Assembly (NCBI RefSeq): GCF_000147695.2
Contig: NC_015958.1
Location: 1,156,501 to 1,220,500, forward strand
Direction: 5' to 3'
DNA: 64,000 nucleotides
Source of the DNA: Thermoanaerobacter wiegelii Rt8.B1
GTDB lineage: Bacteria; Bacillota; Thermoanaerobacteria; Thermoanaerobacterales; Thermoanaerobacteraceae
The position numbers were made by a program, and so were the translations under genes. This document shows, in pieces, positions 1-64,000 of the stretch; the stretch's first letter is position 1; every line of letters begins with the position of its first letter. Below the pieces are notes generated by a model. It was not told the DNA's origin. It ran no database searches and saw nothing but the letters and a program-made list of their open reading frames with translations.

Positions 1-444
1 AATTGCAACCCTCTGCTGCTGACCGCCAGATAGTTCAAAAGGAAATTTATTCTTTTCTGAATACACATCCATCATCTCAAGCACCATGTCAACATCTAAA
101 GGATTTTTGCTTAAAGCCGCGCTGGATAACACATTTTCGTACACAGTAAGACCGTTTATCAGGTTGTAAAATTGAAAAACAAACCCAACATAGTCGCGTC
201 TGTAGTCAGAAAGCTTTTTCTGGTCCATTGCAGTTATCTCTTTTCCATCAACAAAGATTCTGCCCTCTTCTGCCCTGTCAAGCCCACCAAGAATGTTAAA
301 AAGAGTAGTTTTGCCAGAACCAGATGGACCAATCACAGTGTAGATTTTACCTCTTTCAAGCTCAAAGCTCACCTCATTTAGCGCTCTGATTTCATTTTTG
401 CCAATCCTGTAGATTTTGGAAAGCTTTTCTGCTTTGACAAACAC
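1..444 (-). CDS. ABC transporter ATP-binding protein (partial)
   Basis: ATPase subunit of an ABC exporter of the LolD/MacB type; only the first ~148 residues are in the window and the gene runs off the left edge. Walker A GPSGSGKT lies at residues 39-46 and the signature LSGGQQQR at the window edge. The start is GTG 444, preceded at good spacing by AGGAGAGG. The gene lies directly downstream of a broken TetR gene on the same strand, so it was probably under that regulator once. The permease partner would lie outside the window. The ATPase call is secure; the substrate is unknown. Confidence 0.9.
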   Translation of the reverse strand, partial: MFVKAEKLSKIYRIGKNEIRALNEVSFELERGKIYTVIGPSGSGKTTLFNILGGLDRAEEGRIFVDGKEITAMDQKKLSDYRRDYVGFVFQFYNLINGLTVYENVLSSAALSKNPLDVDMVLEMMDVYSEKNKFPFELSGGQQQRVAI

Positions 445-461
445 AGTATATCCTCTCCTTC

Positions 462-578
462 AGCAACGTCCGATATATCCACAAGATGATAGGGTTTTGT
501 TGCAAAATGTTTTATAAGTGCATCTGTGATAAGATCTTTTTTTTCCTGTGCAAGATTAAAAAAGGTAGCCTTTGGCAT
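462..578 (-). pseudogene. TetR-family regulator, N-terminal remnant
   Basis: An ATG at 578 with a good ribosome site (GAGGTGATG) opens a protein beginning MPKATFFNLAQEKKDLITDA, which is how many TetR regulators begin (first helix before the DNA-binding domain). After about 39 residues the similarity stops, before the helix-turn-helix is complete. The frame then runs out of phase into the ABC ATPase gene and stops at 378. I infer an internal deletion that fused the start of tetR to the promoter-proximal part of the ABC gene. No working repressor can be made from it. Confidence 0.6.
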
Positions 579-600
579 CAACATCACCTCAAGATTATTA

Positions 601-614
601 TGACTCATTAGTCA
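601..614. promoter_or_regulatory. Inverted repeat upstream of the TetR remnant
   Basis: TGACTCATTAGTCA is a perfect 5-bp inverted repeat around a 4-bp centre, about 25 bp upstream of the TetR start. Its place suits the operator of the former TetR autoregulator. Function is inferred from position and symmetry only. Confidence 0.4.
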
Positions 615-634
615 CAAAATGTCAAAAATAAAAT

Positions 635-672
635 CCTCAATGGCAAAATAGCCATCAAGGGTTTTTGATTTT
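635..672 (+). terminator. Orphan terminator-like hairpin
   Basis: A stem CCT-ATGGC / GCCAT-AGG (one 2-nt mismatch), loop AAAATA, is followed by GTTTTTGATTTTT. No forward-strand gene precedes it in the window. It is probably left from a gene lost when the segment to the left was replaced. Confidence 0.45.
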
Positions 673-712
673 TCTTAAAGTGAATTCTCTTTTCTTTCTT
701 GTTTGAACATAG

Positions 713-764
713 TTGTACTGTATCAGAAAATGTGGTAATATAGTATTAGTCACACCCTATAGGG
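713..764 (+). promoter_or_regulatory. Promoter and CsoR-type palindrome of the ccdA-tlpA-trx operon
   Basis: TTGTAC (713-718), 17 bp, TAATAT (736-741) is a plausible sigma-A promoter. Just after the predicted start is the palindrome CCCTATAGGG (755-764), which resembles CsoR-family operators. A similar palindrome sits at the same place after the csoR promoter at 54024-54052. The promoter is likely; the operator is inference. Confidence 0.5.
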
Positions 765-779
765 GAGGGAGGTGTAGAC

Positions 780-1436
780 GTGCCAATTTACACAGCATTT
801 TTAGCAGGAATTGTTTCTTTTTTATCACCCTGTGTTTTGCCTTTAATTCCCGCTTATGTGTCATATATTTTCGGAAATAAAAAGAATAATTTAATAAATT
901 TGTTTCTCTTTGTTTTGGGATTTAGCATAGTGTTTGTTTTAATGGGGGCGACTGCAAGCCAACTAGGAAAGCTTTTTTTAGCCTATAAAGACATTTTTAG
1001 GAAAGTAAGTGGGATAATAATTGTGCTTTTTGGACTTCAAATGACTGGGATTTTTAGACCACTATTTTTAAATAAAGAAGTCAAATTAATAAATATGGAA
1101 AAGGTACAGACCGGTTATATAGGGTCATTAGTATTGGGTATAACTTTTGCAGCAGGGTGGACACCTTGTGTAGGTCCAATTCTCGCTTCGATATTGTTGT
1201 ATGCTGGGGCGGTCAGTACTTTAAGTGTAGGCGTGATATTGCTTTTTGCATATTCTATGGGGCTTGGCATACCTTTTATAGTTACAGCCTTATTGATTGA
1301 CAAGTTTAAAAGTATGTATAAAAGGATTAACAAAATATTGCCTTATATTGAGGTAATAAGTGGGGTTATTCTCATAATATTTGGAGTTCTTTTATATTTT
1401 AACATGCTAATCAAGATAAGTGGATATTTTTATTAA
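780..1436 (+). CDS. ccdA: CcdA-like thiol-disulfide electron transporter
   Basis: A 218-residue, very hydrophobic protein with about six membrane segments. CcdA/DsbD-family proteins carry reducing equivalents from cytoplasmic thioredoxin across the membrane to extracytoplasmic thiol proteins. The two redox cysteines sit in the expected motifs: SPCVLPLIPAY (Cys18) and GWTPCVGPIL (Cys130). Start is GTG 780 after GGGAGGGAGGTG. It is first in an operon with a TlpA-like and a cytoplasmic thioredoxin, which fits electron flow thioredoxin -> CcdA -> TlpA. The gap to the next gene is only about a dozen bases. Confidence 0.9.
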   Translation: MPIYTAFLAGIVSFLSPCVLPLIPAYVSYIFGNKKNNLINLFLFVLGFSIVFVLMGATASQLGKLFLAYKDIFRKVSGIIIVLFGLQMTGIFRPLFLNKEVKLINMEKVQTGYIGSLVLGITFAAGWTPCVGPILASILLYAGAVSTLSVGVILLFAYSMGLGIPFIVTALLIDKFKSMYKRINKILPYIEVISGVILIIFGVLLYFNMLIKISGYFY

Positions 1437-1448
1437 GAGGTGGTTAGT

Positions 1449-2069
1449 GTGAAAAATAAAAGTCTAATTTTTACTATAATTGCTGTGATAGTTATAGGGG
1501 CACTTATTTTCGTCTTAAATAATTACACAAAAAGTGCTCAACCTTCCCCTTCTCAAGTGGCAGAAAATAATACTCCTAGCAATAATGAAGATCAAAATAC
1601 AAGTTCAAATGCAAATGCAAATAAAACTGAGCAAAGTGAGCCTAAGATAGGGAATCAAGTAGGAGATGTAGCACCAGATTTTACGCTAAAAGATTTAGAT
1701 GGCAATACTGTGACCTTGTCGAGCTTAAGAGGAAAAAAAGTTATACTAAACTTTTGGGCAACAACTTGTCCTTATTGCAAAATTGAAATGCCAGCTTTAA
1801 ATCAGTTTATAAAAAGTCATAAAGATGATACGGTCTTACTTGCGATAGATTTGGGTGAAAGCCCATCAAAAGTGAAGCAGTATTTAGAAGGAAAAGGATA
1901 TGAATTTACTGTACTACTGGATACTGATTTAAGTACTATTTATGATTATCAAGTTCAGTTTATACCTATGTCTTATTTTATAGATAAAAACGGGGTCATA
2001 AGGGCAATTAGCAATGGGGCTATGACATATGACGAAATTGAAGAGTATTATAAATCAATTTCTCAATAA
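1449..2069 (+). CDS. Membrane-anchored TlpA/ResA-like thiol-disulfide protein
   Basis: Extracytoplasmic thioredoxin-fold protein of about 206 residues: a membrane anchor (residues 5-24), a Ser/Asn/Gln-rich linker (about 25-68) and an AhpC/TSA-Redoxin-like domain with WATTCPYC (Cys107, Cys110). A GTG at 1440 is in frame, but GTG 1449 has the better spacing from AAGAGGTGG and is chosen. CPYC and the downstream FIPMSYFID (cis-proline loop) fit the TlpA/ResA group, which accepts electrons from CcdA. The exact client proteins are unknown. Confidence 0.85.
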   Translation: MKNKSLIFTIIAVIVIGALIFVLNNYTKSAQPSPSQVAENNTPSNNEDQNTSSNANANKTEQSEPKIGNQVGDVAPDFTLKDLDGNTVTLSSLRGKKVILNFWATTCPYCKIEMPALNQFIKSHKDDTVLLAIDLGESPSKVKQYLEGKGYEFTVLLDTDLSTIYDYQVQFIPMSYFIDKNGVIRAISNGAMTYDEIEEYYKSISQ

Positions 2070-2110
2070 ATGAAAATGTACAAAAGCAAGTAGAAGGAGT
2101 GTATACACAA

Positions 2111-2434
2111 ATGAAACCAGTAAATGTCACAGATGAGACTTTTGCAGAGGAAGTATACAGTTCTGATAAACCTGTTTTAGTAGATTTTTGGGCTAAATGG
2201 TGTAGACCCTGTTTAATGATGGCACCAGTGTTAGAGGAGTTTGCAGAAGAATATGCTGATAAGATGAAAGTTGTAAAACTTGATGTAGATGAAAATCCTG
2301 TAATTGCCTCTAAGTATCGAATTATGAGCATTCCTACAATGGGGGTTTTTGTAGAAGGCAAAATGGTAGATAAAGTTATAGGCTTTATGCCAAAAGAGCG
2401 TTTAGTTGAAAAATTGTTAAAATATTTGAAATAG
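2111..2434 (+). CDS. trx: Thioredoxin
   Basis: A 107-residue single-domain thioredoxin with active site WCRPC (Cys31, Cys34) and the cis-proline loop SIPT. It probably supplies CcdA with reducing power, as third gene of this operon. ATG 2111 is chosen; an in-frame GTG at 2099 touches the AGAAGGAG ribosome site and is too close. A second, double-domain thioredoxin gene lies at 54459-55130, so redox carriers are duplicated in this genome. Confidence 0.92.
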   Translation: MKPVNVTDETFAEEVYSSDKPVLVDFWAKWCRPCLMMAPVLEEFAEEYADKMKVVKLDVDENPVIASKYRIMSIPTMGVFVEGKMVDKVIGFMPKERLVEKLLKYLK

Positions 2435-2441
2435 GTATTAA

Positions 2442-2473
2442 AAAGGAGTATCTTTTGTTAGAGATACTCCTTT
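2442..2473 (+). repeat. Left target duplication of miniature element A (terminator hairpin)
   Basis: A 32-bp hairpin (stem AAAGGAGTATC / GATACTCCTTT) directly after trx. The same 32 bp recur at 2740-2771 with two loop differences. This left copy has lost its T-tract, because the element begins at 2474 straight after CTTT. Confidence 0.85.
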
Positions 2474-2739
2474 CAGTTTGTTGACAAAGTAAAAAAATAT
2501 TCAAAGGAGATATTTTGCATCGTCGCTCCGATGTTCCAAAGCGACAAAACTAAAGCTCGACCTTCAGGTTCCGGCAGGGTACCGGGCACAATCGGCATCC
2601 ATGCCTTAAGGTGCCCGCCTCCGCCATCCTTGGCTTCGGCCCTGCCTTCACCCTCGGTCTTGCTAAGTTTTGCTGCCGCTTTGTAACAAGTCACTCCTTA
2701 TGCAAAATATCTCCTTTACGAAAGTTTGTCTACAGGCTG
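2474..2739 (+). mobile_element. 266-bp miniature inverted-repeat element, copy A
   Basis: Non-coding element with imperfect terminal inverted repeats, CAGTTTGTTGACAAA on the left and, read inward from the right, CAGCCTGTAGACAAA. A perfect 18-bp subterminal inverted repeat AAAGGAGATATTTTGCAT lies at 2503-2520 and 2700-2717. The core is clearly richer in G+C than the host DNA. A second copy of exactly the same length lies in opposite orientation at 24664-24929. It has short open frames but no credible gene, so movement would need a transposase from elsewhere. It is flanked by a 32-bp duplication that is the trx terminator hairpin. Confidence 0.85.
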
Positions 2740-2775
2740 AAAGGAGTATCTTTTGCTGGAGATACTCCTTTTTTA
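2740..2775 (+). terminator. Right terminator copy after miniature element A
   Basis: Second copy of the 32-bp hairpin (2740-2771) followed by TTTT. It keeps the T-tract and is now the functional terminator for trx read-through across the element. It also lies against the 3' end of the convergent decarboxylase gene. Confidence 0.85.
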
Positions 2776-2783
2776 GTAAAACA

Positions 2784-4271
2784 TTATGCTATCACATTTA
2801 AAACTTGCCGGTCATTTACTACTTTTATATAATTTACTTCCGGGTCTTCGGTGCCTTGTATGCTTAAGTTAGCTTCTTTCATTTTATCTACATATTCTAT
2901 AATTTCTAATGTTATTCTTTCCCCTGGGCAAAGCACTGGAATACCTGGAGGATAAGCCATTAAAAACTCGGCACTTATTTGCCCTACACTTTCTCTTAGA
3001 GGTAGTGCAACAGTGGAGGAGCCAAAAGCATATCTTGGTGATACTACTTGTTCTGGTATTTCTGGTATATCTATAGGTTTCGCTATTTCAATATTTTCAT
3101 TGTATAATTCATCGCTTATTTCTCTTAAAGCCCTTAAGAGATAATCGACTTTTTCCTTTGTATCACCAATAGAGAATACACATAAAACATTATACATATC
3201 TGATAGTTCAGGTTGTATATAATATCTTTCTGCCAATATTCTCTCTAACTGATGGCCGCTTATTCCAAGGCCTTTAGCTGTTATTGTAACTTTTGTGGGG
3301 TCAAAGTCATAGGCACCATCTCGGCCAACAATTTCTTCACCAAAACAGTAGAGTCCTTTTATATTGTTTATCTCTTTTCGAGCGTACTCTGCTAATTCTA
3401 TTGTTTTATCTAATAATTCTCTTCCTTCTGTAGCCATTTGCATTCTTGCAACATCTAAGGAAGCCAACAATATATATGAAGGACTTGTTGTCTGGAGTAA
3501 ACTCATTACTTGTTTTACTCTATTAATATCAATTCTATCGCCTTTAACGTGAAGCATCGAGCTCTGCGTCATTGAGCCAATAATCTTATGTGTGCTCTGT
3601 GCACAGATATCGGCTCCTGCTTCCATCGCTGAAATAGGCAATTTTTCGTTAAATTTTAGGTGTGGTCCGTGAGCTTCATCTACCATCAGTATAGCGCCGT
3701 AGTCATGAACAATTTCAGCAATTTTTACTATATCCGTAGAAACTCCGTAATAAGTCGGATTTATTATTAAAACAGCTTTTGCATCAGGATGCTCTCTTAA
3801 CGTTCTTTCCACTGTTTCTGGGGTGACATTTAATGCAACACCGATATTTTTATCAATTTCTGGTTGCATATAAACAGGTATAGCACCACTTAATATAATT
3901 CCTGACGTTACAGATTTATGAATATTTCGAGGAACGATAATTTTTTCGTCTTCTCCCATTACGCTTAAAATCATTGCTTGAATTGCACCAGATGTTCCGT
4001 GAATAGAAAAAAAGGTAGCGTCAGCACCAAACGCTTCTGCTGCTAATTCTTGGGCATACTTAATTGGCCCAGTAGGTTTGTGCAAGCTATCTACTTGCTG
4101 AAACACTGTTACATCCATTGATAATACATTTTTACCCACAAAATCTAAGAATTTTTTTGCCATTCCCACACCTTTTTTATGGCCTGGCACGTGAAAAGGG
4201 ATAGTATTGTTATTTACATATTCCATTAAGGCATCAAATAAAGGAGTTTGGGTTTGATCTAACTTTTTCAA
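2784..4271 (-). CDS. Orn/Lys/Arg decarboxylase family protein (fold-I PLP enzyme)
   Basis: A protein of about 495 residues of the SpeA/CadA-like group III decarboxylases: a large PLP domain with the Asp motif DEAHG (198-202) and the Schiff-base lysine STHKIIG (Lys229), then the family's C-terminal domain with PPGIPVLCPGE. The substrate (arginine, lysine or ornithine) cannot be set from sequence alone; arginine decarboxylase is the usual annotation for this short form. TTG 4271 is chosen because the GTG at 4283 overlaps the AGAAGG ribosome site. The gene is monocistronic. Its leader holds an inverted repeat (4312-4355). Confidence 0.88.
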   Translation of the reverse strand: MKKLDQTQTPLFDALMEYVNNNTIPFHVPGHKKGVGMAKKFLDFVGKNVLSMDVTVFQQVDSLHKPTGPIKYAQELAAEAFGADATFFSIHGTSGAIQAMILSVMGEDEKIIVPRNIHKSVTSGIILSGAIPVYMQPEIDKNIGVALNVTPETVERTLREHPDAKAVLIINPTYYGVSTDIVKIAEIVHDYGAILMVDEAHGPHLKFNEKLPISAMEAGADICAQSTHKIIGSMTQSSMLHVKGDRIDINRVKQVMSLLQTTSPSYILLASLDVARMQMATEGRELLDKTIELAEYARKEINNIKGLYCFGEEIVGRDGAYDFDPTKVTITAKGLGISGHQLERILAERYYIQPELSDMYNVLCVFSIGDTKEKVDYLLRALREISDELYNENIEIAKPIDIPEIPEQVVSPRYAFGSSTVALPLRESVGQISAEFLMAYPPGIPVLCPGERITLEIIEYVDKMKEANLSIQGTEDPEVNYIKVVNDRQVLNVIA

Positions 4272-4311
4272 CGCATATAACACCTTCTTTCATAAGTTTT
4301 GGCTCAGAATA

Positions 4312-4355
4312 AAAGCCTAAAACCTTGATATAGGTAATTCAAAGGCATAGGCTTT
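4312..4355 (-). promoter_or_regulatory. Leader hairpin of the decarboxylase gene
   Basis: AAAGCCTA and TAGGCTTT form a perfect 8-bp inverted repeat, with CCTTTGA / TCAAGG able to pair inside. On the reverse strand it ends in TTTTATTC, 40 bp before the decarboxylase start. It may be an attenuator or mRNA-stability element. I recognise no known riboswitch here. The rest of 4284-4642 is AT-rich and holds only this and the next promoter. Confidence 0.35.
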
Positions 4356-4567
4356 GCAGAGCTTTGCTTTCATAAAAATAATTTCAATTCATTATAAGAC
4401 ATATTGTTATAAATTTCAATAATAAGTTTGCTTTAATTTAAAAAATTTTTTAGAGAAATTTTAAACTGCTAATCTATTCTTAATTACACTACTATATAGT
4501 ATGAGAAAAACCCTGAAATGTCAAATGCATTTTGTGATGAGTAGAGGTTTTCGATATAAATTTTTAT

Positions 4568-4596
4568 TTGCGATTTTTACTATAGAAATTTATAAT
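4568..4596 (+). promoter_or_regulatory. Promoter of the corrinoid-activator gene
   Basis: TTGCGA (4568-4573), 17 bp, TATAAT (4591-4596), 47 bp ahead of the ATG. The -10 is perfect and the -35 is weak. No cobalamin riboswitch signature is visible between this site and the gene. Confidence 0.55.
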
Positions 4597-4642
4597 AATA
4601 AACAAAACGATATGACAATATGGGATTTAATGAGGTGTGGAA

Positions 4643-7108
4643 ATGTTTAGTAAAGATGTTGCGCAAAGAGTAAAAGACTTGTCATTAGAAAAATTAAAAA
4701 ATATGAATTTTGATGTGGATCAACATTTAATTGAGGAAGCAACTACGGAAGTACAAAATTTGATAGATTACAAAATGATTCACCAAGTATGTGATAATTT
4801 TCATATTGATGAGAGAAAAAATAAAATAATCTTTAAAACTGGAGATTATTTGTTTGGGGATTATATAGTAAAAAATTTAAAAGAAGCGGAATATATAATT
4901 TTAGCAATCATTACACTGGGAGATAGAATAGATAAAAGGGTAAATGATTATTTTTTAGAAAGTAATTACACAAAAGGAATGATTTTAGATGTTATTGCAG
5001 GCGTGTTCCTTGAAATATTGACGAATAATTTTTGGGAAGAGGTAAGAGAAAACGCGCAAAAGTATGGCAAAGAAGTTACAGATATTTTTTACCCAGGAAA
5101 TAAGTGGGATATAAAAAATCAGGCTGTGATTTGTAAACTTGTGGACAGTTCAAAAATCGGTGTAAATATTAATCACAGTTTTATCATAACACCCCAAAAA
5201 ACAGTGTCTTTTGTATGTGGAGTAGGGGAAAATGTAAAAAGACCTGTAAAAGAATCAGTCTGTGACGATTGTGAAGCCAAAGATTGTATTTATAGAAATG
5301 TTCCTGGTGAATCTAAATATAAAGTGACTGTACGTTTTAGTAGTAATACAAAAGTTATTGAAGCAAGTGAAGGAGAAAATTTGTTTCACATTCTTGTAAG
5401 AAATGGAATAAGACTTAACAATTTTTGTGGTGGTAGTCGGATTTGTGGTCAATGTAAAGTTATATTAAATGAGGAACTTGATATCTCTGATGATGAAAAA
5501 TATTTTTTGACAGATAAAGAAATAAAAAACAATGTTCGGCTTGCGTGTTTTGTTGAGATAGATAGGGATTTAGAGGTCAAAGTACTTTCTGAAGAGCAAA
5601 AAGCAAAAATATTGACGAAAGAAAATAATTTGTTAAGTATTGAGTCACACCCTCGCATAAAAACTTCTACAGTAGATATTGGAAGACCAACTTTAAACGA
5701 CCAAGGAGACTATGTTAAAAGAATTAAAGAGGCTGTGAGTGGAGAAATAGAAATTCCTTTAGGGCTTTTAAGTAATCTTCCTGAAGTTTTAGAAGAAAAT
5801 GATTATAAGGTAAATATTACTATTAGAAAAAATGAAATAATTTCTATTAAAAAAGCTGCTTCAAAAGAATACAACTATGGTATAGCATTAGATATAGGAA
5901 CTACTACTATTGCTGCTTATTTGTATGACTTAGATGAAGGTAAAGAAGTAGATGTGTATTCATGTTTAAATCCACAGAGAACTTTTGGAGCTGATGTTAT
6001 AACGAGAATAACTTATAGTATTACTAATTCTCAAGGATTGTATCAGTTGCATTCAGCTCTAATAAATAAAATAAATGAGATTGTAGAGGAGTTTTGTGCA
6101 AAAAATTCTATAGGCAAAAGCGATATACATGAAATAGTGGCAGTAGGTAATCCTACAATGATACATTTTCTTTTAAATGTATCTCCCAAGTATATAGCAA
6201 TATCTCCTTATGTACCGACTTTTACGTCAAAGATAGAAATAAAAGCAAAAGAGATTGGTATAGATATAAACAAGGAAGGATATTTAATAACGTTGCCTCT
6301 TATATCTTCTTATGTAGGAGCAGATACTGTGGCAGCAGTTTTGGCAAACAAAATTGACCAAACTGACGATCTATGCTTGCTTGTAGACATAGGAACCAAC
6401 GGCGAAATGGTATTGGGGAATAAAGATAACCTTATTGCTTCTTCGGCAGCAGCAGGCCCTGCTTTTGAAGGCGCAGGAATAACTTTTGGACTAAATGGCG
6501 TAGAAGGAGCAATAGACCATGTAAATTTTAGTAAAAAACCTTTTTATACTACAATAGGAGATAAAAAAGCTAAAGGAATATGCGGTTCTGGTATTGTAGA
6601 TATTATTTCTGAACTTCTGAAGTACGGCATTGTTGATAGTACTGGCAGGTTTTTGTCTAAAGAAGAAGTTAAAGGCGCACCTCGTGATATTGCCGAAAGG
6701 ATGACTGTTTACAAAGATGAACCAGCATTTTTAATAGAAGATGGAATATATGTGACACAAAAAGATATAAGGCAAATACAACTGGCAAAAGGTGCCATAC
6801 TCGCTGGCATTAACATCATGACAAAAGAAATGGGCATTGACGTAAATGAAATAAAAAAAGTGTTTTTGGCAGGAGGATTTGGAAATTATATTCTTCCCGA
6901 GAGTGCAACAGCAATTGGGCTTTTACCTAAAGAATTAAAAGGCAAAATCCTTCAAGTAGGCAATAGTGCTGGAGTTGGTGCGATAATGGCATTGCTTTCT
7001 GATAAAGAATTGGAAAGAGCTATACATCTACAAAGTAAAATAAACTATATAGAACTATCAACCCATGAAGATTTTCAAAATGAATTTGTAAAAGGAATGT
7101 ATTTTTAA
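4643..7108 (+). CDS. Corrinoid-protein reactivator: MetH-activation-like domain fused to 2Fe-2S/ASKHA ATPase (RACo-like)
   Basis: An 821-residue fusion. Residues ~1-225 resemble the domain that binds B12-dependent methionine synthase for reactivation and end in a Cys cluster (CDDCEAKDC). Residues ~227-315 are a 2Fe-2S ferredoxin domain with CGGSRICGQC and a fourth Cys in RLACF. Residues ~410-810 are an ASKHA ATPase of the RACo (DUF4445) type, with LDIGTTTIAAYL, VDIGTNGEM and AAAGPAFEGAGI. RACo proteins use ATP to drive reduction of cob(II)alamin to cob(I)alamin, and the fused front domain suggests the client is a methionine synthase-like protein. ATG 4643 follows GAGGTG at good spacing. No corrinoid methyltransferase gene is adjacent. 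Confidence 0.82.
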   Translation: MFSKDVAQRVKDLSLEKLKNMNFDVDQHLIEEATTEVQNLIDYKMIHQVCDNFHIDERKNKIIFKTGDYLFGDYIVKNLKEAEYIILAIITLGDRIDKRVNDYFLESNYTKGMILDVIAGVFLEILTNNFWEEVRENAQKYGKEVTDIFYPGNKWDIKNQAVICKLVDSSKIGVNINHSFIITPQKTVSFVCGVGENVKRPVKESVCDDCEAKDCIYRNVPGESKYKVTVRFSSNTKVIEASEGENLFHILVRNGIRLNNFCGGSRICGQCKVILNEELDISDDEKYFLTDKEIKNNVRLACFVEIDRDLEVKVLSEEQKAKILTKENNLLSIESHPRIKTSTVDIGRPTLNDQGDYVKRIKEAVSGEIEIPLGLLSNLPEVLEENDYKVNITIRKNEIISIKKAASKEYNYGIALDIGTTTIAAYLYDLDEGKEVDVYSCLNPQRTFGADVITRITYSITNSQGLYQLHSALINKINEIVEEFCAKNSIGKSDIHEIVAVGNPTMIHFLLNVSPKYIAISPYVPTFTSKIEIKAKEIGIDINKEGYLITLPLISSYVGADTVAAVLANKIDQTDDLCLLVDIGTNGEMVLGNKDNLIASSAAAGPAFEGAGITFGLNGVEGAIDHVNFSKKPFYTTIGDKKAKGICGSGIVDIISELLKYGIVDSTGRFLSKEEVKGAPRDIAERMTVYKDEPAFLIEDGIYVTQKDIRQIQLAKGAILAGINIMTKEMGIDVNEIKKVFLAGGFGNYILPESATAIGLLPKELKGKILQVGNSAGVGAIMALLSDKELERAIHLQSKINYIELSTHEDFQNEFVKGMYF

Positions 7109-7168
7109 TAAAAGCGGAAGTCAGAATATAAAAAATGCATTTGAAATTATAACAAAGGAGTGTTGTAG

Positions 7169-8869
7169 ATGACAAAAGAAGACCTTAAGAAAAAGCTTGA
7201 TAAAATAGATGGTAAAGGGTATAAAGCTTACAAAGACCTTGAAGGAGAATATGAATTTGAAAAATTTATACTGCATATTGACCACGTTCAGGGAGACCCT
7301 TTTGCTTCTCTTTCAAGGATAAGGATTAGAGTGCCTCAAAATATAGCTGATTTTGAGTTTTCCATGTATAACAATCCTTCAAGGCAAGTCGCTTTAGAAG
7401 ATTTTTTGACAAGGTCAGTTTTTGACGTTATAAAAATGTTGCCTTCTTTAAAAGGTACAGGACATAGTGGGGATATTTACATAGACAAAGGTGGACAACA
7501 AATAATTAAAAGAAGTGCAATGGTAGTTAATGAAGATTACGTAGAGGCAAGATTGAGCATAGGACTTCCTGCTTTTGGTAGGCGAATAAATGGCAGTGGT
7601 GCCCAAAGAATATTTCTTGAATTTTTACCTCAAATTGTAGAAAAAGGACTTTTAAAAAAGCATCTCAATATACAAGATATATGGCTATGGGTTGAGACGG
7701 TGGAAGACCAAGATTACCTTAGAAGTCAACTAAAAAAGAGAGGACTTGTGGCTTTTGTAGCGGATGGTGCGATTCTTCCTAGAGAAAGCGGCATAAGTGA
7801 TAGACCTTTAAAAGGCGGTAATGTAGTACCTTTTGAGTCGCCGGATAGCTTGAGGATTAAGTTTCAACTTCCTAATCGTGGAGAAATAACGGGGATGGGA
7901 ATACCCGAAGGAGTTACGCTTATTGTGGGCGGCGGTTATCACGGCAAGTCTACCTTGTTACAAGCTATTCAAAAAGGGGTATACAATCACATACCAGGTG
8001 ATGGCAGAGAGTTTGTTATAACTGTAGCTGATGCAGTAAAAATAAGAGCAGAGGATGGCAGAAGGATAGAAAAAGTAGACATAAGTCCTTTTATAAATAA
8101 TTTGCCAAATAACGTAGATACCACAAGGTTTACTACCGAAAATGCCAGTGGCAGTACTTCTCAAGCAGCAAATATTATTGAGGCGATAGAAATAGGCACT
8201 AGCTTACTGCTTTTGGACGAAGATACTTCAGCTACTAATTTTATGATAAGGGATGCGAGGATGCAAAAACTGATTGCAAAAAAAGAAGAACCTATAACTC
8301 CTTTTATTGATAGAGTAAAACAGCTATATAAAGATAATGGCATTTCTACGATTTTAGTTATGGGTGGCAGTGGAGATTATTTTGATGTTGCAAACTGCGT
8401 AATTAAAATGCACAACTACAGACCTTACGATGTCACACAAGAGGCAAAGGAAATTGCAAAAGAATTTAAAACAAATAGGGAAGTTGAGGGAAATAATGAG
8501 CCTATAGTTATAAAACCAAGAATTCCTCTTAAAAAAGGGCTTGAGGTAAAAGGCAAAAAGATAAAGTCAAAAGATGAGGATACTATTAGATTTGGATACC
8601 AAGAAATCGAATTGGATTATGTGGAACAATTAGTAGACAAAAGTCAAACAAATGCAATAGGGGAGATAATACGCTATATTGCTAGTAAATATGTAGATGA
8701 AAAAAGCAGTATAAAGGAAATATTAAAAAAGGTATATAAGGATATATACGAAAAAGGACTGGACGTAGTATCTTCTTTTTATGGTAAGCATCCGGGCAAT
8801 TTGGCATTGCCAAGACTTCAGGAAGTAGCTGCTGCATTAAATAGATTGCGAAGCTTTACTGTAAAATAA
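7169..8869 (+). CDS. ABC-class P-loop ATPase of unknown role
   Basis: A 566-residue soluble protein of the conserved 'predicted ATPase of the ABC class' family (related to eukaryotic MRB1590). The P-loop GGGYHGKST is near residues 254-262, followed by the acidic Walker B LLLLDEDTSATN near 347-358. It has no membrane segment and no transporter partner. Related proteins are thought to act on RNA, but the role in bacteria is not established. Start ATG 7169 follows AAGGAGTG. The 3' end directly abuts the truncated IS3 gene. Confidence 0.85.
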   Translation: MTKEDLKKKLDKIDGKGYKAYKDLEGEYEFEKFILHIDHVQGDPFASLSRIRIRVPQNIADFEFSMYNNPSRQVALEDFLTRSVFDVIKMLPSLKGTGHSGDIYIDKGGQQIIKRSAMVVNEDYVEARLSIGLPAFGRRINGSGAQRIFLEFLPQIVEKGLLKKHLNIQDIWLWVETVEDQDYLRSQLKKRGLVAFVADGAILPRESGISDRPLKGGNVVPFESPDSLRIKFQLPNRGEITGMGIPEGVTLIVGGGYHGKSTLLQAIQKGVYNHIPGDGREFVITVADAVKIRAEDGRRIEKVDISPFINNLPNNVDTTRFTTENASGSTSQAANIIEAIEIGTSLLLLDEDTSATNFMIRDARMQKLIAKKEEPITPFIDRVKQLYKDNGISTILVMGGSGDYFDVANCVIKMHNYRPYDVTQEAKEIAKEFKTNREVEGNNEPIVIKPRIPLKKGLEVKGKKIKSKDEDTIRFGYQEIELDYVEQLVDKSQTNAIGEIIRYIASKYVDEKSSIKEILKKVYKDIYEKGLDVVSSFYGKHPGNLALPRLQEVAAALNRLRSFTVK

Positions 8870-9026
8870 AAATAACCTCAATTGGCTTTGCTTTTTTTAA
8901 CCAGCTTGATATTGTGGAGTTTGATATGCCATATTTACTCGAAAGTTCTGACAGATTTTTACCAGAATTATACAACTCTACTATAGTGTTTTTGAACTCT
9001 TCACTATATTTTCTTTGACCTCTTGG
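8870..9026 (-). pseudogene. IS3-family transposase OrfA remnant, main part
   Basis: Read on the reverse strand this gives GQRKYSEEFKNTIVELYNSG and then a helix-turn-helix with SKYGISNSTISSWLKKAK, the usual N-terminal region of IS3-family OrfA. About 50 residues survive; the frame is cut at about 8870, beside the stop of the upstream gene. The missing start (ATG CCA AGA G) lies at 12232-12242, on the other side of the Tn7/Mu-like transposon. Joined, the start reads MPRGQRKYSEEF. Confidence 0.8.
9020..9026 (+). repeat. Left 7-bp target duplication CTCTTGG
   Basis: CTCTTGG directly adjoins the TGTCA end of the transposon and recurs at 12232-12238 directly after the opposite end. It is the target-site duplication of the 3205-bp element. 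Confidence 0.8.
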
Positions 9027-9118
9027 TGTCAATTCTCAAATTAAATCTCCAAAGATTTTCAAATTATAATGGCATTTTTTAAGTGCATAAAAGTATTTTT
9101 TCTCAAATTATTACAGCC
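9027..9118 (+). repeat. Left-end transposase-binding repeats
   Basis: Three same-orientation copies of a TTCTCAAATTA-like motif, at 9033-9046, 9056-9073 (TTTTCAAATTATAATGGC) and 9099-9118 (TTTCTCAAATTATTACAGCC). The third matches the right outer end TTTCTCAAATTAATTCAGCC at all but a few positions. Binding is inferred from analogy with TnsB/MuA ends. Confidence 0.7.
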
Positions 9119-9238
9119 TGATTAAAAATTTTTTTCACTTTCCAAGAGCATTACCGCCAAAATATGTTAATATCTGTTATTGAAATTTTATTTAATTAAT
9201 ATATAATAAAATTGAGAGTAACACAAAAAGTGCTACTC

Positions 9239-10039
9239 TCATAAACTGATTTCATTTTGTGCCTGGTATATTACTTCTTCGTCTATTTCTCTTAGCCTTT
9301 TAGAATACGCATAGAGTAAAGAAGCTGTTACCAGGTTATTTATTATCCTTGGGAGCCCTTTTGTTAGGGAATATATTGCTTCATATGCTGATGGTGTAAA
9401 TATATCATCCATCATTCCGGCTATTTTCATTCTTGTTTTTATATAATCTTGAATTTCTTCTTTTTTTAGCCCTTGCATCACATACTTTATAGAAATTCTT
9501 TGCCTTAGTGCACTGTTTACATTGAGAGCTAGTTTGTTTCTTATGTGTGGTTGTCCTGAAAGTATCAATATATACGGGTTTTGAGAATCCATATTAAAGT
9601 TAAATATTATTCTCAAATCTTCAAGAACATCATTAGAAACCAGTTGTATTTCATCTAATATTATGACAGGAGTTATTTTCTGGCTATAGTAAAGTTCTGT
9701 TATCGCTTTTTGTATCTGGTGAAAGAGCGTTACTTTTTTGTATGAGGGTGTTTCGCCTAAAATCATAGCCAATGCTTGATAGAATTCTCTCACTGTAAGT
9801 GTAGATAAAGCGAAATAACATGGTTTAAATGTAGAACGGTTGAGGCTTTCAGCATATCTTCTTAATGCAGTAGATTTACCTGAACCGGCCTCCCCAACGA
9901 TAAGTCCTATACCCCTTGTTTCTTGTAAATATTTTAACCTGGCATTTAATTCAGCAATGTCTTCACTTATGTAAAGGTCGTTTACACTTATCTCTTTAGA
10001 AAATGGATTAAATTTCATTCCAAAATATTGGGTAAACAC
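9239..10039 (-). CDS. AAA ATPase transposition regulator (TnsC/ExeA-like)
   Basis: About 266 residues with Walker A GEAGSGKST (residues ~49-57) and Walker B VIILDEIQ, in the ExeA/TnsC/MuB-like AAA group that chooses target DNA and stimulates the transposase. The start is probably GTG 10039 (MFTQYFGMKFNPF) with AGAGAGGTG upstream; a TTG at 10060 overlaps the transposase stop codon. The gene is translationally linked to the transposase gene. The C-terminal region with TKGLPRIINNL is the usual sensor/lid part of ExeA-type ATPases. Confidence 0.85.
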   Translation of the reverse strand: MFTQYFGMKFNPFSKEISVNDLYISEDIAELNARLKYLQETRGIGLIVGEAGSGKSTALRRYAESLNRSTFKPCYFALSTLTVREFYQALAMILGETPSYKKVTLFHQIQKAITELYYSQKITPVIILDEIQLVSNDVLEDLRIIFNFNMDSQNPYILILSGQPHIRNKLALNVNSALRQRISIKYVMQGLKKEEIQDYIKTRMKIAGMMDDIFTPSAYEAIYSLTKGLPRIINNLVTASLLYAYSKRLREIDEEVIYQAQNEISL

Positions 10040-10056
10040 TTTAAGGCACCTCTCTT

Positions 10057-11370
10057 TCAATCAATGATATCGTTAAAAGAGATTACTTTATGCTTGGTAA
10101 AATCACTTATTTCTTCATTTTCGTTTACGTCATTTTTGCCTTTTATATACGCAGCAGGAATTTTAGCATTCTCATGAAAGTTCACTTTATACGCTTCCCC
10201 CACTTTTTTGCCCTCATAATAAAGTAGAAGCGGTGTATTATCCTTAAGCCACTCAGGGTCATATCTGACTTCTAAGTGCATATTTTTAAACTTTTCTTCT
10301 GTTTCATAAAGTATATTTTCCACTTTAAGTGTAGCATCCTTATTTACCTTACGATTTACTCTTATGAGAAAACATTCATTCAACATATCTATGTTACACA
10401 TATTTATTCTTGATATTTGTGACATGAAAAAATCTAAAGGACTCATGCCAATACTGCTGTGTTCTTTTCTGTTGTAATCTTCCTCCAGCCATTTAAAAAA
10501 CATCATGTTGAGTTCATCTATACTCTTTACGGAGGTAGGATCTATTGTGCTTAAGAATCTCATTCTCACCGTATGAAAGAATCTTTCTATTTTTCCTTTT
10601 GAATGAGGTGAAAAAGGCTCAGCGTGAATAAGAGATGTGCCTAGTGAAGCACAGATATATTCCAATTGAGTGCTTCTATATATCTTTCCGTTGTCAGTGT
10701 AAAGCATTTTGGGTATCCCCCTTCTTAGCACCGCCTCTTTAAATGAGTCTCTTAAAGCTAAAAAATTCTGGGTATAGTAAAAGCGAGCATAGGTACAAAG
10801 CCTTGAAGCATCATCTATATATGCAATAAGGTACGTTTGTCTTTTTGTTTTACCTTCTTTAATATATGGCCCATACATGACATCAGTTTGCCACAGTTCA
10901 TTGATGTATTCATGGGAAAACCTCTTTGTTTTACCCTCTTTTTCTTTATCTAGAGATTTTACAGGAATGTTTTTCAAAAACCTATAGAATGTCGAAAGGG
11001 ATACTTTATCCGGTGATATTATTCCTTCTCCTATCAATGTCTCATAAAGAAGTTTGTTGGGCATTTCAGGATGTTCAAGCTTCTTTTGCTTTATTCTCTC
11101 TGAAAGTTCAAAGTCTATCTTTCTGTATTTGCCTCTGTCACTTCGATAACCCGGCTTTAACGCTTCTATACCACCTCTTAAATACTGATACAGCCACCCT
11201 CTAAGTGTCTTAGGAGTATATCTTCTCATTCCAAGATAAGGTATCTCAATAGGTTTATCGGAAAGAGCATCAAAATATTCTTTCTGATTTTTTACCTGTC
11301 CGTTTAACACCGGACTTATCAGTGAAAATCTCTTTAATGCTATAGCTTCTCTCGCTTTTTCATCAAGCAT
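10057..11370 (-). CDS. DDE transposase (TnsB/Mu/IS481-like integrase core)
   Basis: A 437-residue transposase with N-terminal helix-turn-helix domains, an rve-type catalytic core and a C-terminal beta domain (Mu-C like). The catalytic triad is visible: Asp163 in WQTDVMYGP, Asp226 in LYTDNGK, Glu262 in SKGKIERFFHTVR. ATG 11370 follows GAAGGGGGAAC. With the ATPase gene it makes the two-component core that defines Tn7/Tn5053/Mu-like elements. No TnsA-like endonuclease is present, so transposition is expected to be replicative or to need host processing (inference). Confidence 0.9.
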   Translation of the reverse strand: MLDEKAREAIALKRFSLISPVLNGQVKNQKEYFDALSDKPIEIPYLGMRRYTPKTLRGWLYQYLRGGIEALKPGYRSDRGKYRKIDFELSERIKQKKLEHPEMPNKLLYETLIGEGIISPDKVSLSTFYRFLKNIPVKSLDKEKEGKTKRFSHEYINELWQTDVMYGPYIKEGKTKRQTYLIAYIDDASRLCTYARFYYTQNFLALRDSFKEAVLRRGIPKMLYTDNGKIYRSTQLEYICASLGTSLIHAEPFSPHSKGKIERFFHTVRMRFLSTIDPTSVKSIDELNMMFFKWLEEDYNRKEHSSIGMSPLDFFMSQISRINMCNIDMLNECFLIRVNRKVNKDATLKVENILYETEEKFKNMHLEVRYDPEWLKDNTPLLLYYEGKKVGEAYKVNFHENAKIPAAYIKGKNDVNENEEISDFTKHKVISFNDIID

Positions 11371-11506
11371 TTATATGTTCCCCCTTCACTTTTTTGATTT
11401 CTTAATCGTAATTTTAGCTCATATCTGGGGGACATTAAAGGAAAAAGCTATGTTGCTAAGAAAAAATCAAAATTTTTATTTAAATCTTTCATGTTTAATG
11501 CTAAAA

Positions 11507-12088
11507 TTATGTGAGAGGGGCCAGAAATGATTTTTGGCAATGAGCATAAAACCGTTGGGAAAAGAGTGGTACAATGTTTATTATGTCCAAAATCTCTCTG
11601 GCCCTCTCTCTTTGAGAACTAACCTCGAATAACTTTATGTAAGGGTCTATTTGCCTTAATCCATATATGATAAAACTTAAATTATTCATTATCCTTTTGG
11701 TGTAAAAATATATATGCTGTCTTGAAAATAGTATGGTAGGGAAGTTTCTTTTTAAGTCATTTATGAAAGAACTGAGAGTTTTTTCTCTTGTAAGTGTCTC
11801 TTTTAAAGACTTTACAATCATATTGAAAGAATACTGAAAATGAGGAATACAGAAATCAGGGAGGTAGGAAAGAGTCCTTTTGCACACAGGGCATATATAC
11901 CTTCTTATGGCTATTTTTACACAGTTAGGTCCATCTAAATAGTAACGGTAGTAAAAACCGTGCTTTTTTAGTTTTACTCTGCACTTGCAGTCAGAATGAG
12001 GGCATCTGTCTGGTGGGTCAGGAAAATTGTAATCTTTACTTCTTTGCAAATATTCTTCAATGTTATCAACATGAAAAATTATTTGCAT
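11507..12088 (-). CDS. Transposon-encoded zinc-ribbon-like protein, possible target or accessory factor
   Basis: A 193-residue protein that I do not firmly recognise; it may belong to the DUF6431 group. The N-terminal half holds a likely zinc site: CPHSDCKC (Cys29, 34, 36) and CPVC (Cys66, 69), with basic residues between. The C-terminal half is helical and basic. ATG 12088 has a good GGAGAT site. It sits inside the transposon next to the right end, upstream of the transposase gene, where some Tn7-like elements carry TniQ/TnsD. TniQ also has CxxC zinc fingers, but no clear TniQ homology can be claimed. Confidence 0.6.
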   Translation of the reverse strand: MQIIFHVDNIEEYLQRSKDYNFPDPPDRCPHSDCKCRVKLKKHGFYYRYYLDGPNCVKIAIRRYICPVCKRTLSYLPDFCIPHFQYSFNMIVKSLKETLTREKTLSSFINDLKRNFPTILFSRQHIYFYTKRIMNNLSFIIYGLRQIDPYIKLFEVSSQRERAREILDIINIVPLFSQRFYAHCQKSFLAPLT

Positions 12089-12109
12089 AAAACAACATCT
12101 CCAATTAAA

Positions 12110-12165
12110 AAATTAATGCTAAAAGAATGTGATGAATTTTTTTCACATTCCTTTAGCATTAATTT
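12110..12165. repeat. Long near-perfect palindrome inside the transposon right end
   Basis: AAATTAATGCTAAAaGAATGTGA pairs with the complementary arm at 12143-12165 with a single mismatch around a ~10-nt loop. It lies between the right-end transposase sites and the start of the zinc-ribbon protein. It could block transcription entering from outside, or shape the end for assembly. A related sequence (TTTAATGCTAAAATTATGTG) recurs at about 11488-11510 at the other end of the same gene. Confidence 0.6.
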
Positions 12166-12174
12166 TATCACAAG

Positions 12175-12231
12175 ATTATTTAATCTGAAAAATTTTATCG
12201 GTTTTGGGCTGAATTAATTTGAGAAATGACA
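12175..12231 (-). repeat. Right-end transposase-binding repeats
   Basis: Read inward from 12231: TGTCATTTCTCAAATTAATT, then a weaker second site TTTTTCAGATTAAAT at about 12179-12196. The outer repeat is the inverted copy of the left end. Confidence 0.7.
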
Positions 12232-12299
12232 CTCTTGGCATTTTGAAGACACTTTCTCTCTTTATATTTTTATTTTAACCTGTTCGAGTTATGTCTACA
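12232..12299 (-). pseudogene. IS3-family element, 5' end split off by the transposon
   Basis: On the reverse strand this gives the likely IS terminal repeat TGTAGACATAACTCGAACAG (ending at 12299), a ribosome site in AAAGAGAGAAAG and the start ATG CCA AGA G of orfA. The first 7 bases (CTCTTGG) are the right target duplication of the transposon. Confidence 0.65.
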
Positions 12300-12560
12300 A
12301 TAATATACTAACACAAAAGTAAGTTACATATAGACAGGGCAACATATTTCAGGTGGAGAAATAAAATAGTTTTATATATGGCACTATTAGCACAAAAGTA
12401 TCAGCTCATAGACATAGAAAAAGTTTCTTAAAAGTTGTGACTTTTTTAGGGGAAATATGTGCTATAAAACACAATAGAATAATAGACAGTTTACAATATA
12501 TTTTAAGCCCGGCAAGAGAACCGGGCTTTTAGTATACTCATCTTAGATATGGTATAGAAA
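12300..12560. other. Intergenic region with a terminator
   Basis: No gene is visible. A hairpin AAGCCCGG / CCGGGCTT (12505-12528) followed by TTTA, and T-rich on both sides, can end transcription of ymaF from the right. The remainder (12300-12500) is AT-rich with nothing recognisable. Confidence 0.6.
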
Positions 12561-12965
12561 TTAATAGTGTTTAAAATCAGAAATAGGATCCTGAATTAAG
12601 GTAGCAAAAACGAATTCATGGTAGTGATCCTCATCAACAGTAGTTTTTCCTTCGACAAAGTGTACATGCTTATTATCACCAACATCAATAGCGGGGCCAG
12701 TTATTACGCCTATCTCATGATGATGATCCTCATAGAAGTCAGTGCTGACCAATATTGCATGAACATGACTATCACCATCTGGTATAACTTGGCTGGTGAC
12801 ACCTGCAAAACGGTGATTGTGTTCTTCTTTTTCTTCTTGTTTTCGTTTTTTGTCTTCTGCAGCTAATTTTGTACTACCTAAAAACTCATGGTTATGAGTT
12901 TGACCTTCATCTTTTTTATTACTGAAATCAAAATAATTTTTAATTTCCTCGATTGATAATTCCAT
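12561..12965 (-). CDS. ymaF: YmaF-family histidine-rich protein
   Basis: A 134-residue soluble protein with regularly spaced HxH motifs (HNHEF, HNHRF, HVHAI, HHHEIG, HVHF, HYHEF), typical of the YmaF family. Function is unknown; metal binding is suggested by the repeated His pairs. ATG 12965 follows a strong GGAGGTTG site; upstream in-frame codons lack one. The repeats suggest a protein built from about five copies of a ~25-residue unit. Confidence 0.75.
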   Translation of the reverse strand: MELSIEEIKNYFDFSNKKDEGQTHNHEFLGSTKLAAEDKKRKQEEKEEHNHRFAGVTSQVIPDGDSHVHAILVSTDFYEDHHHEIGVITGPAIDVGDNKHVHFVEGKTTVDEDHYHEFVFATLIQDPISDFKHY

Positions 12966-13121
12966 ATAATTCAACCTCCAATAATAAATTTTTTTGAACA
13001 ATAATATTATATGTTAAGTAAAAAAATAAGTGCATAGAATGAAAAGATATTATAACGAGCATAGTTACAAATTGGAGGTCAGAGGGGCTCTTTTTTCATG
13101 CATATTTGAGGTGGTGAGGCG

Positions 13122-13395
13122 ATGTGGCAAGGTACAATTGGGATATTTTAAAAAAGAATTTATTTTAGGCGATTATGAATCAGTAAGAGATTTTGCTGCA
13201 CAAAAAGGCATTAAGTATAATGGGTATTTTGCAGAGAAAACAAAAGGCTGGGCAGAAGAAAAAAGAGCAAGGCAAGAGCAAAAACAGAGCAAAATTATAG
13301 AAAAGACAATTGAAAAGATTGCAAAAAGGAGCCTGATAGAAATGTGGCTCATCCCAATGCAAAGACGGTCATATTATCAATAGAGCAGCTTATGT
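13122..13395 (+). pseudogene. Phage-like gene remnant (possible small terminase)
   Basis: The middle part (GDYESVRDFAAQKGIKYNGY, then a charged coiled tail with EEKRARQEQKQSKIIEKTIE) resembles small terminase subunits of Firmicute phages. The best start is ATG 13122 behind GAGGTGGTGAGG, but that frame meets a stop at a TTTTAAAAAA run near 13146. A second shift near 13320 would restore a more family-like tail. Two frame changes point to decay. It lies close to a tRNA gene, a common prophage site. Confidence 0.4.
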
Positions 13396-13506
13396 AGTAT
13401 TAGGGGTAACGATATAACAGAGGCCAGTACGTTTATTTTATCTATTTTTATCTGCTTTTATTTTTTATGTTTGCAAAATGTTTGCAAAGTGATATAAAAA
13501 ACCAAA
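13396..13506. other. Intergenic, no gene seen
   Basis: AT-rich spacer between the phage-like remnant and the tRNA-Leu terminator. It holds a short TTTGCAAA tandem (13470-13490) and no integrase or attachment repeat that I can identify. Confidence 0.4.
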
Positions 13507-13531
13507 AGCCGTTAGCAAAGTGCTAACGGCT
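13507..13531 (-). terminator. Terminator of tRNA-Leu
   Basis: AGCCGTTAGCA / TGCTAACGGCT is a perfect 11-bp stem with loop AAG, followed on the reverse strand by TTTTGG. It lies 17 bp after the tRNA 3' end. Confidence 0.85.
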
Positions 13532-13548
13532 ACATTTCTTGATTTTTC

Positions 13549-13637
<89 letters not shown>

Positions 13638-13690
13638 GAGTTACTACATTTCATATATTATCACAGGTTAATGAAAATTTCAATACCCTT

Positions 13691-13699
13691 TTTATAAAA
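13691..13699 (+). repeat. Left 9-bp target duplication of ISLre2 element
   Basis: TTTATAAAA directly before the element, repeated at 15290-15298 directly after it. Confidence 0.75.
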
Positions 13700-15289
13700 G
13701 ATAGTGTAAAATTATCGTAGGATTTTTAAAGTGAAAAAAACAAGAGACAACCCCTGTGATAAAATAGAAATAGGAAACAAAACATCACAGGAAGGGGTGT
13801 CTCTTGTGAAAAAATATATTTTTGAAGATATTATACTACAAAATGCTCTAAATTTCACTAGAGAAGTGATAGAAATTTTTGGTGATTTATTAAACGAAGG
13901 AATGGATATTACAAGACTTGTAGCAAGAATAAAGGAAATCACGGACAAACTAGGTAGTGAAGTAATAGAAGCAATTATTGAAGAGTTAGATAGGATAATA
14001 AAAGAAGACAAGAGAAGGAAAGAAAAATGGATAGTAGAAAGAAAAGATAAAAAGAGGTTAACGACAATTCTTGGAGATATTGAATATGAGAGGACATATT
14101 ACAAATCTAGGCAGGATGGGAGATATACATATTTGGTGGATGATGCATTAGAGATAGGGCGGCACGATAGGATAGAAAAGGGAGTAAAGATAAAGTTAGT
14201 AGAAAACGCGATAGAAGAATCATATGAAAGAAGTAGTAAAAAAGCATGTCCAGAGGAGCTAAGTAAACAGACGGTATTAAACGCAATAAGGGAAATAGGG
14301 GAAGTAGAAGTAAAGAGAGAAATAAAAGAGAAGAAAGAAGTAAGGTATTATACATAGAGGCAGATGAAGACCATGTACCTTTACAAGAGGGTGGAGATGA
14401 AACACCTCGATTGGTGTACATACATGAAGGGAGGGAAGAGAGAAACGGAAGAAACGTACTGAAAAATGTGTATTACAAGGCATACGTAGGAGAGAAAGCT
14501 GAAGACATATGGATAGATGTAGCAAATTACATAGAAGAAAATTACAAGGAAGAGAAGATAGAGAAGATATACATAGCAGGAGATGGAGCGCCGTGGATAA
14601 AAGAGGGATTAGAGTGGATAGTAAAATCAAGGTTTGTGTTAGACAGATATCATTTAAACAAATACGTATTAAAAGCTACATCGAAAGAGCCAAAATACAG
14701 GGATAAGATATGGAGAGCAATAAATGAAGGAGATAAAGAAGAACTAAAGAAGGTATTTAATGAACTAATAAAGGTAACAAAGGAAGAGAGAGAAAAAGAG
14801 AAGGTAAAAGAGGCGAAGAGGTACATACTAAATAATTGGGAAGGAGTAGAGATATACAGTAAAGACAAAGATGTAATAGGGTGCAGTGCAGAAGGGCATA
14901 TAAGTCATGTATTTTCTTCTAGATTAAGTAGGAATCCATTAGGATGGAGTAGAGAAGGATTAAAGTTAATGGCGAAATTAAGAGTATTCAGCAAGAATGG
15001 AGGAGATTTGAGAGAAATAGAATGGGGTAAGAAAGAGAATATAAATGAAGGGAGCTACAAATTAACGAAGAAGCAAATAAAAGAGGCGGTAAGGAGAGTT
15101 AAAACGTCTACAAATGAAAAAATAAATAATATTACGGTTTTGAATATAGGGAAAGTAACACCAATATATAAGGTTTTAAGAGCAATAAAATATGCGCAAG
15201 TTATATAAAATGCATGATAAGTTGAAGGCGGAAATTAACTAAGTTTCAGGGGTTGTCTTAAAAAAATCCTACAGTATCTTGACACTATC
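13700..15289 (+). mobile_element. ISLre2-family insertion sequence (1590 bp)
   Basis: Imperfect terminal inverted repeats start GATAGTGT on both sides and include GTAGGATTTTT (13718-13728 and the complement near 15266-15276), then ACAACCCCTG. It is flanked by 9-bp TTTATAAAA duplications, the size usual for ISLre2. It carries one transposase gene, which is frame-shifted. It sits between tRNA-Leu and hflX and interrupts no visible gene. Confidence 0.85.
13806..15208 (+). pseudogene. ISLre2-family transposase (UPF0236), frameshifted
   Basis: The likely start is GTG 13806 behind GGAAGGGGTG. The first part (to the stop at 14357) ends in KEVRYYT; the family's next motif, [12 protein letters not shown], appears in another frame from about 14350, and the rest runs to 15208 with [19 protein letters not shown] and [11 protein letters not shown]. 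One small shift in the A/G-rich stretch near 14330-14350 joins them. The protein is the DDE-type transposase of ISLre2. As written it is broken; a sequencing error or programmed shift cannot be excluded. Confidence 0.85.
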
Positions 15290-15390
15290 TTTATAAAAAG
15301 TGCTATTAATTTACCTATTTCATTATTTATAAATTCCTTTATTTGTGATATATTTATATTTACAGCACATTTTTCAAGGTTGGTGATGTT

Positions 15391-16632
15391 ATGGAAGAGT
15401 TAAACAGAAATAAAAAAATAGAACGAGCTATTTTAGTAGGAATTATTTCTACACCTGAAGATGAAGAAAGCATGGAAGAATTAAAAGAACTTGCTTTAAC
15501 AGCTGGAGCTGAAGTAGTAGGAGTAATGACACAAAAGCGCAATACAATTGACAAAGCTCACTATATTGGTAAAGGAAAGCTGGAAGAATTAGAATTCTTT
15601 GCTGAAAATCAAGAAGTTGACCTTGTCATTGTCAATGATGAACTTACTGGTACACAAATTAAAAATATGGAAGACTTTTTAAATGTAAAAGTTATTGATA
15701 GAACAAATCTTATTCTTGATATATTTGCAAAAAGAGCAAAGTCAAAAGAAGGAATGTTACAAGTAGAATTAGCACAATTGAAGTATCGGCTGCCACGTCT
15801 TGCAGGTCTTGGTGGACAACTTTCAAGATTAGGTGGAGGAATAGGTACAAGGGGTCCTGGTGAGACAAAATTAGAGACAGATAGAAGGCATATAAAGAAT
15901 AGAATAAAAGCGATAGAAAAGAAGTTAGAAGAAATAGAAAGGCACAGAAGCTTACAAAGGGAAAGGCGTAAGAAAAACCGTATTCCTGTGATAGCTATAG
16001 TAGGATATACAAATGCAGGAAAATCCACGCTGCTTAATGCTTTAACTAATGCAGAAGTATACGTTGAAGATAAATTATTTGCAACACTTGATCCTACTGC
16101 GCGGAGACTTGTTTTGTCTTCAGGGAGAGAAGTAATTTTGATTGATACTGTAGGTTTTATTAGAAAGTTGCCTCACGATCTCGTGGAGGCTTTTAAATCT
16201 ACGCTAGAAGAGGTTAAATATGCAGATTTATTGCTTCATGTAATTGATGTGGCTTCACCAGATATGGAGGAAAAGATAAAGGTTGTAGAAAAGGTTCTTT
16301 CAGATTTAGGGGCTATTAATACCCCTAAGATAAATGTTTTTAATAAAATTGACCTTTTGGAAGTTGTACCTAAAGGAAATGAAAGAGAAGTTTATATTTC
16401 TGCAAAAAATAAAATTGGATTTGATAAGTTATTGCAAGCAATTGAAAGAGAAATTTTTAAAGATGTGGAAGTAGTGAATTTTCTATTGCCTTATGATAAG
16501 ACTAAAGAATACAATTATTTAAAAGAAAAAACAAAAATAATTGGAGAAAATTATAGTGAGAAAGGGATAATGATAAAAGCCGAAGTTCAAAAAGAAATAA
16601 AGGAAAGACTTAAAGATTTTATCATCGTTTAA
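15391..16632 (+). CDS. hflX: Ribosome-associated GTPase HflX
   Basis: A 413-residue GTPase that splits stalled or dormant ribosomes. The N-terminal HflX domain (with GPGETKLETDRRHI) and a coiled coil (~165-200) precede the G domain: G1 GYTNAGKST near 204, G3 DTVGF, G4 NKID. ATG 15391 is behind a modest GGTGATG site. The 3' end overlaps the convergent DUF3189 gene by 11 bp. Confidence 0.95.
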   Translation: MEELNRNKKIERAILVGIISTPEDEESMEELKELALTAGAEVVGVMTQKRNTIDKAHYIGKGKLEELEFFAENQEVDLVIVNDELTGTQIKNMEDFLNVKVIDRTNLILDIFAKRAKSKEGMLQVELAQLKYRLPRLAGLGGQLSRLGGGIGTRGPGETKLETDRRHIKNRIKAIEKKLEEIERHRSLQRERRKKNRIPVIAIVGYTNAGKSTLLNALTNAEVYVEDKLFATLDPTARRLVLSSGREVILIDTVGFIRKLPHDLVEAFKSTLEEVKYADLLLHVIDVASPDMEEKIKVVEKVLSDLGAINTPKINVFNKIDLLEVVPKGNEREVYISAKNKIGFDKLLQAIEREIFKDVEVVNFLLPYDKTKEYNYLKEKTKIIGENYSEKGIMIKAEVQKEIKERLKDFIIV

Positions 16633-17104
16633 TAGCGTTGTACTCTGCTTTTTCTTGAGCCTTTACGTTTTTAACTATTTGAACAATTTTTTTATAAGCT
16701 TTTTGCGTACCATAAATGACTAAAGGCCTTCCTATAGCAGGAAATTTTAAAGCAATAGAAGTAAATCCTCCAATTTTCATAATCCAGTTTGTAGCACCAG
16801 TCGTGTCAATCAAAAGCAGTCCTTCGTTTGTATTGAATATATGATAGTATAAATCTTTAAGAGCTGGCTCAATTAACTTTTTAGCATTTTTTACTCCCAT
16901 AGAATACACGTTGTTGCCATATTCATCAGTGCCAATAGGAACGATGTGTCCCGGGTCATTTTGGCCATTTAGTTTATCAAATAAAGGTATACTTTCTATT
17001 TCTTCTTTAGAAGGAATTCTGTCCATTGGCAGTTTTCCAGTATGTATATAAGCTGCTATTACAGAAGTATGGGTCCCACCATAACAGTGATAAATTATAT
17101 GCAT
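16622..17104 (-). CDS. DUF3189 family protein
   Basis: A 160-residue protein beginning MHIIYHCYGGTHTSVIAAYI, characteristic of DUF3189, a Firmicute family of unknown function. A Cys-Tyr-Gly-Gly-Thr-His-Thr stretch near the N-terminus is the strongest conserved feature and suggests a nucleotide- or metal-binding site (inference). There are no membrane segments. Start ATG 17104 follows GGAAGGAGAG. It converges on and overlaps hflX. Confidence 0.75.
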   Translation of the reverse strand: MHIIYHCYGGTHTSVIAAYIHTGKLPMDRIPSKEEIESIPLFDKLNGQNDPGHIVPIGTDEYGNNVYSMGVKNAKKLIEPALKDLYYHIFNTNEGLLLIDTTGATNWIMKIGGFTSIALKFPAIGRPLVIYGTQKAYKKIVQIVKNVKAQEKAEYNAIKR

Positions 17105-17324
17105 TTAAAACTCTCCTTCCTTGCTTTGTACATTAGATATTTTTTATAATTTAAAGATTTTTATACTGGTAAATTAATTTTCTGGTGGGAAAATTAAATT
17201 TTGATGTATAATTGTGGAGATGTGCGAAAAAATAAAAATAAAATTAAAAATTTAAGAAGGAATTTAAGAGTTTTTAAAGAATATTATATTAGGAGAAAAA
17301 ATAAAAATTTTAGGGGGCTTGGAA

Positions 17325-17753
17325 ATGTTAATAAGAGATTGCGCTGGAGGAGTTGTATTCAAAGGAGACAGTGTATTTATCCTCAAAAATGATAAAGGGG
17401 AGTGGGTGTTACCCAAAGGGGTTATTAGAAATAATGAATTACCTATTGATGTGGCTATAAGGAGAGTCTGTGCTGAAACAGGTCTTAAATCTGTTGAAGT
17501 CCTTTCTACTGCTGGCGAAACCAGCTACGAATTCTATTCTGTCACCCGTCAACGTCCTGTCTTTAATAAAATCACTTGGTATCTCATGATTACCGCCGAT
17601 GAGGAATTTAATATTAGCAAAGAAGATGGTTTTGTTGATGGAGGATTTTATCCTATAGACAAGGCTTTGGAGATGATTACCTATAGTCAAGACAAATCAC
17701 TTGTAAACGTTTCTTATTTTAAATATAAGACGTTGACGAAGGCTCTGGCGTAA
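17325..17753 (+). CDS. Nudix-fold protein with degenerate catalytic box
   Basis: A 142-residue Nudix-fold protein. The box spans Gly32 to Leu54 but reads G-x5-E-x7-R-R-V-C-A-E-T-G-L: the two Glu positions in REUxEE are Arg47 and Ala50, and only Glu51 remains. Metal-dependent hydrolysis may therefore be lost or altered, and a sensor or regulatory role is possible. ATG 17325 has AGGGGGCTTGG at good spacing; TTG 17319 is less likely. It has its own terminator. Confidence 0.8.
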   Translation: MLIRDCAGGVVFKGDSVFILKNDKGEWVLPKGVIRNNELPIDVAIRRVCAETGLKSVEVLSTAGETSYEFYSVTRQRPVFNKITWYLMITADEEFNISKEDGFVDGGFYPIDKALEMITYSQDKSLVNVSYFKYKTLTKALA

Positions 17754-17778
17754 AGCGAAAAAGCTTTAATAAAGCCTT

Positions 17779-17806
17779 ATAAAGCCGGCAACGGCTTTAT
17801 TTTTTG
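17779..17806 (+). terminator. Terminator of the Nudix gene
   Basis: ATAAAGCCG / CGGCTTTAT, 9-bp stem with loop GCAA, followed by TTTTTT. Confidence 0.9.
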
Positions 17807-17842
17807 ATTATAGTTTGGTATAATGACAAAAGGGGTGCTATT

Positions 17843-18493
17843 TTGGCTAAAAGTTATAAAACACTATACTCTTACGGAGTTGCTGAAATCGAAATAAAGC
17901 GTTCCAGATTTATCGGACATGCTAAACCAGTTTCTTCAGAGGAAGAGGCGATAAAATTTATAGAGGAAATTAGGGCAAGTCACAGAATGGCAACCCATAA
18001 CGTTTATGCTTATGTTATTGGAGAAAATGATGAAATTCAGCGTTTTAGTGATGATGGAGAGCCTTCTGGTACAGCAGGCATACCTGTATTAAATGTAATC
18101 AAAAAAGAAGGATTAAAAAACGTTGCTGTTGTAGTTACAAGGTATTTTGGCGGAATATTGTTAGGAGCAGGAGGATTAGTGAGAGCTTATACAAAAGGGG
18201 CAAAAGTTGGTATTGATGCTGCTGGAATAATAGAAAAAATACATGCGAAAAGAGTTATACTCACTTTTGATTATACTTTCCTGGGAAAGATTCAAAATGA
18301 GCTTTTAAAAAAAGGTTATTACATTAGGGATACTATATATTCAGATAAAGTTTCTATAGTATTACATATTGAAGAAGGCCATCTATTAGAATTTCAAACT
18401 TTTATAAACGATTTGACAAGTAAAAAGTGTGATATAAAAATTGAAGAAGATGTGTACCTTTTAAAAAAAGGCGATGAATATTATGGAACATAA
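17843..18493 (+). CDS. yigZ: YigZ/IMPACT family protein (UPF0029)
   Basis: A 216-residue protein with the IMPACT N-terminal domain (residues ~15-125; FSDDGEPSGTAGIP and VTRYFGGILLGAGGLVRAY) and the UPF0029 C-terminal ferredoxin-like domain. The family is linked to translation control, but its bacterial role is unsettled. The start is TTG 17843, placed by AAGGGGTG; it gives the usual N-terminus and length, whereas the longer frame overlaps the preceding terminator. Confidence 0.88.
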   Translation: MAKSYKTLYSYGVAEIEIKRSRFIGHAKPVSSEEEAIKFIEEIRASHRMATHNVYAYVIGENDEIQRFSDDGEPSGTAGIPVLNVIKKEGLKNVAVVVTRYFGGILLGAGGLVRAYTKGAKVGIDAAGIIEKIHAKRVILTFDYTFLGKIQNELLKKGYYIRDTIYSDKVSIVLHIEEGHLLEFQTFINDLTSKKCDIKIEEDVYLLKKGDEYYGT

Positions 18494-18577
18494 ATTTTAT
18501 CCCTTATAAAAAGGGTGGGAGAAGAGTAAATGGTGGCGCTTAATTAAGACCCTATTGAATTTAGGAGGTAAAAAAGA

Positions 18578-18590
18578 ATGGAGCATTCCT
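18578..18590 (+). pseudogene. 5' tip of a CoA-binding-domain gene, cut off by the IS110-type element
   Basis: GGAGGT and ATG 18578 give Met-Glu-His-Ser and then the element begins. Joining 18590 to 20518 gives MEHSYIDYVEEAMKRKVWAV in one frame, so this is the true start of the gene continued at 20518-20909. Confidence 0.75.
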
Positions 18591-18630
18591 GTAATGAATA
18601 AAAATAAAGAAGAATGGACTTTGAAAAATA

Positions 18631-18703
18631 AGTACCTCCTGATAAAATACAGAGTGTAAGTTTAAGAACTTACCTCGAATTATCAAAATAAACAGGAGGT
18701 ACC
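18631..18703 (+). promoter_or_regulatory. Hairpin masking the transposase ribosome site
   Basis: GTACCTCCTG (18632-18641) is the perfect complement of CAGGAGGTAC (18693-18702), which is the Shine-Dalgarno site of the transposase (ATG 18708). A second inner hairpin GTAAGTT / AACTTAC lies at 18656-18673. A transcript entering from upstream would fold and hide the ribosome site, a known way for IS elements to avoid expression by read-through. Function is inferred. Confidence 0.65.
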
Positions 18704-18707
18704 TAAA

Positions 18708-19990
18708 ATGAAGTATACACAAAATGAAAAGATTTTGCAAGTAACAGAAGACACATTAATTGTAGGAGTAGACATAGCAAAAGAAAGCCATTATGCCAGA
18801 GCATTTGACTACAGAGGAGTAGAATATGGGAAATACCTAAGATTTGAGAACAATAGAGAAGGTATGACAAAATTTTCTAAATGGGCGAAAGACTTGATGG
18901 AGAGACATAAGAAAAACAAACTAATAGTAGGGATGGAACCGACAGGACAATATTGGGTATGTTTAGTCCAATACCTTAAAGACAATAACATAAAGGTAGT
19001 AATGGTTAATCCATTTCATGTAAAGAGGAGCAAAGAATTAGATGACAATTCTCCCACAAAAAGCGATAGAAAAGACCCAAAAACAATAGCAATGCTAGTA
19101 AAAGATGGGAGATATGTAGAACCGACAATACCTGAAGGAGTATATGCAGAATTAAGGATAGCGATGGACATAAAAGACAGGTTGAACAAACAAATAGGGA
19201 TGATAAAGAATCAAATAACAAGATGGATAGACATATACTTTCCAGAGTTTAACAGCGTATTTTCAGACTGGGAAGGGAAAGCAGCACTTATCACATTAAA
19301 AGAAATTCCAACACCAGAGAAGATAGCAGAAAAAAGCAGTGGAGAAATCCTATCGATATGGAAGAAAGAAGTACAAAGGGGGTAGGAGAAAAAAGGGCTA
19401 TAAAGCTAATAGAAACTGCGAGGAAGAGCATAGGGAAGAAGCAGGGAATGAAGATGGCAGAATATGAGATAAAGACCCTCATTGAACAATACGAATTTTT
19501 TAAAAAACAAATTGAGGAAATAGAGAAGAAGATAGAAGAATTAATAGTTGAGATACCAGGGGTTAAAGAACTGCTAGGAATCAAAGGGATAGGAGTAAAT
19601 ACAGTAGCAGGTTTTATTGCAGAAGTAGGAGATATTGAAAAATATGAACATCCGAAACAGATACAAAAACTAGGAGGATTAAACCTAGTAGAGAATAGCT
19701 CTGGTAAGCATAAAGGAGAAACGACAATAAGTAGAAGAGGGAGGAAGCGATTGAGGAGAGTACTATTTACTGCAGTAATGGCTTTGGTGGCAAAAAACGA
19801 AGAATTTCGTGAACTTCACAAATATTACACTACCAGAGCGCAAAACCCGCTAAAAAAGAAGCAATCATTAATAGTATTGGGCAACAAACTAATAAGGATA
19901 TTTTATGTCATATTAAAGAAAGGAGTAAAATATGACCCAATCAAGATGATGAAGGACATAAAGAGGCCAGCATTACAGGAAGTTGCATAA
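18708..19990 (+). pseudogene. IS110-family transposase, frameshifted in a G-run
   Basis: N-terminal DEDD (RuvC-like) domain with VGVDIAKESH, GMEPTGQYW and DRKDPKTIAML, then a helical region, then the Transposase_20 domain with IPGVKELLGIKGIGVNTVAG and SSGKHKGETTISRRG. The first frame stops at 19385 after KKEVQRG; the second continues from about 19375. The break falls in the run AAAGGGGGT (about 19375-19382), so one base explains it. It could be decay, a programmed slip or a sequencing error. Joined length is about 427 residues, normal for the family. Confidence 0.85.
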
Positions 19991-20079
19991 AAAGTGCAAT
20001 ATACTATCAAATCAATTAAGGGTTAATCATCTTTTCTTCAGCTTTAACTTAATCACATCTAAAGAGCTGACCCTTAAGA

Positions 20080-20400
20080 AGAAATCAATTTTTAGGGAAA
20101 GCGAAAGTATGAACGACGTTATATAAAAGGTAACGGAAGGAATAAAATAAAAACAAGTAATCAAGAGATGGGATATTGACAACAAGAGCGGGAATTGTCA
20201 TACAAGAATAATCACCATACGGGCAAAGACCCTGCAATGGAGCAGAAATGACATCCACCTCATGGCAGGTAGAACGAAGGAATTAAGGACAGAGATCCAG
20301 TGAGACATGGGAGGGTAAACCCCATGAGATAAGTGGAGCTATCCCGCCATAATATGGAAATAAGATATGAGGTTTATTAAACTTACCTATTTAATGGTTA
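20080..20400 (+). ncRNA. Candidate guide (seek/bridge) RNA of the IS110-type element
   Basis: The tail after the transposase holds several small hairpins: TTGACAA / TTGTCA (near 20176-20202), GGG / CCC (20221-20232), CTGC / GCAG (20232-20245), ACCT / AGGT (near 20258-20271) and CATGGG / CCCATG (near 20308-20330). IS1111-type elements encode their guide RNA downstream of the transposase, and this region has the right place and size. The guide loops could not be assigned by eye, and the RNA ends are approximate. Confidence 0.5.
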
Positions 20401-20517
20401 AATAAGTAATAAATGATAATATAAGCCATGAGATGCTCTTGTTGTAATGAGAAATTTAAAGAAAAACTAAGATATTAAGAGAAAATAAAAGATAATAGAG
20501 GGAGTGGGATTATTCCT

Positions 20518-20909
20518 ACATAGATTACGTGGAAGAAGCTATGAAAAGAAAAGTGTGGGCTGTAGTAGGAGCACTCCCTCGAGAGAGTAAATATGGCTAT
20601 CAAATTTACCGAACTCTTAAATTGAACGGGTATACAGCTTATCCTGTTAATCCAAAATTTCGAGAAGTAGATGGAGACCCTTGCTATGACTCTTTATCCA
20701 GCTTACCTGTAATACCAGAAGTTGTAGATATGGTAGTTCCTCCTAACAGAGGTGAACAGTACGTAGAAGAAGCAGCAAAATTAGGTGTGGAATTTATTTG
20801 GTTTCAGCCAGGGGCAGAAAGTGAGGAACTGGTGGAAAAAGCTAAAAACCTTGGGCTAAAAGTTATTTATAATACCTGTGTAATGTTGGAAACAGATAAG
20901 AGAAAATAA
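20518..20909 (+). pseudogene. CoA-binding-domain protein, main part after IS insertion
   Basis: A Rossmann-like CoA-binding domain (WAVVGALPRESKYGYQIYR, then VVPPNRGEQYVEEA and FQPGAESEE). With the 13 bases at 18578-18590 the original gene would have been 134 codons, all in frame. The IS removed the native ribosome site. A shorter product could start at GTG 20529 or ATG 20541 (preceded by GGAAG), so the domain may still be made. Confidence 0.8.
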
Positions 20910-20933
20910 GAGGAGAGCCATCTCCTCTTATTT
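20904..20933. terminator. Bidirectional terminator
   Basis: AAATAAGAGGAGA / TCTCCTCTTATTT, 13-bp perfect stem, loop GCCA, between the CoA-binding gene and the convergent TauE/SafE genes. Confidence 0.85.
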
Positions 20934-20935
20934 GA

Positions 20936-21298
20936 CTATTTGCGAGGTTTTGAGGAAAATTCGTATATTCCCATACAGAATAAAAAAACAGCGAATATTT
21001 TTTTTAATATAAAGGCTTTTGTAATTGCTGCTATAATAGCTCCAACAAAACTTCCTATCATTCCACCTATTATTATAAGCAATATGATTTTATACTTTAT
21101 GTTTTTACTTTTAAAATGGTATATTAATGCAATAATTGCTGTAGGAATAAAAGAAAAAAGATTAACGCTTTGAGCAATGTGTTGCTCGGTTCCAGTAAAG
21201 ATTGTCAAGGCAGGGATGAGAATTGTCCCTCCTCCAATTCCCATTCCTCCTACAATTCCTGAAAAAAGTCCTATTAGAAATAGTTTCATGATATCCAC
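20936..21298 (-). CDS. TauE/SafE family half-protein 2
   Basis: A 120-residue hydrophobic protein with about four membrane segments and the family motif GIVGGMGIGGGTILIPAL near the N-terminus. Full TauE/SafE (TSUP) transporters are about 250 residues with two such halves. Here the halves are separate genes that overlap by 13 bp, this one second. They probably form a heterodimer exporting a sulfur or organic anion (inference). cysK lies nearby on the other strand. Confidence 0.8.
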   Translation of the reverse strand: MDIMKLFLIGLFSGIVGGMGIGGGTILIPALTIFTGTEQHIAQSVNLFSFIPTAIIALIYHFKSKNIKYKIILLIIIGGMIGSFVGAIIAAITKAFILKKIFAVFLFCMGIYEFSSKPRK

Positions 21299-21651
21299 AT
21301 CCTGACGGAAGCTATAAGCATTATTATGCCAAAAATTTTTCGTAATAAAGGAATGGAAATTTTATTAAGAAAATATGCACCAATAATTCCTCCCATCGTA
21401 CTTCCTAGAGCTATGTTAATAGTTAAAGGAATGTCGATTATTTTATTTTGCAAATACACTAAACTACTGACTAGAGTGATAGGAAGTATAATTGAAATTG
21501 CCGTAGCATGAGCCTTATGGTCTTCTATACCAAGTAAAAATACCAATGCTGGGACTATTAAAGTGCCTCCTCCTGCCCCTAAAAGACCGTTTACGATACC
21601 AGTTATAAAGCCTATAGAGAAAAGTTTTAGTTTATCAGTCATTTTTATCAC
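21286..21651 (-). CDS. TauE/SafE family half-protein 1
   Basis: A 121-residue membrane protein with the motif GIVNGLLGAGGGTLIVPALV, the N-terminal half of a TSUP-type transporter. ATG is at 21651. Its 3' end overlaps the start of the second half gene, so the two are coupled in translation. The two have separate starts and different frames, so this is not a single frameshifted gene. Confidence 0.8.
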   Translation of the reverse strand: MIKMTDKLKLFSIGFITGIVNGLLGAGGGTLIVPALVFLLGIEDHKAHATAISIILPITLVSSLVYLQNKIIDIPLTINIALGSTMGGIIGAYFLNKISIPLLRKIFGIIMLIASVRMWIS

Positions 21652-21710
21652 CTTTTGCAGCTTGATATTATTATTTTTTCTCTAAAATCTTTTGATATTC
21701 TAATTTCCAT

Positions 21711-21740
21711 TTGACATGTCTAGCGTAGAAAGTTTAAAAT
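21711..21740 (+). promoter_or_regulatory. Promoter of cysK
   Basis: TTGACA (21711-21716), 18 bp, TAAAAT (21735-21740), 34 bp ahead of the ATG. No T-box or SAM riboswitch fits in the short leader. Confidence 0.55.
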
Positions 21741-21773
21741 TTTTATAGTAATGTACAAATGGAGGTAAATTTT

Positions 21774-22694
21774 ATGATTGCCAACAATGTTTTTGAGCTG
21801 ATTGGAAAAACGCCAGTAGTTAAGTTAAATAAAATTGTGGAGAAAGAATGGGCGGAAATTTATTTAAAATTAGAATTTTTTAATCCTGGAGGCAGCGTTA
21901 AAGATAGGGTAGCTTTTTCCATGATAGAAAAGGCAGAAAAAGAAGGAAAATTAAAAAAAGGAAGTGTAATTATTGAACCTACCAGCGGAAATACAGGTAT
22001 AGGGTTGGCGATGGTAGGGGCAGCAAAAGGGTATAAAGTAATAATAGTTATGCCTGATACTATGAGCATGGAAAGAAGAATGCTTTTAGCGGCGTATGGG
22101 GCAGAAGTAGTTCTTACCCCTGGCAAATTGGGGATGGAAGGCGCTATAAAAAAAGCAGAAGAATTAGTAAGGCAGAATAAAAACTATTTTATGCCACAAC
22201 AGTTTGAAAATTTTGCAAATCCTTTAATCCATGAAGAGACTACTGCTAAAGAGATAATTGAAGATTTTAACGAGGGTCTTGATGCTTTTATTGCAGGTGT
22301 AGGTACGGGGGGAACTATTACAGGAGTAGGAAAAATATTAAAAAATAAATTTTCTAATATAAAGATTATTGCGGTAGAACCTTATTCAGCAGCAGTGCTT
22401 TCTGGTAAAGAGCCTGGACCTCATAAGATTCAAGGGATTGGCGCAGGCTTCATCCCTAAGGTGTTAGATAGAAATGTCATAGATGAAGTAATTGCTGTAA
22501 AAGATGAAGATGCCTTTGAGGTGACTCGCCTTTTGGCAAAAAAAGAAGGCATACTTGGAGGAATTTCTACAGGTGCTTCCTTATGGGCAGCAATTGAAGT
22601 TGCTAAGAAGTTAGGCAAAGGTAAAAAGGTTTTAGCAATAGCTCCTGACAGTGGAGAGAGGTATTTAAGTACACAACTTTTTAGAGAGGATTAG
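21774..22694 (+). CDS. cysK: Cysteine synthase (O-acetylserine sulfhydrylase)
   Basis: A 306-residue fold-II PLP enzyme that joins sulfide to O-acetylserine to make cysteine. The Schiff-base lysine is Lys43 in PGGSVKDR; the substrate loop TSGNTG and the phosphate loop [10 protein letters not shown] are present. ATG 21774 follows GGAGG at good spacing; the upstream ATG 21759 overlaps that site. Confidence 0.93.
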
Positions 22695-22754
22695 ATTTAC
22701 AAGCTCTATATTATTGTGTTAAAATATTTTAGACACAGTAAAGGAGGTTTTTTT

Positions 22755-23495
22755 ATGTCAGGGCATTCAAAATGGGCTAATATAAAGCACAAAAAAGAAA
22801 AAATGGATGCTAAAAAGGGAAGGATTTTTACAAAGCTTACCAAAGATATTATAAAAGCGGCTAAAGAAGGCGGTGGAGACCCTAACACTAACAGTAAATT
22901 AAGAGATGCTATAGAAAAGGCAAAAGCTAATAATTTGCCAAATGAAAATATACAAAGGGCTATTAAAAAAGGTACCGGTGAATTAGGAGGAGCTAATTTA
23001 GAAGAAGTAATATATGAAGGATACGGTCCTTCTGGTACTGCCATAATTGTTGAAGCTTTGACTGATAATAAAAACAGAACTGCTGGTGAAATAAGGCATA
23101 TTTTTGATAGGCATGGCGGTAGTTTAGGAGCAGCTGGTTCTGTTACATGGATGTTTGACAAAGTCGGAATTATAATTGTTGAAAAAAATGATTCTATTGA
23201 TGAAGACGAATTAGCGATGGTTGCAATAGATGCAGGTGCGCAAGACTTTTCTGCAGAAGATGAAGAATTCGAAATAATTACTGAACCTTCAAATTTTCAA
23301 GAAGTAAAAGAAGCGATTGAAAAAGCAGGCTATAAAATTTCTGAAGCAGAAGTTACTATGCTTCCTAAAAATACTATACAACTAAGTCCTGAAGACTACG
23401 AAAAATTTGAAAAATTAATTGACAAATTAGAAGAAAATGACGATGTACAAAATGTTTATCACAATGTGGAAATAGAAGACGAAGATGAGGAATAA
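22755..23495 (+). CDS. yebC: YebC/PmpR family protein
   Basis: A 246-residue protein starting [20 protein letters not shown], diagnostic for the YebC family (translation factor for proline-rich stretches or transcription regulator, depending on the member). ATG 22755 follows AAGGAGG; the frame open from 22716 is not used. In many bacteria yebC lies near ruvCAB, as it does here (1.5 kb ahead of ruvC). Confidence 0.93.
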
Positions 23496-23545
23496 AAGAA
23501 AGAGATAGAATAGGCTACATTTCTTCTATCTCTTTCTTTTCTTTT
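23495..23545. terminator. Bidirectional terminator between yebC and cheW
   Basis: AAAGAAAGAGATAGAA pairs with TTCTATCTCTTTCTTT around an 11-nt loop. It overlaps the last codons of cheW. Confidence 0.8.
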
Positions 23546-23961
23546 TCTGTTAAAACTTTATGTAAGTCTAAGTTGATGATTAATCTGTCGTTTAAATTGA
23601 TAATAGATGTTATGTACTCTTTTCCAATTCCTTTTATTATGCCTGGAGCTTCTTGTATGGAACTATCGTCTACATGTAAAACTTCTGTTACTGAGTCTAC
23701 GATAAAACCTACTGGTCTGTTAGTGACATTTACTACAATAATCCGATTATTGTCATTTTTTTCTGATAAAGGCAAATTAAAACGCTTTTTTAAATCTACA
23801 ATAGGAATGACTGTTCCTCTTAGATTAGTTATGCCTTCTACAAAAGAGGGGGCATCAGGTACTTTCACAATCGTCTGAAGTCGTATAATTTCTATCACCT
23901 GATTAATGTCTACGCAAAAATCTTCATTGTTTAATTTAAAAACTACAATTTGATTTGCCAC
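23515..23961 (-). CDS. cheW: CheW-like chemotaxis coupling protein
   Basis: A 148-residue single CheW domain (VVFKLNNEDFCVDINQVIEI, then ITNLRGTVIPIVDLKKRF and VGFIVDSVTEVL). CheW links chemoreceptors to CheA. It stands alone here, away from other che genes, so it may serve one receptor set. ATG 23961 follows GGGAGGAGATG. It ends inside the shared terminator. Confidence 0.92.
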   Translation of the reverse strand: MANQIVVFKLNNEDFCVDINQVIEIIRLQTIVKVPDAPSFVEGITNLRGTVIPIVDLKKRFNLPLSEKNDNNRIIVVNVTNRPVGFIVDSVTEVLHVDDSSIQEAPGIIKGIGKEYITSIINLNDRLIINLDLHKVLTEKEKKEIEEM

Positions 23962-24071
23962 TTTCTCATCTCCTCCCTTATAGATATTATTCGATATTTT
24001 TTGACAAAATCCTGCAAAGAGAATAAATTTTTTAAAATTGGTTATAATTACATAAAACAGGAGGAGATGTT

Positions 24072-24638
24072 ATGAAAAAGCTAATTTCCTATAAAATGGT
24101 TGCCATATATTTGTTAGCTATATTTATAGGAGTGATGATTGGATATTTAATTAATGTTAAAGACAATGAAAAGCAAAGAACAGAAAAAAATATAACTTAT
24201 GAACAGAGGATTTCTTCTCAACAAGAAGCTCTTGCTAAAAAATTAATTTCCCAAGGTAAACTCATATTTGAAACTAAATATCTTGAAAATGGAGAAATAG
24301 TGCGTGAAGTTCAAAATTTAACCCCTTCTCTTTATGGGAAAAGCAAGGAAGAAATTGCAAAGATATATACTGGTTGGAAAGTTAAAAGTTTTGATGAAGA
24401 GGAAATAGTTCTCTACAGAGAAAAAGAAGGGTTGCCTGCAGATTATTATATAATTTCCAGCATAAATGGATATGTGGTTTTATTAAAAAGTGACGGAAAT
24501 GGCAATAAAGAAATTGTAGAAAAAACCGACATACCATTGGACAGTTTAACACCTTTTGACAGAGAAAGAGTGATAGAAAATATAATTACAAAAGACAAAG
24601 ATGAAGCATACCAAATATTGTCAAATTTAAGCTCTTAA
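24072..24638 (+). CDS. bofC: BofC-like protein
   Basis: A 188-residue secreted or anchored protein: one membrane segment (residues 8-27), a charged stalk, and a C-terminal domain with LYREKEGLPADYYIISSING as in BofC proteins, which control sigma-K processing in spore formers. The ruvCAB-queA-tgt genes follow, as bofC neighbours ruvA and ruvB in Bacillus. ATG 24072 follows CAGGAGGAG. The stop codon touches the terminator duplicated by miniature element B. Confidence 0.75.
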   Translation: MKKLISYKMVAIYLLAIFIGVMIGYLINVKDNEKQRTEKNITYEQRISSQQEALAKKLISQGKLIFETKYLENGEIVREVQNLTPSLYGKSKEEIAKIYTGWKVKSFDEEEIVLYREKEGLPADYYIISSINGYVVLLKSDGNGNKEIVEKTDIPLDSLTPFDRERVIENIITKDKDEAYQILSNLSS

Positions 24639-24663
24639 GTTCTCCTATGCTTTTAGGAGAACT
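24637..24663 (+). repeat. Left target duplication of miniature element B (terminator hairpin)
   Basis: A 27-bp hairpin (AGTTCTCCTA / TAGGAGAACT) right at the bofC stop. It is repeated without change at 24930-24956. This copy has lost its T-tract to the insertion. Confidence 0.88.
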
Positions 24664-24929
24664 CAGACTGTAGACAAACTTTCGTAAAGGAGATATTTTG
24701 CATAAGGAGTGACTTGTTACAAAGCGATAACAAAACTTAGCAAGACCGAGGGCGGAGGCAGGGCCGAAGCCACGGATGGCGGAGGCGGGCACCTTAAGGC
24801 ATGGATGCCGATTGTGCCCGGTACCCTGCCGGAGCCTGAAGGTCGAGCTTTAGTTTTGTCGCTTTGGAACATCGGAACGACGATGCAAAATATCTCCTTT
24901 GAAAATTTTTTAACTTTGTCAACAAACTG
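24664..24929 (-). mobile_element. 266-bp miniature inverted-repeat element, copy B
   Basis: The same length and sequence family as copy A, in reverse orientation. Ends are CAGACTGTAGACAAACTTTC (left) and, inward from the right, CAGTTTGTTGACAAAGTT. The 18-bp inner inverted repeat AAAGGAGATATTTTGCAT is at 24686-24703 and 24883-24900. It is flanked by perfect 27-bp copies of the bofC terminator, so this insertion looks younger than copy A, whose duplications differ at two positions. No gene inside is credible. Confidence 0.88.
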
Positions 24930-24962
24930 AAGTTCTCCTATGCTTTTAGGAGAACTTTTTCT
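24930..24962 (+). terminator. Right terminator copy after miniature element B
   Basis: The intact 27-bp hairpin followed by TTTTTC. It ends bofC transcripts that read through the element, and lies just before the ruv operon. Confidence 0.88.
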
Positions 24963-25012
24963 TGTTTATAAAGTCCATTGATGTTAAAATAAATAAAAGG
25001 AGAGGAGATATA

Positions 25013-25510
25013 ATGAGGGTATTAGGGATAGATCCTGGAATTGCCATAATGGGCTATGGTATAATAGATTACAAATCCAATAAGTTTACTGTTATAGACT
25101 ACGGTGCAGTTACTACAAAAGCTGGTATTGATAAGGCTTTGCGCCTACACGATATATATAATGGAATTATATCACTTATAAAATCTTACCGCCCTGATGT
25201 AGTAGCTATAGAAGAGCTTTTTTATAATAAAAACGCAAAGACTGTCATAACTATTGGGGAGTCCAGAGGAGTTTCTATTTTAGCTGCTGTCAATTCGGGA
25301 ATAAAGGTTTTTGAATATACTCCTTTGCAAGTTAAACAAGCAGTGGTAGGGTACGGAAGAGCAGATAAATATCAAGTCCAACAAATGGTGAGGGTTTTAT
25401 TAAATCTTGAGGACGTTCCTAAACCTGACGATGTAGCTGATGCATTGGCAGTTGCCATATGCCATTGTCACAGTAACAATATGATTGAAAAGCTGGGGTA
25501 TTCAAGATGA
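25013..25510 (+). CDS. ruvC: Holliday junction resolvase RuvC
   Basis: A 165-residue endonuclease that cuts Holliday junctions. Acidic catalytic residues appear in LGIDPG, VAIEELF and [13 protein letters not shown] 25013 follows AGGAGAGGAG. It starts the ruvCAB operon and overlaps ruvA by 4 bp. Confidence 0.95.
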
Positions 25511-26070
25511 TTGAGTATATTAGAGGGATGATTGAAGATATTGGACAAGATTATGTAGTGATTGACTTTATGGGTATAGGCATAAAGGTTTTTGTTCCAT
25601 TTTCTACTTTGAAAGTTTTACCTTCTAAAGGAAATATAACCAAGCTTTATACATATTTACATATGAGAGAAGATGGTTTACAAATTTTTGGCTTTAAAAC
25701 AAAAGAAGAGCTAGATTTGTTTGAGAAATTATTGTCTGTCAGTGGTGTAGGGCCTAAAGGAGCTTTGTCTATTTTGTCCGTGGTTTCTATTGATAATTTT
25801 GTAAAAGCAGTTAACGTAGGCGATTATAAAGCTCTTACGATAGCTCCGGGAATAGGCAAGAAGACTGCTGAGAGAATTATTTTGGAATTAAAAGATAAGC
25901 TTCCAAAAAAAATAGTTTTGGAAGGTGATAATAATTTTTCAAATGAGGCCTTAGAAGCTTTATTAGCTTTGGGTTATACCAAAAGTGAAGCTATTTATGC
26001 TTTGGCAGATATCACCTGTGATAGCGTAGAAGAAGCTGTAAAGCAAGCTTTGAAAAAATTAATGAAATAG
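25507..26070 (+). CDS. ruvA: Holliday junction protein RuvA
   Basis: A 187-residue DNA-binding subunit of the branch-migration complex: an OB-fold N-terminal domain, two helix-hairpin-helix motifs ([12 protein letters not shown] and [13 protein letters not shown]) and a C-terminal domain that contacts RuvB. Start ATG 25507 overlaps the ruvC stop (ATGA). Confidence 0.96.
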
Positions 26071-26080
26071 GGTGAATTGA

Positions 26081-27097
26081 ATGGAGGAGAGAATACTAAC
26101 TCAAAGTTTTACACAGGAAGATGCCTCTGAATACAGTTTGCGTCCTAGGTGGCTTTCTGAGTATATAGGTCAGCAAAAGATAAAAGAGGAATTAAAAATT
26201 TACATAGAAGCCGCTAAGATGAGAAAAGAGCCCCTTGACCATGTCCTACTATATGGTCCTCCTGGCCTTGGAAAAACGACTTTAGCCACAGTAATTTCTA
26301 ATGAAATGGGAGTAGGAATAAAAATAACCTCAGGTCCTGCTATAGAAAAGTCGGGAGATTTGGCAGCCATCTTAACTAATTTACAGGAAAATGACATACT
26401 TTTTATAGATGAGATTCACAGGCTTAATAGAAGTGTAGAAGAGATTCTATATCCTGCAATGGAAGACTTTGAATTGGATATAGTAATAGGAAAAGGCCCA
26501 AGTGCCAGGTCTATAAGGCTTAGTCTTCCGCGTTTTACTTTAATTGGGGCTACGACAAGGGCTGCTCTTATGACTTCTCCTTTGAGAGACAGATTTGGGG
26601 TTATAAACCGCTTGGATTACTATTCAGTGGAGGAATTAAAAGAAATAATTAAAAGGTCAGCGAATATTTTAAACATTGGAATTGATGAAGATGCAGCTTT
26701 TGAGATTGCTGAAAGGTCACGGGGGACTCCGAGAATTGCCAATAGACTTCTAAAACGGGTGAGAGATTTCGCACAAGTAAGAGGAAATGGATACATTGAT
26801 TTTAAAACTTCCAAAGAAGCGCTGGACGTATTAGGTGTAGATGAGATGGGATTAGAATACATTGATAGAAAGATTTTGGTTTCTATTATAGAAAAGTTTG
26901 GCGGTGGTCCTGTAGGAATCGATGCTATTGCTGCATCAATAGGAGAAGATGGGGATACAATAGAGGATGTTTATGAACCTTATCTTTTACAAATAGGTTT
27001 TTTAAACAGGACTCCGCGAGGAAGAGTTGTTACAAAATTAGCTTATGATTACCTTAAATATCCTTATATAGAACAGGGGAGGATAGAAGGTGTTTGA
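26081..27097 (+). CDS. ruvB: Holliday junction ATPase RuvB
   Basis: A 338-residue AAA+ motor of branch migration. Walker [11 protein letters not shown], Walker [11 protein letters not shown], sensor [18 protein letters not shown] and the C-terminal winged-helix domain (TPRGRVVT) are all present. ATG 26081 is 10 bp after ruvA. Its last codons overlap the next small gene by 8 bp. Confidence 0.97.
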
Positions 27098-27302
27098 TAG
27101 TTTTGGTAAAATGTTGATATTTATGGGAGCTATATTAATTTTAATAGGGGTGCTTTTTTCTGTAGGTTCAAAAATTGGTTTAGGACGTTTGCCGGGAGAT
27201 ATAGTTTATCAAAAAGGAAATTTCACTTTTTATTTTCCTATTATGACAAGCCTTTTATTGAGCCTGTTTTTAACATTAATTTTTTGGCTTTTTAGAAGAT
27301 AA
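27090..27302 (+). CDS. DUF2905 small membrane protein
   Basis: A 70-residue protein with two membrane segments and the family motif [20 protein letters not shown], typical of DUF2905. Function is unknown. The start codon is within the end of ruvB (GTG at 27090), so it is translated with the ruv operon. Confidence 0.85.
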
Positions 27303-27325
27303 CATATGAAAAGGGGTTGTATTTT

Positions 27326-28912
27326 GTGAGGTTGAAAAAATTTATAATAGGGAGTATAATTAGTGTCATGATTTTAACTCTCTCACCTTATCCTACCGTG
27401 AATGCTGATATCAGCATTCCAAAGGTTATAAAAGTAGGGCTTTTTTATGGACAAACTGCGAAATCTTCTTACCAGCTTTCTTCTCCCGGAGGTTTTAATT
27501 TTGCTTATCAAGACAATACAGGAAATTTGATTAATATTTTTAGCACCAGCATGCAAAACATACAAGTTGCAAAAGATGATAATTTCTATTTAATGGTGGG
27601 AAGCTATGATAATCTGGACATGGTGAATGCTGATTACGCTAAAATAGCAAACCAAATTCCGAATGCTTTTATAGGATTTGATGGCAAATATCATATATAC
27701 ATAGGACCTTATTTGACTTTGCCGGATTTGCAATCTGCTTATGAAATTTTTTCAAAAAATTATACCAATATCTCCAAGGTGTTGCCGGATAAAAATATTT
27801 TAATAAGCAATGGTATAAAAAACTTGTTTTTATTTAATATAAATGCTGATTTATATATAAGTAAGCTTAATCCTGATGGTATGCCCATTGCGATAGAATC
27901 AAAACGCTACAGAGGCATGTTTGAATTTAGAAGGCAACAAGACAGTGACATGACTGCTATAAATGTTGTGCCCCTGGAGGAATATTTATATGGGGTTGTG
28001 CCGGGTGAAATGCCGCCATCCTGGAATTTAGAAGCTTTAAAAGCTCAAGCAGTGGCAGCACGAACTTATGCTGCTAAAAATATAGGCAGATACGGGAAGT
28101 ATGGTTTTGATTTGACAGATGATGATAAAACACAAGTTTACAAAGGGTATGATGGAGAATCTTCTTCTACAAACAAAGCGGTAGATGAAACAAAAGGTGT
28201 AGTCGCTATATATCAAGGAAGTCTTATAGATGCCCTTTATCATTCCCATAGTGGGGGATATACCGAAGACAATAATAATTATTTTTCTGCTGATGTTCCT
28301 TACTTAAAAGGTGTGGAAGATAAATACGTTTTTGGCTATAGCAGTGCTAATGACAGTTGGACAGTCACTTACACAAAAGACCAGATAAAAAACCTGCTGT
28401 TAAGTAAAGGACAGGATATAGGAGATATAGTAGATGTAAAGGTCACTGAGAAAAGCTGGACTGGAAGAGCGATTACTGTCACTATTTATGGTACAAAAGG
28501 GACTTTCGCATTGAAAAAAGGAGATATACGATCTTTTTTTGGGCTAAAAAGCACTATGATTGATATAAAGGGCGATGGCAGCAGTGAATTTGAAGTGTAC
28601 GTGACTTCTTCTTACAGTGATTCGCAAAAAGTTTCTTTAAATGAGATAAATATTCAAAATAATGAAGTTATAACGAGGGTTTCTAAAGATATCCTTTATG
28701 TAATAGGAGCAAATGGTATTAAAGAACTAAAAAAGACAGATAAGCCCAGTGAAGTTTATACTATAAAAGGCAGTGGTTATGGACATGGGGTAGGGTTAAG
28801 CCAGTATGGGGCAAGAGGACTGGCGGACCATGGGTATAATTACATTTATATTTTAAAATACTATTACAAAGGTATTGAGGTATACGATACTATAAACAAC
28901 AAAACTTTGTAA
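27326..28912 (+). CDS. SpoIID/LytB domain protein
   Basis: About 528 residues, exported (signal segment ~5-27). Then come a SPOR-like peptidoglycan-binding stretch (~90-150) and a SpoIID domain ([36 protein letters not shown]), ending with [15 protein letters not shown]. SpoIID proteins are lytic transglycosylases acting during spore engulfment. GTG 27326 is chosen, spaced from AAAAGGGG. Whether this one is sporulation-specific cannot be told. Confidence 0.85.
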
Positions 28913-28929
28913 AAGGATGGCGCAAAAAA

Positions 28930-29955
28930 ATGAAACGCAGCGAGTTTTACTTTGAATTACCAGAAGAATTAATTGCACAAGAACCTTTAGAAGATAGGTC
29001 TAGTTCTCGTTTAATGGTTTTAAATAGAAAAACTGGTGAGGTTCAACACGATATTTTTAAAAATATAACAAAATATTTAAAAGCGGGAGATTGTCTTGTT
29101 TTAAATGATACAAAAGTTATTCCTGCGCGCCTTATAGGACGAAGACAAGACTCAGGAGGAAAGATAGAATTTGTTCTTTTGAAAAGATTATCAGTAAATG
29201 AGTGGGAAACGTTAGTAAAGCCTGGCAGAAGAGCTAAAGTAGGGACAAGAGTTGTTTTTGGAAATGGAGAATTGGTTGCGGAAATTTTGGACAATACAGA
29301 AGTTGGAGGAAGAGTAGTAAGATTTTATTATGAAGGAGTATTTGAAGAGGTATTAGATAAATTAGGAGAAATGCCTGTGCCACCTTATATCAAAAAGAAA
29401 CTAAAAGACAAAGAGAGATATCAAACTGTCTATGCAAAATATGAAGGTTCTGCAGCTGCTCCTACTGCAGGGCTTCATTTCACAGAAGAGTTATTAGAAA
29501 AAATAAGGCAAATGGGAGTAAAAACTGTTTTTATTACCCTTCACGTAGGGTTGGGTACTTTCAGACCAGTAAAGGAAGAAATAATAGAAAATCATAAAAT
29601 GCATGAAGAGTTTTACATTGTTACAAAAGAAGCAGCTGAAGAAATAAATGCTACAAGAGAAAAAGGTGGTAGAGTAATAGCTGTTGGAACTACTTCTACT
29701 CGTACTCTCGAAACTGTAGCTGATGAAAATGGCTATATAAGAGAAAAAAGTGGATGGACTGATATTTTCATATATCCTGGATATAAATTTAAAGCGATTG
29801 ATGGTATGATAACAAATTTTCACTTACCTGAGTCCACTTTAATTATGATGGTGTCGGCTTTTGCTGGTAAAGAAAACATAATGAGGGCTTATCAAGTAGC
29901 TATTGAAGAGAGATATAGATTTTTTAGCTTTGGAGATGCAATGCTTATAATTTGA
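28930..29955 (+). CDS. queA: S-adenosylmethionine:tRNA ribosyltransferase-isomerase
   Basis: A 341-residue queuosine enzyme that transfers the ribosyl group of SAM to preQ1 in tRNA to give epoxyqueuosine. Family motifs [30 protein letters not shown] and [14 protein letters not shown] are present. It has a weak start site (ATG 28930 after AAGGATGG) and is followed by tgt, the previous step of the pathway. Confidence 0.95.
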
Positions 29956-29986
29956 GCAGTTGATTACAAGCCAAAAGGTAGAATAG

Positions 29987-31125
<1,139 letters not shown>

Positions 31126-31126
<1 letters not shown>

Positions 31127-31425
31127 TGAATCCACAAACGACTTATGTAATTGTCGAAATGCTTATTTTTATTGCAATCTTTTACTTTTTGCTGATTTTG
31201 CCTCAACAAAGGCGCCAAAAGAAAGAAAGAGAAATGCTTGATTCTTTAAAACCTGGCGATGAGATTATTACAAAAAGCGGCTTTTATGGTAAGATCTTAA
31301 ACATCAAAGACGATGTAATAACTTTAGAAATGGGAGCAGATAAGGTGAGACTAAAGATTGCAAAATGGGCAGTTGGAGGAGTTATAAGCTCAGCCAGTGA
31401 CAAAAACGAAAAAGAAGAAAAGTGA
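31126..31425 (+). CDS. yajC: Preprotein translocase accessory subunit YajC
   Basis: A 99-residue protein with one N-terminal membrane segment and a basic cytoplasmic tail (LPQQRRQKKEREML, then PGDEIITKSGFYGKI). YajC associates with SecDF. secD and secF lie 2.7 kb downstream, with the SCIFF cassette in between. Confidence 0.92.
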
Positions 31426-31427
31426 TA

Positions 31428-31456
31428 AGATGCGGTTTGCCGCGTCTTTTTTTATG
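31428..31456 (+). terminator. Terminator of the ruv-que-yajC operon
   Basis: GATGCGG / CCGCGTC stem (one G-T pair), loop TTTG, followed by TTTTTTT. Confidence 0.85.
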
Positions 31457-31513
31457 TACTATGTTTAAAATAAAAAGCATACATATTAGTAAGAAAACTG
31501 TGGGGGTGAGACT

Positions 31514-31906
31514 TTGAAGGGAAGGTTTGGCATGGAAAAGGGAACTGGCATAAATATTACTGGAATTTTTACAGGAGTTTTAATAGCTTACATTATCACT
31601 CTTAGTTTTTTCATAATTTACGCTTTGCTTTTGACCTTTACAGCTGTATCTGAATTAACTTTACCTACCCTTACTTTATTAATAACCATAATAGGTATAG
31701 TTTTATCAGGTGCCTTATCTGCAAGGCATACCACCAACAAAGGTTGGCTAAATGGAGGAATTGCTGGTATTTTATATGTAACCATTATGTTAGTTTTAGG
31801 AGCATTTTTTGTAAAAGAATTAGGGCCTACTTCTTCTTGGGCAGTAAAATACGCTTGGGGAGCTGTTTTAGGAGCTTTAGGTGGTATGATAGGCATCAAT
31901 TTATAG
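31514..31906 (+). CDS. TIGR04086 family (YrzE-like) membrane protein
   Basis: About 130 residues with four membrane segments (roughly 17-40, 48-68, 80-100, 112-130) and the motif LSGALSARHTTNKGWLNGG seen in the family. Function is unknown. The start is TTG 31514 behind GGGGGTGAG; ATG 31532 is a reasonable alternative. It sits directly before the SCIFF gene in many clostridia. Confidence 0.7.
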   Translation: MKGRFGMEKGTGINITGIFTGVLIAYIITLSFFIIYALLLTFTAVSELTLPTLTLLITIIGIVLSGALSARHTTNKGWLNGGIAGILYVTIMLVLGAFFVKELGPTSSWAVKYAWGAVLGALGGMIGINL

Positions 31907-31961
31907 CTTCAATTCCTTCTCTTTATGTGTTATAATAAATCAGGAAGAGGAGGGAAGAAAA

Positions 31962-32099
31962 ATGAAGCATGTTATAACAATTAACAGGCCAACGTTAAAA
32001 AATAGCTTAAAAAAGCCAGGCTGTGGCGAATGCCAGGCATCTTGTCAATCAGCTTGTAAAACATCTTGCACTGTAGCAAACCAAGAATGTCAATACTAA
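31962..32099 (+). CDS. scfA: SCIFF ranthipeptide precursor
   Basis: A 45-residue peptide with exactly six cysteines, in the C-terminal half (Cys21, 24, 28, 32, 36, 43), that is, six Cys in forty-five. The leader MKHVITINRP is the conserved recognition part. It is the substrate of the radical-SAM maturase encoded next, which makes thioether links from Cys sulfur to neighbouring residues. ATG 31962 follows AGGAAGAGGAGGG. The biological role of the mature peptide is unknown. Confidence 0.95.
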   Translation: MKHVITINRPTLKNSLKKPGCGECQASCQSACKTSCTVANQECQY

Positions 32100-32112
32100 T
32101 ACATAATACTCA

Positions 32113-32141
32113 AAATGGCAGTAAAATAGTTACTGCCATTT
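32113..32141 (+). promoter_or_regulatory. Hairpin between scfA and scfB
   Basis: AAATGGCAGTAA / TTACTGCCATTT is a perfect 12-bp stem with loop AATAG and no T-tract. It may protect the 3' end of the peptide mRNA or limit read-through so that precursor exceeds maturase. Function is inferred. Confidence 0.55.
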
Positions 32142-32164
32142 AAACTTGCAATGGAGGTTAAAAA

Positions 32165-33550
32165 ATGTCAGAGTTAATGCATAAATTTAAAAGACTGGGA
32201 ATGAATATTGTAGTAGATCCGGTAAGTGGCTCTATCCATGTGGTAGACGATATTATTTATGATATTTTGGACTTTTACGAAAATTACTCAAAAGAAGAAA
32301 TTGTAAATTTACTTCAACATAAATATAAAAAAGAAGATATACTGGAAGCTATTGCAGAAATTGACGAATTAAAAGAAAAAGGGCTATTATTTTCAGAAGA
32401 TATATATAAAGATATTGCAGTGTCGAGAAATGATTCTGTTATAAAAGCGATGTGTTTAAATGTTGCTCACGATTGCAATTTAAGGTGCAAATATTGTTTT
32501 GCTTCTACTGGGGATTTTAAAGGTAGTCGCAAGTTGATGGATTTTGAGACGGGCAAAAAAGCAATCGATTTTTTAATAAAAAGTTCTGGAAAAAGGAGAA
32601 ACATTGAAGTTGACTTTTTTGGCGGTGAACCCCTTTTAAATTTTGATGTAGTCAAGAAGTTAGTAGAATATGGAAAAGAAAAGGCGAAAGAGAATAAAAA
32701 AGTAATTAAATTTACCATAACGACGAATGCAGTTTTGCTGGATGATGAGAAAATAAAGTATTTTAATGAAAATTTTTCTAATGTGGTACTTAGTTTGGAT
32801 GGAAGAAAAGAAGTAAATGACAACATGAGAATACGCGTAGACGGCAGTGGAACATATGATACAATAGTTCCCAAAATAAAAAAGTTTGTTGAGTCAAGAG
32901 GGAAAAAGGAATACTATGTTAGAGGGACTTTTACTTCAAAAAATTTAGATTTTGCCAATGATGTGTTGCACATTGCTGATTTAGGAGTTTATGAAATATC
33001 TGTAGAGCCGGTAGTTGAAAAAGAAGATAAAGACTATACATTAAAGGAAGAGCATTTAGAGAGAATTTTAAATGAATATGACAGATTAGCAGAAGAATAT
33101 ATAGAGAGATACGAAGAAGGAAGGCCTTTTTCTTTTTATCATTTTAAAATAGATTTAGAAGGAGGGCCTTGCGTTAAAAAAAGGCTTCAAGGCTGTGGTG
33201 CTGGCTTCGAGTATATAGCGGTGACTCCCGATGGGGATATTTATCCTTGCCATCAATTTGTGGGTATTGAGGAATTTAAATTAGGAAATCTTGAAGAAGG
33301 TATAACTAATAAAAAATTACAGCAAAAATTTATGGAAAGCGATATTTACAAAAGAGAAGAATGTACAAAATGTTGGGCAAGGTTCTATTGTAGTGGAGGT
33401 TGCTTTGCAAATAACTACAACATAAATGGAGATATTAATAAACCTTATGAGCTGGCTTGTGAAATGCAAAAAAGGCGTTTTGAAAATGCGATTGCCATAA
33501 AAGCATATCAAATGCTAAAGGGTGAGGAAAATGATTATAAAGGAATATAA
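32165..33550 (+). CDS. scfB: SCIFF radical-SAM maturase (SPASM/twitch)
   Basis: A 461-residue enzyme that forms thioether crosslinks in the SCIFF peptide. Residues 1-80 look like a peptide-recognition (RRE) domain; the SAM cluster CNLRCKYC is at Cys104, 108 and 111; the SPASM region has Cys at GPCVKK, QGCGAG, IYPCHQF, EECTKC, YCSGGC and ELACEMQ for two auxiliary 4Fe-4S clusters. ATG 32165 follows AATGGAGG. Similar to the characterised SCIFF maturases of Caldanaerobacter and Clostridium thermocellum. Confidence 0.95.
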   Translation: MSELMHKFKRLGMNIVVDPVSGSIHVVDDIIYDILDFYENYSKEEIVNLLQHKYKKEDILEAIAEIDELKEKGLLFSEDIYKDIAVSRNDSVIKAMCLNVAHDCNLRCKYCFASTGDFKGSRKLMDFETGKKAIDFLIKSSGKRRNIEVDFFGGEPLLNFDVVKKLVEYGKEKAKENKKVIKFTITTNAVLLDDEKIKYFNENFSNVVLSLDGRKEVNDNMRIRVDGSGTYDTIVPKIKKFVESRGKKEYYVRGTFTSKNLDFANDVLHIADLGVYEISVEPVVEKEDKDYTLKEEHLERILNEYDRLAEEYIERYEEGRPFSFYHFKIDLEGGPCVKKRLQGCGAGFEYIAVTPDGDIYPCHQFVGIEEFKLGNLEEGITNKKLQQKFMESDIYKREECTKCWARFYCSGGCFANNYNINGDINKPYELACEMQKRRFENAIAIKAYQMLKGEENDYKGI

Positions 33551-34088
33551 GGGTATGAAACCCAAAATAGATGCTGAGGCGTATATAGCGGAAACAGCAG
33601 AGGTTATTGGAGATGTAGAAATAAAAAAAGATGCAAATATATGGTATGGGGCTGTGCTAAGAGGAGATATAGATAAAATAGTTGTTGGAGAAGGAACTAA
33701 TATACAAGATAATTGTGTTGTACATGTTACAGAGGGACATCCCTGTTATATAGGAAATTACTGCACAATAGGACATGAGGCGATAGTCCATGCTTGCAAG
33801 ATAGGAAATAGTGTGCTAATAGGTATGGGAGCAATTATATTAGATGATGCAGAAATAGGAGATAATTGTATAATAGGAGCAGGATCACTAGTGACAGGAG
33901 GTAAAAAGATTCCTGAGGGCAGTCTTGCTTTTGGGAATCCTGCAAAAGTTATAAGGAAACTTACTCAAGAGGAAATTGAAAATATTCATCGCTCCTATGA
34001 ACATTATGTAGAATTAGCAAAATTGCATTTTTCTAACTTTGGGCAATTGACCGTTTACAATAAAAGTAATATAATAGAAAATAGTTAA
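33531..34088 (+). CDS. Gamma-carbonic-anhydrase-like hexapeptide protein
   Basis: A 185-residue left-handed beta-helix protein. The zinc ligands of the gamma class are kept: His65 (VVHV), His82 and His87 (GHEAIVH). ATG 33531 follows GGTGAGG and lies within the end of scfB, so they are coupled. Many such proteins (YrdA/PaaY type) show weak or no carbonic anhydrase activity, so the true substrate is uncertain. Confidence 0.85.
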   Translation: MIIKEYKGMKPKIDAEAYIAETAEVIGDVEIKKDANIWYGAVLRGDIDKIVVGEGTNIQDNCVVHVTEGHPCYIGNYCTIGHEAIVHACKIGNSVLIGMGAIILDDAEIGDNCIIGAGSLVTGGKKIPEGSLAFGNPAKVIRKLTQEEIENIHRSYEHYVELAKLHFSNFGQLTVYNKSNIIENS

Positions 34089-34107
34089 ACTACGAAGGAG
34101 GATTCGA

Positions 34108-35343
34108 ATGAGAAGTAGAGGTTTTATCAAATTTTTTTCTGTAATCATTGTTGCAGCAATAGTTGCATATATAGCCTTTTTTGGAATAAAGGCAGGCAAT
34201 TATTCTATAAGCCCAGTACAGGATCACATGAGATTGGGGCTAGACTTAAGAGGAGGCGTTTATGTATTAGAAGAAGCACAAGGTAATGTTACACAAGATG
34301 CGATAAATAAAGCTATTGCAGTCATAAGGAACAGGGTAGATGCTCTTGGCGTGACACAGCCTGTAATAAGTCAACAGGGGTCAAATAGAATTCGTGTAGA
34401 GTTGCCTGGCATGAATGACCCTGATAGGGCAATAGAGATAATAGGTAAAACTGCTCAATTGAAGTTTGTTGGTCCAGATGGTCAGGTTATTTTAACAGGT
34501 GCTAATGTAAAAGATTCAAAAGCAGTATATGCTCAAACTCAAACAGGAATCCAGCAACCAGAAGTTACGTTAGTACTTGATGCTGAAGGAACAAAAAAAT
34601 TTGCAGAAGCCACTCAAAAATTTTTAAATCAACCTATTGCAATAGTTTTAGATGATAAGGTAATATCAGCTCCGACAGTGCAAAGTGTTATCACAAATGG
34701 AAATGCGGTGATTACTGGTTTGAAGGACTTCCAAGAAGCATCTGAATTAGCTACACTTATAAGAGCTGGTTCTTTGCCTGTCACATTAAAACCCATAGCT
34801 TATAGTTCTGTAGGTGCAACGTTAGGTCCGAGTGCTTTGAATGCTAGCTTAAAAGCTGGTATATACGGTACTTTACTGGTTATGTTGTTTATGATAGCTT
34901 TTTATAGATTACCTGGTTTTGTAGCAGACTTAGCCTTATTAATATATATATTAATAAACTTCATCGTTTATGCGTTATTTAATATAACATTAGATTTGCC
35001 AGGTATTGCAGGTTTCTTATTGTCAATAGGTATGGCTGTCGATACTAATATTTTAATTTTTGAAAGATTTAAAGAGGAATTGTGGGCAGGTAAAAGCATA
35101 AGACCTGCTTTAGATGCCGGCTTCGCGAAAGCTTTTAGGGCAGTATTTGATGCTAATATAACCACTATAATTGGAGCTATTATCCTTTTCTACTTGGGTT
35201 CAGGAAATGTTAAAGGATTTGCTTTAACACTTCTAATAGGTGTGACATCCAGCTTATTCACAGCTATAACTGTAACGAGATTTTTGTTGCATGCACTTCT
35301 TGATATGGACTTGACAAAGAATATAAAACTTTATGGAGCATAG
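34108..35343 (+). CDS. secD: Protein translocase subunit SecD
   Basis: A 411-residue six-span membrane protein that uses proton motive force to help pull preproteins out. The signature DLRGGVYV near residue 45, the large periplasmic domain and the transmembrane region with GMAVDTNILIFERFKEE are present. ATG 34108 follows GAAGGAGG. secF follows 12 bp later. Confidence 0.96.
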   Translation: MRSRGFIKFFSVIIVAAIVAYIAFFGIKAGNYSISPVQDHMRLGLDLRGGVYVLEEAQGNVTQDAINKAIAVIRNRVDALGVTQPVISQQGSNRIRVELPGMNDPDRAIEIIGKTAQLKFVGPDGQVILTGANVKDSKAVYAQTQTGIQQPEVTLVLDAEGTKKFAEATQKFLNQPIAIVLDDKVISAPTVQSVITNGNAVITGLKDFQEASELATLIRAGSLPVTLKPIAYSSVGATLGPSALNASLKAGIYGTLLVMLFMIAFYRLPGFVADLALLIYILINFIVYALFNITLDLPGIAGFLLSIGMAVDTNILIFERFKEELWAGKSIRPALDAGFAKAFRAVFDANITTIIGAIILFYLGSGNVKGFALTLLIGVTSSLFTAITVTRFLLHALLDMDLTKNIKLYGA

Positions 35344-35355
35344 GAGGGGAATTGA

Positions 35356-36267
35356 GTGAACCAACATAGATTTCATATAGATGTCATTGGCAAAACGAAA
35401 ATTTGGTTTGCGATATCAGGGATTATGATTTTAATTGGCGTAATAGCTATGCTTGTAAATGGATTTAATTGGGGAATAGATTTTACTGGCGGAACAATAA
35501 TGGAGTTTAAAATTGGCAAATCTTTTGATACGAAGGATATAATTAAAATTTTAAACGAATATAAAGTTAAAGACTATCAAATACAAAAAATAGGGACAAA
35601 AGGTGATCATGTTTCAATAAAGACAAGTCCTATTTCCAATGAAACGCGGCTTTCAATAATAAAAGATATCGAAAAAAAGTACAACTTAACAGAAAATGAC
35701 TTAATAATGTCACAGCAAGTTGGGCCTTCTTTAGGAGCTGAGATAAAATTTGGAATGATACTAGCGCTTTTAGTAGCTTCTGCAGTGATGCTTACCTATT
35801 TAGGCTTTAGATTTAATTTTGAAATGAGCTTGGCAGCAGTTGTTGGGTTATTGCATAATGTGATAATATTAATTTCAATTTACGCTATTTTCAAAATAAC
35901 AGTAGACTCGCCTTTTATAGCGGCTCTTTTGACAGTATTTAGCTATTCTCTTCACGATACTATTGTAATTTTTGACAGAATAAGAGATAATTTAAAAAGT
36001 ATGAGAAGATCTGATTATACAGAAATTGCGAATGTGAGTATAAACCAGACTCTTACACGGTCGATAAACGTAGTTTTGACAGTATTAATTATGCTAGTTT
36101 TAATGTATTTCTTAGGACCTAAGGCATTGAAAGATTTCGCATTGCCTTTACTTATTGGTATAACTTGGGGAGCATATTCTTCGATATTTATCTCTACTCC
36201 TCTTTGGGTATTAATTAAAAATAGGGAAAAGAGAAGAAAAACCTCTAATAAACCTGCAAAAGCTTAA
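35356..36267 (+). CDS. secF: Protein translocase subunit SecF
   Basis: A 303-residue partner of SecD, with WGIDFTGGTIMEF near residue 35 and SYSLHDTIVIFDRIRDN in the membrane part. GTG 35356 follows AGGAGGGGAATTGA. It ends the sec operon before a terminator. Confidence 0.96.
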   Translation: MNQHRFHIDVIGKTKIWFAISGIMILIGVIAMLVNGFNWGIDFTGGTIMEFKIGKSFDTKDIIKILNEYKVKDYQIQKIGTKGDHVSIKTSPISNETRLSIIKDIEKKYNLTENDLIMSQQVGPSLGAEIKFGMILALLVASAVMLTYLGFRFNFEMSLAAVVGLLHNVIILISIYAIFKITVDSPFIAALLTVFSYSLHDTIVIFDRIRDNLKSMRRSDYTEIANVSINQTLTRSINVVLTVLIMLVLMYFLGPKALKDFALPLLIGITWGAYSSIFISTPLWVLIKNREKRRKTSNKPAKA

Positions 36268-36285
36268 GTTTAAGTAATATAAAAA

Positions 36286-36336
36286 ATATAGTGGCATAGT
36301 ATCTCTTTTCTGAGAGATAATGCTACTATATTTTTA
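36286..36336 (+). terminator. Terminator after secF
   Basis: A long imperfect stem ATATAGTGGCAT-ATCTC / GAGAT-ATGCTACTATAT with loop TTTTCT-type, then TTTTTATT. Confidence 0.8.
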
Positions 36337-36349
36337 TTGAGGTGAAACG

Positions 36350-38017
36350 ATGAATTTGCCTTTTATTTTTAGAAACAAAAAAATTGCCAAAAGGTATAGA
36401 GAAATATTGAAGGTTTTAACAAAAAATGGCTTTGGTTTTATTTCTGATATTTTGTTAAAAGGTGGACATATACCGTTTTATATACTGAAAAGTCATGATT
36501 ACATGGAAGTTGGAGAGAGGATTAGGAAAACATTGGAGGAATTAGGTCCTACATTTATAAAACTAGGGCAACTTTTAAGTACAAGAGGGGACCTTATTCC
36601 TCATGATATTTTGTTGGAACTTGCTAAACTTCAAGATGATGTAGAACCAGAAGACTTTGTAGCTATAAAGAATATTTTAGAAAGTGAATTAAAAGGCAAG
36701 ATATCGGATTTTTTTACTTATTTTGAAGAAACTCCTATTGCTTCAGCTTCTATTGGACAAGTTTATAGGGCAAAAATTAAAGAAGGGAAAGATGTTGTTG
36801 TTAAAGTACAACGTCCAGAAGTGTCACAGAAGATAAATGCTGATATAATAATTTTGAAAAATATTGCCAAAATTCTAAATGAGCGTATAGTTGATGCTCC
36901 TGTAGACTTTGTAGAAATTATTGATGAATTAGCCGAATCTCTTCTCAACGAATTGGATTATGCCCAAGAAGGAAATAACGCCGAACGCTTTAGAGAAAAT
37001 TTTGAGAAGGAAAGTTACATATATATACCTAAAATATATTGGAAATACACCACAAAGCGCGTTCTTACAATGGAATACGTAGAAGGCATAAGTGTAAAAA
37101 ATAGAGATTTACTTGTAAAAAAAGGTTTCGATTTAAAGAAAATTGCAAGAGAGGGAGCATGGGCCATATTTTTACAAGTTTATGAATTTGGCCTTTTCCA
37201 TGGAGATCCTCATCCTGGTAATATATTAATCACAAATGATGGCAAAATTTCTTATATTGATTTTGGAATTGTAGGCTACCTTGATAAATCCTCAAGAGAA
37301 ATGATAATTGACCTTTTTAAAGCCTTTGCCGAGAATGATATTGAGGAAGTAATAGAAGTTTTATCGGATGTAGGGGCCATAAGGCCTGATACTAACCTTA
37401 GAACTCTTAAGTCTGATTTGAGCCATATAATAAATTATTTTTACAACACTCCACTAAAAAATATCAGTGTGAACGATTCAATGAGGAAAATAATGTCAAC
37501 TGTTTATAAGCACAAGCTGATCTTGCCTCCAGAGTTTACTTTACTCCTCAAGTCTTTAGCTACAGTAGAAGGTGTGGGCAGAAGCTTAGATCCCGATTTT
37601 TGCATTTCTAGTGTAGCAAAAGATTTTATAAAGCAGGTATATTTGAGAAATATTAGTTTAACTAAAATATTAAAAGAAAACTCCAAAGATTTACATAAAG
37701 CAATAATAGTATTGAGAAAACTTCCTTCTAAAATCCAAAGTATAATGACAAAGCTTATAAAAGACGATATAAAAGTGAGAATAAACATTGATGAAAGTGA
37801 AAGCCTGCGTTACGATTTAAATATTATGATAAATAAAGTTATTGTAAGTATCATAGCATCAGCATTGATTGTAGCTTCTTCATTGGTTTTGACATTTCAA
37901 GGGGGATATAAAGTTTTCGGCTACAATGCATTGGGGCTTTTTGGTTATGTAGTTGCTTTATTTCTATGTTTGTGGGTCTTCTACCGAATCTTTATAGTTG
38001 AGAGGAGAAAAAAATAG
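36350..38017 (+). CDS. ABC1/UbiB-family atypical kinase
   Basis: A 555-residue member of the UbiB/AarF/ADCK family. The Ala-rich loop PIASASIGQVYRAK, the lysine VVKVQRP, the catalytic HGDPHPGNI and YIDFG are present, and the C-terminus has two membrane segments (~500-550). In other organisms the family supports quinone or lipid metabolism; this fermentative anaerobe shows no quinone genes here, so the role is open. ATG 36350 follows GAGGTG. Confidence 0.9.
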   Translation: MNLPFIFRNKKIAKRYREILKVLTKNGFGFISDILLKGGHIPFYILKSHDYMEVGERIRKTLEELGPTFIKLGQLLSTRGDLIPHDILLELAKLQDDVEPEDFVAIKNILESELKGKISDFFTYFEETPIASASIGQVYRAKIKEGKDVVVKVQRPEVSQKINADIIILKNIAKILNERIVDAPVDFVEIIDELAESLLNELDYAQEGNNAERFRENFEKESYIYIPKIYWKYTTKRVLTMEYVEGISVKNRDLLVKKGFDLKKIAREGAWAIFLQVYEFGLFHGDPHPGNILITNDGKISYIDFGIVGYLDKSSREMIIDLFKAFAENDIEEVIEVLSDVGAIRPDTNLRTLKSDLSHIINYFYNTPLKNISVNDSMRKIMSTVYKHKLILPPEFTLLLKSLATVEGVGRSLDPDFCISSVAKDFIKQVYLRNISLTKILKENSKDLHKAIIVLRKLPSKIQSIMTKLIKDDIKVRINIDESESLRYDLNIMINKVIVSIIASALIVASSLVLTFQGGYKVFGYNALGLFGYVVALFLCLWVFYRIFIVERRKK

Positions 38018-38025
38018 GAGAATTT

Positions 38026-40473
38026 GTGGGTGATTTGATGGCCAAAATTTACAGGTGGATTTTGAAGGAAAATCCAAATCTTCAACTTACTCAAGAAATA
38101 CAAAGAGAATACGGGTTACACAAAATAATTGCTGATATACTTTCATCAAAATTAAATGCCCAAGAAGTTAAGAATTTTTTAAATCCTGATTTAAAAGATT
38201 TGTATTCTCCTTATCTCCTGAGGGGGATAAAAGAGGCAAAAGAATTGATACAACAACATATCGCCTTGAAGGACCTAATCACCATTTACGGTGATTACGA
38301 TGTAGATGGAATTACTGCCACCTCTGTTTTATATTTAACCTTAAAAAAATTAGGAGCAAAAGTGGATTATTATATACCGGAAAGATTAGTTGAAGGATAT
38401 GGTATAAATGAAGAAGCAATAGACAAAATTGCACAGAGAGGAACAAAACTTATAATTAGTGTAGATTGCGGTATAACCTCTGTTAAGGAAGTGGAAAAAG
38501 CCCAATTTTTAGGAATAGACGTGATAATAACTGACCACCACAGTATCCCTAAGGAGATACCACAAGCAGATGTGGTGATAAATCCCCATTTGCCTGATAT
38601 TGAATATCCTTTTTGTGACCTGGCAGGGGTAGGGGTTGCTTTTAAACTGTCACAAGCTCTTATTGGAGAAGAAGCTTATGAACTTTTGGATATTGTTTCA
38701 ATAGGAACTATTGCAGATATTGTCCCTTTATTAGGAGAAAATAGAATAATTGTAAAAGAAGGACTAAAAAGGCTAAATGAAACACGAAATATAGGTTTAA
38801 AAGCCCTCATAAAAGCTTCTGGATTACAAAATATTGAAATTGATGAATATCATGTGGGATTTATATTAGCTCCTCGCCTTAATGCTGCAGGGCGATTAAG
38901 AAGTGCAGAAGCGGCTGTGAGGTTATTGATAAGCCAAGATGAAAAAGAAGTAGAAGAGATAGCAGAATATTTAAATCAAGAAAATTTAAAGAGGCAACAA
39001 ATAGAAAATCAAATACTTCAGGAAGCAATCAAAAAAATAAAAGAGACGGTTGATTTAAATAAGGAAAAAGTAATTGTACTGTGGGATAAAAATTGGCATC
39101 CAGGTGTTATTGGAATTGTGGCATCCCGGATAACAGAAAGGTTTCATAGACCTTCTATACTTATAAGTTTAGGAGAAGGGGAAGGAAAAGGTTCAGGGCG
39201 AAGCATAGAAGGCTTTAATTTGTATAAAGCATTAGAATACTGTAAAGATTATTTGATAAAATATGGCGGTCATGAAATGGCTGCTGGAATAAATATTGAA
39301 AAAAACAATTTGGAGATTTTTAAAACTAAGATAAATGAATACGCTGATACGGTGCTTAGTGATCTTGATTTAATTCCAAGTTTAAGAATAGATGCAAAGG
39401 TTAAAAATGAAAAGATAGATATAGAAATAGCTAAACAACTTCAAAGGTTTAAACCTTTTGGCAGCAATAATCCTCGGCCTAATTTTTTATTTGAGGGTTT
39501 GACAGTTACAAAAGTATTTGACTTAAATGGTGGAAAATACAAAAAAATCATCGCACAAAAAGACAAGTTTGGGTATGAGCTTATGTTATTTGATGTATCA
39601 GACCAGGGAAACGATGTAAAAATAGGAGATATAATAGATGTTGTGGGAAGCATTGAAATAAACAGCTGGAATGGTATAGAGTCAGTAATGATAAATGTAA
39701 AAGATTTAAGAATTAAGTTACCTTTGTTTTCCTATTATAAAAACTTGAGCAAAATCATGGTAGAGTATCAGCCCGAGAAAAAAGAGATAGACAAAAAAGT
39801 TGATTATATAATTGACCAAAGAGGAATTAATAACAAGTTGGAATATGTGCTAAAACTTTTTAAAAGAGAAGGCAAAACGGTTGTCATAGTAAATACAGTT
39901 GTAGAACTTAAGTCATTACTTAGATATCTCAGAAAAGAAAAGTTTTTGGATTTTTCATTATGTAATGGAGATTGTGAAAAGGAAAATGGTATACTATTTT
40001 TCCCAAATTCTTTAAAACCATTGAAGTACTATGATGATATAATTATTTACGATATACCATTTAAAAAAGAAATCTTTTACCGCATCCTTTCTCATTCACA
40101 AGGAAAGAGGATTCATTTAGTTTTTAAAGAAGCAGATATATATTATAACTTAAAATCCTTTGACGAAATTTTTCCTCAAAGAAAGGACTTTATTAAACTT
40201 TACAAATTTATAGAAGAAGGAAACAACATTTTATTTAAAGATCATTTGCATCCACAACTGAATTTAAATCCAATAAAATTTTCATTTTGCATAAAAGCAA
40301 TGAAAGAAATAGGATTGATAAATGTAAAAGAACGTGATAATATTTTTATGTTAAGTAAAAATTCTGTGTCACAAAAGGTTAATATTGAACAAACTCAAAT
40401 AATGCAACAGATATTTTCAGCTAAAAAAGAGTTTATTGAATTTGCCAAGTTCATTGTCAGCCAGAAAATTTAA
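38026..40473 (+). CDS. recJ: Single-stranded-DNA exonuclease RecJ
   Basis: An 815-residue 5'-3' exonuclease of the DHH family. Motifs YGDYDVDGITAT, VDCGIT, TDHHSI, and the DHHA1 region GSGRSIEGFN with KYGGHEMAAG are complete; an OB-fold and a C-terminal extension (~560-815) follow as in clostridial RecJ. GTG 38026 after AGGAGAATTT is chosen; ATG 38038 is possible. It joins apt and rel in one direction. Confidence 0.93.
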   Translation: MGDLMAKIYRWILKENPNLQLTQEIQREYGLHKIIADILSSKLNAQEVKNFLNPDLKDLYSPYLLRGIKEAKELIQQHIALKDLITIYGDYDVDGITATSVLYLTLKKLGAKVDYYIPERLVEGYGINEEAIDKIAQRGTKLIISVDCGITSVKEVEKAQFLGIDVIITDHHSIPKEIPQADVVINPHLPDIEYPFCDLAGVGVAFKLSQALIGEEAYELLDIVSIGTIADIVPLLGENRIIVKEGLKRLNETRNIGLKALIKASGLQNIEIDEYHVGFILAPRLNAAGRLRSAEAAVRLLISQDEKEVEEIAEYLNQENLKRQQIENQILQEAIKKIKETVDLNKEKVIVLWDKNWHPGVIGIVASRITERFHRPSILISLGEGEGKGSGRSIEGFNLYKALEYCKDYLIKYGGHEMAAGINIEKNNLEIFKTKINEYADTVLSDLDLIPSLRIDAKVKNEKIDIEIAKQLQRFKPFGSNNPRPNFLFEGLTVTKVFDLNGGKYKKIIAQKDKFGYELMLFDVSDQGNDVKIGDIIDVVGSIEINSWNGIESVMINVKDLRIKLPLFSYYKNLSKIMVEYQPEKKEIDKKVDYIIDQRGINNKLEYVLKLFKREGKTVVIVNTVVELKSLLRYLRKEKFLDFSLCNGDCEKENGILFFPNSLKPLKYYDDIIIYDIPFKKEIFYRILSHSQGKRIHLVFKEADIYYNLKSFDEIFPQRKDFIKLYKFIEEGNNILFKDHLHPQLNLNPIKFSFCIKAMKEIGLINVKERDNIFMLSKNSVSQKVNIEQTQIMQQIFSAKKEFIEFAKFIVSQKI

Positions 40474-40486
40474 GGAGGTTTTTGTA

Positions 40487-41008
40487 ATGACGCTGGAAGA
40501 AATTAAAATGATGATTAGAGAAATACCTGATTTTCCTAAAAAAGGAATAAAATTTAAAGATATTACACCTGTTTTAAAAGATGCGAAAGCTTTTAATTAT
40601 TCTATAGAAATGCTGGCTAAGGCATTGGAAGGGAGAAAATTTGATCTCATTGCTGCTCCGGAAGCAAGAGGCTTTTTGTTTGGAGCGCCACTGGCTTACA
40701 GATTAGGAGTAGGATTTGTTCCTGTAAGAAAACCGGGTAAATTGCCGGCAGAGTCTTTAAGCTATGAATATGAACTGGAATATGGGACAGATTCTCTTGA
40801 AATACACAAAGATGCTGTTTTAGAGGGACAAAGAGTAGTGATAGTCGACGATTTGTTGGCGACAGGAGGCACAATTTACGCTTCTGCAAAATTGGTGGAA
40901 AGCTTAGGGGGAATTGTAGATTCTATTATTTTCTTGACTGAATTAACTTTTTTAGATGGTAGAAAAAAGCTTGACGGATATGATATAATTTCATTAATAA
41001 AGTTTTAA
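40487..41008 (+). CDS. apt: Adenine phosphoribosyltransferase
   Basis: A 173-residue purine-salvage enzyme (adenine + PRPP -> AMP). PRPP motif VVIVDDLLATGGT and the N-terminal IREIPDFPKKGI are diagnostic. ATG 40487 follows AAGGAGG. The recJ-apt-rel order is common in Firmicutes. Confidence 0.96.
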   Translation: MTLEEIKMMIREIPDFPKKGIKFKDITPVLKDAKAFNYSIEMLAKALEGRKFDLIAAPEARGFLFGAPLAYRLGVGFVPVRKPGKLPAESLSYEYELEYGTDSLEIHKDAVLEGQRVVIVDDLLATGGTIYASAKLVESLGGIVDSIIFLTELTFLDGRKKLDGYDIISLIKF

Positions 41009-41011
41009 TCG

Positions 41012-41036
41012 AAAGTGGCTTTGAGCCACTTTAATT
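41012..41036 (+). terminator. Hairpin after apt
   Basis: AAAGTGGCT / AGCCACTTT with loop TTG and a weak T-tract (TTAATTAT). It may only partly stop transcription into rel. Confidence 0.55.
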
Positions 41037-41052
41037 ATAAGGTGTGATAACT

Positions 41053-43212
41053 ATGTTGGACAAAGTGATAAATAGGATAAAAAAATACATGGGTGATGAT
41101 GCAAATTTAGAGTTAATATACAAAGCTTATGACTTTGCTGTAAATGCCCATGAGGGCCAAATGAGAAACTCAGGAGAGCCATATATTGTTCATCCCATAG
41201 AAGTTGCATTTATTTTGGCTGACCTGGAATTAGATATTACCACTATTGCAGCAGGCCTTTTACATGATGTAATAGAAGACACAGATGTGACTTATGACCA
41301 ATTAATGGAAAATTTTGGAAAAGAAATTGCTGATTTGGTTGATGGAGTTACAAAACTTGGTAAAATAGAATACAAGAGCAAAGTAGAGCAACAGGCAGAA
41401 AATATGAGAAAAATGCTTATAGCAATGGCAAAAGACATTAGAGTGATACTCATAAAACTGGCTGACAGGCTTCACAACATGAGAACTCTCAAATATTTAC
41501 CTCTTGACAAACAAAAAGAAAAAGCGGAAGAGACTTTAGAGATTTATGCCCCTATTGCTCATCGCTTAGGAATATCTAAGATAAAATGGGAATTAGAAGA
41601 CTTGTGTTTGAGATATTTGCATCCGGAGGAGTATTATGACCTCGTAGAAAAGGTTGCTGCCAAAAGAAAAGAAAGAGAAGAGTTTATACAAAATATCATA
41701 ACTACAATTAAAGAGAAATTAAAAGAAATGGGAATACAAGCAGAAGTAGATGGGCGACCTAAACATTTTTACAGTATCTACAAAAAGATGAAAACGCAAA
41801 ATAAAACTTTCGAGCAAATTTACGATTTGTTAGCAGTGAGGATAATTGTTAACACCGTAAAAGACTGTTACGGCGTATTAGGAATTGTGCATACTTTATG
41901 GAAGCCAATTCCTGGAAGATTTAAAGATTATATCGCTATGCCAAAACCTAATATGTATCAATCCCTTCATACTACAGTAATAGGTCCTAAAGGAGAACCT
42001 TTTGAAATACAAATAAGAACATGGGAGATGCACAAAACGGCAGAATACGGTATTGCAGCCCATTGGAAATATAAAGAGGGTAAGACTACAGAAGACGAAT
42101 TTGACCAAAAGCTTTCTTGGCTTAGGCAGCTTTTAGAATGGCAGAAAGAGTTAAAAGATGCAAAAGAGTTTATGGAAACATTAAAAATTGATCTTTTTAC
42201 AGATGAGGTTTTTGTCTTTACTCCTAAAGGGGATGTCATAAATCTTCCAGCGGGGTCTACTCCTATTGACTTTGCGTACAGCATACACACTGAAATAGGT
42301 CATCGATTAAATGGTGCTAAAGTAAACGGTAAAATAGTACCTATAAATTATCAATTAAAAAACGGTGATATTGTTGAGATATTAGTAAGTCCAAATAAAG
42401 ACAGAGGTCCAAGTAGAGACTGGCTCCAGATTGTCAGAAGTTCTCAAGCGAGAAACAAAATCAGACAGTGGTTTAAAAAAGAAAAAAGAGAAGAAAATAT
42501 CGCTCGCGGCGAGGAAATGTTAGAAAGAGACCTCAGGCGTCATGGAATACAACCTGCTATGATAAAAAGTGAGATATGGGAGGAAGTGCTTAAAAAACTC
42601 AACATTCACACAATAGAGGATTTATATGCAACAATTGGTTATGGAGGGTTAACTTTAAATCAGGTAATACCGAGAATTAAAGAAGAAATCAAAAAATCTC
42701 AGAAAGAAATAGGTTTAAAGTCCGTTCCAATTGATAAGGCTGGAAAGAAAAAAGAGAAAACAGGCGGAACGGGGGTCATTGTAAAAGGTGTAGACAATGT
42801 AATGGTGAGGTTTGCAAAATGTTGTTCTCCTGTTCCGGGTGATGAAATAATAGGTTATGTGACTAAAGGAAGGGGTATTTCTATTCACAGAAAAGATTGT
42901 CCCAATATAAAAGAATACCTTTTTGATAGGAACAAGATTGTAGAAGTAGAGTGGGATCAAGGTAAGAACATCGCTTATCAAGCTGATATACAGATTATGG
43001 CCAATGATAGATTTGGGCTTTTAACAGAAGTTACAAGTGTTCTTGCAGATGTAAAAATTGCTGTAAAAGCTGTCAATGCGAGAACAACGAGAGACAATAT
43101 TGCAATTATAAACTTAACTTTAGAGATTACTTCAAAAGAGCAACTAGAAAAAGTTATGAATAAATTAAAAGCTTTAGAGGGAGTAATGGATGTTTACCGA
43201 TTAAGTGCATAG
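41053..43212 (+). CDS. rel: Bifunctional (p)ppGpp synthetase/hydrolase
   Basis: A 719-residue stringent-response enzyme. HD hydrolase domain with HPIEVAFIL and LLHDVIEDT (residues ~45-75), synthetase domain with [12 protein letters not shown] and [11 protein letters not shown] (~235-310), TGS domain (~385-450) and C-terminal ACT domain. Both halves keep their motifs, so it should make and degrade ppGpp. ATG 41053 is chosen; GTG 41044 is in the ribosome-site region. Confidence 0.95.
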
Positions 43213-43223
43213 AGGTGATTTTG

Positions 43224-43673
43224 TTGAGAGCAGTTGTTCAACGGGTGACTCGGGGAGAAGTTAGTGTAGATGACCAAGTTATAGGTTCAATAGGGAAAGG
43301 ATTTGTTGTTTTAGTAGGTATTTCTGTTGATGATACAGAAGAAGACGTAGCCTATATGGCGGATAAAATAGTAAATTTGCGTGTTTTTGAAGATGAAGAG
43401 GGAAAAATGAATTTATCTCTTTTGGATGTAGGAGGGGAAATACTCCTCGTTTCTCAATTTACTTTGTTGGGGGATGTGAGAAAAGGGAGAAGGCCTAATT
43501 TCATGATGGCTCAAAAGCCGGAAGAGGCTTTGAAGTATTTTAATTTATTAGTAAATGAGATTGAAAAAAGAGGTGTGAGTGTCAAAACAGGTAAATTTCA
43601 GGCCATGATGAAAGTATTAATTGAAAATGACGGGCCTGTTACTATACTTATTGATTCTAAAAAAATATTTTAG
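43224..43673 (+). CDS. dtd: D-aminoacyl-tRNA deacylase
   Basis: A 149-residue proofreading enzyme that removes D-amino acids from tRNA. The start TTG 43224 gives the canonical MRAVVQRV and exact family length, and is well placed after AGAGGTGAT. Motifs SQFTLLGD and the Gly-cisPro region MMAQKPEEA (with [10 protein letters not shown] at the end) are present. rel-dtd-MBL hydrolase is a common clostridial cluster. Confidence 0.95.
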
Positions 43674-43683
43674 GAGTGAGTTT

Positions 43684-44316
43684 ATGAAAATACAAAGGTA
43701 TATGGTAGGACTTTATGGAGCCAATTGCTATATTGTTTCTGACGAAGAAGAGAGTGAAGCAATTGTAATAGACCCAGGGGAATATTCATCTGAAATACAA
43801 GATTATATTATTACTAACAATTTAAATGTAAAATATATTTTACTCACACATGGGCATTTTGATCACATAGGTGGAGTAGAAGAGCTGAAAAAACTAACTC
43901 AAGCAAGAGTTGCCATTTCAAAAGAAGACGCTCCTATGCTTTTAGACCCTAGTTTAAACTTATCTGAAATGGTCTATAAAAGAATACTATGCAATCCTGC
44001 AGATATTTTATTAAGTGACGGTGATACTTTAACTTTTGGAAAATACAGCGTAGAAGTTATATACACCCCAGGGCACACAAAAGGAGGAGTGTGTTTTAAA
44101 ATTAATAATGTATGTTTTACCGGCGATATCCTATTTAAAGGCTCTATAGGAAGATACGATTTTCCAGGAGGAGATTTTTCTACTTTAATGGACTCTATAA
44201 AAAATAAACTTTTAGTTTTAGGAAATGATGTTACAATATACCCCGGTCATGGGGACTCTTCAACTATTGGCAAGGAAAAGAGACTTAATATGTTTTTAAG
44301 GGATTTGATGGAGTGA
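43684..44316 (+). CDS. Metallo-beta-lactamase-fold hydrolase
   Basis: A 210-residue MBL-fold enzyme with the metal motif THGHFDH (residues ~60), later histidines in YTPGHTKGGV and YPGHGDSS, and GDILFKGSIGR. It resembles YcbL/glyoxalase II-like proteins acting on thioesters; the substrate is unknown. ATG 43684 follows AGGAGTGAG. Confidence 0.88.
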   Translation: MKIQRYMVGLYGANCYIVSDEEESEAIVIDPGEYSSEIQDYIITNNLNVKYILLTHGHFDHIGGVEELKKLTQARVAISKEDAPMLLDPSLNLSEMVYKRILCNPADILLSDGDTLTFGKYSVEVIYTPGHTKGGVCFKINNVCFTGDILFKGSIGRYDFPGGDFSTLMDSIKNKLLVLGNDVTIYPGHGDSSTIGKEKRLNMFLRDLME

Positions 44317-44348
44317 AAAAGCAAGAGGAGGTTATTCCTCTTGCTTTT
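44317..44348. terminator. Bidirectional terminator
   Basis: AAAAGCAAGAGGA / TCCTCTTGCTTTT, 13-bp perfect stem, loop GGTTAT, shared by the hydrolase gene and the convergent efflux operon. Confidence 0.85.
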
Positions 44349-45555
44349 ATTCATATCGTAATGCTACAATTGGGTCTAATTTGGCGGCTTTTTGTGCGGG
44401 ATAGATTCCAAAGAATATCCCTACTGCTGTTGAGAAGAGAAAAGCGATTAATATTGTATTTATTGAAAAGACCGGAGTTATATCAATAAAGGGCCCGACT
44501 ATATTTGCTAAAATATATCCTAAGAAAATACCTATTGCTCCACCTATAAGAGAAATTGTAACTGCTTCAATCAAAAACTGTGTCAATATGTCCTTTTGTC
44601 TTGCTCCTATTGCTTTTCTTATTCCTATTTCTCTTGTGCGCTCCGTTACAGATACAAGCATTATATTCATAATCCCTATTCCCCCGACCAAAAGAGAAAT
44701 ACCCGCAATGGCACCTATGACAGCTGTAAATATTCCTAATATTCTATTAAATTCTTCCAAAAAACTTATGAGGTTTTCTGTCTTGTATTTGTTTTTGTTG
44801 TGATGTAATGATTCTATCAAACGCACGGCTTGGGAGGATGTTTCATCTAATTGGTTTTGGTTATAGGTCATTACGTAAATTTGCGAGATATTAACGTCTG
44901 GAAAAATTTTTTGTGCGTAAGTTATTGGAATTGCAGCTATTACAGGTATTTGATCAGCTATTGACCCGCCTAAGCTTTTTAAATTTCCACTGTCAATGAC
45001 GCCAATTATCTTTGCTGTGTCAAAGGAGGAATAGCTGCCTATTTTGATGCTTTTTCCTACGCAATCTTCATAGCCAAAAAGTTCTTTAGCTGAGTCTTTA
45101 TCGATAAGTATTACGTTTCTTCCTAAAAGAATATCTTTTTCATTTAAAAATCGTCCATAGATTACTTTTAAGTTAGAAACATTTCCATAATCAAAATCTG
45201 TAGCTATAAAAAGGGCTCTTTTAGTAACTTTGTCTGTTTTGGCAAGTCCCATTTTTTCTGCAATTGGCGCAGCGTATTTTACAGAAGACAATCTTTTTCT
45301 AATCATTTCTACATCTCTAATAGCTAATCTATCGCTATCTCTAATTTCTACGTCATTTCTTGTTTTAATAGAAAACACATTTACACCGATTTTTTCAAAT
45401 TCACCTAATATAGCCTTTTGGCCACCTGTTCCTAAAGAGACAATTGTTATAACTGAAGCAATGCCTATTATAATTCCCAACATCGTTAAAAAAGCTCTCA
45501 ATTTGTTACTCAATATGCTGTCAATTGCCACTTTTACTGCTTCCCAAATATACAT
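44347..45555 (-). CDS. MacB-type ABC transporter permease
   Basis: About 402 residues: N-terminal membrane segment with the family's LSNKLRAFLTMLGIIIGIAS, a MacB periplasmic core (~50-230), and three C-terminal FtsX membrane segments with ERTREIGIRKAIGA. It works with the ATPase and HlyD-like protein encoded upstream to export a peptide, lipid or drug. ATG 45555 follows AGGTGAT; the GTG at 45564 overlaps the ribosome site. Confidence 0.92.
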   Translation of the reverse strand: MYIWEAVKVAIDSILSNKLRAFLTMLGIIIGIASVITIVSLGTGGQKAILGEFEKIGVNVFSIKTRNDVEIRDSDRLAIRDVEMIRKRLSSVKYAAPIAEKMGLAKTDKVTKRALFIATDFDYGNVSNLKVIYGRFLNEKDILLGRNVILIDKDSAKELFGYEDCVGKSIKIGSYSSFDTAKIIGVIDSGNLKSLGGSIADQIPVIAAIPITYAQKIFPDVNISQIYVMTYNQNQLDETSSQAVRLIESLHHNKNKYKTENLISFLEEFNRILGIFTAVIGAIAGISLLVGGIGIMNIMLVSVTERTREIGIRKAIGARQKDILTQFLIEAVTISLIGGAIGIFLGYILANIVGPFIDITPVFSINTILIAFLFSTAVGIFFGIYPAQKAAKLDPIVALRYE

Positions 45556-45567
45556 ATTTATCACCTG

Positions 45568-46260
45568 CTAATAAGTTATTCTGTTTGGAACAAGCGTATC
45601 TTCTATAATATTTCCATCTCTTAAGCGGACTATCCTTTTTGCATGATTTGCAATATCTTGCTCATGTGTAACCATTACTATTGTAGTACCCGATTCATTG
45701 AGTTGATAAAAGATTTTCATTATTTCAATGCTAGAAGCTGTGTCAAGATTTCCTGTTGGTTCGTCTGCTAGCAAAAAAGAAGGATTCATCACAATAGCAC
45801 GGGCAATAGCAACTCTTTGCTGCTGCCCTCCTGATAGCTCATTAGGTTTGTGGTGTATTCTTTCACTTAATCCCACTATTTCTAAAGCTCTTAGGGCTCT
45901 TTGCCTTCGTTCTTTTGATGGTATTTTGGCGTACAACATTGGCAGTTCTACATTTGCCAGTGCGTTCAATTTGCTCAAAAGGTTAAAAGATTGAAAGACA
46001 AATCCTATCTGACGATTTCTCAAATAAGCTAACTGGTCATCGCTTAGGGTTGATACTTCAGTTCCATTGAGTTTATAACTTCCAGATGTAGGTTTATCTA
46101 AAAGGCCTATAATGTTCATTAAAGTGGATTTGCCAGAGCCAGAAGGACCGACAATTGCTACATATTCACCTTTATCTATTTTTAAAGATACGCCTTTTAA
46201 TGCATCAACTTGTATCTTTCCAAGATTGTACACCTTTTTTACATTGCTTAGCTCAATCAT
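45568..46260 (-). CDS. MacB-type ABC transporter ATP-binding protein
   Basis: A 230-residue ATPase with Walker [10 protein letters not shown] (~37-45), Q-loop FQSFNLL, signature [14 protein letters not shown] and Walker [12 protein letters not shown]. It overlaps the adaptor gene by one base. The N-terminus [13 protein letters not shown] is standard. Confidence 0.95.
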
Positions 46261-47441
46261 CAGTCCTTCCCGCCCTTTACGCTAACTTTTGTGCCATCTT
46301 CGATAGAACTGGTGGGGTTTAGTATGACTTTTTCACCAACATTTACTCCACTTATGATTTCTGTCTCTAAATCAAAAGCGAGACCGGTTTTTACTTTCTT
46401 TTGTTTAGCTATGCCATTTTCTACTACATACACAAATTCATTGCCATTTTTATCGCTTACGATTGCTTCTGATGGAACTTTTATTGTATCTTTCTTTTCG
46501 CCAATTTTTATATCAACATCCACGTTAAAACCGGGCTTTATTGTGCCATCATTGTTTAAAAGGTCCACATAGACTTTTACTACATTATCTCCTCCTGTTT
46601 GAGTAATTACTTTTGTTGCAGTAGGACTCACTTTGCTGACTACTCCTTCAAAAGTTTTGTCTGCAAAATGTATGTAGGCTTTTTGCCCTTCTTTTAAATT
46701 TACCGCATCATAAGGGTTTACATCAAGTGCAATTTGCAAGTTGTTTAAGTCTTCTACTGCAATTGCAGGAAATTGAGAGGAGGTAAAATAGCTATTATCT
46801 TTGGCATTTACTATGGTTACTGTCCCATCAAATTCAGCAATAACATATTTTTGCTGTTTATACATATTTTGCTTTATATTTTTGAGATTTAATTCTGCAA
46901 TTTCTACTTGTTTTTGTTGGAGTTTTATTTGGTCATCAAGGCTAAGAGAAGAAGTTTGTATCTGAGAAGTGGAGGGTTGTTGTACTGTACTTTCTCCCGA
47001 AGGGAGTTGTTGTGGCAAAGAGGTATTTGGAATTTGAGCTGCGACTTGGGATTGTTGTGACTGTTTTTCTTTTAATTTTTTTAATGCATCCAGTTGCATT
47101 TGCGCCATTTCCAGTTGTTTTTGTGCAATTTGATATTGTATAGATAAATCTTGTGTTTCTAATTCTAGAAGTTTATCTCCTTTTTTTACATTATCTCCAA
47201 CGGATACATAGACTTTTAAAACTTTAGTGGGAGATAATATGTAATATTCTTGTTTGGACTTTGATTCTACTACTCCTGTGGTAGAGAATAAAGAAACTAT
47301 ATCACCTTTTTCAACTTTAGCAGCATTTACCTCTACAGTGGAAGCAGAGTTTTTGTTTTTTATAGAGATTGCATAAACGGTAGAAGCCACAATTGCTAAG
47401 ATGACTAAGACTATTAAAAACGTTTTTACACTGTTTTTCAT
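46260..47441 (-). CDS. HlyD/MacA-like efflux adaptor
   Basis: A 393-residue membrane-fusion protein: N-terminal anchor (~7-25), a split lipoyl domain, a long coiled-coil hairpin rich in Gln (~95-195), a beta-barrel and a membrane-proximal domain ([22 protein letters not shown]). In this single-membrane organism it must act at the cell-envelope surface. A Gln/Ser/Thr-rich insert (~125-170) breaks the coiled coil. Confidence 0.9.
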
Positions 47442-47459
47442 AAAGCACCACCTTCAAAA

Positions 47460-47900
47460 TTATAGTTCTTCTTTAATTTTTTGCAATATGCTTTTTAATG
47501 TTTCTATTTCTTGGGGAGAGAGTTTTTCAAAAATTGGCTGTAAAACTTTCATTCTAAAGTCTACTAAATGTTTATATATATCTTCTCCTTTTTTTGTTAA
47601 AGAAATTTGTATTTTTCTTCTATCTTCTAAATCAAAGTCCCTTTGAACTAAACCTTTTTCTACAAGTTTATCTACTATACTTGTAAGGGTACTGGGAGAA
47701 ATATCTAGTTCTGAGGCAATATCTTTCATGTATATTGGAGTATTTTTATTCTCACTTAAAACCATTATTACTTGTTGTTCTCCAATTGTGAGGTCTTTTT
47801 GAAATTCAGAGAGGTTGTTTGCTCTCAATTGGTTGTTGAGTTTTTGTCTAATTGTACGCAACAAATCATATAAAAGCTTACTATCGCAATCCTTGTTCAT
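47460..47900 (-). CDS. MarR-family transcription regulator
   Basis: A 146-residue winged-helix protein: IGEQQVIMVL, the recognition helix LDISPSTLTSIVDKL and the wing with RDFDLEDRRKIQISLTKKG. As first gene of the efflux operon it probably represses it and responds to the exported compound. ATG 47900 follows GAGGTGAAAC. Confidence 0.92.
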   Translation of the reverse strand: MNKDCDSKLLYDLLRTIRQKLNNQLRANNLSEFQKDLTIGEQQVIMVLSENKNTPIYMKDIASELDISPSTLTSIVDKLVEKGLVQRDFDLEDRRKIQISLTKKGEDIYKHLVDFRMKVLQPIFEKLSPQEIETLKSILQKIKEEL

Positions 47901-48056
47901 AAAGTTTCACCTCAAAAATTTTCAATATAAAATATTTTGTATATAAAAATATTAACTCACTAAAATTTTTTTGTCAATAGTTGGGTGAGATATTATAAAA
48001 GTATAAAAAAGACATTGTAGAACAATGCCCAATTAGCGATAAAAATATAAAAAGAT
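47901..48056 (-). promoter_or_regulatory. Promoter region of the marR-efflux operon
   Basis: AT-rich region with TTTTCAATATAAAATATTTTG-type near-repeats (47926-47965) that could hold the MarR site and promoter. No gene is seen. The last 9 bases (48048-48056, TAAAAAGAT) are the left target duplication of the IS4-like element. Confidence 0.4.
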
Positions 48057-48235
48057 CAGAGATTTCGCAGATTAAAAAACAAATAGTGCTTAGCCCATGA
48101 TATGACAAGGATTAGATGAATAATAATTGAAGCATGTAAATTCCGATTTTTACTGGAAAAAAATTTAGTGTTTAAAAATAAAAACATCCTTTCTATAATG
48201 AATCTTGTAACCAATTCAATAGAAAGGATGTTAAG

Positions 48236-49486
48236 ATGAACAAGTGCTATTTAAAACAAATGCTCACCTACTTCTCTAAGGTATACCATCTTGGAGAAAA
48301 AATCAAGGGGTTAAAAGATGGAAGATTAAATCCTCAAATTGAGACTTCAACTATTTCTTTTATAGTCTTGCTTACATTTATCTGTAGACTTAAAAGTTTT
48401 AATAGACTTGAACATTGGCTTAAAAAAAGAAGATTTAAAAATTTATTTCCAAAGAAAACAAGATTGCCCCATATTGATGCTGTTAGACGTTCCTTAAGTA
48501 GTTTTGATATAAACGGTTTGAATATTTTGCATGATCATATAATAAGCACTATATTCAAAAATAAGGTATTTAGAAATGGTACAATAGATGGAATAAAGGT
48601 TGCTGCTATTGATGGAGTTGAGATATTTGAAAGTACAAAAAAGAGGTGTGAAAAATGCCTTACCCGTGTTGATAAACAAGGAATAACTCATTACTTCCAC
48701 AGAGCAGTTGTTTGTGCAACTGTGGGTTCTGATCCCCATATTGTATTAGGCTATGAGATGTTAGAACCTAAAAAAGACCTTTCAAATAAAGATGAAGGTG
48801 AAATTACTGGAGGTAAAAGACTTATTAGAAAGCTTTATAAAAAATTTCATCATTTTGCAGATGTTATAGTTGCGGATGCTTTGTATTGCAAAGCATCATG
48901 GATTATGGAAGTTCTAGCAATTGGAATGGATGCAGTTATCAGAGTAAAAGATGAAAGGCTTCATATTGTTAAAGACGCATTAGGACTGTTTCAAAGACGT
49001 GAAGCTGACAAACAATGGATAGTGCGTGAAGGAAACACAAAGAAGATTATCGTTAGTGCTTGGGATGATGATGGATTTGAAATGAGGGGTATGGATATTA
49101 AGGTGAGATTTATAAGATTTTTAGAGAATATTCAAGAAGGTGATAAGAAAGAGTTAAAAGAAGTCTGGATTGTAACCACCAACAAAAATATTTGTGTTGA
49201 GACTTTATGGAAGATAATACATAAAAGATGGGATATTGAAAATAATGTATTTCACCAATTGAAAGCAGAGTGTCATTTTGATCATTGCTATTTGCATAGC
49301 CCTAGGGGCGTAGAGGCTATAGTTGAATTCATGATGATAGCCTTTAACTTGACCCAATTATACTTTTTTAGAAACATTAGGGGATTTAGAGGGAAAAGAC
49401 ATTTGCAGATAAATATAATAGAAGATCTGAAAGATGAAATGTTGATAATTATGAATTGGATTAATCCAATTTTTAACACTACATAG
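48236..49486 (+). CDS. IS4-family DDE transposase
   Basis: A 416-residue, uninterrupted DDE transposase. Asp126 (AAIDGVEIF), Asp214 (VIVADALYC) and Glu335 (RWDIENNVFHQLK, a Y-(2)R-(3)E-(6)K-like motif with Trp for Tyr) form the likely triad. ATG 48236 follows GAAAGGATG. It is the only intact single-gene transposase in the window, so the element may be active. Subgroup is uncertain. Confidence 0.88.
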   Translation: MNKCYLKQMLTYFSKVYHLGEKIKGLKDGRLNPQIETSTISFIVLLTFICRLKSFNRLEHWLKKRRFKNLFPKKTRLPHIDAVRRSLSSFDINGLNILHDHIISTIFKNKVFRNGTIDGIKVAAIDGVEIFESTKKRCEKCLTRVDKQGITHYFHRAVVCATVGSDPHIVLGYEMLEPKKDLSNKDEGEITGGKRLIRKLYKKFHHFADVIVADALYCKASWIMEVLAIGMDAVIRVKDERLHIVKDALGLFQRREADKQWIVREGNTKKIIVSAWDDDGFEMRGMDIKVRFIRFLENIQEGDKKELKEVWIVTTNKNICVETLWKIIHKRWDIENNVFHQLKAECHFDHCYLHSPRGVEAIVEFMMIAFNLTQLYFFRNIRGFRGKRHLQINIIEDLKDEMLIIMNWINPIFNTT

Positions 49487-49654
49487 TTGATAATAAAATT
49501 GGAAGTATATCTTTTCGATATAATGGGGAGGGGGAAAGTGTATCTATATACACGGCCTACGGCCTTTTCAAATTCCAAAATTTCAACAAAATAGAATACG
49601 TCTGATTTCCTGTCAAGAAAAAAGTTTTATTGGAAATTAGATGCGAAATCTCTG
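49487..49654. other. 3' non-coding part of the IS4-like element
   Basis: Contains GTGTATCTATATACAC and GGCCTACGGCC palindromes (49538-49565), which may act as a terminator, and the right terminal repeat. No gene is seen. Confidence 0.5.
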
Positions 49655-49671
49655 TAAAAAGATAATTGTGA

Positions 49672-49701
49672 TTGACAGCTAATAATAGTATAATGTATAA
49701 T
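49672..49701 (+). promoter_or_regulatory. Promoter of the hisS-aspS operon
   Basis: TTGACA (49672-49677), 18 bp, TATAAT (49696-49701). A second TATAAT lies at 49689-49694. It drives the T-box leader. Confidence 0.75.
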
Positions 49702-49729
49702 ATCAAATAAAATGAGGGATAAATGCGAT

Positions 49730-49945
49730 GACCAGGAGAGTAGCAATAGCAGGTATACAGGGAGAAGATACCGCGACTGAGAGTATCTTTATACTTATGC
49801 TATTGTGAATGACACCTGTGAGCAGACCAGTCGATAATGTAGGCTGGCTCCGTGAACCTGCGTTAAGGGAATGAGTCCGAATCAGGGTGGCACCACGGGA
49901 TTTAACCTCTCGTCCCTGCAAATTGTTGCAGACGAGGGGTTTTTA
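49730..49945 (+). promoter_or_regulatory. T-box leader of hisS-aspS
   Basis: A tRNA-sensing leader with stem I (49730-49835), the T-box AGGGTGGCACCACGGG (49884-49899) and a terminator CTCGTC-TGCA / TGCA-GACGAG followed by GGGGTTTTT (49908-49945). Uncharged tRNA pairing stabilises the antiterminator and lets hisS-aspS be read. The specifier region GAATGACACC (49807-49816) holds overlapping codons GAC (Asp, 49811-49813) and CAC (His, 49813-49815), matching the two enzymes encoded downstream. Confidence 0.92.
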
Positions 49946-49986
49946 AATGTATAAAGTTTTTAGAAAATGTAAAAGGAGTTGGTAAA

Positions 49987-51243
49987 ATGCTTACAAAAGC
50001 GCCAAGAGGGACAAAGGACATTCTCCCTTCAGAATCATATAAATGGCAATATATAGAAGGACTCATAAGGGAGATATGTGATGTTTACGGTTTTAAAGAG
50101 ATAAGAACGCCTGGCTTTGAACATACTGAGTTGTTTTTAAGGGGAGTAGGGGAATCAACCGACATTGTGAGAAAAGAGATGTACACTTTTACTGATAAAG
50201 GTGGGAGAAGCATTACTTTAAAGGCTGAAGGTACTTCTCCAGCTGTAAGAGCTTTTATAGAGCACAATTTGTACGCAGAAACACAGCCTACCAAATTGTA
50301 CTATATAACTCCTGTTTACAGATATGAAAGGCCTCAATCAGGAAGGTTAAGAGAACATCACCAATTTGGAGTAGAAATTTTTGGTGCTAAAAGCGCTTCT
50401 GCAGATGCAGAAGTTATAAGTGTTGCTATGACTTTATTAAAAAAATTAGGGCTTAATAATTTGGAGCTTAGAATAAACAGTATAGGATGTCCTGCTTGTA
50501 GAAAAAATTATAATAAAGTACTTAAGGATTTTTTAAAGGACAATTTGGAGTATTTGTGTGATGACTGTAAAGTCAGATATGAGATAAATCCTTTGAGGGT
50601 GTTGGATTGCAAAGTAGAAAGTTGTCAGAGGATAACCAAAGATGCCCCTCTCATTACAGATTATTTGTGTGATGATTGCAAAAGTCATTTTGAAGAGCTA
50701 CAAAAGTATTTAGATATAATGGGCTATGATTATATAATTGACCCCAGAATTGTGAGAGGACTTGATTATTATACCAAAACTGCTTTTGAAATAATTTCAA
50801 AAGACATCGGAGCTCAGGGGACTGTATGCGGTGGAGGAAGGTATGATGGCCTTATAGAAGAATGCGGAGGGCCTTCTATGCCGGGAGTAGGTTTTGGAAT
50901 GGGGTTAGAGAGGCTCCTTATTACATTAGAGCAAAATGGCATTGAGATTCCTAAACCTGAAGGTGTAGACTTGTTTATAGCTTATGTTGGGGAAGAAGCA
51001 AAATTATTTACTTTTGCCCTTGCTAATAAACTGCGATTTAATGGATTAAAAGTAGAAAGAGATAACATGGATAGAAGTTTAAAAGCACAAATGAAGTACG
51101 CAAATAAGCTTAATGCGAAATTTGCTATTGTAATAGGAGAAGAAGAGATGAAGGAAAACAAAGTTAAATTAAAGGATATGAGAGTTGGAAGCGAAGTAGA
51201 AATATCCATTGATGAGATAGAACAAAGGATAAAAAATATATAA
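49987..51243 (+). CDS. hisS: Histidyl-tRNA synthetase
   Basis: A 418-residue class II synthetase: motif 1 region KAPRGTKDILP, motif 2 YRYERPQSGRLREHHQFG, HisA motif RGLDYYTKTAFEI and motif 3 GVGFGMGLERLL, with an anticodon-binding C-terminal domain. It has an inserted Cys-rich zinc-like region (CPACRKNY, CDDCKVRYEI, CDDCKSHF). ATG 49987 follows AAGGAG. Confidence 0.96.
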   Translation: MLTKAPRGTKDILPSESYKWQYIEGLIREICDVYGFKEIRTPGFEHTELFLRGVGESTDIVRKEMYTFTDKGGRSITLKAEGTSPAVRAFIEHNLYAETQPTKLYYITPVYRYERPQSGRLREHHQFGVEIFGAKSASADAEVISVAMTLLKKLGLNNLELRINSIGCPACRKNYNKVLKDFLKDNLEYLCDDCKVRYEINPLRVLDCKVESCQRITKDAPLITDYLCDDCKSHFEELQKYLDIMGYDYIIDPRIVRGLDYYTKTAFEIISKDIGAQGTVCGGGRYDGLIEECGGPSMPGVGFGMGLERLLITLEQNGIEIPKPEGVDLFIAYVGEEAKLFTFALANKLRFNGLKVERDNMDRSLKAQMKYANKLNAKFAIVIGEEEMKENKVKLKDMRVGSEVEISIDEIEQRIKNI

Positions 51244-51257
51244 ACGGAGGGAGTTAA

Positions 51258-53036
51258 ATGGGAGAACAATTAAATGGCCTTAAAAGAACTCACATGTGTG
51301 GAGAATTGACAGTTGAAGACGTAGATAAGTCAGTTGTAGTAATGGGATGGGTGCAAAGGAGAAGAGACCATGGAGGATTAGTATTTATAGATTTAAGAGA
51401 TAGAACAGGCATTGTGCAGGTGGTTTTTAGCAATGAGGTTTCTTCTGAAGCCTTTGAAAAAGTGCAAAGCGTAAGAAGTGAATATGTACTGGCAATAGAG
51501 GGAAAAGTGGTAAAAAGGGCTCCGGAAAATGTAAATCCTAAAATTTCTACAGGAGAAATTGAAATATATGCTAATACTTTAAAAATTTTAAGCAAATCAG
51601 AGACTCCGCCTTTTCCAATAGAGGATAGGAGCAATGTATCAGAAGCTATAAGGTTGAAATACAGATACTTAGATTTGAGAAGGCCTTCAATGCAACAAAA
51701 TTTGATGACTCGGTTTAAAATAACTAAAGTTGTCCGCGATTTTTTAAACAGAAATGGTTTTATAGAAATAGAAACTCCTCTTTTAATTAAAAGTACTCCA
51801 GAAGGGGCAAGGGACTATCTTGTACCGAGTAGAATTTATCCAGGAAAATTTTATGCTTTGCCTCAATCTCCTCAAATATTCAAACAACTTCTTATGATTT
51901 CTGGATTTGATAAGTATTACCAAATAGCCAAATGTTTAAGAGATGAGGATTTAAGAGCAGATAGGCAACCAGAGTTTACACAAATAGATATAGAAATGTC
52001 TTTTGTAGAAGTAGAAGATGTTTTGAAAATTAACGAAAAAATGATTGCAGAGATATTTAAAGAGACTTTAGGCATTGATGTACCAATTCCTTTTAAAAGA
52101 TTATCTTATCAAGAATCTATGGAAAGATTTGGGACAGATAAACCAGACTTGAGGTTTGGAATGGAACTTAAGGATTTATCTGATATAGTGGCACAATCAG
52201 AATTTAATGTGTTTAAGAATGCTTTAAAAAACAGTGGGTCTGTCAGAGGTATAAATGTAAAAGGTGCTGCTTCTATGCCAAGAAGACAGTTGGACGAACT
52301 GGTAGAGTTTGCAAAAACTTATGGCGCTAAAGGACTTTTGTGGATACAAGTTTTTGAAAAGGAAGTGAAATCTCCTGCTACTAAATTTTTAAGTGAAGAA
52401 GAAATGAAGAAAATACTCGAAAGACTTGAGGCAGAAGCCGGAGATTTGCTACTAATTGTGGCAGACAAAGATGGAATAGTTTTTGATACTTTAGCTCATT
52501 TGAGGCTAGAGCTTGGCAAGAGATTTAATTTAATTGATGAGAATAAATATGAGTTTGTTTGGATAGTAGATTTTCCACTTTTAGAGTACGACGAAGGAGA
52601 AAAAAGGTATGTAGCAAAGCACCATCCTTTTACTGCTCCTAAAGATGAAGATATAGAGCTACTGGAAAAGGAACCTTTAAAAGTCAGGGCAAAGGCTTAT
52701 GACATAGTTTTAAATGGTACAGAGATTGGTGGAGGAAGTATAAGGATACACGATACTGAGCTTCAAAAAAGAATGTTTAAAGTTTTGGGATTTAGCGAAG
52801 AAAAAGCGTGGGAAAGATTTGGATTTTTGATGGAGGCTTTCAAATACGGTGCTCCTCCACATGGAGGTATAGCTTATGGGTTGGATAGGCTTGCAATGAT
52901 TATAACGGGAAGCGACACCATAAGGGATGTAATTGCATTTCCAAAGACTCAAAATGCAGTGTGCTTGATGACAGATGCTCCTTCTGAGGTTTCAGAAGAG
53001 CAGTTAAAGGAATTGCACATAAAGGTAGACCTATAA
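51258..53036 (+). CDS. aspS: Aspartyl-tRNA synthetase
   Basis: A 592-residue bacterial-type enzyme: OB-fold anticodon domain, motif 1, motif 2 FRDEDLRADRQPEFTQIDIE (reading here KCLRDEDLRADR), the bacterial GAD insertion, and motif 3 GIAYGLDRLAM. ATG 51258 follows CGGAGGGAG, 14 bp after hisS. Whether it is discriminating for Asp-tRNA only cannot be told by eye. Confidence 0.96.
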   Translation: MGEQLNGLKRTHMCGELTVEDVDKSVVVMGWVQRRRDHGGLVFIDLRDRTGIVQVVFSNEVSSEAFEKVQSVRSEYVLAIEGKVVKRAPENVNPKISTGEIEIYANTLKILSKSETPPFPIEDRSNVSEAIRLKYRYLDLRRPSMQQNLMTRFKITKVVRDFLNRNGFIEIETPLLIKSTPEGARDYLVPSRIYPGKFYALPQSPQIFKQLLMISGFDKYYQIAKCLRDEDLRADRQPEFTQIDIEMSFVEVEDVLKINEKMIAEIFKETLGIDVPIPFKRLSYQESMERFGTDKPDLRFGMELKDLSDIVAQSEFNVFKNALKNSGSVRGINVKGAASMPRRQLDELVEFAKTYGAKGLLWIQVFEKEVKSPATKFLSEEEMKKILERLEAEAGDLLLIVADKDGIVFDTLAHLRLELGKRFNLIDENKYEFVWIVDFPLLEYDEGEKRYVAKHHPFTAPKDEDIELLEKEPLKVRAKAYDIVLNGTEIGGGSIRIHDTELQKRMFKVLGFSEEKAWERFGFLMEAFKYGAPPHGGIAYGLDRLAMIITGSDTIRDVIAFPKTQNAVCLMTDAPSEVSEEQLKELHIKVDL

Positions 53037-53047
53037 ACGTTTACCAG

Positions 53048-53076
53048 TTGAAAAATAGAGGCTTTTGTGATATTAT
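53048..53076 (+). promoter_or_regulatory. Promoter of the 6S RNA gene
   Basis: TTGAAA (53048-53053), 17 bp, TATTAT (53071-53076). The predicted start is near 53083. Confidence 0.65.
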
Positions 53077-53083
53077 TTATATA

Positions 53084-53288
53084 GAAAGATGAATAAAGCT
53101 GAAAAGCCCTGTGGTGTACGTGAGGTCCGGTGAAAGTTTGAGCCAACACCAATAATAAGGGAGCCTGGGCTTTGGCAGTGGAATATAGGCCGTCTTCGAA
53201 CGGAAATATGAAGCTGCCAAGAGGGCACCCACTTTGTGAGTCCGGGTTCAAAAACTACCGGGAGGCACGGCACTATGGGGTTTTTTTT
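53084..53288 (+). ncRNA. ssrS: 6S RNA
   Basis: The region between aspS and tcdA matches the place of the 6S-1 RNA gene (bsrA) in Bacillus. It has a closing stem GCCCTGTGGTG with CACTATGGGGT, a long rod with a large central bulge, an apical hairpin (CCGTCTTCGAACGG), and a T-tract end (GGGGTTTTTTTT, 53276-53288). 6S RNA mimics an open promoter and holds sigma-A RNA polymerase in stationary phase. Start and end are approximate. Confidence 0.82.
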
Positions 53289-53302
53289 ATGGAGGGAAGA
53301 GT

Positions 53303-54013
53303 GTGGACATTTTTTCACGAACAGAGCTTTTAATAGGGAAAGAAGGGCTTTTAAAACTTAAAAACAGTACTGTTGCTGTTTTTGGAATAGGAGGAGTAGG
53401 CTCTTTTGCTGTTGAAGCTTTAGTAAGAGCAGGAGTTGGTAAATTGGTTTTGATAGACGGGGACAACGTGTGTGTCACAAATATAAATAGACAGATACAT
53501 GCTACTACTCATACAATAGGCAGGCCAAAGGTAGAAGTGATGAAAGATAGGATATTGGAAATAAATCCTCAAGCCCAGGTTATTATTTTTAAAGAGTTTT
53601 ACTCTAGCGAAAATAGCGATAGGCTTTTGTCTAAAGAGTATGACTATGTGATTGATGCAATTGACAGAGTGCCTTCTAAAATAGATTTGATAGAAAAATG
53701 CATTTCGTTAAATATTCCTATAGTAAGCAGTATGGGGGCAGGAAATAAATTAGACCCTACAAAATTTGAAGTAACGGATATATACAAGACAAGTGTATGC
53801 CCTCTGGCAAAAATAGTTAGAAGAGAACTTAAAAAAAGAGGTATTAAATCTTTAAAAGTGGTATACTCTAAAGAAGAGCCTTTAAAAAATTTCTATCAAA
53901 GTGAGGAAACTGTAACTTCTTCAAAATTGGTACCCGGCAGTATTTCTTTTGTTCCCTCTGTAGCAGGTTTAATTTTAGCGGCAGAGGTAGTAAAGGATTT
54001 ATTAAAAAAATAA
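53303..54013 (+). CDS. tcdA: tRNA threonylcarbamoyladenosine dehydratase
   Basis: A 236-residue ThiF/E1-like enzyme that cyclises t6A37 in tRNA using ATP. The nucleotide motif GIGGVGSFAVEALVRAGVG is near 30-48, then DGDNVCVTNINRQ and the catalytic-region DAIDRVPSKIDLI. GTG 53303 follows GGAGGGAAG. In Bacillus the gene (yrvM) also follows 6S RNA. Confidence 0.92.
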   Translation: MDIFSRTELLIGKEGLLKLKNSTVAVFGIGGVGSFAVEALVRAGVGKLVLIDGDNVCVTNINRQIHATTHTIGRPKVEVMKDRILEINPQAQVIIFKEFYSSENSDRLLSKEYDYVIDAIDRVPSKIDLIEKCISLNIPIVSSMGAGNKLDPTKFEVTDIYKTSVCPLAKIVRRELKKRGIKSLKVVYSKEEPLKNFYQSEETVTSSKLVPGSISFVPSVAGLILAAEVVKDLLKK

Positions 54014-54023
54014 CAAAAACCTA

Positions 54024-54077
54024 TTGACATATCTGTGAAAAACTTTTATACTATTCATTGGATACCCCGATGGGGTT
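54024..54077 (+). promoter_or_regulatory. csoR promoter and operator
   Basis: TTGACA (54024-54029), 17 bp, TATACT (54047-54052) is a strong promoter. Just after the predicted start is the palindrome ATACCCCGATGGGGTT (54062-54077), typical of CsoR-family self-regulated promoters. Confidence 0.75.
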
Positions 54078-54089
54078 GGGAGGTATAAT

Positions 54090-54356
54090 ATGTACCAAGA
54101 TAGCAAAGAGGATTTGTTGAGAAGATTAAGAAAAATTGAAGGACAAGTAAAAGGCATACAAAAAATGATTGAAAATGACGCCTATTGTGTAGATGTACTG
54201 GTACAAGTGGCTGCTGTTAGGTCTGCAATAAACAGCGTTGGCAAAATTCTTCTTAAAAGCTATACTACTAGCTGTGTAAAGGGAGCAATGTGTACTGAAA
54301 AGCAAGATGACATGATAGATGAACTAGTTGAGACATTTATAAAATTTATGAAGTGA
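54090..54356 (+). CDS. CsoR-family repressor (metal or persulfide sensing)
   Basis: An 88-residue all-helical repressor with the family N-terminus LLRRLRKIEGQVKGIQKMIE. The copper triad of CsoR is Cys-His-Cys; here Cys33 and Cys62 are kept but the His position is Tyr58, with an extra Cys68. This is closer to the Cys-Cys pair of CstR-type persulfide sensors than to copper CsoR. No copper pump follows; a double thioredoxin gene does. ATG 54090 follows GGGAGG. Confidence 0.8.
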   Translation: MYQDSKEDLLRRLRKIEGQVKGIQKMIENDAYCVDVLVQVAAVRSAINSVGKILLKSYTTSCVKGAMCTEKQDDMIDELVETFIKFMK

Positions 54357-54458
54357 TTTTAAAAGTTAGGTTTTGTGAGCAATTTGTTTTATAATAAATG
54401 TATAAAGCAATTGCTTTGTATAAAAATAAAATTGAAATAAAAGTATAGGAGTGGTTTT

Positions 54459-55130
54459 ATGGCAGAATTAGTTATTACACTTGAAAATTTTGAACAAGAA
54501 GTTGTAAATTCAGATGTACCAGTCTTAATAGACTTTTGGGCTGAGTGGTGTATGCCTTGTAGAATGGTGGCTCCAATAATTGACGAATTGGCGAAAGAAT
54601 ATGAAGGAAAAATCAAAGTAGGTAAAATTAATGTTGATGAAGAAAATGAATTGGCGATGAAATTTAGAATAATGAGTATACCCACAATTGGGCTTTTCAA
54701 AAATGGCAAAATGGTAGATAAGATAATAGGAGCAAGACCTAAAGCAGACTTTGTAAAGTTTATAGAAAAACATCTCAATGGCGGTGCTACACAATCAGAA
54801 GAATCTGACGAGGTAGAAATTACATACGATAATTTCGAAGAAGAAGTTGTAAACTCTGATGTACCAGTATTGATAGACTTTTGGGCTGAATGGTGTGCGC
54901 CTTGTAGATTAGTTGCTCCCATAATAGATGAACTAGCAAAAGAGTATAAAGGAAAGATTAAAGTAGGAAAGGTTAATGTAGATGAAGAAAATGAGCTGGC
55001 AATGCAATTTAGAATAATGAGCATACCTACAATAGGGCTTTTCAAAAATGGCAAGATGGTAGATAAAATAATAGGAGCAAGACCTAAAGCAGACTTTGTA
55101 AAGTTTATAGAAAAGCATTTAAACAATTAA
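54459..55130 (+). CDS. Tandem double thioredoxin
   Basis: A 223-residue protein made of two full thioredoxin domains (residues ~1-108 and ~118-223) joined by an acidic linker (QSEESDEVE). The active sites are WCMPC and WCAPC. The two halves are nearly the same in sequence, so it arose by internal duplication. The last 47 bases of each repeat are identical, while earlier parts differ at many silent sites. ATG 54459 follows AGGAGTG. It may receive electrons for CcdA-type or peroxiredoxin partners. Confidence 0.92.
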   Translation: MAELVITLENFEQEVVNSDVPVLIDFWAEWCMPCRMVAPIIDELAKEYEGKIKVGKINVDEENELAMKFRIMSIPTIGLFKNGKMVDKIIGARPKADFVKFIEKHLNGGATQSEESDEVEITYDNFEEEVVNSDVPVLIDFWAEWCAPCRLVAPIIDELAKEYKGKIKVGKVNVDEENELAMQFRIMSIPTIGLFKNGKMVDKIIGARPKADFVKFIEKHLNN

Positions 55131-55156
55131 AAATCCTGCATTATGCAGGATTTTTA
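55131..55156 (+). terminator. Terminator of the double thioredoxin gene
   Basis: AAATCCTGCA / TGCAGGATTT with loop TTA, followed by TTAATTTTAT. Confidence 0.85.
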
Positions 55157-55242
55157 ATTTTATTCCTTGAATAAATATGAAAAGAATTGTTTAATTTTCC
55201 AAAAAATTAAGAAAATCGAAACATACTAAGGCATACTCTCGC

Positions 55243-55287
55243 AAACCGAAGAAAACCCAATTTAATATTGGGTTTTCTTCGGTTTTT
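55243..55287. other. Perfect 19-bp palindromic hairpin upstream of ord
   Basis: AAACCGAAGAAAACCCAAT pairs perfectly with its inverted copy at 55267-55285 around the loop TTAAT, followed by TT. The gene before it already has a terminator 90 bp earlier. It could be an attenuator of the ornithine operon, the terminator of an unseen small RNA, or a relic of a lost gene. The rest of 55157-55365 holds no gene. Confidence 0.6.
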
Positions 55288-55365
55288 AAGGAATGGGAAA
55301 GCTTTTATTTAGCTTAAGTAAATGTATACAATATAGATATAGAGAAAATTCTTAGAGGTGATAGA

Positions 55366-56406
55366 ATGGAAAACATAAAAGTGGTAGTATGGGGACTTGG
55401 TGCAATGGGAAGCGGCATTGCTAACATGATACTTTCTAAAAAAGGAATGGAAATAGTTGGAGCAATTGATACAGATCCAAATAAAAGAGGAAAGGATTTG
55501 AATGAAATTTTAGGGACAAATTCTAAACCTGTTTACATCACTTCTGAACCTCAAGATATTATAAAAAAAGGAAGTGCTGATATAGCGGTTATTGCTACAT
55601 CCTCCTATGTAGAAAAGGTTTTCCCACTCATTAAATTGGCGGTAGAAAATGGCATCAATGTCATTACAACTGCTGAGGAGATGGCGTATCCTTCTGCACA
55701 ACATCTAGAATTAGCCAAAGAAATTGACAGACTTGCAAGAGAAAATGGCGTATCTGTCTTAGGTACAGGAATAAATCCGGGATTTGTATTAGACTATTTA
55801 ATCATTGCACTGACGGGAGTTTGCGTAGATGTTGATTCCATTAAAGCAGTAAGAATTAATGACTTATCTCCTTTTGGAAAAGCTGTTATGGAAGAACAAG
55901 GGGTGGGACTCACTCCTGAGGAATTTGAAAAAGGCGTAAAAAAGGGGACTGTTGCAGGGCATATAGGATTTCCTGAGTCTATTTCGATGATTTGTGATGC
56001 TTTAGGGTGGAAACTTTCAGGTATTGAGCAGACAAGAGAGCCTATAGTTTCTAAAACTTATAGAGAGACCCCTTATGCAAGAGTTGAGCCGGGTTACGTT
56101 GCTGGATGTCGCCAAATAGGGTATGGAAAGGTAGATGGAGAGGTAAAAATAGAATTAGAACATCCGCAACAGATATTACCTCAAAAAGAAGGAGTAGAGA
56201 CTGGAGACTATATTGAGATTAAAGGAACTCCAAATATAAAGTTGTCTATAAAGCCTGAAATACCTGGGGGCTTAGGTACTATTGCCCTTTGTGTCAATAT
56301 GATACCTCACGTCATAAATGCGCAGCCAGGTCTTGTTACTATGCTGGATTTGCCTGTACCTAGAGCTATTATGGGTGATGCAAGAGATATGATCAGGAGG
56401 AGATAA
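55366..56406 (+). CDS. ord: 2,4-diaminopentanoate dehydrogenase
   Basis: A 346-residue NAD(P)-dependent enzyme that oxidatively deaminates 2,4-diaminopentanoate to 2-amino-4-oxopentanoate. Rossmann motif VWGLGAMGSGIANMI is at residues ~6-20, and the fold is dihydrodipicolinate-reductase-like. It begins the ornithine degradation operon; the next gene starts 1 bp after its stop. ATG 55366 follows TTAGAGGTG. Confidence 0.93.
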   Translation: MENIKVVVWGLGAMGSGIANMILSKKGMEIVGAIDTDPNKRGKDLNEILGTNSKPVYITSEPQDIIKKGSADIAVIATSSYVEKVFPLIKLAVENGINVITTAEEMAYPSAQHLELAKEIDRLARENGVSVLGTGINPGFVLDYLIIALTGVCVDVDSIKAVRINDLSPFGKAVMEEQGVGLTPEEFEKGVKKGTVAGHIGFPESISMICDALGWKLSGIEQTREPIVSKTYRETPYARVEPGYVAGCRQIGYGKVDGEVKIELEHPQQILPQKEGVETGDYIEIKGTPNIKLSIKPEIPGGLGTIALCVNMIPHVINAQPGLVTMLDLPVPRAIMGDARDMIRRR

Positions 56407-56407
56407 A

Positions 56408-56713
56408 ATGGCTCAAAAAGGCGATTGGGTAAAAATTAAACAGGTAATTTTAGAACCAGAGGAAAGAGCTGAAAATATACCTCAAGATACAAAAGAGACT
56501 CCCTTGACAATGTGGGTTAAAGGTTTACTTTTACAAGATGGAGAGATTGGCGACACAGTCAAAATTAAGACTTTTACAGGCCGAATAGTGGAAGGAGTTT
56601 TAATAGACGTAAATCCCCGGTATATTCACGATTTTGGCAATCCAATTCCTGAGCTTATAAAAGCAGGTATAAAAGCAAGAGAGATATTGTATGGCGGTGA
56701 AGAGAATGAGTAG
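56408..56713 (+). CDS. ortA: 2-amino-4-oxopentanoate thiolase, alpha subunit
   Basis: A 101-residue small subunit (GDWVKIKQVILEPEERAENI, then YIHDFGNPIPELIKAG). With OrtB it splits 2-amino-4-oxopentanoate with CoA to D-alanine and acetyl-CoA. ATG 56408 follows GGAGGAG at the ord end. Confidence 0.92.
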   Translation: MAQKGDWVKIKQVILEPEERAENIPQDTKETPLTMWVKGLLLQDGEIGDTVKIKTFTGRIVEGVLIDVNPRYIHDFGNPIPELIKAGIKAREILYGGEENE

Positions 56714-58118
56714 GTATAAGGAAGTAATGGCAAGGAAAAACGAAATAATGAAAAAATCTTTAGGAATAGATTATGAGAGATTTGAATCAGGTGGAATTGC
56801 TTTTGACTATGAAAGAATGATGAAGGAAACAGGCTATACATTAGAAGAGATTATTAAAATACAAAGAGAAGCAAATGTAGGGGATACTCCACTTATAGAG
56901 CTTAAAAATTTAACAGAATTAGCGAGAAAAGTTTCACCAACAGGAAAAGCTGCCAGAATTTTTATAAAAGATGAAGCTTGTAACCCTTCAGGAAGTTTTA
57001 AAGAAAGGCGGGCTAGTGTTTCTATATATCACGCAAAACAAAAGGGATATAAGGGAGTCATAGCTGCTACTAGTGGTAATTACGGAGCAGCAGTGGCTTC
57101 ACAAGCTGCCATGATAGGTTTAAAATGCATTGTCGTCCAAGAAGCTTATGATAGCAAAGGCATAGGGCAGCCAGAAATATTGGAAAAAGGAAGAAAATGT
57201 GAAACATTTGGTGCAGAAGTGATACAATTAACTGTTGGACCGGAATTATTTTATGTAAACTTGATGCTATTAGAAGAGACGGGATATTTTAATGCTTCTT
57301 TGTACACTCCTTTTGGAGTTGCTGGTATTGAAACATTGGGATATGAAATAGCTCAGCAAGTAAAAGAGAGGACTGGCAAATTTCCTGATGTTGTTGTGGC
57401 CACCCATGCCGGTGGAGGCAATTTGACAGGTACTGCGAGAGGACTTATAAAAGCAGGAGCTACTCATACAAAGGTGTACGGAGCAAGTGTTGATTTGACA
57501 GGACTTCACATGGCCTCAGATAAAGATTTTAATAGAAAGTCTTTTACGACGGGACATACAGGATTTGGAATTCCTTTTGCGACTTGGCCGGATAGAGCAG
57601 ATGTGCCTCGAAATGCTGCAAGGCCTTTAAGGTACATGGATGGGTATTACCTTGTCAAGCAAGGGGAAGTCTTTTACATGACAGAGCTTTTAGCTCAATT
57701 AGAAGGTTTAGAAAGAGGACCAGCGGGAAATACCTCTTTAGCGGCAGCTTTCAGTTTGGCACAGCAAATGGAAAATGACCAGATAATAGTGGTGCAGGAG
57801 ACAGAATATACAGGGGCAGGTAAAAATCCAACGGCTCAGCTTACTTTTGCTATGCAAAACGGCATAAAAATTCTAGTAGGAAATCCTGATGATGAGATAC
57901 CAGGACAAAATATAATTTTGCCTGAACATCCTTCTATGATAAAAGCAAGAGAAGTCAATCTTTCAAATTTGAAAAAATCCTATATTAAAAACTGTGTCCA
58001 ACATTTTGGAATAATGCCTAAAGAGGAGGACATCAAGTTTTTAGCAGAAGATACTAAGTCCAGTGAAGAATTTGTGAAAGAAGTAATTTCAGAATTACAG
58101 AATGGAGGATTAGTATGA
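56706..58118 (+). CDS. ortB: 2-amino-4-oxopentanoate thiolase, beta subunit
   Basis: About 470 residues, fold-II PLP enzyme. The Schiff-base lysine is in PSGSFKERRA and the substrate loop is TSGNYGAAVA. ATG 56706 overlaps the ortA stop (ATGAGTAG), placed by GGTGAAG; an earlier ATG at 56691 is less likely. It overlaps oraS by 4 bp. Confidence 0.93.
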   Translation: MSRYKEVMARKNEIMKKSLGIDYERFESGGIAFDYERMMKETGYTLEEIIKIQREANVGDTPLIELKNLTELARKVSPTGKAARIFIKDEACNPSGSFKERRASVSIYHAKQKGYKGVIAATSGNYGAAVASQAAMIGLKCIVVQEAYDSKGIGQPEILEKGRKCETFGAEVIQLTVGPELFYVNLMLLEETGYFNASLYTPFGVAGIETLGYEIAQQVKERTGKFPDVVVATHAGGGNLTGTARGLIKAGATHTKVYGASVDLTGLHMASDKDFNRKSFTTGHTGFGIPFATWPDRADVPRNAARPLRYMDGYYLVKQGEVFYMTELLAQLEGLERGPAGNTSLAAAFSLAQQMENDQIIVVQETEYTGAGKNPTAQLTFAMQNGIKILVGNPDDEIPGQNIILPEHPSMIKAREVNLSNLKKSYIKNCVQHFGIMPKEEDIKFLAEDTKSSEEFVKEVISELQNGGLV

Positions 58119-58489
58119 GACGAGAAGATGATTTTGAAACAAGAAGCAAACACTTAAAGCACATGACAGATGAAGAATTAGACGCGTATTTCTGGAAATT
58201 GGCAGAAAAAATTGTAGATCCTTTGATAGAGTTGGCATATTATCACACATCTCCATCTATTGAGCGTTCTGTGCTTTTACGAATGGGTTTTTCTAGTATT
58301 GAGGCAAAGGAGATTGTAAACAGAATTGAGGAAAGAGGTCTTTTGCCAAAAGGAGCAGGAAATATTGTGTTGAAAGTTGCAGAAAGGGTTAAAAAGGATT
58401 ACCTCACTGCTGGAAAATCCATAGCTAATGGAGAGTACTTGGAGGTGCTTGATGATATAGCAAGGGAGGCTAGTAAAAATGAAGCTTGA
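58115..58489 (+). CDS. oraS: D-ornithine 4,5-aminomutase, S subunit
   Basis: A 124-residue small subunit of the B12- and PLP-dependent mutase (RSKHLKHMTDEELDAYFWKL). It pairs with OraE to turn D-ornithine into 2,4-diaminopentanoate. It overlaps ortB and oraE by 4 and 11 bp, which supports tight coupling. Confidence 0.93.
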   Translation: MRREDDFETRSKHLKHMTDEELDAYFWKLAEKIVDPLIELAYYHTSPSIERSVLLRMGFSSIEAKEIVNRIEERGLLPKGAGNIVLKVAERVKKDYLTAGKSIANGEYLEVLDDIAREASKNEA

Positions 58490-60683
58490 AAAGGATAAAA
58501 AAATAGATATTGAAGAAATTTTAAAGGATTTGGACAAATATGTGCCTAGGAGAAGAGGATGGCACTGGAGAGAGGATGTAGGTAAACACAAAATTGGCGA
58601 TTTTGAGTATTATCAGGTTTCAAAACCACTTAAAAACAGTATTCCTTTACCTGCTGCAAAACACTTTGGAAACATTGACCCTCAGCCAGATTGTGTGATA
58701 ACCACAGAAATAGCTTCAGGAAGGTTTGAAGATGATATAAGGCGCATGAGAATGGCAGCATGGCATGGAGCAGACCACATAATGGTTATTAGAACGTTAG
58801 GACAAAGCCATTTTGATGGACTCATTGAAGGAACACCTGAAGGTGTAGGAGGAGTTCCTATTTCGAGAAAACAAATAAGAGCGACGAGAAAAGCATTGGA
58901 TTTAATTGAAGATGAGGTCGGTAGGCCTATAAACTTTCACTCTTATGTAAGTGGGATAGCCGGTCCTGAAGTAGCTGTTATGTTCGCTGAAGAAGGGGTA
59001 AATGGTGCCCATCAAGACCCTCAGTACAATGTCCTTTATAGAAATATAAACATGGTAAGGTCTTTTGTAGATGCAGCAGTTGCTAAGAAAATAATGGCAG
59101 ATGCTAATATACTTCAAATTGATGGTGCTCACAATGCCAATGCAACAGCAAAATATGGATGGAAAGTTATGCCTGAACTTTTAGTTCAGCACGCTATAAA
59201 TACACTTTATTCGAGAAAAGTAGGAATGAAACCAGAAAACATAGCCTTATCTACAGTGCCACCAAATGCTCCACCAACTCCTTCCATACGTTTGGATTTG
59301 CCGTATGCAGTAGCTTTGAGGCAGCTTTTTAAAGATTATAAAATGAGAGCGCAAATGAATACAAAATATATTGAGCACGATATGAGAGAAGCAACTGTAA
59401 CACATGTGCTTAACCTTTTAATATCTCGATTGACCTCAGCAGATATACAAAGTACTATTACTCCTGATGAGGGAAGAAATGTCCCATGGCATTACAACAA
59501 TATCAACGCGATAAACACTGCTAAACAAGCCCTTATCGGCATGGACGGATTAAAAGAGATGGTAAAGCTCAATTTTGATGGAGAGTTAGGCAAAAAAGTA
59601 AGAGAATTAAAGATGAGAGCCATTCTCTTTATGGAAGAAATTTTAGAAGTTGGAGGATACTTTAAGGCAGTAGAAGAAGGCTTCTTTGTGGATTCAGGCT
59701 ATTATCCAGAGAGAAATGGAGATGGCATTGTAAGAACTATAAATGGCGGTATTGGCGCCGGTACTGTTTACAAAAGAGATAAAGACTATATTGCACCAGT
59801 ATGCTCTCACTTTGGATATAACAATTTGCCAGAAGGGCTTAATAAACCTTGCGATTTAATAGATGGATGTACTCTTTGCAAGCATGAGAAAATCCATTAT
59901 ATAGACGAATTGGATGAGAATGACAATGTAGAAAATAGATTGAAAGAAACTGTTGAGTACAGAAAAGGAGATAAAATAAAGCCAGAAGTTGAATGGGCAG
60001 GAGACGGCATAATAAGCATGAACCTATTTTTGCCTGTAGATGAAAGGACTGCTGAATACGCGGCTATTAAATACGCAGAAAAGCTGGGGCTTACTGATGT
60101 AGTCGTTTTAGGTAAACTTCCAATGCATCCTGCGGAGGGAACGTACGTGGAAGTAAGAGGGCGTGTTCAATTTTCTATTGACAAAAATGAATTAGAAATA
60201 CCGCCGGAAGAGGAAATACTTTCAGATGAGGAAATAGAAGAAGATATTAAGAGAAAGCCTATGAAGGTGGTTGCTGCAACTGTAGGAAATGATGAACATT
60301 CTGTGGGCTTAAGAGAGATTTTGGACATAAAACATGGCGGAATTGAAAAATATGGCATAAAATTTACTTACCTTGGTACTTCTTGTCCTGTAGAAAAGTT
60401 AGTTGATGCAGCTATAGAGGAAAATGCCGATGCTATCTTAGTCAGCACTATAATAACCCATGACGATGTCCATATAAAGAATATGAAAAAAATTCACGAC
60501 CTTTGTATAGAAAAAGGAATAAGAGATAAAGTAATTTTGGTAGGTGGAGGTACGCAGATTACAAACGACCTTGCTAAAAGTGTTGGCTTTGATGCGGGAT
60601 TTGGAAGAGGTACAAAAGGAAATCAAGTGGCAAGTTTTTTAGTTAAAAAAAGAAGGGAAAAGGAAAATGAGGAAAACAATTGA
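58479..60683 (+). CDS. oraE: D-ornithine 4,5-aminomutase, E subunit
   Basis: A 734-residue catalytic subunit: a TIM-barrel PLP domain followed by a B12-binding domain with the base-off motif DEHSVG (Asp-x-His-x-x-Gly, near residue 604) and VGGGTQITNDLAKSVGFDAG. Adenosylcobalamin starts the radical shift of the terminal amino group. It overlaps the MutL-like gene by 17 bp. Oxygen-sensitive fermentation chemistry fits a strict anaerobe. Confidence 0.95.
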   Translation: MKLEKDKKIDIEEILKDLDKYVPRRRGWHWREDVGKHKIGDFEYYQVSKPLKNSIPLPAAKHFGNIDPQPDCVITTEIASGRFEDDIRRMRMAAWHGADHIMVIRTLGQSHFDGLIEGTPEGVGGVPISRKQIRATRKALDLIEDEVGRPINFHSYVSGIAGPEVAVMFAEEGVNGAHQDPQYNVLYRNINMVRSFVDAAVAKKIMADANILQIDGAHNANATAKYGWKVMPELLVQHAINTLYSRKVGMKPENIALSTVPPNAPPTPSIRLDLPYAVALRQLFKDYKMRAQMNTKYIEHDMREATVTHVLNLLISRLTSADIQSTITPDEGRNVPWHYNNINAINTAKQALIGMDGLKEMVKLNFDGELGKKVRELKMRAILFMEEILEVGGYFKAVEEGFFVDSGYYPERNGDGIVRTINGGIGAGTVYKRDKDYIAPVCSHFGYNNLPEGLNKPCDLIDGCTLCKHEKIHYIDELDENDNVENRLKETVEYRKGDKIKPEVEWAGDGIISMNLFLPVDERTAEYAAIKYAEKLGLTDVVVLGKLPMHPAEGTYVEVRGRVQFSIDKNELEIPPEEEILSDEEIEEDIKRKPMKVVAATVGNDEHSVGLREILDIKHGGIEKYGIKFTYLGTSCPVEKLVDAAIEENADAILVSTIITHDDVHIKNMKKIHDLCIEKGIRDKVILVGGGTQITNDLAKSVGFDAGFGRGTKGNQVASFLVKKRREKENEENN

Positions 60684-62010
60684 CATACTTGTAGCCGAGA
60701 TTGGAAGTACTACGACAACTGTAAATGCTTTTGTTCTGGGCAGTGATCCTGTTTTTATAGGTCAAGGGATGGCTCCTACCACAGTCTTAGATGGGGATGT
60801 GAATATTGGTCTTGTGGGGGCTATTGAGAATTTAAAAGATAAAATTGGAGATTTTGTATATAGTGAGATGCTTGCTTGTAGCAGTGCTGCTGGTGGCCTC
60901 AAAATGACTGTACATGGCTTAGTCTACGACATGACTGTAAGGGCAGCTAAAGAGGCTGCCCTTGGGGCAGGAGCCAATATAAAACTTATAACAGCAGGAA
61001 AACTGAGAAGAACGGATTTAGAAAAAATAAAACAAATAAAATCAAACATAATACTTTTAGCAGGTGGAGTGGATTACGGAGATAGAGAAACTGCTCTTTA
61101 TAATGGAGAAAAATTGGCGGAATTAAAGTTGAATGTGCCAGTAATTTATGCAGGCAACATAGAAAATAGAGAAGAAATTTCCTACATTTTTCAAGAAGCC
61201 GGTCAGGAAGTATACATTGTAGACAATGTTTATCCATCAATTGACAATTTAAATGTAGAACCGACAAGAAAAATGATTCAGAAAGTTTTTGAAAAGCATA
61301 TTGTAACAGCGCCAGGTATGAGTAAAGTAAAAGAATTGGTGACAGGAAATATAATCCCAACGCCAGGTGCTGTCATGGAATGTGCTATGCTTCTTTACAA
61401 TGACATAGGTGATTTGATGGCAGTCGATATAGGTGGAGCTACTACAGATGTTCATTCTGTTACTGAAGGAAGCGATGAAATACAAAAAATAACTGTAAAT
61501 CCAGAGCCTTTGGCTAAACGCACAGTAGAGGGGGATTTAGGGGTTTTTGTTAATTCAAGAAATTTATTTGATTTGTGCGGAGAGGATATATATAAAAAAT
61601 TCAGTAATGCAGATGAACTAATAAACAATATAAAGCCAATACCCCAAAAAGAAGAAGAAAAAGAATTTGTGTTGTATCTTGCAAGCAAGGCATTAGAAGT
61701 GGCAGTAAAGCGTCACGCAGGTAAATTAAGCAGTTATTTTGGACCTACAGGAAGAACCTTTTATGTGGAAGGAAGAGATTTGACAAATGTTAAATGGATA
61801 ATAGGTACCGGTGGAATATTTTCAAGACTTGAAGGAGGAGAAAAATTATTAGAAAATATAAATGATGGAGGAAGTGGAAAAGAGCTTTATCCTCCTTCAT
61901 CGGCAAAAGTTTTAATTGACAGAGATTATATCATGGCGGCTTGTGGTGTTTTGTCTAAGAAATATCCTGACGAAGCTTTGAAATTAATCAAAAATAGCTT
62001 ATGTATTTAG
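60667..62010 (+). CDS. MutL/GlmL-family reactivating ATPase
   Basis: A 447-residue ASKHA ATPase with AEIGSTTTTVNAF at the start and MAVDIGGATTDVHSV near residue 250. The family (glutamate mutase MutL/GlmL) sits beside B12-dependent aminomutases and is thought to reactivate them by exchanging damaged cofactor. Its start is within the end of oraE, which supports that role here. Confidence 0.9.
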   Translation: MRKTIDILVAEIGSTTTTVNAFVLGSDPVFIGQGMAPTTVLDGDVNIGLVGAIENLKDKIGDFVYSEMLACSSAAGGLKMTVHGLVYDMTVRAAKEAALGAGANIKLITAGKLRRTDLEKIKQIKSNIILLAGGVDYGDRETALYNGEKLAELKLNVPVIYAGNIENREEISYIFQEAGQEVYIVDNVYPSIDNLNVEPTRKMIQKVFEKHIVTAPGMSKVKELVTGNIIPTPGAVMECAMLLYNDIGDLMAVDIGGATTDVHSVTEGSDEIQKITVNPEPLAKRTVEGDLGVFVNSRNLFDLCGEDIYKKFSNADELINNIKPIPQKEEEKEFVLYLASKALEVAVKRHAGKLSSYFGPTGRTFYVEGRDLTNVKWIIGTGGIFSRLEGGEKLLENINDGGSGKELYPPSSAKVLIDRDYIMAACGVLSKKYPDEALKLIKNSLCI

Positions 62011-62026
62011 AAATGGGGGAGATTAA

Positions 62027-63090
62027 GTGTATCCCTTGTTGAGAATAAACTTAGAAAAACTTCGAAAAAATACGCAAACTATCGTTAATTTGTGTGAAAA
62101 GAGAAATATAAAGGTAGTAGGTGTTACAAAAGTTTTTTGTGCTATTCCAGAAATAGCACAGACGATGGTAAAGGGTGGAGTGGAAATCTTAGGAGATTCT
62201 CGAATCAAAAATTTAAAAAATTACAACACATACCGGTACCTAAAATGCTTCTTCGAATTCCCATGAAAAGTGAAGTGGAAGAAGTTATAAAATATGCAGA
62301 TATAAGCCTAAACTCAGAAATAGATACAATAAAAAGCCTATCGGAAGAGGCAAAAAAACAAAGGAAAATTCATGAAATAATCCTAATGGTAGACTTAGGG
62401 GATTTGAGAGAGGGCGTATTGAAAGAGGATGTTATTCCAATAGTAGAACAAATAGTAAAACTAGAAGGTATAAGATTAAGGGGAATAGGTACTAATTTAA
62501 CTTGTTATGGTTCGGTTATTCCTACGCCAGATATATTAGAAGAGCTTGTGGAAATAAAAAATTCTATCAACAAAAAATTCAACTTGAATTTAGATATAGT
62601 CTCAGGAGGAAACTCAAGCAGTCTGTACTTAGTTCAAAATGGTCTCATACCAAGAGGAATAACGCAACTTAGAATAGGAGAAGCTATTGTCTTAGGTAGG
62701 GAAACGGCTTTTGGAGACAGAATTCCCCATACTTATGACGATGTATTTACTTTAGAAGCACAGATAGTCGAATTAAAAGAAAAACCTTCTTATCCACGAG
62801 GTATATTAGGAATGGACGCTTTTGGAGAAAGACAAGTATATGTGGATAGAGGGATAATGAAAAGGGCAATTTTGGCTGTAGGAAAACAGGATGTCAATAT
62901 GAATGACCTAATTCCTATGGACAGTTCTATTGAATTAATAGGTTCAAGCAGTGACCATTTAATTGTTAATGTTACAAATTCCCAGTATCCATATAATGTG
63001 GGAGATATAATAAAGTTCAAACTGAGATATGGAGGGATTTTATCCTGCTCTACATCTGAATATGTAGAAAAAGTCATTGAAGAGGCGTAA
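62027..63090 (+). pseudogene. orr: Ornithine racemase, frameshifted in an A-run
   Basis: An alanine-racemase-fold PLP protein; the first half has the lysine motif VVGVTKVFCA (about residue 38). The frame stops at 62266, but the family sequence continues in another frame (HIPVPKMLLRIPMKSEVEEV to the end at 63090). One A missing from the A6 run at 62215-62220 accounts for it. Orr turns L- into D-ornithine for OraSE, so the pathway depends on it. It may be a true mutation, slippage-corrected, or a sequencing error. The first start is GTG 62027 behind GGGGGAG. Confidence 0.85.
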
Positions 63091-63107
63091 AAAATAAGCC
63101 TCTTTTT
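63081..63107 (+). terminator. Terminator of the ornithine operon
   Basis: GAGGC / GCCTC stem around an 11-nt loop that holds the stop codon of orr, followed by TTTTT. Confidence 0.7.
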
Positions 63108-63178
63108 GCATTATGAAAAACATTAATTTACTGTTATAATAAAAATGAAAAGGAATAATATTTTTGGGAGGTTTTAAA

Positions 63179-63595
63179 ATGATAATAGGTTTAGGCCATG
63201 TAGCCTACAAAGTTAAAGACCTTGATGAAAGTTTAGAATTTTACTGTGGCAAATTGGGACTAAAAGAAGCTTTTAGGCTTAACCATGAAAATGGGGAATT
63301 AATGCTTGTGTACTTAAAAGTGGTGGAAGGACAATTCATTGAACTTTTCCACGGAGGGATAGACAAGGGAAAAGATGAAGATGAAAGGATAGGGTTTAAA
63401 CATTTGTGTCTACATGTAGATGATATTTTTGCTACATTAGAAGAACTAAGAAAGAGAGGCTTGGAAATAAAGGGGCAGCCTATGATGGGAGCAGATGGAA
63501 ATTATCAATATTGGATAGAAGACCCTGATGGAAATAGAATAGAACTAATGCAAATAATGCCGGGTTCTTTGCAAGATAAAGCAAAAGAATTATAG
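63179..63595 (+). CDS. VOC (glyoxalase/epimerase-like) family protein
   Basis: A 138-residue vicinal-oxygen-chelate protein with two beta-alpha-beta halves. Metal ligands are likely His in GLGHVAYKV, Glu in QFIELFH, His in HLCLHVDDI and Glu in NRIELMQ. It resembles lactoylglutathione lyase and methylmalonyl-CoA epimerase; the substrate is unknown. ATG 63179 follows GGGAGG; the TTG at 63164 overlaps that site. Confidence 0.85.
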   Translation: MIIGLGHVAYKVKDLDESLEFYCGKLGLKEAFRLNHENGELMLVYLKVVEGQFIELFHGGIDKGKDEDERIGFKHLCLHVDDIFATLEELRKRGLEIKGQPMMGADGNYQYWIEDPDGNRIELMQIMPGSLQDKAKEL

Positions 63596-63606
63596 AAAAT
63601 TAAGTG

Positions 63607-63635
63607 TTGACAACCACTTTTTTAAGTGGTATTCT
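63607..63635 (+). promoter_or_regulatory. Promoter with palindromic spacer ahead of the Rrf2 gene
   Basis: TTGACA (63607-63612), 17 bp, TATTCT (63630-63635). The spacer is almost wholly the palindrome ACCACTT-TTTT-AAGTGGT (63613-63630). It can be the autoregulatory operator, or a terminator of the VOC gene (followed by TTCTTTTT), or both. Confidence 0.6.
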
Positions 63636-63683
63636 TTTTGTTGAAATCCTGGTAAAATAGTAGGAATTCAGGGGTGGATAATC

Positions 63684-64000
63684 GTGAAACTATCTACAAA
63701 AGGTCGATATGGGATACAAGCTATGTTTGAATTAGCCCTTTACTACGGGGAGGGCCCGATTTCTTTAAAAACTATAGCAGAAAATGAGGGACTTTCTGAG
63801 CATTATTTAGAACAGCTTATAGCAATTCTTAGAAAAGCTGACCTTGTGAAAAGTGTCAGAGGAGCACAGGGAGGATATATGCTAGCAGCTCCTCCTGATA
63901 AGATAACCGTTGGAGATGTGATAAGAACATTGGAAGGATCACTGGCTCCTGCAGATTGCGTTTTGGAAGATACTCCTTTTGAGTGCAGCAGAGCAGGAGG
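63684..64000 (+). CDS. Rrf2-family regulator, partial
   Basis: The first ~105 residues of an IscR/CymR-like regulator; it runs off the right edge. The winged helix is clear (KLSTKGRYGIQAMFELALYY, then LSEHYLEQLIAILRKADLV and SVRGAQGGYMLA). The start of the cysteine cluster region is visible (ADCVLEDTPFECSRAGG), as in Fe-S-binding members. GTG 63684 follows GGGGTGG. The next gene is usually an iscS/nifS-type desulfurase, outside the window. Confidence 0.92.
   Translation, partial: MKLSTKGRYGIQAMFELALYYGEGPISLKTIAENEGLSEHYLEQLIAILRKADLVKSVRGAQGGYMLAAPPDKITVGDVIRTLEGSLAPADCVLEDTPFECSRAG

Follow-up and report, generated by a model that had tools for sequence, protein, structure and literature searches.

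A non-coding MITE of Thermoanaerobacter lies between duplicated terminator hairpins and is probably mobilised by an IS1182-family transposase

The trx locus and its two hairpins

The window, i.e., the whole stretch of 64,000 nucleotides of Thermoanaerobacter wiegelii Rt8.B1 that was analysed, contains a thioredoxin (trx) gene and a convergent decarboxylase gene. Between them is a 266-bp element, which is flanked by two 32-bp copies of the trx terminator hairpin. A second copy of the element lies further along the window. The features, in window positions, are as follows.

2099 to 2434, plus strand: thioredoxin gene, upstream of the trx terminator (PF00085)
2440 to 2444, minus strand: A-run, which is the T-run behind the hairpin for the convergent gene
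2442 to 2473, plus strand: trx terminator hairpin on the left of the element, one of the two copies of the duplicated target; a single copy is present at the empty site in G006, G007, G001 and G002
2474 to 2739, plus strand: MITE, 266 bp, non-coding, with ends CAGTTTGTTGACAAA ... TTTGTCTACAGGCTG
2474 to 2494, plus strand: left tip of the MITE, 20 of 21 bases equal to an end of the IS1182-family element of G007
2503 to 2520, plus strand: inner inverted repeat, left arm
2700 to 2717, minus strand: inner inverted repeat, right arm
2725 to 2739, minus strand: right tip of the MITE, CAGCCTGTAGACAAA on the minus strand
2740 to 2771, plus strand: right copy of the terminator hairpin; the T-run continues to 2774
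2784 to 4283, minus strand: convergent Orn/Lys/Arg decarboxylase gene (PF01276)
24637 to 24663, unstranded: 27-bp hairpin target duplication, first copy
24664 to 24929, minus strand: second MITE copy in the window, 96% identical
24930 to 24956, unstranded: 27-bp hairpin target duplication, second copy, identical; a single hairpin is present in G041, G001 and G007

The two trx hairpin copies are identical at 30 of 32 positions (94%), and each is a perfect 12-bp inverted repeat round 8 nt. This agrees with the first-pass annotation, which had placed the element exactly between two copies of the trx terminator and had equated the duplicated 32 bp with the whole stem-loop. The 18-bp inner repeat described there is indeed perfect, and the terminal repeats of the element are imperfect. 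As single-stranded DNA the element folds strongly (z -8.6 against dinucleotide shuffles), and it has no match in Rfam at the gathering score. The only open reading frames that overlap the 266 bp are of 51, 73 and 73 aa, so we regard it as a MITE without a transposase of its own. Elsewhere in the window, positions 53103 to 53285 of the plus strand match 6S RNA (RF00013, 115.6 bits).

We searched 10 genomes of the genus for the trx end and found the orthologous locus in six besides Rt8.B1. Five of these (G007, G041, G001, G006 and G002) have a single hairpin and no MITE, the hairpin of G041 differing in sequence, and the insertion at this site is common to G005 and Rt8.B1. Since relatives have one hairpin without the MITE, the trx hairpin stood once and was then duplicated. 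Empty sites with a single hairpin were also found for 8 of 10 further insertions, in at least one of the three genomes searched. Because an A-run precedes the left copy and a T-run follows the right one, the original trx hairpin looks bidirectional. The T-tract had been assigned solely to the right copy. This is correct for the plus strand and not for the minus strand, where the A-run serves as the T-run of the decarboxylase gene. Thus, each of the two convergent genes retains one hairpin copy with its own T-run.

Target duplications across the genus

Matches to the element number at least 45 in the Rt8.B1 genome, where some copies are split in two and the best 40 of 76 candidates were scored. 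They occur in at least 16 of the 41 genomes searched (Rt8.B1 included; at most 18 candidates scored per genome) and in 3 of 13 genera. Each of the nine Thermoanaerobacter genomes in this search has matches, G003 through divergent copies only. The matches outside Thermoanaerobacter are partial or divergent, and those in genus g2 have neither recognisable tips nor duplicated hairpins. At loci L128 to L133 of this genus, which belongs to the same family, the MITE core is present at 70-80% identity and, by eye, at one orthologous place. This core may be older than the MITE, or may be something else.

The sample fetched, which holds mostly the better matches, comprised 133 loci, some of them overlapping, and gave 105 copies with both ends, 99 of them with unique flanks. 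Left out of the counts were 18 copies from the MAG G006 and one distant hit (L133), which has no duplication. For two copies with an intron in the left tip, the flank upstream of the intron was used. The 80 copies retained represent 68 independent sites in 7 Thermoanaerobacter genomes. A duplication score of at least 10 is reached at 62 of the 68 sites, compared with 1 of 4556 mismatched pairs of left and right flanks, and these target duplications are 17-34 bp long with a median of 23. The other six sites score 5-9 (41 of the 4556 mismatched pairs reach 5), and by eye their hairpins are blurred by substitutions or indels. The expectation that other copies, too, would have a duplicated terminator in their flanks is thus borne out. 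None of the 68 sites has a short duplication without a hairpin, yet weak folding is seen in 4 of the 62 duplications (L009, L224, L226 and L244). Two divergent copies in G003 that are outside the count, L134 and L143, also lie between duplicated hairpins.

Two further observations concern single loci. At L143, a hairpin has an IS1182-type end on its left and the divergent MITE on its right, so that this terminator was apparently hit twice. At L014/L041, L015/L042 and L019/L043 the MITE is 327-331 bp long, with some 62 additional bases that lie close to element position 197-204 and are perhaps a nested smaller element.

The duplicated segments are hairpins by their folding. When the better of the two copies is taken, the folding energy is -7 kcal/mol or better in 58 of 62 duplications, compared with 9 of 856 random segments of equal length. 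The left copy alone reaches this value at 54 of the 62 sites, the right copy alone at 54, and both copies at 50. In 32 of 59 scorable cases the edges of the duplication coincide with the outermost base pair on both sides, and a further 10 have a single surplus base on either side. At L234 and L247 the duplication overruns the hairpin by 8-9 bp on one side, and L023 has a decayed stem. In the 4 nt beyond the edge of the duplication pairing remains near 0.5, and therefore the cut is not always where pairing stops; this residual pairing fits the presence of A- and T-runs. As judged from these flanks, the target is evidently a hairpin, mostly a terminator-like one, and a hairpin stands on both sides of the element after insertion. 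The first-pass annotation had proposed that a folded terminator is recognised rather than a short motif. The duplication does track the hairpin, as this would predict; the folded state itself is suggested only by the geometry of the sites, which points to recognition of a physically folded hairpin.

IS1182-family elements and a group II intron at the same hairpins

The presumed helper is an IS of the IS1182 family. Rt8.B1 has four full-length transposase genes of this family, which score 490-491 bits against a cut-off of 270 for NF033551, and the copy in G007 scores 498 bits (cut-off 270) and has PF05598, PF01609 and PF13751. Complete IS copies in relatives are 1560-1568 bp long, with a single transposase gene and terminal inverted repeats such as CAGACTGTTGACAAA ... 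TTTGTCAACAAACTG; the tips there are CAGACTGTTGACAAA and CAGTTTGTTGACAAA. When the MITE is aligned with the IS, one end agrees in 20 of 21 bp (E 1.2e-4) and the other less closely (81% of 21); beyond about 21 bp at the tip nothing convincing aligns. All four IS copies of Rt8.B1 lie between duplicated hairpins of 21-26 bp. Among 22 further IS1182 loci in the genus, both ends are in view in 13, all from G007 and G041, and 11 of these 13 complete copies have hairpin duplications of 19-32 bp. The two exceptions are L280, which has a 6-bp GTGAAG duplication and no hairpin, and L291, which has a hairpin on one side only. The MITE therefore shares both its target and its type of duplication with the IS, and, from this likeness of tips and flanks, is most likely IS1182-driven and mobilised in trans.

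Three genomes that bear the MITE (G005, G006 and G008) have no IS1182 match at E <= 1e-60, so that these genomes have either lost the helper or have one that escaped the search. A transposase match at 185590-186714, about 360 bp beside one MITE copy, was considered as a candidate helper. It scores 114 bits, which is below the cut-off, and was set aside in favour of the copies with 490-491 bits. At positions 764-828 of L102 (genome 333563-333627), two IS1182-type ends flank one hairpin next to transposase fragments.

We then place the duplicating elements within their family. Of 149 genomes drawn from the phylum, 23, including Rt8.B1, have the IS1182 family at E <= 1e-90. Whole-hairpin duplications of 20-35 bp, called without a shuffled control, are present at 8 of 28 loci from other genomes of the phylum. 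These eight loci come from five other families (G057, G172, G040, G073 and G104), and their tips are CAG-type except for GAG in G057. Two loci cut by the contig end, L330 and L332, have a hairpin on their one visible side. For the other 18 loci, the ends were found in 14, which have no hairpin duplication (0-9 bp; L334 has a doubtful 13-bp match without a hairpin), and were not located in L336, L337, L342 and L347. When 27 transposases are placed on a midpoint-rooted tree, the nine rows with hairpin duplication, together with L291 and the two contig-cut loci, all fall to the same side of one branch (support 100/99). On the opposite side are 15 rows, 11 of them assessable, and none of these duplicates a hairpin. 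Thus, the whole-hairpin duplications found among the sampled Firmicutes all lie to one side of a single well-supported branch in the IS1182 transposase tree. Since the duplicating members and their non-duplicating assessable relatives are now set apart on a single tree, the residues responsible can be sought.

Eight loci (L331, L333, L334, L341, L344 and L351 to L353) have tips near GGGGCTGT and no clear duplication. By eye, several of them appear to have short mirrored flanks. Such flanks without a duplication, e.g., GAGGG...CCCTT, are seen in some of the non-duplicating rows of the tree; they recall the hairpin replacement of IS1272 and might be of a similar kind.

The left flanks of the MITE copies L008 and L010 and of four IS copies led to a 655-bp ORF-less group II intron. 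RF02001, RF01998 and RF00029 of Rfam were matched in each of L113, L117 and L118. Rt8.B1 has 14 full-length ORF-less copies and 9 ORF-bearing relatives of this intron, and the reverse transcriptase of the one ORF-bearing relative examined matches TIGR04416 with 460 bits. By eye, a hairpin stands just before the intron in all 14 ORF-less copies and in all 9 ORF-bearing relatives. The group II domains, the reverse transcriptase and the insertion after a terminator hairpin together suggest a putative class C group II intron. In three of the ORF-bearing introns (genome positions 1111079-1116197, 673399-678520 and 1514419-1519539) the matched parts are about 4.5 kb apart, compared with about 1.25 kb in 686253-688161, and therefore some 3.2 kb is extra inside each of the three.

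Eight of the 14 ORF-less copies lie behind ordinary terminators. TTTGT stands just before the intron in six of them; the exceptions are L161, with TTTGT four bases further up, and L150, with TTTAT. The other six (L148, L152, L154, L155, L158 and L159) lie between a duplicated hairpin and the element, inside the tip of an IS1182 copy (four) or of the MITE (two). Here the hairpin is followed by CAG(TT/AC)TGT^TGAC, the sequence before the insertion point being CAGTTTGT in four cases and CAGACTGT in two. At both of the MITE sites, G041, which is of the same species, has the MITE without the intron, and thus the MITE preceded the intron at these sites. Among 10 genomes of the genus, the intron is found in such tips in Rt8.B1 (six cases) and in G041 (one case, an ORF-bearing intron behind a hairpin and CAGTTTGT, with one side in view). 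It is present in four of four IS1182 copies of Rt8.B1 compared with none of eight complete IS copies of G041. These junctions indicate that the resident group II intron has used duplicated hairpins with the adjoining tip CAG(TT/AC)TGT^TGAC as insertion sites. Two unrelated mobile elements have terminators as a common harbour, and one of them makes sites that the other has used.

Proposed mechanism, alternatives and known systems

The target duplications of DDE transposases are normally short and constant in length, and a DDE enzyme must join both ends of the element to two strands. We suggest, with a probability of roughly 0.8, that the element is a non-autonomous MITE which is moved in trans by an IS1182-family DDE transposase and whose ends are joined at the feet of the hairpin. 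The transposase would recognise the palindrome in an extruded form, either a cruciform or a hairpin. The two 3' ends of the element would be joined at the two 5' stem feet, which would adjoin in space at the junction though they are 17-34 bp apart along the DNA. Repair of the gap would then copy the hairpin, and this would produce a duplication of the whole hairpin. The agreement of its tips with those of the resident IS would let the MITE spread. Since the upstream gene keeps a hairpin with a T-run, such insertions should cost little.

A broader proposal, to which we give about even odds, is that one branch of IS1182 is a junction-directed integrase that reads the extruded hairpin and no particular sequence, so that the length of the duplication is set by the structure of the target and not by a fixed spacing of active sites. 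This integrase would also create landing sites for the group II intron, because a hairpin followed by CAGTTTGT^TGAC resembles the usual target of the intron (a hairpin followed by TTTGT^). By splitting the inverted repeat, the intron would immobilise the element.

Among the alternatives, the one that survives best keeps the same transposase and takes the target to be a hairpin on single-stranded DNA, such as the lagging-strand template or a transcription bubble, in place of a double-stranded cruciform; we consider this rather unlikely. Terminator hairpins could form on one strand and the same sequence outcome would be expected, but both ends have to be joined to two strands, and a cruciform presents both feet at once. 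Class C group II introns, which are reported just after terminators (PMC8919778), would accord with a target on one strand. We favour joining at both feet of the extruded double-stranded palindrome.

It is much less probable that the target is a short motif with A/T edges at the feet of the hairpin and that the enzyme itself accounts for the long duplication. Over the 62 sites, the sole sequence preference seen is that the duplication opens with A in 74% and closes with T in 81%. Six or more T within 10 nt at the right edge, or six or more A at the left edge, are found on at least one side in 55 of the 62 sites, compared with 8% of random 10-mers for T, which fits terminators as targets. Terminators with A- and T-runs have A/T feet anyway. 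A motif of this kind also sits poorly with duplications that range from 17 to 34 bp, and with mirror pairing that collapses on a frame shift of one base: in register the outermost positions pair at 0.76, and in each of the 24 shifted frames at 0.21-0.33. Thus, the feature common to the target sites is mirror symmetry, not sequence.

Homologous recombination or gene conversion between terminators, which could carry the element and its hairpin together, is more improbable still. In the MAG G006, many copies (L203 to L219) do share one same AGAGAG hairpin and a variable length of one flank, on one side. This pattern is confined to G006, whereas each site counted in the 7 other genomes is flanked on either side by a hairpin of its own. 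Since the shared flanks break off abruptly at differing points, we read the pattern as probable misassembly, and a composite transposon in G006 was set aside for the same reason. Finally, hairpins abut the tips of the element at nearly every site listed, as would be expected if they were a part of the element carried at both ends, but their sequences vary among sites and empty orthologous sites have that same hairpin as a single copy, which refutes this explanation.

How does the proposed transposition into terminator hairpins by an IS1182-family enzyme compare with what is known? ISfinder is said to give long, palindromic direct repeats for IS1182. A palindromic target has been reported for some IS1182 members, as cited in PMC5678879, and this trait is found here in four of four Rt8.B1 copies and in 11 of 13 complete copies from G007 and G041. 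IS1272, which is of the IS1182 family, and TnSha1 of Staphylococcus target hairpins without a common primary sequence (PMC4923244, PMC5678879). The TnSha1 hairpins A to E are terminators according to RNA-seq, and the hairpin is partly deleted (Furi et al., PMC4923244). Wan et al. describe newly inserted IS1272 without a target duplication, the IS replacing the hairpin, and draw duplication of the whole stem-loop as pathway b of the model in their Fig 13 (PMC5678879). The first-pass annotation knew of terminator-favouring introns and transposases but of no non-coding element with this exact outcome. The outcome is less novel than this suggests, because an IS1182-family element is a published hairpin targeter; what stands is that duplication of the whole hairpin is there only a branch of a model. 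The Thermoanaerobacter element thus has hairpin targets and a presumed IS1182-family transposase in common with IS1272 and TnSha1, but with these some or all of the hairpin is removed or replaced and no duplication arises, whereas it duplicates the whole hairpin. In place of the replacement seen for IS1272, the hairpin is found here twice after insertion and once before.

MITEs mobilised by IS elements are short and non-coding, have IS-like tips and occur in many copies, and all of this applies to the MITE described here. Such MITEs have a short fixed target, whereas this one duplicates an entire terminator hairpin, and, unlike theirs, its interior has no visible relation to the IS further in than about 21 bp. 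Insertion immediately behind terminators is reported for class C group II introns (PMC8919778, citing Robart et al. 2007) and is also seen for the Thermoanaerobacter intron; the difference is that 6 of its 14 full-length ORF-less copies lie at a junction made by another mobile element. IS elements that target REP sequences, such as ISPpu9, likewise have palindromic repeats as their target (PMC8450116). The REP target of ISPpu9 is one repeat family, however, and the Thermoanaerobacter hairpins are unrelated in sequence.

In the titles and abstract openings of the open-licence papers listed, we found no account of whole-hairpin duplication by an IS1182 element or a MITE, and none of a group II intron in IS1182 tips. 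Thus, the hairpin duplication is genuine and holds generally, and the known IS1182 family offers the best explanation for it. Its outcome is a variant that we have not found described; in the IS1272 paper it is drawn only as a model branch (PMC5678879). Besides the duplication, what is new here is the ORF-less group II intron between a duplicated hairpin and the element. Compared with the systems above, these sites provide a large natural data set for structure-directed DDE transposition, in which the length of the duplication follows the fold of the target.
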